Shown piece after piece: positions 1 to 37,332 of a DNA stretch of 37,332 bases. Each line of letters starts with the position of its first letter. Positions within the stretch are counted from its first letter, which is position 1. Position numbers and translations under genes: made by a program. This DNA comes from Deltaproteobacteria bacterium (lineage in GTDB: Bacteria; Myxococcota_C; UBA6777): contig PCBK01000106.1 in NCBI GenBank assembly GCA_002731275.1, positions 1 to 37,332 of the forward strand, given 5' to 3'. A model generated the notes under the pieces. The model searched no databases and was not told the DNA's origin. It saw only the letters and a program-made list of their open reading frames with translations.

Positions 1-94
1 AGATGGCTACAATTACAAAAATCGAATGGGCGTTTCCTCCCCCCTCTGAAGAAGGGGGTATCCACGCCTCAGCAAAACGAAAGGTTAAATTTCG
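1..94. other. Left-edge non-coding stretch
   Basis: This stretch lies upstream of the first lipoprotein gene, and any upstream gene is outside the window. It contains a G/C hairpin: a run of C at 40-44 pairs with a run of G at 54-58, with a possible extra T45-A53 pair. No T-run follows, so it is not a convincing intrinsic terminator. An AAAGG ribosome-binding-like stretch sits about 10 bases before the ATG at 95. I see no clear promoter. Confidence 0.4.
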
Positions 95-1339
95 ATGAAT
101 AGACGACATACCGGACTCTCCATCAAAAGTGTGCGCTGGTTAGTCTGTGTAAGCCTTTGTCTGCTCGCGATCAAATCGGGTTGTACAAACACCCCATCTG
201 GTGAACCTGTAGCCGAGCATCCCCACGAAGCCACCAAAGAAATGGGAAAAGAGGCTGTCGTACCTGATCCAGCACAAGAGGTCACTCCCCCCGAAGAGCC
301 CAAGCCAGAGCCTGTCGTGGAAAAGAAACCCGAAAAAATCGAACATATCGATCCATACACGCTCACAATCTTCGACAAAACCCGCATCAACAGTTACGGC
401 AAAGTAAACTTCCAGAAAGCCGACAGTCCACTCTCCATCAAAGGCTCATCTTTTCAAAAAGTAGAGCTGGAGGTCGAACTGGCGTCGACATGTTACCCCT
501 TTGAAAAATGGAGAAGTAATCCCCCTCCATCCGGACAAAACTGGCCCGCAGACTGTGACGCCTATGACCGCAATTTCGAGATCTCATTGGACCCCAAAAA
601 AGAAGACACAGATCCACCAGCCTTTGAGCTGATGCGGGCGATCACTCCATTTGGAGGTCCGATGAAGCTCAAGATCAACGTGACAGATATCTTTAACGGT
701 ATCGACACCAGCAAAGAACATACAGTCCGCGTTCGCATCACGACATGGCCGGATGGCAAAGGGAAAGTAAGTGGCTCCAAAGGCGGCTGGACAGTAAGCG
801 CAAAGTTGCACTTTACACCAGGCGAAGCCCCCAAAAAAGTGCTCGCTGCGATTCCCCTCGTCTATCACTCCTACAAAAACACAAGCGGTGAGGTCAAAGT
901 AGACTTTGAGGTCCCCGAAGGAACAACACGTTCATACTTGACGTACACAGTGACAGGTCATGGAGGCGGGACAGCGGATAGTGCTTGTATCGGACACGCA
1001 GATGAATTTTGTAAACGCGAACACACTGTGATGATGGACGGCAAAGAGGTCTTCAAGATCACGCCTTGGCGAACAGATTGTCAGAACTACTGCACGCTCC
1101 GCCCCCATCCACTCGCACCAGGACGCCAATACTGCCTGGAAAATCCCTGCGGCGCTATCAGCTCGGTCCGTGCACCACGGGCAAATTGGTGCCCTGGTAG
1201 CTACACGCCACCTTTCTTCCTCAAAAATGGCGTACAAAATCTCGCTGCTGGAAAGCACTCATTTTCTTATAAGATCGCAAATGTGGCAGACAAAGGAAGC
1301 TGGAAGGTTTCAGCGATATTCTACGCATTGGGGAATTAA
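95..1339 (+). CDS. PNGase F-like lipoprotein (peptide-N-glycosidase F family)
   Basis: An exported 414-residue protein resembling flavobacterial PNGase F, which removes N-glycans from asparagine in glycoproteins. A basic N-terminus and hydrophobic stretch (about 14-27) end at KSGC, so C30 could be lipidated, although lysine at -3 is atypical. Residues 35-80 are a Pro/Glu-rich linker. The N-terminal glycanase domain (about 86-245) contains CDAYDR (154-159); its D158 aligns with catalytic D60 of PNGase F. The C-terminal domain (about 250-414) has TGHG (287-290), DEFC (303-306; E304 aligns with catalytic E206), WRTDC and ANWCPG (363-368; RAGWCPG in PNGase F). The third catalytic residue, E118 in a TETW motif, is replaced by T216 in ITTW. 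The 204-208 disulfide also looks rearranged, with A302 at one position and C298 nearby. Family membership is well supported; activity is uncertain. It is transcribed alone and is convergent with the regulator gene downstream. Confidence 0.8.
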   Translation: MNRRHTGLSIKSVRWLVCVSLCLLAIKSGCTNTPSGEPVAEHPHEATKEMGKEAVVPDPAQEVTPPEEPKPEPVVEKKPEKIEHIDPYTLTIFDKTRINSYGKVNFQKADSPLSIKGSSFQKVELEVELASTCYPFEKWRSNPPPSGQNWPADCDAYDRNFEISLDPKKEDTDPPAFELMRAITPFGGPMKLKINVTDIFNGIDTSKEHTVRVRITTWPDGKGKVSGSKGGWTVSAKLHFTPGEAPKKVLAAIPLVYHSYKNTSGEVKVDFEVPEGTTRSYLTYTVTGHGGGTADSACIGHADEFCKREHTVMMDGKEVFKITPWRTDCQNYCTLRPHPLAPGRQYCLENPCGAISSVRAPRANWCPGSYTPPFFLKNGVQNLAAGKHSFSYKIANVADKGSWKVSAIFYALGN

Positions 1340-1355
1340 AACGGGGACAATCGCC

Positions 1356-2090
1356 TTACGAAGCAGGCTGGTAGACATACAACTCAGCCGGCCTGTGACC
1401 AACCTCAGACTGCTTCTCGCCTGTGGGTTTCACAAGGCCTGAGGCCAACACCTTCCGCCTAAAAGAGTCCTTGTTAAGGGGATGTCCAAGGATCGCTTCG
1501 TGCACATCTCGCAACTCTCTCAAGGTAAATTTTTCTGGAAGTAGCTCAAAGCCAATGGGGGTGTAAGAGAGTTTTCCGCGAATGCGCAAAATAGTCATAC
1601 TCAAGATATCATTATGGTCAAAAGCGAACGGCAAGGGACCTGTCTTACCGTGATACGCCTCAACAGCACCACCTTCTTCTCCCTCCCATGGCACGTTGAC
1701 CTCTGCAAGAATCGCATGCTCTCCCAACACATTCATTCTGTGGATGGGTACGAGCGCGTAGTACGAGACGGTGATAATCCGCATACGTGGATCACGTGAA
1801 GGTTCACCAAATGTGTAGAGTTGTTCGAGAAAGACTCCGGAGATGCCCCCCTTGGAGTCGAGCAAGCGACGCGCTGCGTCATCGAGGGATTCTTCCATCC
1901 CAACAAATCCACCAGGTAAAGACCACTGTTCTTTATCGGGATATTGGGTGCGTTGGACGAGAAGAACTTTCAACGTCCCTTGATCGAGGGTGAGGATCAC
2001 GACATCGACGGCGACAGAAGGACGCTCGAAGTCACCAGGATCGTACTTCTGTAAAAATTCGAGTTCTTCTTGGGAGCGCTGTCTTGTCAT
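1356..2090 (-). CDS. NrtR-like Nudix-family transcriptional regulator
   Basis: A 244-residue protein with an N-terminal Nudix fold (about 22-140) and a C-terminal winged-helix-like segment (about 160-235). This is the layout of NrtR regulators, which bind ADP-ribose derivatives and usually control NAD metabolism. The Nudix box begins at G61 (GGFVGMEESL), but the catalytic REUxEE core reads RLLDSK (75-80), so the metal-binding glutamates are missing and hydrolysis is unlikely. That loss is common in regulatory members. The start is preceded by a strong GAGGAGG immediately upstream. It is the last gene of the kinase-orn-regulator run, 30 bases after orn. No NAD gene is visible nearby, so the regulon is unknown. 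A non-regulatory Nudix protein is the alternative. Confidence 0.75.
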   Translation of the reverse strand: MTRQRSQEELEFLQKYDPGDFERPSVAVDVVILTLDQGTLKVLLVQRTQYPDKEQWSLPGGFVGMEESLDDAARRLLDSKGGISGVFLEQLYTFGEPSRDPRMRIITVSYYALVPIHRMNVLGEHAILAEVNVPWEGEEGGAVEAYHGKTGPLPFAFDHNDILSMTILRIRGKLSYTPIGFELLPEKFTLRELRDVHEAILGHPLNKDSFRRKVLASGLVKPTGEKQSEVGHRPAELYVYQPAS

Positions 2091-2120
2091 ATCCTCCTCG
2101 AATCAGAGGGGCCGAGGTCA

Positions 2121-2717
2121 TCAGCCCAATTCACGAAAAATGTTGGTGCGATAGTACTGAAGTTCTTCGATCGATTCGCGGATATCATCGAGCGCGAGGT
2201 GAGCATTTCTCTTGGCAGGTGCGTGCATTGGTTCGGGGAACCAGCGACGGACAAGTTCTTTGATCGAAGAGACATCGATCATGCGGTAGTGAAGATGCTC
2301 AATGATCGCGGGCATATAGAGTCGCAAGAACATTTTGTCTTGGGCGATGGAGTTTCCACAAAGAGGCGCAGTACGTGGAAATGTATGCTCTTTGAGAAAC
2401 GCGAGCGTTTGCGCTTCGGCTTCAGCGAGGGTCACGGTAGATTGCCTCACACGATCGAGAAGTCCGCTCTCAGTGTGGTGTGTTGTGTTCCACTCATCCA
2501 TATTGGTGAGGATCTCTTCGGGTTGATGGATCGCCAAAACGGGCCCCTCAGCGAGGACGTTGAGTTGACTATCTGTGACGATTGTCGCGATCTCAAGGAT
2601 GGTATCTTCCTCGGGGATGAGACCTGTCATTTCACAGTCAATCCAGACGAGATTGTTCTCGGAAAGCACAGAGTACCTCCATGGAGCTTGATTGGGTAGA
2701 TTTGGAATGAGTGTCAT
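2121..2717 (-). CDS. orn: Oligoribonuclease
   Basis: A DEDDh 3'-to-5' exonuclease that degrades the last 2-5 nucleotide RNA fragments, and in many bacteria pGpG from c-di-GMP turnover. The length (198 residues) fits the family. Visible catalytic residues are D27 and E29 in WIDCEMTGL, D127 in NSIAQDKMF, and H173 and D178 in HLALDDIRESIEEL. The ATG at 2717 overlaps the TGA of the upstream kinase as ATGA, which favours this start; an upstream in-frame ATG at 2732 would add five residues. The overlap implies translational coupling with a membrane kinase, an odd partner for a housekeeping nuclease. Confidence 0.93.
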   Translation of the reverse strand: MTLIPNLPNQAPWRYSVLSENNLVWIDCEMTGLIPEEDTILEIATIVTDSQLNVLAEGPVLAIHQPEEILTNMDEWNTTHHTESGLLDRVRQSTVTLAEAEAQTLAFLKEHTFPRTAPLCGNSIAQDKMFLRLYMPAIIEHLHYRMIDVSSIKELVRRWFPEPMHAPAKRNAHLALDDIRESIEELQYYRTNIFRELG

Positions 2718-4561
2718 CTTTTCTTTAAACAATAATCTGGTACGGCTCCTAGCTCAGTTTTTTTCTTGAGCTTGATTTTCAGCTTTTGTGTTTTCCAAGG
2801 GACCGAGAAAGAGCAGACTTCATAACCCCGAGCTTCGAGGTCAATGGTGGCCTTTCTATCGTTGCGAGAGATCTCAAAGCAAAAAGATTGGCTGACACGA
2901 CTTTTTCGTCGAAACTGCCCACTTGCACCGAGAGAGTATGCAACTTTGACAGGGATATCGTTGGGTGTAAATTGAAAAAAAACATACCGCAGAGAGTCAG
3001 ATGCTTTTCCATGTTTGAGATCACACACCAATTTACGCCCTGTAGGGTCACAGGTGTACACACTATTAAATTTACAATCATGTACAGACTTTACGCAAGG
3101 TTTTCCTACATTTGGAAAATCTTCATCGGTCTGGCCGTCGCAGTCATCGTCCTTTCCGTTGCACAATTCTTTTTTGGGTAAAACTTGTTCGAGGCAGACA
3201 CCAAAACTTCCGGCTTGACAGACGCGCTTACCAGCGCGGCAGTTGCCGACATTTTCGGTTCCAATTTTCCCATCATAACAACTCTTGGTCGTGCCATCGA
3301 CACAGAGTCCTGAGGGAGCTGGGGGCTTTTCGGGGATATCCTTGACGAGACCAACACCACCATCACTGGTGATTTTTTGTTGGCGAAAGGCAGGAATCAC
3401 GAGAAAGATAATCAACAGCGCGACAAACACGCCACTAACAGAGGCTATCGCGATCATCGTCCCGATACTCATTTCATCGAGCTTACCGGCCAATCCTTCG
3501 GAGAAGGAAGGTTTGGGTTTTTCATCGTCAGCTTGAAGCAGCGATGACGCACCTGAAATAGAAGGGAGCGACGTGGGGATATGGTTGGATGCACGATTGA
3601 TAGAGGAAGGCTGGACAATCGCAGCCTCAGGAAGTCCACCCTCTTCGTTTAACCATGTGACATCTCCCTCTTTGCCCTTGTAACACCATCTGTAAAGCTC
3701 GCGGTAAAATGCACGACAATCCTGATAACGCTGATCAGGGTCTTTTGCCAAAGACTTGAGGATAATCCTCTCAAGCTGTTGAGGAATTTCAGGACGCCAC
3801 TGTGTCGGTGGAATAGGATCCTGGTGCTGCTGGCAGTACATCCACCCAGGCATCGTGTCGGCCTTAAAGGGCAATTTTCTGGTCACGAGTTGGTAGAGGA
3901 TCACACCCAAAGAATACACATCGGAGCGAGGATCAACAGTTTTGGAGTTGAGCATCTGCTCGGGCGACATATAGTAAATGGTCCCGATCACATTGTCGGT
4001 TTTTGTGAGGGCTGTCCCTTCATAGTTCACGACTTTGGCGATCCCAAAATCAGCGACCTTAGGGATATAACTGTTACCATGTGCTTCGAGCAGTACGTTG
4101 GAGGGCTTGAGATCTCTGTGGATCACCTGGCGAACGTGCCCATAACCGACAGCATCGATAACAGGCAAAAATAACTCGGTGACCTGCGCGCGACCAAACG
4201 CGGGATTTGCGTTGAGGACAGCGTGAAGTGTTGTCCCCTCAACCCAATCCATAACAATACCGATGATGCCATGAGCATCGATTGTATCGATGACGTGAAC
4301 GATGTTGGGGTGGTTGAGTTGACTTTGGACTTCGGCTTCAACCCACAGACGACGCCGTGTATCCTCGTCGTGTGCGTGGTGAGCAAACAAGATTTTGAGC
4401 GCGACCTGAAGGCCATCATTCGTCGTCCCCTGGTATACCCAGGCCATCCCACCGTGACTAACCTTCTTTGCCACACGATATTTTCCCGCAATCACATGCC
4501 CTTCAAGGGCATCAGCGGAAAGTTTTTGGGGAGTTGTTTGCTGGCTCATTCGTGACAACAT
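2714..4561 (-). CDS. Transmembrane Ser/Thr protein kinase with Cys-rich MopE-type ectodomain
   Basis: A Hanks-type kinase of 615 residues. The kinase domain spans about 27-290: glycine-rich loop around 34-42, VALK lysine K56, HRDLKPSN (148-155), DFG (171-173), MSPEQ and SDVYSLG. A 70-residue linker leads to one transmembrane helix (about 369-391). The exported part has several cysteines and the motif CNGKDDDCDGQTDED (467-481). This resembles the putative metal-binding motif named after the copper-binding protein MopE, and recurs in the two large lipoproteins at 21.9-29.3 kb. The last 100 residues look beta-rich and may form an Ig-like or PEGA-like fold. The start could be the ATG at 4561 or 4549; neither has a clear ribosome-binding site. 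It is first in a run with orn and the NrtR-like gene. Ligand and substrates are unknown. Confidence 0.88.
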   Translation of the reverse strand: MLSRMSQQTTPQKLSADALEGHVIAGKYRVAKKVSHGGMAWVYQGTTNDGLQVALKILFAHHAHDEDTRRRLWVEAEVQSQLNHPNIVHVIDTIDAHGIIGIVMDWVEGTTLHAVLNANPAFGRAQVTELFLPVIDAVGYGHVRQVIHRDLKPSNVLLEAHGNSYIPKVADFGIAKVVNYEGTALTKTDNVIGTIYYMSPEQMLNSKTVDPRSDVYSLGVILYQLVTRKLPFKADTMPGWMYCQQHQDPIPPTQWRPEIPQQLERIILKSLAKDPDQRYQDCRAFYRELYRWCYKGKEGDVTWLNEEGGLPEAAIVQPSSINRASNHIPTSLPSISGASSLLQADDEKPKPSFSEGLAGKLDEMSIGTMIAIASVSGVFVALLIIFLVIPAFRQQKITSDGGVGLVKDIPEKPPAPSGLCVDGTTKSCYDGKIGTENVGNCRAGKRVCQAGSFGVCLEQVLPKKELCNGKDDDCDGQTDEDFPNVGKPCVKSVHDCKFNSVYTCDPTGRKLVCDLKHGKASDSLRYVFFQFTPNDIPVKVAYSLGASGQFRRKSRVSQSFCFEISRNDRKATIDLEARGYEVCSFSVPWKTQKLKIKLKKKTELGAVPDYCLKKR

Positions 4562-4632
4562 TCAAATGGAAAGAGTCGAAAACATTCGGGAAACGTCGTA
4601 AATCCCGACAGATACGCATCAATATTCACTGC

Positions 4633-4661
4633 ACATTACCAAAACCATGATCCCTTGTCAA
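4633..4661 (-). promoter_or_regulatory. Candidate sigma-70-type promoter for the kinase-orn-regulator run
   Basis: On the minus strand a perfect TTGACA (4656-4661) is followed after 17 bases by TAATGT (4633-4638). A TGG just before the -10 gives an extended -10. The -10 lies about 72 bases before the kinase ATG at 4561. The -10 matches TATAAT at only three positions. Confidence 0.45.
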
Positions 4662-4845
4662 TGAGGCGACATCCCCCTCACCAAAGCCTTCAAGACGCCT
4701 CGCAAAGACCAATAAAATATAGATGTTAGACGAAAAGAAATGTTTGGCTTGTAGAACGCTGATACACTTTCGCTCCTCATTTTTCTGTAAAAGTTGGGTC
4801 TCATCTTGCCCCTGTCCCTTGAGAAAGTAGAGACAAGCGAAGCAA

Positions 4846-5775
4846 CTACATGGGGCTGGAGTCGCTCGTAAAGGCAGAAGTCTCCCCAGTAATTGGGGCT
4901 GGAGTTGATGAAGGAGGATTGATCACACGACCTTCACGATGGGGAGATGAAGTTGTGACCAACAGTTCGGGAGATTCATCGGGCCAAAACATATCCCACT
5001 GCTCTGAAAACTCGCGTAGTTTGAGCTTCTTTCCATTTTCGAGAGCGACCAAATTATCGATTAACTGTGGGTTGGCAGGACACATATCGCGCCCTCGTCG
5101 AAGCACCTCAGTCGCTTTGTCTGCTCGCTTGGTCCGTAACAACGCGTCTGCGTAAAGCAACCAAATCAAATCGGTCTTTCCATGTCGATGCAGAACCTGC
5201 TCAAACAACGACTCCATCGTGCCGTGTTCCCCTCTACGGAGATAAATCAACGCGAGCGTGACACTTGCGCGCCAGTTGTGATGAGCTGAGCGCTCAAGAA
5301 AGTCCTTCGCACCATCCAAGTCGAGCAAAAAGCTGTACAAAATACGACCAATATGGTTGTCTATTTCAGGATATACGCGAAATAACCAGCCGGACAGTTG
5401 ATACCCATCCCGAAGTTTGACGAGGGCCTCCTCGACAATCTCCTTGCGCTGCTTTGCGTCCCAATCGAGGTGCTTTTGCTCTTTGTGTAAAGGCTCAAGC
5501 GTCGAAAGCGCACCTTTGATGATCGTTTCAAAGCGCAACCTCATCGCACGATACAGCGCAACGTAGCTCGCAGCGACAGCGCCTAACGCAGGCGGCAACG
5601 CTTGCCACCAAGGCAACCATCGCCCGACTCCTAAAAATACAATGAGCCCCACAAACAGGGACAGCAAAATTCCAATCATCAATATCCTCGCCCTGAACGC
5701 TCCACATATGCCAGGGATATCTTTGCTCTGCAACATCACACCACATTCACGGATGTAACCTATCGAATATGACAT
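4846..5775 (-). CDS. Membrane-anchored TPR-like protein
   Basis: A 309-residue protein I cannot assign to a named family. Two hydrophobic helices lie at about 30-50 and 55-75. A cytoplasmic-looking helical region (about 85-260) follows, with TPR-like helix pairs, for example around 168-190 and 200-235 (LLYADALLRTKRADKATEVL). The last 50 residues are Pro/Ser/Thr-rich and probably disordered. TPR folds bind partner proteins, so a scaffold role beside the kinases is plausible, but this is inference from location only. The ATG at 5775 has no strong ribosome-binding site; an internal ATG at 5736 is an alternative. It lies between two kinase genes on the same strand, with a 284-base gap to the kinase downstream. 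Confidence 0.7.
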   Translation of the reverse strand: MSYSIGYIRECGVMLQSKDIPGICGAFRARILMIGILLSLFVGLIVFLGVGRWLPWWQALPPALGAVAASYVALYRAMRLRFETIIKGALSTLEPLHKEQKHLDWDAKQRKEIVEEALVKLRDGYQLSGWLFRVYPEIDNHIGRILYSFLLDLDGAKDFLERSAHHNWRASVTLALIYLRRGEHGTMESLFEQVLHRHGKTDLIWLLYADALLRTKRADKATEVLRRGRDMCPANPQLIDNLVALENGKKLKLREFSEQWDMFWPDESPELLVTTSSPHREGRVINPPSSTPAPITGETSAFTSDSSPM

Positions 5776-5904
5776 GAATGCTTCACTGCATCAAGTGAAA
5801 AGAAAAAAACAAAGAACTTCAAGCTCGTGGTTTGTACGATTGGGATGAAGAAAGGATCAAACAATTGGGGTGATTGGAAAGGAAGATCAACGCAGAGGCA
5901 GGAT

Positions 5905-6816
5905 TTACGCGGCACGACGGTATGTCTCAGCACCAACAGGTGGAGCGAACCAAGAAGGAAGTCCCAGTGGGTTGGGAGCTCTGTAAAGTGTGGAGAGTGT
6001 TTGCTTGAGCGCGGCGGCCGAAGAGTACCGATGGACAGGTTTTTTATTTAACAACACGAGGATCACTTCTTCGAGCATCTCGTCGTCTTCCCAGTATCCG
6101 TTGCGTTGGGAAGGAGGAAGCGGCTCCTCGACATAGGCCTTGTAAAAAAGTGTACGGATATCGTCGTCAAAGAAGGGACATTCACCTGTCCACATTTCGT
6201 ACAAAATCACCCCCAGAGCGTACAAGTCAGACTGAGGCCGTGCCAACTCTCCACCAATGACCTCGGGAGCCAAGTAAAGGGGTGTCCCTTTCAATGAAGG
6301 GCTATTTTTCACTTGCGTCCCTTCGAGGCTGATGAATCGCTCCGCAGTCCCCCAATCGATTAAGAACACCTGATTGTCATTGGTAAGAAAGATATTGGCT
6401 GGCTTGATATCGCAGTGGACGACTCCCTGGCGATGGACAGATTGGAGAATCTCAGCGACGCGCTCAATGACTTCCAAGCCTCTCTGCTTCTCCATCACTC
6501 TGGAGACCAAAATGTCTTCGAGTGTTTGGCCTTCCAAAATAGGCATTGTGTAGTATCCTCTACCATCAGACAACATCCCGATGTCAAAAACCGGAATCAC
6601 ACCAGGAATAGACAACTGCTCCATCAACTCGGCTTCTTTGAATAACTCCCGTGTTGCGTGAAGGTCATGTGTCAGAGGAACTTTCACGGCGACGCGCTTA
6701 TCCTCGTGTTGATCGTACGCAGCATACACCATGCCACACGCGCCCTCACCCAGCTTCTCTTGCCAGATATAACGTTGTGCGGGCTTTGTTTTGTTTGCTG
6801 TGCTTGTCTGTGACAT
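5905..6816 (-). CDS. Soluble Ser/Thr protein kinase with HCD and DWG motifs
   Basis: A compact 303-residue protein with little outside the kinase domain and no membrane segment, so it should act in the cytoplasm. The glycine-rich loop is GEGACGMVY (23-31) and K45 sits in VAVK. The catalytic loop reads HCDIKPAN (134-141) instead of HRDLKPEN, giving a non-RD kinase, and the metal-binding motif is DWG (154-156) instead of DFG. GTPLYLAPE and SDLYALGVILYE are normal. Because D136, K138, N141 and D154 are present, activity is likely. Lack of the RD arginine suggests activity without activation-loop phosphorylation, an inference from eukaryotic non-RD kinases. AGGAGG lies 11 bases before the ATG. 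It is divergent from the PilT-like ATPase gene. Confidence 0.9.
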   Translation of the reverse strand: MSQTSTANKTKPAQRYIWQEKLGEGACGMVYAAYDQHEDKRVAVKVPLTHDLHATRELFKEAELMEQLSIPGVIPVFDIGMLSDGRGYYTMPILEGQTLEDILVSRVMEKQRGLEVIERVAEILQSVHRQGVVHCDIKPANIFLTNDNQVFLIDWGTAERFISLEGTQVKNSPSLKGTPLYLAPEVIGGELARPQSDLYALGVILYEMWTGECPFFDDDIRTLFYKAYVEEPLPPSQRNGYWEDDEMLEEVILVLLNKKPVHRYSSAAALKQTLSTLYRAPNPLGLPSWFAPPVGAETYRRAA

Positions 6817-6883
6817 CGACTTCTTGCCTCCTGCTTCATAAAGCTACCTTGCTTTCTCTGGTTCTTGCCCCACACAAAAGCAC

Positions 6884-6911
6884 AAAATATGCCACGACAT
6901 ATAAAAATCAA
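6884..6911 (-). promoter_or_regulatory. Possible promoter of the soluble kinase
   Basis: On the minus strand TTGATT (6906-6911), a 16-base spacer and TATTTT (6884-6889) lie about 67 bases before the ATG at 6816. The stretch is AT-rich relative to its surroundings. Both hexamers are imperfect. Confidence 0.3.
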
Positions 6912-7073
6912 AAAACTACCTTCATGACAAAACACTAGACACCTTCGAACGCCTCAAACGTGTCGATTTTGGACGTGTATGTGTCTAAAATCGAGTCAGG
7001 CATCACCCACCCCCCTGAGACAAGTGGGTCTACTGACACTCCTTCCCCCAACACACGCACAGATGGCCTTACC

Positions 7074-7103
7074 TTGACATCGACGAGCACAGAGACGTAG
7101 GAT
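7074..7103 (+). promoter_or_regulatory. Candidate sigma-70-type promoter of the PilT-like ATPase
   Basis: A perfect TTGACA (7074-7079), an 18-base spacer and TAGGAT (7098-7103, four of six matches). The -10 ends 54 bases before the chosen ATG at 7158. Confidence 0.5.
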
Positions 7104-7157
7104 ACCCAATCACTTACGATAGATGAGAAGTTGATTTTCCAGCGAAAGGCAGAAACG

Positions 7158-9086
7158 ATGAAAGAACACGCGATACAAGGCCAACAAAGAGACTGGGCGC
7201 TCCAGGCACTCCAAAAATCACAGCTATTTGGCGCACTTGGCCCCAAAGACTTCGAAGTCGTCCTCTCAGGTGCCAAGTTATTCGAATACGAAGAGGGAGA
7301 GGTCATCGTCAAAGAAGGCGAACAAGCTGACTCCGGGTTTCTTGTCCTACACGGAGAGGGTGTCGTCACACTCGCCCACCACACACTCAACGAACAAATC
7401 GAGGTCAATCGCATCTACCCCTCAGATGTCATCGGAGAGATGGGTCTCCTCCTCGAACAGCCACGTACCGCGACGATCATCGCCGCGACCAAAATCTACT
7501 TGCTCAAATTTGCCGCACCTTCCTTTGATATGATGATCGAACGGATCAATGGCTTTGCGAAACACTTGTCGAAATTACTCGCCAAAAGATTGATCCAAAC
7601 ATCCCGCCAAGTCCCTCTCAAAGAAGTCAACCTCGATGAGATAGGAGGTATCGAACCTTCGGCTCTCCATCAGCTCCCCATCCAATTCATCCAACGTCAC
7701 AGGATCTTGCCCCTACGTATGGATGGAAATGTCTTCCGCGTAGGCTTCGTAGATGACCCTGATGTCGGAGTCCTCAATACGATTAAGCGTATGTTGCCAG
7801 GCGCGGAACTACGTGTGTGTAACTTGAGCTACCAGACCTTCCAGGATGTGTTACGCACACACGGATTTGAAGACGAAGCACCCCAAACACAAAGCCCAAT
7901 GCCCCAAACACATATGCCTGCTCCGTCGGCATCCGTTGTCAGTCTGGAGGCCACCACCGCGACGCCCAAGAAACGAAAACACCGCCGCCTGACGGAGGCA
8001 GAAAAACTCGCACACCTGGGAAAAATCAAACCTCTCCTCCAAAGAATGGTGTCCGAAGGTGCGTCTGACTTGCACCTCTGCGCGAAACAAAAACCACGCT
8101 GGCGGATTGACGGTGACCTCATCGAACTCTCAGACAGCCGCGCGCTCGAAGTCGAAGAAGTCTACGACATGTTGCACCCTCTGATGCCCGAACGTAGTCA
8201 TCTCGAATTTGAAGAGCGACAAGACACAGACTTCTCTTACAGCATCCAAGGCCTCGCACGATACAGGGTCAATATGTACGAAGACGAGAATGGAGTCAGC
8301 GCAGCCCTTCGCTCTGTCCCGCTCGCCATCCCAACAATCGACCAGCTCAAGCTGCCCCCCGGTGTCCCCAAAATGTCCGAAGCCAACCACGGCCTCGTAC
8401 TCGTCACAGGTCCGACAGGTTCAGGGAAATCAACAACACTCGCAGCGCTGATCAACCAACTCAACGAAAAAAGAGCGAAACATATCATTACGCTCGAAGA
8501 TCCCGTCGAATTTGTCCACCCAAGCAAAAAATCTCTCGTCAACCAACGCGAGATTGGTACGCACGCAAGGAGCTTCGCAGACGCACTCAAAGCCGCGATG
8601 AGGGAAGATCCCGACATCATCCTCGTCGGTGAGCTTCGTGACAGAGAATCGATGATGCTCGCACTCGAAACCGCAAACACCGGTCACCTCGTCTTTGGTA
8701 CGCTCCACACAAACACAGCGCTGAGCACCATCGACAGGATTATCGATATGTTCCCTGCAGATCAACACACGCAAATCAGCTCCACACTCAGCGATGTCCT
8801 CGTCGGTATCGTCAGCCAAATTTTGTTGAAGAAGAAAAGCGGTGGAAGGGTCGCTGCATTTGAAGTGTTGTTGGTCAACCAGGCAATATCGAGTTTGATC
8901 AGACAAGGAAAATCCAACCAGATCATCAACGTCATGGGTACAGAGCGCTTTAACCTCCAACTGAACACCCACCTCGAACAACTTGTCAGAAAAGGTCACA
9001 TCACAGGACAAACCGCAATGGACGCGACCTCAGAGCCCGAAGACCTTCGAAAACGCCTCCCCGCGATCGCGCTACGGAACCGCTAA
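7158..9086 (+). CDS. PilT-like pilus ATPase with N-terminal cyclic-nucleotide-binding domain
   Basis: A secretion-type hexameric ATPase of 642 residues, probably driving type IV pilus retraction or another pilus function at the inner membrane. The N-terminal cNMP-binding fold (about 15-145) has a phosphate-cassette-like GEMGLL and PRTAT, with E94 and R103 in the expected places. Residues about 160-236 resemble the T2SSE_N fold of GspE and PilB. A low-complexity linker follows (about 237-280). The PilT core has Walker A GPTGSGKST (418-426), Walker B DPDIILVGE (484-492), the histidine box GHLVFGTLHTN, and SSLIRQGKSNQI near the C-terminus, matching PilT AIRNLIREGK. The ATG at 7158 is preceded by GAAAGG at good spacing; an upstream in-frame TTG at 7131 is less likely. 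No other pilus genes are in the window. Confidence 0.88.
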   Translation: MKEHAIQGQQRDWALQALQKSQLFGALGPKDFEVVLSGAKLFEYEEGEVIVKEGEQADSGFLVLHGEGVVTLAHHTLNEQIEVNRIYPSDVIGEMGLLLEQPRTATIIAATKIYLLKFAAPSFDMMIERINGFAKHLSKLLAKRLIQTSRQVPLKEVNLDEIGGIEPSALHQLPIQFIQRHRILPLRMDGNVFRVGFVDDPDVGVLNTIKRMLPGAELRVCNLSYQTFQDVLRTHGFEDEAPQTQSPMPQTHMPAPSASVVSLEATTATPKKRKHRRLTEAEKLAHLGKIKPLLQRMVSEGASDLHLCAKQKPRWRIDGDLIELSDSRALEVEEVYDMLHPLMPERSHLEFEERQDTDFSYSIQGLARYRVNMYEDENGVSAALRSVPLAIPTIDQLKLPPGVPKMSEANHGLVLVTGPTGSGKSTTLAALINQLNEKRAKHIITLEDPVEFVHPSKKSLVNQREIGTHARSFADALKAAMREDPDIILVGELRDRESMMLALETANTGHLVFGTLHTNTALSTIDRIIDMFPADQHTQISSTLSDVLVGIVSQILLKKKSGGRVAAFEVLLVNQAISSLIRQGKSNQIINVMGTERFNLQLNTHLEQLVRKGHITGQTAMDATSEPEDLRKRLPAIALRNR

Positions 9087-9099
9087 GAGTCCCACTATT

Positions 9100-11403
9100 T
9101 TACCGAAATCCCCGAAAGTTACGATATGCAGATTTGAGATGGGTTCGGCATATCTGACGTCTTCGAACCCGCTTGCCAAGTCCCTTGCGATAGATGTTCC
9201 GCGCTCGCCTAGAGAGTTGTCGTGCACGCCGTGTGTACCGACGACGCAAAAAGGGAGCCCTCACCATATCGGCAGCCGCACGAAAGGCTTCAGCGAGATG
9301 CACCCTCGCTTCACCATCGTAGTAGAAGCTGCAAAGGTAGTACTGTGTGTTGGGCTCAACCCGTAGGCGCCTGATCATCCTCTGGTAACGTGAATGATAG
9401 TACACAGCCTTTTTAATGGACTTTTTAATCTCACCATCATGTCGACCATACGCACCGAGTCGCATAAAATAGGCTCTGTAAGGGATCACAAGGTGATAAG
9501 CAGCAAATGCCCTATATCGCTTAAACCGAATGAGTTTTTTAGGAGGCAATTTGCGCAGCAATGGATTCTTACTCATGCGAAAGAGTTGCAACGAGAAGCG
9601 TTTCTTTCCTTGCCTAGAGCGATTGCGAACGGCCCTCGCGAGCTTCTTCCCTACGAGCATAAACTCCTTGTAAGCAGTCTCTACTGAATCGGATTGTTTA
9701 CGTTTGATCGGTGGTGGGCGTGTTGGCATTCGATCACGTGGTGGAGGTCTCATCGGCATATCATCGCGACGAGGTGGAACTTTGATCGCAACGGCGCGGA
9801 TAGGAGGTGCGACCCTTCTGACCACAGCCATGCGACGACGAACAGAGGGCGCCTTGCGGCGACGAACGAGCACCATTCTACGACGAACAACTCGCCTTCT
9901 TCGTACAATCCGACGCTTCACGACTCGCCTCCGTGGACGAATACGTCTACGTACAGGAGCAGGTTCGGGCTCTGGCATCACTGCGGCATCAGCGACCTGA
10001 ACAGGCTTTTCTTTAGGTGCGGGTTCTTGCTTGCGCGGAGGTGGCTCACGTCGCTCCACCTCAGGACGTTGTGCTGGCACAGTCGAGCCGTCTCCAGCTC
10101 CAAACCCAGTCATCCGAAATCCATCGGTGAACACATACCCACCACCTACGAGGAGCAACAGAAGGAGAACGAAAGCACCGAGGAACATAGGTTTCTTAGA
10201 GGGCTTCTTCTGGACAATTGGAATCTCGCGTAGCTCCTCGATCAACCCAGAGAGCTTGCCTGGATCAGACAGTAACTCTTCTCCACCGGAGAACGTTTGT
10301 GTTTGCGCAGATTGGGGTGTAGACGCAGAGAGCTGCAACAAACCAGGGTTGGAAGGAGGAGCAGCAGATTCTGCAGGCGTGGAGACAGGGACACCAGAGA
10401 CAGGTGTGCCGAGCGCACGCGACCACAGCTTGGAGTCCGCAGAGATGATCGATGAGTCCCAAAAAGGCGCGAGCGCAGCACGAAATTCATCCATCGACGC
10501 GTATCGCTTGGTTGGAGACTTCTCCAGCGACTTCATGATGGCGTCCTCGACACCCTGTGGGATCTCTGGATGGAATCTTCGCAAAGAAGGAGGCTCGTGT
10601 TGGATGTGGGAATGCAAAATAGACATAAAGGAGTGCGAGCTGCCTGTCGCCTCCTCTGGAGCCGTAAAGGGCGGCGTCCCATGAAGCAATTCGTATAAGA
10701 TGATCCCAGAGGCGTAGATGTCCGTCTCAGGTCCGATATCTTTCCCCATACACTGCTCTGGAGACATGTAGGCTGGCGTCCCGATCATTCCCTGCGTGAG
10801 ATTGGGCTGACTGTTATCACCGAGAGGCTTGGCGATTCCAAAGTCGAGCACCTTCACGAAGTCGGGGTGCTCGTGTCGATGAATCAAGACGATGTTGTCG
10901 GGCTTGAGGTCCCGGTGAATGATGTCCGCGCGGTGTGCTTCTCCGATGGCTTTGCACATCTGGGCAAAAATGTACAACACACGCTGCAAAGGCAGGCGTT
11001 CATGTCGAAGCAACTCGTGACTTAATGGTTCGCCGCGCAAAAACTCCATCACGTAGTAAAAGCCGAGGACATCGTCCTCACCAAAGTCGTCGTAGATGCG
11101 TACAATGTGTTCGTTTCTTTGCGATAAAGAGGAGGTGATCCTGACCTCTCGAAAAAACCTTGTCCTCATCCCCGGAAGATTCATCACTTCAGGCTTCATC
11201 ACCTTGATGACACGATCTTTCTCTTCTTCGAGAAGGATATGCTCGGCCCGGTATACAGTACCAAATCCGCCTTCAGCGATCGCTTGTGTCAGCTTGTATT
11301 TATTTGCGATGACAGCAAGCGGAAAACGACAAGATGGGCAATAACGATGACCCTCTTGGTTTTCATATTGGCATTGTGGACAGGCAAATGACGAAGCGTC
11401 CAT
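9100..11403 (-). CDS. Transmembrane Ser/Thr kinase with zinc ribbon and Arg-rich extracytoplasmic half
   Basis: A 767-residue kinase. The N-terminal zinc ribbon has C8, C11, C22 and C25. The kinase domain (about 36-312) carries AEGGFGTVY, K67, HRDLKPDN (163-170), DFG (187-189) and MSPEQ. A Ser/Thr/Pro-rich linker leads to a single transmembrane helix (about 406-425). Beyond it, residues 445-570 are Pro/Arg-rich with dense RRR clusters (484-545), and the last 200 residues are helical, also very basic and rich in Arg, Lys and Tyr. I do not recognise that region; binding of a polyanion such as LPS, DNA or an acidic polysaccharide is only a guess. The ATG at 11403 has GGTGA upstream and puts the zinc ribbon at the N-terminus; an in-frame start at 11505 would add 34 unlikely residues. 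It is convergent with the PilT-like gene, with a 13-base gap. Confidence 0.9.
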   Translation of the reverse strand: MDASSFACPQCQYENQEGHRYCPSCRFPLAVIANKYKLTQAIAEGGFGTVYRAEHILLEEEKDRVIKVMKPEVMNLPGMRTRFFREVRITSSLSQRNEHIVRIYDDFGEDDVLGFYYVMEFLRGEPLSHELLRHERLPLQRVLYIFAQMCKAIGEAHRADIIHRDLKPDNIVLIHRHEHPDFVKVLDFGIAKPLGDNSQPNLTQGMIGTPAYMSPEQCMGKDIGPETDIYASGIILYELLHGTPPFTAPEEATGSSHSFMSILHSHIQHEPPSLRRFHPEIPQGVEDAIMKSLEKSPTKRYASMDEFRAALAPFWDSSIISADSKLWSRALGTPVSGVPVSTPAESAAPPSNPGLLQLSASTPQSAQTQTFSGGEELLSDPGKLSGLIEELREIPIVQKKPSKKPMFLGAFVLLLLLLVGGGYVFTDGFRMTGFGAGDGSTVPAQRPEVERREPPPRKQEPAPKEKPVQVADAAVMPEPEPAPVRRRIRPRRRVVKRRIVRRRRVVRRRMVLVRRRKAPSVRRRMAVVRRVAPPIRAVAIKVPPRRDDMPMRPPPRDRMPTRPPPIKRKQSDSVETAYKEFMLVGKKLARAVRNRSRQGKKRFSLQLFRMSKNPLLRKLPPKKLIRFKRYRAFAAYHLVIPYRAYFMRLGAYGRHDGEIKKSIKKAVYYHSRYQRMIRRLRVEPNTQYYLCSFYYDGEARVHLAEAFRAAADMVRAPFLRRRYTRRARQLSRRARNIYRKGLGKRVRRRQICRTHLKSAYRNFRGFR

Positions 11404-11545
11404 TTCGTTCACCCATGGGTTCAAGTCAAAAAAAGAAAAGCGCGCATCTATACGACGGTTGAGGATTGCGTTTGGCTTACCACAAATCCACGCAAGAGAC
11501 AACATTCCAGCACGCCAAATTCTTCCCTGTCCCCATCAAACGGAC

Positions 11546-12502
11546 TCAGAACTCGAAGTAGTGCTGTGTGCTGATGTAACGCTCGCCTGTGTCCGGCAAG
11601 ATCGTAACAACACGTTGTGTTGGAGAGAGCGTTTTGGCAACGTCCAACGCGACACACACCGCAGCCCCAGAAGACAAACCCGCGAGGATACCTTCTTCGC
11701 TGGACAAACGCTTCATGCAAGCAAACGCCGCTTTGTCTGAAACGCAGTACACCCTGTCGACGATCTCTCTGTTGAGCACTTTTGGTACAAAACCTGCCCC
11801 AATCCCTTGAATTTTATGTAAACCTGAGATCCCACGAGAGAGCACTGGGGAACCCTCTGGCTCCACAGCGATGATCTCAACAGATGGACATGCCTGCTTG
11901 AGCACTTCTCCAACGCCAGTAATAGTCCCTCCTGTCCCAACCCCCGCAACAAACGCATCGATTTTCCCACCTGTCGCACGCAAAATCTCCCGCGCTGTCG
12001 TCTCCCGGTGTGCTTGAGGATTCCACTCGTTCTCAAACTGCCTTGGAATAAATGCGTTTTTATGCTTCTTGGCGATTTTCTCAGCCCGCTTTACCGCGCC
12101 CTCGATATCCTCTTTCGCCGGTGTCAAGACGACCTCTGCACCAAATCGTTTGAGCAAATAAATCCTCTCCAAGCTCATCGAGTCAGGCAACACAATGATA
12201 CAGCGATACCCCCTCGAAGCACACATCATCGCGAGCCCAATTCCCGTATTCCCCGAAGAAGGCTCAACGATCACAGTCTCGTGATTGATCAATCCGGCTT
12301 TCTCTCCCTGCTCGATCAAGTTGAGCGCGACCCTGTCCTTGATGGAGCCTGACGGACTCAAAAATTCGATCTTCACAAGGACTTCAGCACCTCCCTCTTC
12401 AGGCATACGATGCAATCGGACCAATGGCGTCTGCCCGATCAAAGAGGTGACATTATCTGCGATGTTCTCGCCAGCTTTTCCAAGAACCTTCTTCTCGTTC
12501 AC
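11546..12502 (-). CDS. cysK: Cysteine synthase (O-acetylserine sulfhydrylase)
   Basis: A PLP enzyme that makes cysteine from O-acetylserine and sulfide, 318 residues, usual for the family. It shows the PLP lysine K55 in SGSIKDR, the substrate loop SSGNTG (82-87), the phosphate-binding GVGTGGTITG, and the C-terminal SSGAA segment. The closely related CysM or a cystathionine beta-synthase-like enzyme cannot be excluded. Translation starts at GTG (12502), one base after the TAA of the upstream permease gene, with GGAG inside the end of that gene. This implies translational coupling of sulfate uptake and cysteine synthesis. Confidence 0.9.
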   Translation of the reverse strand: MNEKKVLGKAGENIADNVTSLIGQTPLVRLHRMPEEGGAEVLVKIEFLSPSGSIKDRVALNLIEQGEKAGLINHETVIVEPSSGNTGIGLAMMCASRGYRCIIVLPDSMSLERIYLLKRFGAEVVLTPAKEDIEGAVKRAEKIAKKHKNAFIPRQFENEWNPQAHRETTAREILRATGGKIDAFVAGVGTGGTITGVGEVLKQACPSVEIIAVEPEGSPVLSRGISGLHKIQGIGAGFVPKVLNREIVDRVYCVSDKAAFACMKRLSSEEGILAGLSSGAAVCVALDVAKTLSPTQRVVTILPDTGERYISTQHYFEF

Positions 12503-12503
12503 T

Positions 12504-13481
12504 TTACGCTCCCAATCCCCACATTAACAACACTGTCATCCCACATGCTATCAACGGATTCACAAACCACAACAACACAACCCTCCGTATCACAGGATTG
12601 CTCAAAACAACTCGCATATCATCCTTTGCAAACGCCACAGCCAACACACACGCAAAACTCAATTGTACACTGGACTGTGGAATTCCCAACAGAGACGCGA
12701 TCAACAACAGCGAACCAAAAACACACTTGATCAAAGACGCCGTAAACGGCCCCAAAGGCACAATCTCTTTGCCCACTGACTGAATCGGTGCCCGAAAGAC
12801 AAACGCTCCAAGCCCAAAAACAGGCGCCGCCAAACATAACCCCCACCCTACATCGACAAGACCTGTCGCAGCAATCGGTCCGACAACATTTGCGACGTTG
12901 TTCGACCCAATCGCGACCGCAACACAACACGAACTGAACAGCACGAACTTCTGGATTGATGACTCATGTCGAAGCAAAAACTCATGACGACGAAAGGAGT
13001 TGGCCTGGAGAGGATACAGATATCGAACGACCATTGAGGTCAACACAAATCCCACGATAGGCAGGAGCACCCAAGCAGGCAATAGTTTGTACAACAAGGT
13101 CTCAGTATGTAGATTCCCCTTCATACACCCTACTGTTGAGATGGAGGCGACAGTCACCCAAGAAGTAGACTCCGGCAGCTTCAACAAGTTGGCCAGAAAC
13201 ATACACGATGTCGTGGAGATCATCACCACAAGGACGACCTTTGTCGTCAGAATGCTTGGTGGGACCAACGCTCCGCCCAGTGTTTTCGCGACAGAAGCAC
13301 CGAACAACATTGCCCCCAAACCCGCAAAGACAAAGAAGCAAATGGCTGCCCACTTCCAGGTGATGAGACGCGCACCGAGCGCCGCTGAAAAAGATGGAAC
13401 GATACCACTTCCGCCCATATTCAGCGCAAAGAAGCCGCCGATCAACACCAACAACAAAGCCATAAAGTTCCATTCCATCAT
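12504..13481 (-). CDS. cysP: CysP-like sulfate permease (PiT family)
   Basis: A polytopic inner-membrane transporter of 325 residues with about eight to ten hydrophobic helices and the internal duplication of the inorganic phosphate transporter (PiT) family: ALNMGGSGIVPSF in the first half (19-31) and GSNNVANVVGP in the second. The first repeat has NxGxSG rather than the GANDVANA of phosphate permeases, as expected for CysP-type sulfate permeases. The coupling to cysK supports sulfate or thiosulfate as substrate. Phosphate transport remains the alternative. The ATG at 13481 lacks a strong ribosome-binding site. A promoter candidate with an adjoining palindrome lies about 75-115 bases upstream. 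Confidence 0.75.
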   Translation of the reverse strand: MMEWNFMALLLVLIGGFFALNMGGSGIVPSFSAALGARLITWKWAAICFFVFAGLGAMLFGASVAKTLGGALVPPSILTTKVVLVVMISTTSCMFLANLLKLPESTSWVTVASISTVGCMKGNLHTETLLYKLLPAWVLLPIVGFVLTSMVVRYLYPLQANSFRRHEFLLRHESSIQKFVLFSSCCVAVAIGSNNVANVVGPIAATGLVDVGWGLCLAAPVFGLGAFVFRAPIQSVGKEIVPLGPFTASLIKCVFGSLLLIASLLGIPQSSVQLSFACVLAVAFAKDDMRVVLSNPVIRRVVLLWFVNPLIACGMTVLLMWGLGA

Positions 13482-13556
13482 GATAAATGTGCATCAAAAA
13501 CACAAAGACACATCACAAAAACTCAGTGGACACAAAAGGAGTATGTGAACGCGCAA

Positions 13557-13597
13557 GCATTAGAGCAAGAGGGCTTGAATGTCAAACGACATGTCGT
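13557..13597 (-). promoter_or_regulatory. Candidate cysP-cysK promoter with abutting palindromic operator
   Basis: On the minus strand a perfect TTGACA (13580-13585), a 17-base spacer and TAATGC (13557-13562, weak -10). Directly upstream of the -35 and touching it is a perfect 12-base palindrome, ACGACATGTCGT (13586-13597). An activator site next to a -35 with a weak -10 is a common arrangement. The regulator is not known. Confidence 0.45.
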
Positions 13598-13633
13598 CCA
13601 TAGAAGAGCAATCAAGGCGTATACGTGGGAAGT

Positions 13634-14329
13634 TCAGCGAGAAGAGAGTTGTCGCCAAAAATGGGTGGGGAGTTGGGTGTAATTTTGGACAGCGTCATCA
13701 GCGAAAGGCAAACAGATGTCCATATCCATACAAGTTTCAGTGATCAGCACGCTCTTCATGCCTGCGGCTTTTGCTGCGGTCAACCCTGCGATACTGTCTT
13801 CAAACACCAGGCACTTTCCAGGAGCGACCCCCAAAATCTCGGCGCACTTCAAAAACCCCTCAGGTTCGGGTTTGGGTTGTGTGACTTGATCACCTCCAAC
13901 TCTCGCGCCTTCAGGTACCCAATCTTGCACACCAATACCTTGGAGCAACAGATCGATCAGGTAGCGAGGAGAGCTTGAGACGACACCAACAGAGAACAGC
14001 TTACTCGCCTCTTCGACTGCCTGTGGGGCCCCTGGTATCGCAACAGGAGCGTCTCGCACGAGCTCGTCCCACTTGGCGATCAGCTTCTCTTCGAGGTCGT
14101 CGATGCCTTTGGAGGGAGGGTACTTCTCTTCGAGACTGAGGACGATGGAAGCCCAACTTTGGCCCGAAGTCAAACGTGTTGGCAAAGAGGCATCAGGGAT
14201 GTTGTACTGCCCGAGTAGTTGCTCAATCGCCTGCCCTGTCTGAGGCTCGGAGTCGACAAGCGTTCCATCCATATCAAACAATAATGCCTCGAATTGATGA
14301 CCATTTTCGAGCAATTGGAGAGTCTTCAC
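13634..14329 (-). CDS. HAD-superfamily phosphatase or phosphoglucomutase-like hydrolase
   Basis: A 231-residue HAD-family enzyme of the beta-phosphoglucomutase and phosphoglycolate phosphatase type. Motif I is DMDGT (19-23) with nucleophile D19 and acid/base D21. Motif II is VVSSSP (116-121), motif III lysine K153 is in QPKPEP, and motif IV is FEDS (176-179). A helical cap inserted after motif I (about 30-95) is typical. Substrate cannot be told from sequence. The start is GTG at 14329 with GAGGTG five bases upstream. It stands alone on the minus strand, ahead of the cysP promoter region. Confidence 0.85.
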   Translation of the reverse strand: MKTLQLLENGHQFEALLFDMDGTLVDSEPQTGQAIEQLLGQYNIPDASLPTRLTSGQSWASIVLSLEEKYPPSKGIDDLEEKLIAKWDELVRDAPVAIPGAPQAVEEASKLFSVGVVSSSPRYLIDLLLQGIGVQDWVPEGARVGGDQVTQPKPEPEGFLKCAEILGVAPGKCLVFEDSIAGLTAAKAAGMKSVLITETCMDMDICLPFADDAVQNYTQLPTHFWRQLSSR

Positions 14330-14553
14330 GATTCACCTCGTGGTTGAGGGTGGAATAAACATCTGCGTTCTCCATCAACACTCCACCGACTCGGAGTTGT
14401 TTTCTGGAGCAGCCTTGCGAGCTATCTTTCGCACAACATAAACATCATTGATACAATCTTGCAATATTCCGCAAAATATGATTAGCCATAGTGTCCCAAA
14501 CATCGCTAGGATGTCAGGGCTTAGCCTATATATTGATTGGAGATTCAAGGCGA

Positions 14554-15300
14554 ATGACGAACACTGAAACAACACAAGCTCAATTTTCGACGACACAAAA
14601 AGCGCTCGCATGGGGTGTTCACTTTTATACATCGACAGGTATTGTCTGGGGTATTCTCGCGACCATGGCGATCACAAAGGGCCAATACAAGTGGGCTTAC
14701 TTGTGGTTTACCCTCGCTGTGATCGTTGACTCCTCGGACGGAACACTCGCGCGCAAGTTCCGCGTCAAAGAGGTCGTCCCGACTGTCAATGGCGGCACAC
14801 TCGATGATATCGCTGACTATTTGAACTACACCTTCTTGCCACTCTTTTTGGTCTGGCACGCAGGTTGGCTACCAGAACCCGGTTGGCTTTGGGTCAGCTT
14901 CCCACTGATCGCGAGCATCTTTGGCTTCGCACACACAGGCGCAAAAGAGTCTGATGCAGGCTTCTTTCGCGGTTTTCCATCGTATTGGAACTTCTTCGCC
15001 ATTTACACGGACATCTGCTTTCGCACAGGTGGAAAATGGACCGTCTTGGGGATCATGTTGTTCTTGAGTGTGCTCAACGTCGCGCCTTTACGCTTCGTCT
15101 ACCCAAGCCGCGCCAAATACTGGAAAGGTTTCTTTATTTGGGGCGCCATCGCCTGGACTGTCTACTTTTTGTACCTGCTACAATACTACCCCAACGTTCC
15201 AGTCCTTCAGGCCTGGATTTCCATCACCTACCCCGTCCTCTACCTCATTCTCTCCGTTTACCTCGACTTTTACGACCGAAAGAAAAACAAAGCGGCCTGA
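14554..15300 (+). CDS. pcs: Phosphatidylcholine synthase-like CDP-alcohol phosphatidyltransferase
   Basis: An inner-membrane enzyme of 248 residues with about seven or eight hydrophobic helices. The CDP-alcohol phosphotransferase signature is present: D62, G63, A66 and R67 in SSDGTLARKF, then G80, D84 and D88 in GGTLDDIADYLNYTF. Both the spacing and the DYLNYTFLP extension resemble Pcs of rhizobia and Legionella, which condenses choline with CDP-diacylglycerol to give phosphatidylcholine. Another CDP-alcohol transferase is possible. The ATG at 14554 is preceded by GGAG and AAGG; an upstream GTG at 14491 is unlikely. Its TGA directly abuts the stop of the convergent LRR-TPR gene. Confidence 0.75.
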   Translation: MTNTETTQAQFSTTQKALAWGVHFYTSTGIVWGILATMAITKGQYKWAYLWFTLAVIVDSSDGTLARKFRVKEVVPTVNGGTLDDIADYLNYTFLPLFLVWHAGWLPEPGWLWVSFPLIASIFGFAHTGAKESDAGFFRGFPSYWNFFAIYTDICFRTGGKWTVLGIMLFLSVLNVAPLRFVYPSRAKYWKGFFIWGAIAWTVYFLYLLQYYPNVPVLQAWISITYPVLYLILSVYLDFYDRKKNKAA

Positions 15301-16719
15301 TCAACGTTCACCGACCAAAAGCGAAAAGGCCGGTAGCACTCTGAGCCCGTCAAAATCATCATCTTTACGTGCCGCGACGCGGTATGTTGCATCCAAATCG
15401 ACAGCTCTTCGCAATGCACTCAACGCCTTGGGAAACTCCCCGAGTCGTGCGTAACAGCAAGCGAGATCGTAATGTGCTGTAGCGTACAAGGGGTGCACCT
15501 GGATGGAGTGGAGGAACGCCTCTACGGCCTCTTCGAACAGTCCGATCTGATAGTAACATTGCGCGAGATTGCAGGCGTAGAGATGTCGGTTGATATCGAC
15601 TTCATTCGCTTGCTCCAAGCAAAAACGAAAATCATCAATTGCCTCTTCAAACCGCCCCATCCCTCGTAGCGCGTCCCCTCTGTTGTTGTACGCGAGCAGC
15701 TCATCAGCATTCCACTCAATCGCTCTGTTGTTGTACGCGACGACCAGCTCTTCGTGCTCGTTATCTCGGAGCACAGAGAGCCCCCGAAGAAACCAGTAGT
15801 CACTCTGCCTGGAGGTCTCACGGTTGACATAAAATTGGGCATCGCGGGGACTTTTGATCACTTCGGAGAGCCAGGATTGTTCGATCAACTCCTTGGACGC
15901 AGGTGTCAAAAAGTGTTCATCGAGTCGGACGGTCTTGAGGGCTGGAAAGGGTTTATCGAGTAGCCACATCAGCTCCTCATCCCCCATCGCACATCGCCGC
16001 AGCGACAACACCTCAAGATGTTGTAATGCAGGACAATCAGCTAGATACTTTAACTTATCCAAACCAAATGGGTTGTCATCGAGATCCAGCTCGATCACCT
16101 TCTCAAGACTGTTTGGTGCTGCGAAGTGCTCAAGATCACGAAGATGATACTCTCCAGGCAACAAGAAGTAGCTATGTGCGAGACCAATTCGTTCGAGTTT
16201 TTGAAGGTCTTCATGGGCGAGTAGCAAACCCAACCCCCTTGAACCAATCCCATTGTGCCCCAACTCAAGAGACCTAATCTGTTTGAGCATTCGACTCGAA
16301 GTCAACGCCACCATCAATGGCTCTCCGAGCCGACAATTGCAGAAGTTAAGCTCTTCAACTTGCCCTAACAGATCATGCGCAAAGAGCGTGTCGAGATCGC
16401 GGATGGAGACGGAGGTGCCACGAAAATACAGACTTCGACCGAGTCGCCAAAGTGGATTATTGTCTCCATCGAGGATACGCCCAGTCCAATCCTTCGGAAG
16501 CACACATAGGTGATATGGCCAATCCTGTAAGTGAGGTTCGGCGTAATCGACAAGTGCATCAAGTAACGCCTGATGTTCACGCTCCCACCTGGAGAACAAC
16601 GCGATCAACTCGTCCCACACATCGGCGGAAGGTTGCAGATGAAAAATCCGTCTCAGCGAGACAAATGGAGATTCTGTAGACACATGTGACTCCACAAATG
16701 ACGAAACACCACGAAACAT
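15301..16719 (-). CDS. Leucine-rich-repeat plus TPR protein
   Basis: A 472-residue protein with no signal peptide or membrane segment. Residues about 115-290 carry five or more LRR units of the ribonuclease-inhibitor type, such as VEELNFCNCRLGEPL, IRSLELGHNGIG and VIELDLDDNPFG. The C-terminal part (about 330-460) has TPR motifs, such as AYNNRGDALRGMGRFEEAID and HYDLACCYARLGEFPKALSA. Both are protein-binding folds, so it is probably a scaffold or adaptor. Combined LRR and TPR proteins occur in large-genome bacteria, but I cannot name a function. The stop codon abuts that of pcs, forming TGATCA. Confidence 0.8.
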   Translation of the reverse strand: MFRGVSSFVESHVSTESPFVSLRRIFHLQPSADVWDELIALFSRWEREHQALLDALVDYAEPHLQDWPYHLCVLPKDWTGRILDGDNNPLWRLGRSLYFRGTSVSIRDLDTLFAHDLLGQVEELNFCNCRLGEPLMVALTSSRMLKQIRSLELGHNGIGSRGLGLLLAHEDLQKLERIGLAHSYFLLPGEYHLRDLEHFAAPNSLEKVIELDLDDNPFGLDKLKYLADCPALQHLEVLSLRRCAMGDEELMWLLDKPFPALKTVRLDEHFLTPASKELIEQSWLSEVIKSPRDAQFYVNRETSRQSDYWFLRGLSVLRDNEHEELVVAYNNRAIEWNADELLAYNNRGDALRGMGRFEEAIDDFRFCLEQANEVDINRHLYACNLAQCYYQIGLFEEAVEAFLHSIQVHPLYATAHYDLACCYARLGEFPKALSALRRAVDLDATYRVAARKDDDFDGLRVLPAFSLLVGER

Positions 16720-16747
16720 TGCACCACACAGAGAGATCGGCTACACT
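16719..16747 (+). promoter_or_regulatory. Possible promoter of the acyl-CoA-binding protein gene
   Basis: TTGCAC (16719-16724), a 17-base spacer and TACACT (16742-16747, four of six matches), 51 bases before the ATG. It begins at the start codon of the divergent LRR-TPR gene. The -35 is weak. Confidence 0.3.
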
Positions 16748-16798
16748 GCCCCCATCCAAAAATGAACACATGCCAACCATCACCAAACGGAGTGTAGA

Positions 16799-17071
16799 AT
16801 GTCTGAACTAAAAACGCAATTTGAAGAAGCTGTTCAGCTCGTGCAGACCGCAGAAGGAGACTTCAAACCTTCCAATGACTTGAAGTTGGAGATGTATTCG
16901 CTATTTAAGCAAGCTACAGAGGGAGATGTAAAAGGAAAACGACCAGGGATGCTGAACATGGTAGGACGCGCCAAGTACGACGCCTGGGCCAAACTCAAAG
17001 GCACAAGCAAAGAAGACGCGATGAAGAAATACATCGCTAAAATCGAATCTCTCAAGTCACAATTGACCTGA
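16799..17071 (+). CDS. Acyl-CoA-binding protein
   Basis: A 90-residue single-domain ACBP, the same length as eukaryotic ACBP/DBI. The family core is intact: LKLEMYSLFKQATEGDV (28-44), KRPGMLNMVGRAKYDAW (47-63) and LKGTSKEDAMKKYI. In the known proteins the Tyr, Lys and Trp residues of this core contact the acyl-CoA. It should bind long-chain acyl-CoA esters in the cytosol and act as a carrier or buffer for lipid metabolism. CGGAG lies seven bases before the ATG. It is divergent from the LRR-TPR gene and convergent with an alpha/beta hydrolase. ACBP is widespread in eukaryotes but patchy in bacteria. Confidence 0.93.
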   Translation: MSELKTQFEEAVQLVQTAEGDFKPSNDLKLEMYSLFKQATEGDVKGKRPGMLNMVGRAKYDAWAKLKGTSKEDAMKKYIAKIESLKSQLT

Positions 17072-17105
17072 ACCCCCTCCAAAGCACCCTCAAACCTTCC
17101 AGTTC

Positions 17106-18119
17106 TCACGAGCGAGACTCTGAGACATCTCCCTTCACAGCCACGTACATCCCTGTATCATCCAACCCTTTTGCGCTTCGGATGGACTGTACAGAGTCCC
17201 TATAGGTCTGTTTTTCGAGCTGAGGGAAGCAACCAGAGTCAAAAGCAGAGAGCGCTTCTTTGTCGGGAATATCGAGAAAGTGAGAGATAAATCCCGCGAT
17301 GATCGACATCGCCCAAGGATTTTGATACGCCCCCCAATGACCGATCTGAGGAAGACTCTCAGACCAATACACAGGACTTCCACGTCTTCGGCGCAAACGC
17401 GAATCACGTCGACGCACAACCTCGTCGTACAAGGCACTAAAAAACTTGAGAGAGACACCGATATGTTCGAGGTAATGAAAGCATTGAGAGGTTTCCTCAA
17501 CGCCTCGTGAACCTGGGATCAGCTCCTGCACACAAGGATACTCGCCGAATGTCGCAACACGAGAGCCATTGATCGGCGATTGAACAGTCACAACAAGCGC
17601 CGCTTTGATACGATGGCGCACGTACAGATCCTTCGCCAACCACGCGGAGTGACAACCGCCCATACTCATCCCCAAAAAGACAACAGGAAGCTCGGACTGT
17701 CTAGAAAGGCGTGCGATATCAGCAAGAATCTGGCGATTCCGCTCCAAGATCTCAGCTTGTGTGTGTACGTTCCCATTATGTGAGATATCAGCGTGAAATA
17801 CGATCATCCCTCGACGTCGCAAACGCTCAGCCATCCATACGAGCTCGATCGATTGTTGTGTATATCCTGGGGTTAAAAAGACAATCCCCTGAGGTTCACC
17901 GGAGGGTGTGTGGACTTGTGGAACAGCTCCCCTTCGAAACTTCCACCAAAGATGTTGGACTGTCGCCAAAAAGTACGCGAGCATGCGTGCTGTCATGTAG
18001 GTCACGATGAGAATCGTCATATCGAGCAGTTCCAGGAGTCGAAAGGCAGTACGTGTGACACTGAATGCCTTCGAAAACCAACGAACAGAGACAGTTGCCC
18101 AACCAAATATCTTTCTCAT
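17106..18119 (-). CDS. Membrane-associated alpha/beta hydrolase
   Basis: A 337-residue hydrolase. A hydrophobic segment at about 33-53 suggests an N-terminal membrane anchor. The alpha/beta-hydrolase core starts near 78 (GIVFLTPGY, oxyanion region) and has the nucleophile elbow GMSMGG with S152. Likely triad partners are D232 (ALYDEVV) and H261 (QIGHWGAY), each in the expected order. It may be an esterase, lipase or thioesterase. The substrate is unknown; the neighbouring acyl-CoA-binding protein only hints at lipids. The ATG at 18119 has AAGGAG seven bases upstream, preferred over an in-frame ATG at 18194 that would add 25 residues. Confidence 0.8.
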   Translation of the reverse strand: MRKIFGWATVSVRWFSKAFSVTRTAFRLLELLDMTILIVTYMTARMLAYFLATVQHLWWKFRRGAVPQVHTPSGEPQGIVFLTPGYTQQSIELVWMAERLRRRGMIVFHADISHNGNVHTQAEILERNRQILADIARLSRQSELPVVFLGMSMGGCHSAWLAKDLYVRHRIKAALVVTVQSPINGSRVATFGEYPCVQELIPGSRGVEETSQCFHYLEHIGVSLKFFSALYDEVVRRRDSRLRRRRGSPVYWSESLPQIGHWGAYQNPWAMSIIAGFISHFLDIPDKEALSAFDSGCFPQLEKQTYRDSVQSIRSAKGLDDTGMYVAVKGDVSESRS

Positions 18120-18281
18120 CACATTGCTCCTTGATGGCACGTTGTGTGCTTTGCCGACACAGGCTCCTCTCATTCGATGCAACCCATTCCACAATTGGGG
18201 TGCGTGTTGTGCTCACAGTAAATAGACGTCCAAAGGTCGAAAAACCTTAAAGCTCGCCCAAGAAAAAGTCACAACACAACA

Positions 18282-18331
18282 ACAACACAAAGAAGACTCT
18301 CTTCGTACAACACAAAGAAGACTCTCTTCGT
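18282..18331. repeat. Perfect 25-base tandem direct repeat with hairpin in each copy
   Basis: Two identical 25-base units abut at 18282-18306 and 18307-18331. Each contains the inverted repeat GAAGA-CTC-TCTTC. Read on the minus strand, each gives a 5-base stem with a 3-base loop followed by a T-rich tail (TTTGTG). This lies about 50-100 bases after the stop of the gene ending at 18382, so it could be a doubled weak terminator or RNA-processing site. Confidence 0.6.
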
Positions 18332-18381
18332 GCAAGAGCGGTCTCAAAAAGCCCCAAGAGACCAACATCCGAGCACAAAGA

Positions 18382-20445
18382 TCAGTGGATACCGTCTGTA
18401 TTCTTGGTCTCTTTTGATGCTTTGGGAGTGAGCTGATAACTCGCCTGTCCGGTCCCTTTCGCGGGAACATCAATGGTCACTTCAAGGGGTTCATAGCCAC
18501 TCGGGACGATCTTGATCTGCGCCGAACCAACAGGGAGTGAGCGGATCAACAGATCTCCAGAGGATTGCACGTGGGTGGGGATCCACTGATGCTTCCCATG
18601 ACTGAGCAGTTGGACCATCGTATAAGAAGGAGCTTTACCATCTGGGGTTGTAAGCTTCAGCAAGAAGCGACCGGCGCTGACAAGCTCTACCTTGATCTCT
18701 TTCACTTCAGGTGGTGATGGTGGTGTAATATTCGCGTTAGTCCAGGTCGAATAGCCAGTACTATAAACGACGAGTTTCATCGAGGTTTCGGGGAGATTCT
18801 CGAAGTGTATCTTTCCAGTCGCTTTGGCGCGTTGTGAGAGCCTTTGTCGACCTTTATCCCCCCACGAAAGAAATGCAACGGCCCAGTCTTTAGGGGGTTT
18901 TTGGGTCAGCTTGTCGACAATCGTAAGTGACAACCCCCCTCCCAACAATCGGATATCGTGGCGCGCACCAGTCTCAGCCACCTCGACAACACCGCCATTG
19001 GAAGAGCGTCCTTTCACAGTAACAGAGACGCCATACCGCCCTTTTGGAATCCCATTGATCGTATATGTTCCCGTGTCATCAGCCGCAGTCGAACGTGAAA
19101 CATACTTTCCACTGCGCCAAGAGTTTGAGAGGGAAGACACACGAATAAGCGCCTTGGGTACGGGGGCACCATTGGCATCTGTGACGACTCCTTTGATGGT
19201 TGTGCCTTTGGCACTTGCGAAGTAGATATCTTTGGTAATGACCTTCCCCACGATGATCTTAAGGCTCAACATCTTCCGCTCACGAGCCCCCTGTTTGCCG
19301 TGTGTCACGAAAAGCCTCATTGATCCGCCGGGAAAATTGTGTAGCGCATACTCACCTGCGGCGTTCGTTCGTGAGAATGAGGTATGACTCTTCCCTCCTC
19401 CTCGAATAAAACCAGAGACAGATGCACCTTGAACTGGCTTGCCGTCATTGCCAAACACCTTACCTTTGACCCCACCGACCTCGTTGTTCAGCACGATATC
19501 ACCAAGATCTTGGAACCCAACATCAGAGAGGCGAATCCCCCTTTGACTCCAACTGCTGTGACCTGTTGCATGGATCACGAGACCATAACGACCCGCAGAG
19601 AGTTTTCGAAATGTAAAGCGACCATCTTCTCCTGTGGTGGTGACTTGCGAAGCGCTTGGGGGCCTACGCCCAAAACGCACCATGCTCCACCCCCAGCGAG
19701 AACCGCCAGCAGGAACACACACAACGCGAACACCTGCGAGCGGTTTCTTGGCCTGACCAGAGACAACGCGCCCTTTGATCACACCACTTCCAGAACGAAG
19801 CAACGCAAAGGTCCGGCGAAACGCACTCCCTGCGGGCTGTGTTCTCCCTATCACAGGCAACGAAGGTTTATACCCTTTGGCGACGATCTGTACGATGTAT
19901 TGGCCTGATTTGACTTTTATATCAAAGGCACCATTGGCATCTTTGACCACGATGGTCTTACTTGAAGAAGGCATTTTGGGGACGCTCAGCGTCTGGCTCC
20001 CCCACAGAGAGCCTTTTTGATCGCTTCGTGCATAACGAACAGAGAAGGACTGTAAAGGCGTTCGGTCAGGCAACACCAACACTTTCCCCTTGAGCCAAAG
20101 GTCCTGTGGTTGCTTTTTGGTCCCTTCAGGAGGTGTCTCTCTCGATGATTTTTCAGGGATGATGCCGTCTGCACCTGCGTCGGCTATTTTCCTGGTGGGT
20201 GTACGACTTGGCGATATTCTGCGACCTCTCCTGCGCCCGAAGCTCCCTCCTCCTGACCAAGAAGAGTCTGTGGAAGATGACCTCTTTGTCGGTGTGTTCG
20301 TCCTCTTGCGTTCACGTGGCGTTCTCTTGGCCGGTCCCACAAAGATAAAGTACAAAATCACTCCAACCATACAAAGAATACCAGCGAGCAGCAATTGCAC
20401 ACGCATGGTGGCCACAGGTTGGTGTTTAAAACCATATCGACTCAT
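18382..20445 (-). CDS. Membrane-anchored protein of carboxypeptidase-regulatory-like domains
   Basis: A 687-residue protein with an N-terminal transmembrane helix (about 16-37) and a basic, Ser/Thr/Pro-rich linker (about 40-115). At least five, probably six, beta-sandwich domains of the carboxypeptidase D regulatory type follow, recognisable by KGxVxxxxGxPxxGAxV ... TxxDGxYxxxxLPxGxYxLxVxxxGY patterns at roughly 120-200, 220-310, 320-400, 410-500, 505-585 and 600-680. Such stacks usually serve adhesion, binding or structural roles outside the cell. No peptidase domain is present. The ATG at 20445 has GAGAGG upstream; a GTG six bases earlier is possible. It lies downstream of a Rieske oxygenase gene on the same strand (93-base gap). 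Confidence 0.75.
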   Translation of the reverse strand: MSRYGFKHQPVATMRVQLLLAGILCMVGVILYFIFVGPAKRTPRERKRTNTPTKRSSSTDSSWSGGGSFGRRRGRRISPSRTPTRKIADAGADGIIPEKSSRETPPEGTKKQPQDLWLKGKVLVLPDRTPLQSFSVRYARSDQKGSLWGSQTLSVPKMPSSSKTIVVKDANGAFDIKVKSGQYIVQIVAKGYKPSLPVIGRTQPAGSAFRRTFALLRSGSGVIKGRVVSGQAKKPLAGVRVVCVPAGGSRWGWSMVRFGRRPPSASQVTTTGEDGRFTFRKLSAGRYGLVIHATGHSSWSQRGIRLSDVGFQDLGDIVLNNEVGGVKGKVFGNDGKPVQGASVSGFIRGGGKSHTSFSRTNAAGEYALHNFPGGSMRLFVTHGKQGARERKMLSLKIIVGKVITKDIYFASAKGTTIKGVVTDANGAPVPKALIRVSSLSNSWRSGKYVSRSTAADDTGTYTINGIPKGRYGVSVTVKGRSSNGGVVEVAETGARHDIRLLGGGLSLTIVDKLTQKPPKDWAVAFLSWGDKGRQRLSQRAKATGKIHFENLPETSMKLVVYSTGYSTWTNANITPPSPPEVKEIKVELVSAGRFLLKLTTPDGKAPSYTMVQLLSHGKHQWIPTHVQSSGDLLIRSLPVGSAQIKIVPSGYEPLEVTIDVPAKGTGQASYQLTPKASKETKNTDGIH

Positions 20446-20538
20446 ACACACCTCTCAAACAGTCATTACGCAGACAGACAGGACTCTCCCCCAAGCGTGG
20501 AGTGGTGGTGCAAATGATAGCGAATGTAAGCGTCAATT

Positions 20539-21633
20539 TCAAGCAGTAGTATCCTCGCCAGCAAGAACCTCCTCCATTGCAGTCGTCGAGCGTGTACCGT
20601 CATCATCCTTGGGGCCATTTGTCTTCCCGGCAATCGAAGACGGCGCTCGACCCTCGGCCGCAGCATCCTTCAGTTCCTGCCGACGCCGTCTGTATTCAGT
20701 GATAGGTCTATCACCTTGGACAAGAAGTTCGTCCATCTCCAATTCACTGCGTATAGGTCGCTGTGACACAACCATCCTTCGATCCTCTCCAAGAACACGC
20801 CGATTAAAAATGTTCATCACGGACACCAACCAATCCCCCAATATCGGCACAGGAAAAAAGCGTTGATGTACACGGATATATGTAATGCAGTGTTCATCAT
20901 CAACAGGCACAAAGGCGGCAAAATTGATAAACTTTTCGGAGATACAGAGCTGCCACATGTTGGGAAATCGAAAATCGAGAAACCCACGAACCTTCGACAT
21001 ATCAATCTCATCCGCTTTCTTCGCCACATTGCCAACATCAGGCTGCGTCACTGGAAAAAACCGCATCGTGTCCTCATCGATCCAGTCGAACAGAGGTCCA
21101 TCGACAATCGGTTTCTTGGGGTTGCCAATCGTCTTTGCGTGTGTAAAGGCAAGGTGTGTCACATCTAACTGGTTCTCGACGGAGCGCGTGTAATGGACTG
21201 GCCACAACTCTTGGAAGGTTCCCGAACGAAAGCGAGGATCTTGTAACGTCTTAAAGTAGCGAATATCCGGTAATGTTTGTTCGTCTTCGACCTCTCCCCA
21301 ATACAACCAAATCCAACCAAACGCCTCTCGAACAGGATACGATTGGACCTTAAACTTCTTAGGAATACGTGCATTTTTCCCGTTTGAAGGGACCAAGGTA
21401 CATTGTCCAGCGCGATCAAATTGCCACCCGTGAAATGGACACTCAATACATCCTCCCTTCACCTCGCCTAGACTCAACCTCACACCGCGATGACAACACT
21501 TATCAACCTGACAGGCAATCTCCCCCGCAGCATCACGCCAAAAGACCATGTCGACACCAAAACGCTTCACACCCAAAGGCTTCTTGGAGACTTCAGCCGC
21601 ATCAAGCACCACATACCATTGATTTGGAATCAT
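20539..21633 (-). CDS. Rieske-type non-heme iron oxygenase
   Basis: The terminal oxygenase component of a ring-hydroxylating or demethylating system, 364 residues. The Rieske [2Fe-2S] ligands are C46 and H48 (CCHRG) and C65 and H68 (CPFHGW). The mononuclear iron site shows N154, D157, H160 and H165 in ENQLDVTHLAFTH, with D157 as the bridge that passes electrons between subunits. The last 50 residues are charged and of low complexity, unlike most family members. Substrate is unknown, and no ferredoxin or reductase gene is nearby. AAGGAG lies eight bases before the ATG. It is divergent from the Stig1-lipoprotein operon. Confidence 0.88.
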   Translation of the reverse strand: MIPNQWYVVLDAAEVSKKPLGVKRFGVDMVFWRDAAGEIACQVDKCCHRGVRLSLGEVKGGCIECPFHGWQFDRAGQCTLVPSNGKNARIPKKFKVQSYPVREAFGWIWLYWGEVEDEQTLPDIRYFKTLQDPRFRSGTFQELWPVHYTRSVENQLDVTHLAFTHAKTIGNPKKPIVDGPLFDWIDEDTMRFFPVTQPDVGNVAKKADEIDMSKVRGFLDFRFPNMWQLCISEKFINFAAFVPVDDEHCITYIRVHQRFFPVPILGDWLVSVMNIFNRRVLGEDRRMVVSQRPIRSELEMDELLVQGDRPITEYRRRRQELKDAAAEGRAPSSIAGKTNGPKDDDGTRSTTAMEEVLAGEDTTA

Positions 21634-21818
21634 CTACTTTTCTCCTTATTAGACCCATCCACATACCAAACGCGAACAAGTAGGACAAGCATGGTCCACA
21701 ACATGAAACATACACACAACAATATGTATCATATATTCTACAAAACAACACCTTAATGAGGGACTGATTGCATGTCAAGAGCCCAAAATGTCTTCGTTAA
21801 AAACTCACGGGAAAGAGC

Positions 21819-21847
21819 TTGATTATTCAAACGATGACCTCTACAAT
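21819..21847 (+). promoter_or_regulatory. Candidate promoter of the Stig1-lipoprotein operon
   Basis: TTGATT (21819-21824), a 17-base spacer and TACAAT (21842-21847, five of six matches), 60 bases before the ATG at 21908. It lies in the 274-base divergent region shared with the Rieske oxygenase gene, which is otherwise AT-rich with no other clear element. Confidence 0.5.
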
Positions 21848-21907
21848 CAGGGTCGGATGAAAAGATGAGAGAAAAAGGATATTCATAATGGTTGGAGGAA
21901 TCGTCAT

Positions 21908-24900
21908 ATGGGGACAATAACAAGACTGTCCAGGCGCATTAGGATTTTGGTCCTATGTGGTGTATTGCTGAGCATGTACAGCTGTGGTCCAGAAGTCGTG
22001 GCACCTCCAACAGACGGCTGTGCACTATGCCCCGAAAAATGTAAGCGAATAGGTGAAGGACAGGGGATCTGTGTCACGTGTGTTAATAACGAACAATGTA
22101 GAACCAAGACCAGCCCAACGCGTGTCTGCACAGACCAAAACACCTGTGTCTGTGGTACAGAACAAGATTGTGGTGCAGGTCAGGTCTGTGCCAACGATCG
22201 ATGTGTTGAGTGTGCAGCGGACGAAGATTGCAAAACAGCGTCTGCACCGTTCTGTGTGTCCAATGTTTGTATGTCTTGCAAACAGGGGCAAACCCGACCT
22301 TGCAAAGTCTCCAGCCCAACGCAATGTGATGTAGGACAGCAGGTATGCCGGGCTTCAGGGATTTGGGGCAAATGTGAATTTGAGGGCGGGACCGCCAAGA
22401 GTTGCTTGAGCAACGAAGTCTGTCTCGATGGCGCCTGTGTGTGTTCGGGAGAGTTGGTCAAGTGTACGGGCGAAGCAGACTGTATCGACCTCCGCACCAA
22501 CGCCAAACATTGTGGAGCATGTGGCAACGCCTGCCCCACAGGGACACGTTGCGCCTCCGGTAAGTGCGTCGATACATGCCCCTCTTCTACTCCCCACGAA
22601 TGCGCCAATGCCTGCGTTAACACTTCGCGAAATCCCTTCTTTTGTGGAAGCTGCACCACGAGTTGTAAAATCGGCCAAATCTGCCAGGGAGGGACCTGCC
22701 AATGTCCGCCAGGAGAGTTGTTGTGTGAAGGTCGTTGTATCGATCCTACGACCAACTCCAATCATTGTGGGGCATGTAATAAAGCCTGTCCACAAGGTTC
22801 ACTTTGTGCGTCAGGGGCGTGTAAAAACACATGTCCTCCGAGCACTCCAACGTCTTGCTATGGTGGGTGCGTCGACCTCAAAAGTAACCCACATCACTGC
22901 GGAAAATGCGGCGCAGCATGTCGTCCGGATCAACTCTGTGTCGATGGCAAAATTGTCTGCCCCGAAGATAGCAAAGAATGTGGAAATCGCTGCGTCGACA
23001 CCAACATCCACCCCGAACATTGTGGAGAGTGTGGAAAAGTTTGCAAAGCAGGTCAACTATGTGCAGCAGGTGCTTGTGTAGTCACCTGCCCCTCGGCGAC
23101 GCCGGATGCTTGTTATGGTGGGTGTGTCGACAAGAAGACCAACCCATACCACTGTGGCGCATGTGGAAACACCTGCCCCTCCGGACAATCTTGTACCGCC
23201 GGTAAATGCGAATGCCCCACAGGCTACGTTCGATGCGGAAAGGACTGTGTGGATATCAAGTCAGCTCGCCTCCACTGCGGAAAATGCAACAACGCATGTC
23301 AAAGTAACCAAAACTGTGCAGCCGGTAAATGTGTCTTTTCATGCCCCAAGTCGACCCCCGCGTTGTGCTTTGGTGGTTGTGTCAACACAGACACCAATCC
23401 CCTGCACTGTGGTCAATGTGGAGTTCATTGCACCATCAGTCAGGAATGCATTGGCGGTGAGTGTCTATGTCCAGCAGGAAAAAGTACCTGCGGCAAGTCA
23501 TGTGTCGATCACCAATCAGACCCATACCACTGCGGGCAATGCAATAACGCATGCTCCGAAGTCGAGGCGTGCATCTCCAGTGTCTGCATTTACCAGGGGT
23601 GCGGAGGAGTCCTCACAGAGTGCAACAAAAAATGTGTGGACACCAAAACAAACGCAGCACACTGCGGAAAGTGCGGAGAAGCCTGTCAAACGGGCTATCT
23701 GTGTGTTGCAGGTAAGTGTACCTCGCCATGTAAAGCTCCAGAGGTCTTCTGTGGTGGTGTCTGCGTCAACAGCCAAACGGACGCAAAACACTGCGGAGGC
23801 TGCAACATCGCATGCCAAACAGGAGAAAGCTGCTCCAATGGCGTCTGTGTAAGCTCTGGATGCACCATCGAAAAACCCGTCTCTTGTGGTGGTACATGTA
23901 CCAACCTAAAGACGGATAAACAAAACTGTGGAGCGTGCGGAAACGCCTGTCAATCAGGTGAAGAATGCTGTAACGGCACCTGCGCAGACACCACCTCTAG
24001 CGCAAAAAACTGTGGACTCTGTGGAAATGTCTGCCTTTCAGGTGAAGATTGCTGCGGTGGGTTGTGCAAAGATATCCAATCGGATCGCAACCACTGTGGA
24101 AAGTGCAGTAACGTCTGCACCGCCGGAGATAACTGTTGTGGTGGGACATGTGGAAAACCCCAACAAGGAGCCAAGGATGTCTGCAACCTCAAAGACGACA
24201 ACTGCGATGGCAAAATTGACGAAGACTGCAATTGGCCAAGTAGCGCTTCAGGGACCTTCATCGAAGGCATCGTCTCCCCTATCTCAGGATTGCTAGAACG
24301 CAATCTTCAAATCGTCGCAGACGACAAAGGCAGCGTCTATCTCTCAGGAAGCTATAAAACCTCCGCCGGCTTCGACACCCACACGATCACAACGACAAAC
24401 AACGCCGAATTCTTTATCGCAAAACTCGACTCAACAGGCTCCTTCCAGTGGGCAGTGACAGCGAAAGGCACGAAAGGCAGCATCATCCATTCGATGATCC
24501 TCTCCAAAAAAGGCGATTTGTACATAGGTGGCTCATTCGAGGAGAGTATCGAGGTTAACGGAAAAACGTACAAACCAGGTGGTAAGTCTGAAGCCTTCTT
24601 TGCGAAAGTGGACAAACAGACAGGAGCCTTCAAATCCTTTGCCCACACGACCGGCTCGACAACGTCACAAGCGACGTTCTCCTCTATCGCAGAGGATAAT
24701 GTAGGCACCATCCACGCCGCGATGAACTTTACAGGCACAGTCAGACTCGGAGCCCAATCCCTCACCTCGAAAGGCAAAGCCGACTTTACCCTCTGCCAGT
24801 ATGTCGCAGCACAAAACACATTCGCCTTTATCAAAACAGCAGGTAGCACGAACAGCGAAACGATCCACCGTATCTTTGTCGACCGCAATGGGATTGTCTT

Positions 24901-25555
24901 TGCACTGGGCCACCACGAAGGGGACTTCACATTTGCGAAGACAACTTTCAAATCAAAAGATAAGGCCAACGGATTCCTGATCAAATGGAACGCCACAACA
25001 GACACCATCCTTTGGAGTTACAGTTTCAGCTCGAATACAGAAGTCATCGCGAACATGTTCGCCGTCTCGACCAAAGGTGACGTCTACGTCGGAGGTTCAT
25101 ACAAGGGAACCATGACAACAGGTGGCCCAACACCGTTTATTTCAGGAGGAGACACAGACGTATTTGCCATTGGACTCGACGACAAGGGTAAGTTTGTGTG
25201 GGATCTCACCATCCCAACAACAGGCGCTGACGAAGTAACAGGCGTCGCAATCGACCAGCAAGGCAACGTACATGTTTCCGGATTCTACGGTGCAAGAGCG
25301 ACTTACGGTGTGTTTACGATCACCAACAAAGGGAAGCGCGACGCCATCGCGATCAAGATCGCCCCATCTGGCGGACTTGCTGATACACATGCTGCTGGTA
25401 GCGCAGGTGAAGAGCTGGGACTGAGTATCGCAGTCAGCCCACAAAACAAACTGTTTGTCGGCGGTATGTTTGACACAGACTTCAAATTCACACAGAGCAT
25501 CAAATTCACCAAGAAAGGCACCAAAGACCTCTTCATTTGGAAAAAAGACCCCTGA
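21908..25555 (+). CDS. Giant Cys-rich lipoprotein, 14 Stig1-like units plus MopE-type motif and beta-propeller
   Basis: A 1215-residue exported protein. The signal peptide ends near MYSC, so C26 is a possible lipidation site, although methionine at -3 is atypical. Residues 30-170 hold irregular Cys-rich segments. From about 199 to 758, fourteen units are each marked by HCGxCxxxC, like the plant Stig1 motif. The first eight form four copies of an A-B pair: A has CPSxTPxxCYGGC and B has CxCPxG. A MopE-type motif, CNLKDDNCDGKIDEDC (759-774), follows. Residues 775-1215 repeat VYLSGSYKT / FFIAKLDSTGSFQW-like strands, an SBBP-type beta-propeller. GGAGGA lies eight bases before the ATG. It is the first gene of a four-gene operon. 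Its role is unknown; a rigid, disulfide-rich stalk displaying a propeller on the surface is my inference. Confidence 0.85.
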   Translation: MGTITRLSRRIRILVLCGVLLSMYSCGPEVVAPPTDGCALCPEKCKRIGEGQGICVTCVNNEQCRTKTSPTRVCTDQNTCVCGTEQDCGAGQVCANDRCVECAADEDCKTASAPFCVSNVCMSCKQGQTRPCKVSSPTQCDVGQQVCRASGIWGKCEFEGGTAKSCLSNEVCLDGACVCSGELVKCTGEADCIDLRTNAKHCGACGNACPTGTRCASGKCVDTCPSSTPHECANACVNTSRNPFFCGSCTTSCKIGQICQGGTCQCPPGELLCEGRCIDPTTNSNHCGACNKACPQGSLCASGACKNTCPPSTPTSCYGGCVDLKSNPHHCGKCGAACRPDQLCVDGKIVCPEDSKECGNRCVDTNIHPEHCGECGKVCKAGQLCAAGACVVTCPSATPDACYGGCVDKKTNPYHCGACGNTCPSGQSCTAGKCECPTGYVRCGKDCVDIKSARLHCGKCNNACQSNQNCAAGKCVFSCPKSTPALCFGGCVNTDTNPLHCGQCGVHCTISQECIGGECLCPAGKSTCGKSCVDHQSDPYHCGQCNNACSEVEACISSVCIYQGCGGVLTECNKKCVDTKTNAAHCGKCGEACQTGYLCVAGKCTSPCKAPEVFCGGVCVNSQTDAKHCGGCNIACQTGESCSNGVCVSSGCTIEKPVSCGGTCTNLKTDKQNCGACGNACQSGEECCNGTCADTTSSAKNCGLCGNVCLSGEDCCGGLCKDIQSDRNHCGKCSNVCTAGDNCCGGTCGKPQQGAKDVCNLKDDNCDGKIDEDCNWPSSASGTFIEGIVSPISGLLERNLQIVADDKGSVYLSGSYKTSAGFDTHTITTTNNAEFFIAKLDSTGSFQWAVTAKGTKGSIIHSMILSKKGDLYIGGSFEESIEVNGKTYKPGGKSEAFFAKVDKQTGAFKSFAHTTGSTTSQATFSSIAEDNVGTIHAAMNFTGTVRLGAQSLTSKGKADFTLCQYVAAQNTFAFIKTAGSTNSETIHRIFVDRNGIVFALGHHEGDFTFAKTTFKSKDKANGFLIKWNATTDTILWSYSFSSNTEVIANMFAVSTKGDVYVGGSYKGTMTTGGPTPFISGGDTDVFAIGLDDKGKFVWDLTIPTTGADEVTGVAIDQQGNVHVSGFYGARATYGVFTITNKGKRDAIAIKIAPSGGLADTHAAGSAGEELGLSIAVSPQNKLFVGGMFDTDFKFTQSIKFTKKGTKDLFIWKKDP
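22505..24181 (+). repeat. Tandem coding repeat, 14 Stig1-like units
   Basis: Units of about 29-46 codons, each starting at an HCGxC or similar motif. The first eight alternate in two types (A about 45, B about 42 codons), units 9-11 are about 42-46 codons, and the last three are shorter (about 29 codons). The order is shared with the downstream paralogue. Confidence 0.85.
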
Positions 25556-25584
25556 TACACCTTCCCAAAAAAGGCTTCACCTCG

Positions 25585-28500
25585 ATGAACAAACTTCTTG
25601 TCGGTCAACTGCTCCGAATTTCGGCACTTTTCTGCCTTGGGTTGCTCCTTACAGCTTGCCCTGACACTCCCCCCATCACTCCGCAAGATGCTTGCCAAAG
25701 TTGTCCAGACAAGTGCTTAAAGGACGCAAATGGTGGTGGTGTTTGTGTCACATGCCTTGCCGATCAACAATGTCAAACAAAAACCAGTCCAACCCGACGC
25801 TGTAACGACAACTACGTATGTGTATGTGGTTCACCTGCAGACTGCGGCCCCGGTGAACAGTGTGCGCAAGGACTGTGTGTCCAATGCACCAAAGACGAAC
25901 ACTGCACGACAAGCTCTGAACCATATTGTGTCGCGAATGTTTGCCAATCTTGCAAACAAGGAGACAGCCGCAGCTGTACCGTAAGCAGCCAGCTCCAATG
26001 TGGACAAGGTACACAGCTATGCCGTTCATCAGGGACGTGGGGACAATGTACATTCGAAAAGAGTCCCCCTGCCTGTGACCAAAAGGAGCAGTGTGTCGAA
26101 GGTCGCTGCCTCTGCCGTCAGGGATACAAATCGTGTGACGATGTATGCACCAACACAAACACCGACGCCAAGCACTGTGGAACGTGCGGCAACGCCTGCC
26201 CTACCGGAACCCGTTGTGCCTCTGGTAAATGTGTCGACACATGCCCCTCTTCAACCCCCAGCGAGTGTGGAAACGCCTGCGTCAACTTGCAAAACAATCC
26301 GCTCTTTTGTGGTAGCTGCAACACCTCCTGTAAACCGGGCGAGCTCTGCAAAGCAGGAACATGCACATGTCCGTCGGGACAAGAATCATGTGATGGACAA
26401 TGCATTGCAACGGCGAACAACAGAGAACATTGCGGAGCTTGTTCAACTCCATGTAAAGAGGGACAAGTTTGTGCGTCTGGTGCGTGCAGACAAACCTGCC
26501 CAAAGCGCACACCGACTTCTTGTTATGGCGGCTGTGTCGACCTTCAAATCAACTCTCAACATTGCGGGACATGCGGAACAGCGTGCAGAGACGACCAACT
26601 TTGTCGTGCAGGCGCATGTGTCTGTCCAGACGATCAACTCGAATGTGGCGGTCGCTGTGTCGACACAAAGAACACACTCGAACACTGTGGTGGATGTGGC
26701 AAACCATGTAAAGAGGGACAAAGATGTGCGGAGGGTGTGTGTGTATTGAGCTGCCCTTCGACCACGCCAGATGCATGTTATGGAGGGTGTTTTCAACTCA
26801 AAACAAGCACACAACACTGCGGCACCTGTGGTACTTCCTGTGCAGAAGGACAAACGTGTAACGGGACCTGTCAATGTCCGAAAGACCTACAACTCTGCAA
26901 CAACGAATGTGTCGACACAAAGATACACAGACAGCATTGTGGCAAGTGCGGAAATCTTTGCAAAAACGGACAATATTGTTCCGCTGGAAAGTGCGTCTCT
27001 TCCTGCCCAAAACCAACCCCTACCAATTGCTTTGGGGGATGTGTCTCGCTCCAAAACAACCCCCAACATTGTGGTGCATGTGGCAATGTTTGCAAGAGCG
27101 GACAATCCTGCCAAAACGGCGTATGTGATTGCCCCACAGGTCTCTCCCTCTGTGACGGTGTGTGTGTTGATTTACAAAATAACGCAAAGCACTGTGGGCA
27201 ATGTGACACAACCTGTCGGGGTGTAGAGGCTTGTATCACCGGCACATGTGTATACCAAGGATGCAACCCACCACTCAGAGAGTGCAATCGGACTTGTATC
27301 AACACACAAAACAACAGCCAACATTGTGGCGATTGTGACAAACCATGTACCTCGGGATTCATTTGCAAAAATGGCGCGTGTGAATCTCCTTGCAGCACAG
27401 GTGAAACGTATTGTGCCGGAACATGTGTAGACACAAAGACTACGACCGCTCATTGTGGGGCCTGTGGACAAGCTTGCAAAGCAACCGAAGCGTGTACAGA
27501 GGGAGTGTGTGTCAGCGCAGGTTGCACAAAGGACAAACCAACTTCATGTGCGACCTCCTGTGCTGATACACAATCCGATCCAAATCATTGTGGCGCTTGT
27601 GGGAACACATGTAAGACCGGAGAAGCTTGCTGTTCGGGTACATGCGTCGACACACAGAGAGCAGTCCAACACTGTGGGATGTGTGGAAATGCCTGTGGCG
27701 CAGGCAAAGACTGCTGCGCAGCAACATGTGTCGACACACAAGCAAATACCGCTCATTGCGGCCAATGTGGGAACACATGTAACGCCCAAGAGAATTGCTG
27801 TTCGGGAACCTGCGGAGCACCTAAGACAGGGATAAAAGACCCATGTGATGGAAAAGATAACGACTGCGATGGCCTCATCGATGAAGATTGTGGATATGCT
27901 GTGGGATTTGATGCAAACGTGAGCAACCCAACACTCCACGCAGGTAGGGCTGATCCTGACAGGATGCGTATCTCCCAAGGCCCGAATGGCACGACATTCA
28001 TCGCAGGGACGTTCCAAGATACCTTGGCTTTTGGAACGACCACTGCGCGAAGCCAAAAAAACAGCGCAGGTCAAGCGGTCACGAGTTACTTTGTCGCGTC
28101 ACTCGATACACAAGGAAAACCAAGCAACATCTATTGGCCAACAGGTACAGGAAGAAGCATCCTCTGCGACATCCAATTTCACAACAACGTATTATATGCA
28201 GCCCTTAGCTTTTCAGGCGATATCGTCGTGAATGGAAAAAATTACAGGGCAAAGGCAGCAAGTGATCTGCTGCTCATGACGTTCGACCCAAACACCCTCA
28301 CCCCTACAGTCCTCAGCGTGTTTGCAGGCTCAACAAGTCCCCCGTTCCGCTGCAAGAGGATGCAGGTCGTCCAAAACACCAGCACAAAGCTGTACATAGC
28401 AGGTAGCTGGAAAGGTAACTGGGCACAGGTGACGCCTTACACTGCCAGCAACCCAGAGATCTATCTCCTCGAATTCAATGTCCAATTGAACAAGTTTACG

Positions 28501-29289
28501 AAGAAATTCGCGAGCTACGGAACAGGCACACGTGATCTGAGCCTCATGGACATCGCAGTCCGCAAGACAGCGGTCGGACACTCCATCGTGCTGATGGGAT
28601 ATTGTGATGGAGGGACAGGTCAATCAGACTTCTTGGGGACGAAGTTTCCCTTATCACCAGCCTCGGCGTTTCTCTTTGTGATGGAGATTGATCTGGGGCA
28701 AAACAAGGTCACATGGCAAGAAGAAGCCTCCATATCACAAGCAGGCATCGGCGAGATCATGGGTTACACCCTAGCCATCGATCCTAGCAACAAATACGTG
28801 TACTACACAGGTATGCACGATGATAACGTAAAGTTCCGCACCAACGCCCAGTTGAGTTTAAGCAGCAGCCTCTCGGCGTTTCGTTTCTTTGTCGCGAGAT
28901 TTGACCTCGCGACACAAAAAACAACGAACTTGTATACTTATCCCTTCACAGCGGATCAAGAGTTACGAGACATCAAGGTCGATACGTCTGGGAACATCTG
29001 GATCACAGGACTCCACACAGACATAGGGAAGTTTGGGACCATCCCAGCACCTCATACAGGGGTTGGTGAGAACGCATTCTTGGTCATGCTGGACAAAAAT
29101 GGCGTGCCCCAAAAAGGCTACTTCGCGACAGGAGACAAAAATGAGCGAGGTGACGCTATCGCCTTCTCAACGAATGGCGAAGTCCTCTGGATAGGCTCAA
29201 CCAACTCTACAACAGGCTTCAGCGTGAACAATCAGTCCGTAAACGTGAGCAATACAAACAATATCTTCATCACCAAAATCGCCCCTTGA
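25585..29289 (+). CDS. Second giant Cys-rich Stig1-like lipoprotein, paralogue of the upstream gene
   Basis: A 1234-residue lipoprotein with a good lipobox, LTAC, giving C25. Its layout is colinear with the gene before it: irregular Cys-rich head (about 30-170), fourteen Stig1-like units (about 196-753) in the same A-B order, a MopE-type motif [16 protein letters not shown] (754-769), then a beta-rich C-terminal region (770-1234). That last region is much more diverged and its propeller repeats are harder to see. The ATG at 25585 lies 29 bases after the upstream stop. An in-frame start at 25537 would overlap the upstream gene and spoil the signal peptide. The pair arose by duplication after the 14-unit array existed. 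The two C-terminal regions may bind different targets. Confidence 0.85.
26170..27843 (+). repeat. Tandem coding repeat, 14 Stig1-like units (second copy)
   Basis: It has the same unit number and order as the array in the upstream gene, including four A-B pairs, a variant ninth unit with CxYQGC, and three short final units. Unit 1 is nearly identical in protein to unit 1 of the paralogue but differs at many silent sites. Confidence 0.85.
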
Positions 29290-29327
29290 GCGGTCACCAC
29301 ACAAAAAACACGAACGAGGTATCGACA

Positions 29328-30221
29328 ATGAGCACTCCCACAGAGACAAAGATCGGATGGATTGGAACGGGTGTTATGGGGCGTTGGATGTGCCAACATA
29401 TCCTGGATCAGGGCTACCAAGTCACGGTACACAACCGCACAAAATCCAAAGCCCAACCGCTCCTTGAAAGTGGCGCGCAGTGGGCAGATTCGCCCAAGGA
29501 AGTCGCAGCCCAATCGGATATCACCTTCAGCATCGTGGGGTTTCCCAAAGATGTCCGGGAGGTCCTACTAGGGGAAGACGGTGCCCTTGCAGGCGCGTCC
29601 AAGGGCGATATCATCGTGGACATGACGACGACAGAACCTTCTCTCGCTGTAGAAGTCGCGCAAGCAGCCAACGCAAAGGGAGTGTTCAGCATTGACGCTC
29701 CCGTCTCAGGAGGCGATGTCGGCGCAAAAGAAGCCAGACTCTCGATCATGATCGGTGGCGCAGAAGAAGCTGTACAGACTGTGATGCCTTTGTTTGCGTT
29801 GATGGGAAAAGGCATCGTCCATCAAGGCCCTCCAGGGAGCGGACAGCACACGAAGATGTGCAACCAGATCACCATCGCTTCTACGATGGTAGGCGTCTGT
29901 GAAGCCCTCATCTACGGAAAAAAGGCAGGTCTCGATCTGGAGGTCATGTTGTCCTCGATCAGCAAAGGCGCGGCTGGCTGTTGGACCCTCGACAACCTCG
30001 CTCCGAGAGTCTTACAACGCAACTTTGATCCTGGCTTCTTTGTGGAGCACTTTATCAAAGACATGGGGATCGCCTTGCAAGAAGCCAGAGCCATGAATAT
30101 CAGCCTTCCAGGGCTCGCGCTCGCACACCAACTGTATCTCGCCGTAGAAGCCCAAGGGCATGGTAGAAAAGGCACACACGCACTCAGCCTCGCGCTCGAA
30201 ACCCTCTCCGGATTGGAGTAA
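29328..30221 (+). CDS. 3-hydroxyisobutyrate dehydrogenase-family NAD(P)-dependent reductase
   Basis: A cytoplasmic 297-residue beta-hydroxyacid dehydrogenase. The Rossmann motif is GWIGTGVMG (10-18). NRT (36-38) after the second strand puts an Arg where it could favour NADP(H). The substrate-binding DAPVSGG (123-129) and catalytic K176 in [11 protein letters not shown] are intact. The family includes 3-hydroxyisobutyrate, tartronate semialdehyde and glyoxylate or succinic semialdehyde reductases; the last group fits the NRT motif, but the substrate is not certain. GAGGT lies eight bases before the ATG at 29328. The gene is 38 bases after the second Stig1-like lipoprotein gene and 5 bases before a lipoprotein gene, an unexpected metabolic member of a surface-protein operon. 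Confidence 0.88.
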
Positions 30222-30226
30222 GCGAC

Positions 30227-31069
30227 ATGAATCGTCTTTTGCGCAGAATGTCGATGATCTGCGTGTTGGTCTGGTGTGTCCCTCTGTGTGGGTGTATGAC
30301 GTCTCTTGCTCCAATGCACGGAGGGAAAACTCTTAAAAAAGGGCAGATTCGTATCGCGACTGGGCCGGGGATGAATATCTCCCCCAACTTGATCGCAGGT
30401 ACGTTCTCTGAAGCCGTCAAAGCCGCAGAAAAGCTCGCCAATGGTGACGAATCCTTCACAGAGGAAGATGGCCGCAGGTGGTTTCGACTTGGAGGATTGG
30501 CGACGTTGTTCAACATCACTCCGATGTACGAACTTGCCATTCAGCTCGGTATCACAGACTGGCTCACACTCGGCGGGAGATATGCTGGAGGCGCTTTGGA
30601 GTTGGGCGCAGTTGGACAGGTCTTTTCAGACGGAAAATGGGGGGTGACTCTTGGCGTTCAGGGCTCATTCCTATCGATCGCACCGAAAGTGGCGCCAGGA
30701 TTCGACAAGGTCGTCAAGTGGTTGGACTTGAGTCGCATCGACATCTCCGTCCCGGTCCTTGCGGGCTATCAAATCTCAGGAGGGAGCACCTTTTACGCTG
30801 GCTTGATGTACAGGGCGATCTTATTGAGCGCCAACGGCGCGATCGAGGCGGCGTCCGGGATTCTCGCAAAGACAGACATCAACGCTCCGGTCCATATGTT
30901 TGGTGGCGTCATCGGCGCACGTTTGGGGTACAAGTTCATTTTTGTGTATGGAGAGTTGGGGATTCATCACGTGTGGTGGAACCCGACAGTCTTGGGAGAA
31001 TCGCTCAACATGACCGCGATGGTGTTGTATCCAAGGATAGGCGTGACGTTTGTGGGGAATTTGTTCTAG
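30227..31069 (+). CDS. Small lipoprotein with barrel-like beta strands
   Basis: A 280-residue exported protein. The signal peptide ends in LCGC, giving lipidated C23. The mature part has alternating beta-strand stretches with aromatic residues (for example LGGRYAGGALELGAVG, VTLGVQGSFLSI, TFYAGLMYRAIL and FVYGELGIHHVWW) and ends in a terminal phenylalanine (GVTFVGNLF), as outer-membrane barrels do. Lipidation plus a barrel is unusual, and a periplasmic lipoprotein with a beta-rich fold is the alternative. No family recognised. GGAG within the end of the upstream reductase gene serves as the ribosome-binding site. It is the last gene of the four-gene operon, and its stop overlaps that of the convergent aminotransferase gene in CTAG. 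Confidence 0.7.
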   Translation: MNRLLRRMSMICVLVWCVPLCGCMTSLAPMHGGKTLKKGQIRIATGPGMNISPNLIAGTFSEAVKAAEKLANGDESFTEEDGRRWFRLGGLATLFNITPMYELAIQLGITDWLTLGGRYAGGALELGAVGQVFSDGKWGVTLGVQGSFLSIAPKVAPGFDKVVKWLDLSRIDISVPVLAGYQISGGSTFYAGLMYRAILLSANGAIEAASGILAKTDINAPVHMFGGVIGARLGYKFIFVYGELGIHHVWWNPTVLGESLNMTAMVLYPRIGVTFVGNLF

Positions 31070-31929
31070 AGCTCTTCGAGACGTCGATCCAACCAACCCC
31101 GAAATGCTTCTGCGATCTGCTTGGTCAGGGGTCCCACCTCACCATCTCCAATCACGATATCATCGACCTTCACGACAGGTAACACACCACGGCTGCTGCT
31201 CGTGATAAAGAGCTCGTGGACATTTGTCAGATCATCGATGTGTAAAGGCGTTTCGCGGATCGTGAGGAATTGTGATGAGACAGTCACAACAGCCCGCTGT
31301 GTCACACCCTGAAGGACTTGATCGACAGCAGTGTACAAAACGCCGTCTTTGAATCCAAACAAGTTACAATCCAGACCTTCGAGCAGATATCCCTCATCGT
31401 CGAGCAACAAACCAGTGTGAACCCCTAGAGGAAGTTCTTGTTGCAGCTCTGACTTTTGCTTTTGCCAAGCACCACTTTTGAGCGATGGAGCCTCCCGTTT
31501 CACACCGGGCAATGTGACACAAGCGACCCCTTCATCGTACATATGCTGTGACAATCCGAAAAAAGGCTCGATGGAGATGAGCACATTTTCACGTTGATCT
31601 TCATCGAGAGGTAACGCAACACGACAGCGCACGTCCCCCCAATTTGCACGCAAGATCAGCTCTCGCAGCGCCGTTCGCACCCGATCCATATCGACCCGCA
31701 GCTCCACTCCATAGCCACGAGCAGACTGTTCAAGTCGATGGATATGTTGAACAAAATTCAAGACCTTTGTGGTCTCGTAGGTATGAAACACAGTATACAC
31801 TGAACGCTCGGGTTCGTGCTTGAGTGCGTCTTGCAGTGAAAACGCCCGGTAAGGAGCATCCTTCCATCCTTCAGGGGTCAGCATGCCACACAAACAGTGG
31901 ACTTTGCGACGTTCAAGCGATTCTATCAT
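31066..31929 (-). CDS. Class IV aminotransferase
   Basis: A PLP enzyme of fold type IV, 287 residues, related to branched-chain aminotransferase, D-amino-acid aminotransferase and aminodeoxychorismate lyase. Visible family features are HIHRLEQSA (R65), catalytic lysine K151 in LKSGAWQKQ, DDEGYLLEGLDCNLF with E184, and LQGVTQRAVV for phosphate binding. The lysine is followed by SGAWQ rather than the more usual xxxYxxN, so substrate choice is open. The ATG at 31929 is preferred over an in-frame TTG at 31959; an AAAGG stretch lies about ten bases upstream. It is convergent with the Stig1 operon and stands alone on the minus strand. Confidence 0.82.
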   Translation of the reverse strand: MIESLERRKVHCLCGMLTPEGWKDAPYRAFSLQDALKHEPERSVYTVFHTYETTKVLNFVQHIHRLEQSARGYGVELRVDMDRVRTALRELILRANWGDVRCRVALPLDEDQRENVLISIEPFFGLSQHMYDEGVACVTLPGVKREAPSLKSGAWQKQKSELQQELPLGVHTGLLLDDEGYLLEGLDCNLFGFKDGVLYTAVDQVLQGVTQRAVVTVSSQFLTIRETPLHIDDLTNVHELFITSSSRGVLPVVKVDDIVIGDGEVGPLTKQIAEAFRGWLDRRLEEL

Positions 31930-32144
31930 GCACACCAGCCTTTCTATACAAATAGACAAACCTCATTGCTCAATCATTAGGATGAAGTCACCATCGATCA
32001 GGTGCCAACATTTCAAAACAGAAACATCCAAAACGACCAAAACATACCATATGCTCTACCACCCAGCGCAAAAAAAATGAATCAAGAGAGACCAAAGACG
32101 TCTTAAAAAGGTCCATCATAGTGAAGGATGGAAGCAAAGAAAAG

Positions 32145-32173
32145 TTGCCATTTCCTCATCATCCATCGATAAT
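32145..32173 (+). promoter_or_regulatory. Strong candidate promoter of the VWC/Kazal lipoprotein gene
   Basis: TTGCCA (32145-32150, five of six), a 17-base spacer and GATAAT (32168-32173, five of six). The implied 5' leader is about 100 bases. Confidence 0.55.
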
Positions 32174-32236
32174 GTACGACTAGAGCTTTACAACATAGAC
32201 ATCATTGTACAAAACAAAGGTTGTCTACACGTAGCG

Positions 32237-32255
32237 CTCAACCAAGTAGGTTGAG
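32237..32255 (+). promoter_or_regulatory. Leader hairpin upstream of the VWC/Kazal lipoprotein gene
   Basis: A perfect 7-base inverted repeat, CTCAACC (32237-32243) and GGTTGAG (32249-32255), with loop AAGTA. It ends about ten bases before the AAGGA ribosome-binding site of the ATG at 32281. It could be a translational control element or operator; there is no T-run. Confidence 0.4.
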
Positions 32256-32280
32256 TATCATAACAAAAAGGAAAAAGACC

Positions 32281-34485
32281 ATGTTCCGATCATATGCACT
32301 TGCGCTTCTGCTTGCCACAGGCTTGCTCGCGAGCTTGATCACCGCCTGTGGTGATACGCCTGGAGGTCCAGGTTCTTGTACTGAGAGTGGAAAGACTTAC
32401 GCAAATGGTGAGTCATTCACTGCGACAGATGGCTGCAACACATGCTCCTGTACTGACGGAAATATCTCCTGTACAGAAAAAGGATGTGTCAGCACTTGTG
32501 ATTACGAGGGGAAAACATACGAGAACGGAAAAACATTCAAATCCTCGAACGGTTGTGGGGATTGTGAATGTAAAAGTGGGAAGGTGGAATGTGTAGACAA
32601 CAAAGCTTGCACAGGTGTCTGTGAGTACAACAAGCAAGTCTACAAAGAAGGTGACACCTTCAAGAGTGAAGACGGTTGCAACACCTGCACCTGTACCAAC
32701 GGCAGCGCAAGCTGCACCAAAAAATCCTGCACAGGAAAAACCTGCGAGTACAACGGAAAAACATACAACGAAGGTGACACGTACCCCTCCACAGACGGCT
32801 GCAATACGTGTACTTGTAGCGCCGGACAATCCACGTGCACAGAGAAAGTCTGCCCAAAGACCTGTTCACATGATGGAAAAACCTACAAAGATGGCGAGAC
32901 CTTTAAATCTTCCGATGGTTGTCAGGAGTGCACTTGCAAAGACGAAAAAGTCACCTGTACAGGCTCCTGTCCCGCCAAAGACTGCACACATAACGGAAAA
33001 ACCTACAAAGACGGTGAGACCTTCAAAGACGACTGTAACGACTGTGTGTGCAAAGACGGAAACGCAACATGTACGGACAGAGCATGTCCGAAAGCGTGTA
33101 CTTACGAAGGAAAAACCTACAAAGACGGCGAGACCTTTCCCGCGACAGATGGCTGTAACACATGCACCTGCTCAGGCGGTCAGGTCGGATGTACCAAGAT
33201 CGCATGTCCCCCCAAGACCTGTGAATACGACGGCAAAACCTACAAAGAAGGTGACACATATCCAGCCACAGATGGTTGCAACACCTGCACTTGTAGCGCC
33301 GGAAAGTCCATTTGTACGGAGAAAGCATGTCCGAAAACATGCACCTACGATGGTAAGACTTACAACGATGGCGATAACTTCCCCGCCAACGACGGCTGTA
33401 ACAAGTGTTCATGCAGCGCAGGCCGAGTGATCTGTACCAAAATCGCCTGCACAGGCTGTGGCTCACCAGCAGTCCAGTGTACAAAATCCCAATTCTGCGG
33501 CTACCCAACAGGGAACTGCGGATCGGACAAAACACAAGGAAAATGTACGACCATAGGAAACATCTGTCCTTCCATCTACAAACCCGTTTGTGGATGTGAT
33601 GGTAAAACCTACTCCAACTCTTGTGTCGCAACAAACAGAAGCGTCTCCATCAAAAGCACTGGTGAATGTTCCAAAATAACATGCACTTATGATGGCAAGA
33701 CCTATAACGATGGCGACAGCTTCCCTGCGACAGACGGCTGCAATACATGCAAGTGTTCAGGTGGTCGGGTTGGTTGTACCAAGATCGCATGTCCCCCCCA
33801 AACTTGTACGTACAACGGAAAAACTTACAAAGAAGGCGACACGTATCCAGCGACAGACGGATGCAACACCTGCACCTGCAAGTCAGGTCAATCCTCATGT
33901 ACCAAAATCGCCTGTACAGGTTGTGGTTCTCCCCCAGTCCAATGTACAAAATCCCAATTCTGTGCGTACCCCGCAGGAAACTGCGGATCAGACAAAACAC
34001 AAGGAAAATGCACAACGACAGGGAATATCTGTCCTGCCATTTACAAGCCTGTTTGTGGATGTGATGGCAAGACTTACTCCAACTCATGTACAGCAATAAG
34101 CCGCGGTATGTCGATCAAAAGCACCGGAGCATGTCCAAAGACAACATGCACGTACAACGGAAAGACTTACAACGACGGTGATACCTTCCTCGCAACAGAT
34201 GGGTGCAACAAGTGTACATGCAGCGGTGGACAAGTTTCTTGTACAAAGATTTTATGCCCACCAGTCAAAGGCTGCGGGACACCTGCAAAGACCTGCGCAT
34301 CCAATGAATTTTGTCTCACACCAGCAGGCAGTTGCGGCGCAAATGCACAAGGCTCTTGCCAGACCAAACCCAGGCTCTGCAATCGCATTTACAAACCTGT
34401 TTGTGGTTGTGATGGAAAGACCTATGGCAACGAATGTAACGCTCGCTCCGCAGGCGTCTCAGTCAAAGCCAGCGGCCCCTGTTGA
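32281..34485 (+). CDS. Lipoprotein of 12 VWC-like repeats and 3 Kazal-type protease-inhibitor domains
   Basis: A 734-residue exported protein with lipobox ITAC (C23). From C33 on it consists of small disulfide-rich modules. Twelve VWC-like repeats of about 40 residues share the pattern CxxxGKTYxDGxTFxxxDGCNxCxCxxGxxxCTxxxC. Three Kazal-type domains lie at 393-463, 548-618 and 665-734, each with [13 protein letters not shown] and the spacing of known inhibitors. The order is VWC1-9, K1, VWC10-11, K2, VWC12, K3. By alignment with the third domain of turkey ovomucoid, the P1 residues would be S431, A586 and R702, suggesting different target proteases. AAGGA precedes the ATG at 32281; an in-frame TTG at 32221 is unlikely. 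A surface shield against foreign or prey proteases is inferred, not shown. Confidence 0.85.
32377..34482 (+). repeat. VWC/Kazal modular coding repeat array
   Basis: Twelve units of about 120 bases and three of about 213 bases. The Kazal block at 33457-33669 is closely repeated at 33922-34134, and the VWC7-8 pair resembles VWC10-11, which points to a fairly recent block duplication. K3 and the first VWC units are more diverged. Confidence 0.8.
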
Positions 34486-34648
34486 TCAACCCACTCCACC
34501 CCCCCTACCAAACCTGACTCCCCAACTTCACTTCTCAAAACACTCTCCTACGCGGCGAATACATTGCCTCAAAAACAACAGCGTGGTAGTCATGTTTGTC
34601 TTGTAAGGCAAACTGTCCACTTTCACCCTCATTCGTTGGAGGCAATGC

Positions 34649-35614
34649 ATGAAAGCAGTCATCGTCAAAGCACACGGCGATCCCAAACATATGGTTATCG
34701 AAGAAGTCCCGACTCCGACCCCTGGCCCAGGGCAAGTGCGTATCAAGTTGCACATGACAAGTGTGAATTTTGCTGACATCAAAGGCCGGCGCGCTCCATA
34801 TAGACACTTTCAAGCCCCCTACACACCAGGATTTGATGGTGTTGGTGTGATCGACGCCCTCGGAGAGGGTGTCGACACATCCTGGCAGGGACAAAGAGTC
34901 GCAGCATACGTAAAGGGAGGTTCATACGCAGAGTACGCACTCAGCACACCTGCCCTTTGTTATCCAATCCCCGACGAAGTCAGCGATGAAGATGGCGCAG
35001 CCATCGGCATCTGGATCACATCTCATAACGCCCTACACTGGGCAGGACGTGTACAAAAAGGTGAAACCATCCTCATCCACGCCGCGTCAGGTGGTGTCGG
35101 GAGCTGTGCCCTCCAACTCGCACGCCTGCAATCACCGAAAAAACTCATCGCAACAGTCGGACACGAAGAGAAAAAAACGGCCTGCACACAAGCCGATCAT
35201 GTCCTACTCCACCACGCGGACGACCTCACACAACAAATTGACACACTCACAGATGGCAAAGGTGTCGACGTTATCCTCGATACACTCGGCGGCGCAGTCT
35301 TCGACAAGAGCATCCAATGTATCGCCCCCTTCGGACGGTACGTGATCTTCGGACACAGTACAGGTACATCAGGAACATTTGTCACGGCTCCTCTCCATAG
35401 ACACAACGTCTCCATCCTCGGTTACAGCAGCGGAGGTTACAGAAAGACCAACCCAGAAGCCCTCAAACCCTCTGCTGAACGTGTGCTCCAACTGCTCAAA
35501 GAGAAGCACGTCAAAACACTTCAGGGACCCACTTACCCCCTCGCGCAAGTCCAAGAAGCCCACCAACTCTTTGAAGACAGGCTCAATGTTGGGAAAGTAT
35601 ATTTGCGCATTTGA
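34649..35614 (+). CDS. Quinone oxidoreductase-like medium-chain dehydrogenase
   Basis: A zinc-free MDR enzyme, 321 residues, probably an NADPH-dependent quinone or enone reductase. The GroES-like half has NFADIKGR (40-47) and PGFDGVGVID (60-69). The Rossmann half has the family motif AASGGVG (145-151). The structural zinc cysteines of alcohol dehydrogenases are absent, as expected for the QOR subfamily. The substrate is unknown. GGAGG lies seven bases before the ATG. The gene is 28 bases ahead of the DUF885-type peptidase gene, so the two are probably co-transcribed. Confidence 0.88.
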   Translation: MKAVIVKAHGDPKHMVIEEVPTPTPGPGQVRIKLHMTSVNFADIKGRRAPYRHFQAPYTPGFDGVGVIDALGEGVDTSWQGQRVAAYVKGGSYAEYALSTPALCYPIPDEVSDEDGAAIGIWITSHNALHWAGRVQKGETILIHAASGGVGSCALQLARLQSPKKLIATVGHEEKKTACTQADHVLLHHADDLTQQIDTLTDGKGVDVILDTLGGAVFDKSIQCIAPFGRYVIFGHSTGTSGTFVTAPLHRHNVSILGYSSGGYRKTNPEALKPSAERVLQLLKEKHVKTLQGPTYPLAQVQEAHQLFEDRLNVGKVYLRI

Positions 35615-35642
35615 GTCCACACGTTCCAGTCAGGAGAGAAGT

Positions 35643-37332
35643 ATGAGAACGATCACGCTGCTCGTTGGGCTGATGGGATGGATTGCTACATCACAAGTCC
35701 AAGCACACACTGTCCTTTACACAACCAAATTGCCCGCCAAACAAGAACTCAAAAAACTCATGGACACCTATTGGGAAGACTACCTCCAGGCACACCCACT
35801 CTACGCCTCCCAATTAGGATTTCACAAATACGACGACAAACTCGGACGTGTTGACGAAGAAAGTCTTCATAAAAGACACAAGCGACACCAACAACTCTAC
35901 AAACGTCTGTTGCGCATCAAGACGACAGCGCTCGACACAAATGATCAGATCAACTACTACGTGTTCAAACGGCAACTGCACACACAACTCCAAGAGTTCG
36001 CGTTCAAAATGTATCTCATTCCGATCACCAACAGGAATGGATTTCACGTCGAGCTCGCGCGATTTGGTCAACGCACGAGATGTAAGTCGATGCGCTGTTT
36101 CCAACACTACCTGGCCAGGCTCCAGCAGGCAGGACGTTATATCGACGAACACATCGCGCTCATGAAGAAGGGAGTGAGGCTCAATTACTCCATCCCAAAA
36201 GCTGTACTCTCAGGCTTCGAAGACGGCATCGCGAAGCTCATCTCAAAGCAAGTAAACAAGAGCGTCTTCTTCACGCCCTTTTTGACGTGGCCCAACAACC
36301 TGAGCCAGACACAAAAACAGCAACTCAAACAACACGCTGTCAAACTGATCCAAAATGTCGTCCACCCTGCTCTTCAACGCTTTTACACATTCATGAAGCA
36401 AACGTACATCCCCCACGCACGAAAGACCATCGGAGCGTCGACACTGCCGAATGGAAAAGCCTTCTACGCCTACAGGATTCGAAGGTTTACGACATTGCCC
36501 TTGACGCCAAAAGCTGTCCACAACACAGGAAAGCGAGAAGTAGCACGTATTCTCAAGGAGATGCACGCGATCATTCGCAAGGTCAAGTTCAAAGGAACAT
36601 TTAAAGAATTTCTTCGGTTTTTGCGGACATCACCGAGGTTCTACGCCAAGACACCACAAGCCCTGCTCAAAGAGACAAGCTACGTACTCAAGCGCATGGA
36701 TGGTCAACTCCCCAAGTTATTCAAACGACTCCCACGTATCCCATACGGAATCAAGCAAATCCCAGCGTACATTGCCCCCAAGATGACAACAGCCTACTAC
36801 TCACCTCCTCCTGGAGATGGGAGCCGGGGAGGATTCTACTACGTAAACACATACAACTTGAAGAGTCGACCAATCTATGAGATCCAAGCCTTATCCTTTC
36901 ACGAAGCGGTCCCCGGTCATCACCTCCAATTGTCCATACAACTCGAACAAAAGAACCAACACCCGCTTCGTACTTACTTCTATTTTAACGCTTTCATCGA
37001 AGGCTGGGCACTCTACGCCGAGAGATTGGGCAAAGAAGTCGGTTTTTATAAAGATCCCTACAGTGACTTTGGACGCCTGACATACGAGATGTGGCGGGCC
37101 TGTCGACTTGTTGTTGACACTGGTATCCACGCTTTTGGCTGGTCACGTCAAAAAGCAATCGACTACATGGCCCAACACACAGCGCTCTCCATGCACAACA
37201 TCACGATGGAAGTCGATCGATATATCGCATGGCCCGGTCAAGCCGTCTCCTACAAGATGGGTGAGCTTGCCATACGCGCCCTTCGCAAAGAAGCCGAAGA
37301 CACACTCAAAGAACGTTTTGACATCAGGACAT
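35643..37332 (+). CDS. DUF885-family zinc peptidase, partial (3' end outside window)
   Basis: 563 codons are in the window and the frame is still open at the right edge. An N-terminal signal peptide (about 1-22, ending near VQAHT) indicates export to the periplasm. A long helical region follows. The zinc-site motif HEAVPGHH (420-427) and the downstream FIEGWALYAE are hallmarks of the DUF885 family, a group of uncharacterised metallopeptidase-like proteins. E421 would be the catalytic glutamate, the histidines zinc ligands, and the glutamate of EGWALYAE the likely third ligand. AGGAGA lies six bases before the ATG. The family is usually about 550-620 residues, so only a short C-terminal piece should be missing. 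Confidence 0.87.
   Translation, partial: MRTITLLVGLMGWIATSQVQAHTVLYTTKLPAKQELKKLMDTYWEDYLQAHPLYASQLGFHKYDDKLGRVDEESLHKRHKRHQQLYKRLLRIKTTALDTNDQINYYVFKRQLHTQLQEFAFKMYLIPITNRNGFHVELARFGQRTRCKSMRCFQHYLARLQQAGRYIDEHIALMKKGVRLNYSIPKAVLSGFEDGIAKLISKQVNKSVFFTPFLTWPNNLSQTQKQQLKQHAVKLIQNVVHPALQRFYTFMKQTYIPHARKTIGASTLPNGKAFYAYRIRRFTTLPLTPKAVHNTGKREVARILKEMHAIIRKVKFKGTFKEFLRFLRTSPRFYAKTPQALLKETSYVLKRMDGQLPKLFKRLPRIPYGIKQIPAYIAPKMTTAYYSPPPGDGSRGGFYYVNTYNLKSRPIYEIQALSFHEAVPGHHLQLSIQLEQKNQHPLRTYFYFNAFIEGWALYAERLGKEVGFYKDPYSDFGRLTYEMWRACRLVVDTGIHAFGWSRQKAIDYMAQHTALSMHNITMEVDRYIAWPGQAVSYKMGELAIRALRKEAEDTLKERFDIRT

What the first reader, a model, noticed from the sequence alone, without database searches (positions are those of the whole stretch)
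32281..34485. Surface lipoprotein with three Kazal domains of different predicted P1 specificity
By alignment with turkey ovomucoid domain 3 the P1 residues are S431, A586 and R702, so elastase- or subtilisin-like and trypsin-like proteases could each be blocked. Twelve VWC-like modules would hold them away from the membrane. A bacterial anti-protease shield of this kind would be notable.
Basis: partly seen in the sequence, partly recalled or inferred. Interest (0 to 1): 0.65.

Follow-up and report, generated by a model that had tools for sequence, protein, structure and literature searches.

The report
Bacterial lipoprotein with variant Kazal domains
A large-genome bacterium carries a real, membrane-anchored, cysteine-packed protein with three Kazal-fold domains, usually protease blockers but here with one cysteine moved, on a chain of twelve small six-cysteine modules; whether it blocks proteases is untested.

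Summary
The ORF 32281-34485 (+) encodes a 734-aa predicted lipoprotein with twelve six-Cys modules (9+2+1) and three Kazal domains whose P1 residues are S431, A586 and R702. Its 103 Cys are fully used: 1 lipobox + 12x6 + 3x10.

Three corrections. (1) The "VWC" modules lack VWC subdomain 2. They share one small fold with VWF/mucin E modules (nearest by sequence), FN1, RECK-FnI and pacifastin inhibitors, and match the hairpin pacifastin-like class reported from bacteria in 2026. Ten of twelve keep pacifastin's reactive loop, so they may be more than spacers. (2) Each Kazal follows a four-Cys hairpin, as in follistatin domains, lacks classical Cys5 and carries a Cys in VCGCDG instead. In 88 bacterial Kazals the two never occur together (81/6/1 neither), suggesting a relocated disulfide; the classical pattern is not met, though fold and P1 loop are. 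(3) It is one of several paralogues: all five sampled genomes of its family have 11-17 Kazal matches, against 12 of 381 others with any.

Inhibition is plausible but unshown: P1 is often acidic or Gln, and a structural or adhesive role is a strong rival. Anti-protease shield: partly supported.

The parts
32281..32349 (+). Signal peptide ending in a lipobox (LITA-C23); Cys23 is the predicted lipidation site
   Evidence: Sequence; a Shine-Dalgarno-like AAGGAAAAAGACC precedes the ATG. No SPII predictor was run.
32377..32487 (+). Six-Cys module 1 (residues 33-69), P1-equivalent Glu
32497..32610 (+). Six-Cys module 2 (73-110), deviant loop CVDNKAC, no Asn after C2
32620..32730 (+). Six-Cys module 3 (114-150), P1-equivalent Lys; Pacifastin_I above cut-off on its own
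32743..32853 (+). Six-Cys module 4 (155-191), P1-equivalent Glu
32863..32970 (+). Six-Cys module 5 (195-230), deviant short loop CTGSC
32983..33087 (+). Six-Cys module 6 (235-269), P1-equivalent Asp; best match to VWF E module (E=2e-8) and to Pacifastin_I (39.5 bits)
33097..33207 (+). Six-Cys module 7 (273-309), P1-equivalent Lys
   Evidence: AF2 model of modules 7-8, pLDDT 86
33220..33330 (+). Six-Cys module 8 (314-350), P1-equivalent Glu
33340..33450 (+). Six-Cys module 9 (354-390), P1-equivalent Lys
33457..33669 (+). Follistatin-like 10-Cys unit 1: four-Cys hairpin + Kazal 1 (P1 S431 at 33571-33573; extra Cys439 at 33595-33597; no classical Cys5)
33682..33792 (+). Six-Cys module 10 (468-504), P1-equivalent Lys
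33805..33915 (+). Six-Cys module 11 (509-545), P1-equivalent Lys
33922..34134 (+). Follistatin-like unit 2: hairpin + Kazal 2 (P1 A586 at 34036-34038; extra Cys594 at 34060-34062)
34147..34257 (+). Six-Cys module 12 (623-659), P1-equivalent Lys
34273..34482 (+). Follistatin-like unit 3: hairpin + Kazal 3 (P1 R702 at 34384-34386; extra Cys710 at 34408-34410); C-terminus of the protein
   Evidence: AF2 model of module 12 + unit 3, pLDDT 82, Kazal part about 91; phmmer to LDTI and ovomucoid

Best explanation
A disulfide-saturated, lipid-anchored extracytoplasmic protein, one of a paralogous family, built from two small cysteine modules. Twelve FN1/VWF-E/pacifastin-like six-Cys modules form a semi-rigid rod. 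Three follistatin-like units (four-Cys hairpin + Kazal) sit at and near its free end. Each Kazal presents a canonical P3-P3' loop (P1 Ser, Ala, Arg), held by the C2-C4 and C3-C6 bridges and the conserved Tyr/Asn spacer, so it can act as a substrate-like inhibitor of S1/S8-type serine proteases met outside the cell (prey, host, predator or neighbours). The classical C1-C5 bridge is most likely replaced by a bond from C1 to the Cys of VCGCDG. Shown here: gene, selection, domain anatomy, Cys bookkeeping, Kazal fold (sequence plus model), P1 register, mutual exclusivity of the two Cys positions, family expansion. Inferred: lipidation and surface exposure, the replacement disulfide, inhibition, the targets.
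For: Kazal: Pfam 33-37 bits for units 1 and 3 alone, above cut-off; phmmer to leech tryptase inhibitor E about 1e-9 for the whole protein and about 1e-8 for unit 3; AF2 model aligns 39 of 40 residues of LDTI at 1.8 A, 56% identity, Z 5.7, ovomucoid third domain at about 2 A (Z below 8, so the weight comes from sequence plus fold). Across 73 distinct family Kazals C2-x7-C3 is invariant, Tyr and Asn of TYxN are 67/73 each, Thr is the commonest P2 and Tyr the commonest P2', and P1 is among the most variable positions (3.43 bits). Cys count 103 = 1 + 72 + 30. Extra Cys versus Cys5 in 88 bacterial Kazals: 81 only extra, 6 only Cys5, 1 neither, 0 both (Fisher p about 1e-8, not corrected for relatedness). 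Four-Cys hairpin before 66 of 69 Kazals that could be scored; hairpin + Kazal aligns to a follistatin domain over 65 residues. All five sampled family members have 11-17 Kazal matches, 12 of 381 others have any.
Against: No inhibition data. P1 of 73 family Kazals: 14 acidic, 15 Gln/Asn, only 5 large hydrophobic. P1 is not the single most variable site (a helix position reaches 3.55 bits). Follistatin-type Kazals in animals are generally binding or matrix modules (established knowledge), and RECK's Kazals, predicted serine-protease inhibitors, were found to regulate metalloproteases instead (PMC12842694). Classical Cys5 absent. No coordinates were available, so the replacement disulfide was not measured.
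Confidence: 0.5

Rival explanations
1. A structural or adhesive surface protein: E/FN1-like and follistatin-like modules serve as rod, matrix or binding modules, with no protease inhibition. Kazal loops are exposed but drift.
For: Nearest solved relative of a module by sequence is the VWF E module (E 2e-8), with mucin E modules also above the inhibitors; pacifastins come at 5e-5 or worse. Fold search is led by FN1 and MUC5B E modules, pacifastins at Z 3.6-3.8. P1 spectrum is polar/acidic. Neighbouring giant STIG1-repeat proteins suggest a general Cys-rich cell coat.
Against: C2-x7-C3 geometry, Tyr/Asn spacer and loop support residues are kept in nearly all 73 Kazals, which an idle loop would not need. 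P1 is identical in 12/12 orthologous Kazal pairs (not significant at 79-96% overall identity).
Confidence: 0.35
2. Up to fifteen heads: the six-Cys modules are also inhibitors (pacifastin type, P1 at Cys5+2), mostly Lys, so the protein is a multi-headed trypsin-like trap.
For: Pacifastin_I above the curated cut-off for modules 3 and 6 alone and 120 bits for the whole. 10 of 12 modules keep Asn after C2, Gly in C4-C5, Thr after C5 and four residues between C5 and C6. Family: Asn 85/86, Gly 82/86, Thr 77/86. Same class reported from bacteria and other non-metazoa with K and E prominent at P1 (PMC13388995).
Against: The same six-Cys signature, including CNTC and CT, is in the VWF E module, which contributes to factor VIII binding and is not known as an inhibitor. 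P1 is not an outlier in variability (2.73 bits) and is Glu or Asp in about a quarter.
Confidence: 0.15
3. Self-regulation: the Kazals control the bacterium's own lipoprotein S1 proteases.
For: Own genome has 18 PF00089 matches. About ten are large proteins with TAAHC/GDSGG motifs and long Cys-rich tails, several with a Cys at the end of the signal peptide. The four relatives have 11-23 matches.
Against: None of these S1 proteases has Asp189 by alignment of the GDSGG motif; most have Ser, one Gly, one His, which does not match P1 Arg and only loosely P1 Ser/Ala. No consistent gene neighbourhood. A 9-Mb control genome without a Kazal match also has 11.
Confidence: 0.12
4. Eukaryotic contamination or mis-assembly.
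For: Domain types are best known from animals.
Against: Intron-free, lipobox, flanked by bacterial-type metabolic genes, paralogues on at least four other contigs and in four related genomes.
Confidence: 0.01

Closest known systems
Kazal inhibitors: leech tryptase inhibitor LDTI and ovomucoid domain 3
   Same: C2-x7-C3 reactive loop, P1 register, TYxN spacer, helix, and C2, C3, C4, C6 cysteines; 55-56% identity to LDTI over about 39 residues
   Different: Classical Cys5 missing, Cys in VCGCDG present, preceded by a four-Cys hairpin
Follistatin domains (follistatin, FSTL1, FSTL3)
   Same: Four-Cys hairpin followed by Kazal, ten Cys per unit, 65 residues align, phmmer E 0.005 to follistatin
   Different: One Cys lies in VCGCDG rather than in the helix; reactive loop has the seven-residue inhibitor spacing
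Pacifastin-like domains, 'ancestral' beta-hairpin class (PMC13388995)
   Same: Six-Cys pattern with 16-18 residues between C1 and C2, Asn after C2, Gly in C4-C5, Thr after C5, multidomain context, bacterial occurrence, K and E at P1
   Different: That paper counts 24 bacterial accessions (myxobacteria, CPR); the passages read mention Kazal only as an accessory domain, not a bacterial pacifastin-Kazal family
VWF and mucin E (TILa) modules, fibronectin type 1, VWC subdomain 1
   Same: Fold and six-Cys signature; E 2e-8 to VWF
   Different: Stand-alone tandem modules, no D assembly, no SD2
RECK
   Same: Membrane-anchored protein with FnI-type and Kazal-type modules; both module kinds match by sequence
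   Different: GPI anchor, cysteine-knot and frizzled domains, other order; regulates metalloproteases (PMC12842694)

Membership tests
Kazal (classical six-Cys inhibitor) | Pfam Kazal_1 above gathering score | tested here: met
   33.4 and 37.4 bits for units 1 and 3 alone, cut-off 21; 3 stretches in the whole
Kazal (classical six-Cys inhibitor) | Reactive loop C2-x7-C3 with P1 two after C2, and Tyr/Asn spacer | tested here: met
   [39 protein letters not shown]
Kazal (classical six-Cys inhibitor) | Six Cys with C1-C5, C2-C4, C3-C6 bridges | tested here: not met
   Cys5 absent in all three; extra Cys in VCGCDG. Hence 'Kazal-fold variant', not classical Kazal
Kazal (classical six-Cys inhibitor) | Kazal fold with exposed P1 loop | tested here: inconclusive
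   AF2 pLDDT about 91 in the Kazal part; best rows are Kazal inhibitors at Z 4-5.7, rmsd 1.1-2.9; loop exposure not measured
Kazal (classical six-Cys inhibitor) | Inhibits a serine protease | not testable with these tools
   needs bench assay
VWC domain | Two subdomains, ten conserved Cys (PMC10326224) | tested here: not met
   Six Cys per module; in the module scans Pfam VWC aligns only positions 1-38 (1-42 in the best stretch) of 57
Pacifastin-like domain | Conventional pattern C1-x9-12-C2-N-x-C3-x-C4-x2-3-G-x3-6-C5-T-x3-C6 (PMC2689174) | tested here: not met
   C1-C2 spacing is 16-18; the rest is met in 10 of 12 modules
Pacifastin-like domain | Hairpin class of PMC13388995: N-terminal extension of 13-20 residues, Asn after C2, Gly in C4-C5 | tested here: met
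   10 of 12 modules; modules 2 and 5 deviate
Pacifastin-like domain | Inhibits a serine protease through the Cys5-Cys6 loop | not testable with these tools
   needs bench assay
Follistatin domain | EGF-like hairpin + Kazal, ten Cys at conserved positions | tested here: not met
   Ten Cys and the architecture are present, but one Cys is in a different place
Bacterial lipoprotein | Signal peptide with lipobox ending in Cys | tested here: met
   LLASLITAC23 by inspection; processing not tested

The most novel reading that the evidence does not exclude
A bacterial lineage has built an expanded, lipid-anchored, multi-headed serine-protease inhibitor system that combines two inhibitor folds in one chain (Kazal-fold with a relocated disulfide, and pacifastin-type), with P1 residues diversified between repeats.
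Probability: 0.2. Interest if true: 0.75.

Novelty: new variant of a known kind. Interest (0 to 1): 0.5.

Why it matters
If the domains inhibit, this would be a bacterial counterpart of animal multi-domain inhibitors, with many P1 variants per genome, useful for asking how bacteria withstand proteases of prey, hosts or neighbours. Whatever the function, the exclusive use of one of two cysteine positions gives a clean, testable case of a disulfide that moved within a classic fold, and the family joins two inhibitor-type modules in one bacterial protein.

Tried and rejected
NCBIfam: no match. Literature on bacterial Kazal proteins: the hits held were off target (author names) or annotation-level only, e.g. 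a Kazal-type inhibitor noted in a sponge thaumarchaeon (PMC6697440). P1 hypervariability as proof of inhibitor selection: P1 is highly variable in the Kazals but not unique, and not an outlier in the six-Cys modules; conservation of P1 between orthologues is not significant. Pairing with the genome's own S1 proteases by pocket residue: no fit. Hand-typed scrambles used as HMM controls gave no Kazal/VWC match, but the shuffles are the better control.

Full report
What is there. The ORF at 32281-34485 (+) is real: 734 aa, signal-like N-terminus ending LITA-C23, a plausible ribosome-binding site, and strong purifying selection. Two internal near-duplicate units differ mostly at third codon positions (53 of 79), dN/dS about 0.09. 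The regular spacing of cysteines yields twelve six-Cys modules: nine in a row, then Kazal 1, two modules, Kazal 2, one module, Kazal 3. All cysteines are accounted for: one in the lipobox, 72 in modules, 30 in three ten-Cys units, so every one after Cys23 can pair. The P1 assignments S431, A586 and R702 are correct.

The modules. A VWC domain has ten Cys in two subdomains (PMC10326224); here the second is missing throughout. Single modules match VWC, Pacifastin_I, FnI_RECK and TILa; for modules 3 and 6 pacifastin scores highest. Among solved structures, module 6 is nearest to the E module of von Willebrand factor (E 2e-8), then mucin E modules, then pacifastins. A two-module AF2 model (pLDDT 86) gives FN1, MUC5B E and pacifastin folds among its rows (all Z under 6, so this says only that they share a common small fold). 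A 2026 paper describes this form, six Cys with an N-terminal hairpin of 13-20 residues, as an ancestral class of pacifastin-like domains, counts 24 bacterial accessions, and reports Lys and Glu as typical P1 residues outside arthropods (PMC13388995). Ten of the twelve window modules keep the diagnostic loop; their P1 would be E, K, E, D, K, E, K, K, K, K. Because the VWF E module has the same signature and is not known as an inhibitor, the signature alone does not prove inhibition.

The Kazals. Sequence and model agree on a Kazal fold with the reactive loop in register. Two features were missed. First, each Kazal follows a four-Cys hairpin; together they align to follistatin domains over 65 residues. 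Second, classical Cys5 is absent and a Cys stands in VCGCDG. In all 76 Kazals read with this pattern search in the family the arrangement is the same. A second search not requiring the extra Cys, over 88 distinct Kazals from this and other bacterial families, found 81 with only the new Cys, six with only Cys5, one with neither, none with both. The six classical-type ones include two in the same genome (contig C34) and two in a relative. This is what a relocated bridge (C1 to the VCGCDG Cys) would produce, and it spans several unrelated families; the count is not corrected for relatedness, and the bond itself was not measured.

Family and distribution. The 10.75-Mb genome holds paralogues on contigs C153 (five Kazals), C121, C23, C40 (an identical copy on C199), and module-only or classical-Kazal proteins on C70 and C34. 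Of 386 genomes sampled, 17 have any Kazal match, and only these five have Pacifastin_I above cut-off. So the combination marks this lineage, within a sparse sample.

Function. The Kazal geometry that matters for canonical inhibition is preserved in nearly all 73 distinct domains, which favours working inhibitors. Against this stand the P1 spectrum (14 acidic, 15 Gln/Asn, 5 large hydrophobic of 73) and the precedent of RECK, whose Kazals do not act as first predicted (PMC12842694). Targets are unknown. The genome's own S1 proteases, numerous and several lipoprotein-like, have Ser, Gly or His where trypsin has Asp189, so they are poor candidates for R702; foreign proteases remain the default. 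Surface exposure rests on the lipobox alone.

Verdict. Observation confirmed; interpretation partly supported. It is not filed as a classical Kazal protein because the defining disulfide pattern is not met, nor as VWC. That it works like a multi-domain canonical inhibitor is about even odds.

Noticed in passing
21908-25555 and 25537-29289: Two adjacent giant Cys-rich proteins (1215 and 1250 aa) with 11-12 STIG1-like repeats each (PF04885, E 3e-60), a family named after plant stigma proteins; unexplained in a bacterium.
   Followed up: no
L137-L140, L143-L147, L149 (own genome): Expanded set of S1 proteases, most 790-880 aa, with TAAHC/GDSGG motifs, several with a lipobox-like Cys, and long Cys-rich tails; S1-pocket residue Ser, Gly or His, never Asp.
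   Followed up: partly
L061 and L083: Classical-type Kazals (C1-x-C2, Cys5 present, no VCGC) in the same genomes as the variant type, in proteins with a different architecture.
   Followed up: partly
L062 and L087: Identical 222-aa gene on contigs C40 and C199 of the assembly, probably an assembly duplicate.
   Followed up: no
35644-37332: ORF running off the window with a HEAVPGHH-like motif, likely a DUF885-type protein (recognised from memory, not tested; sequence).
   Followed up: no
18382-20451 (-): Protein with three carboxypeptidase regulatory-like repeats.
   Followed up: no
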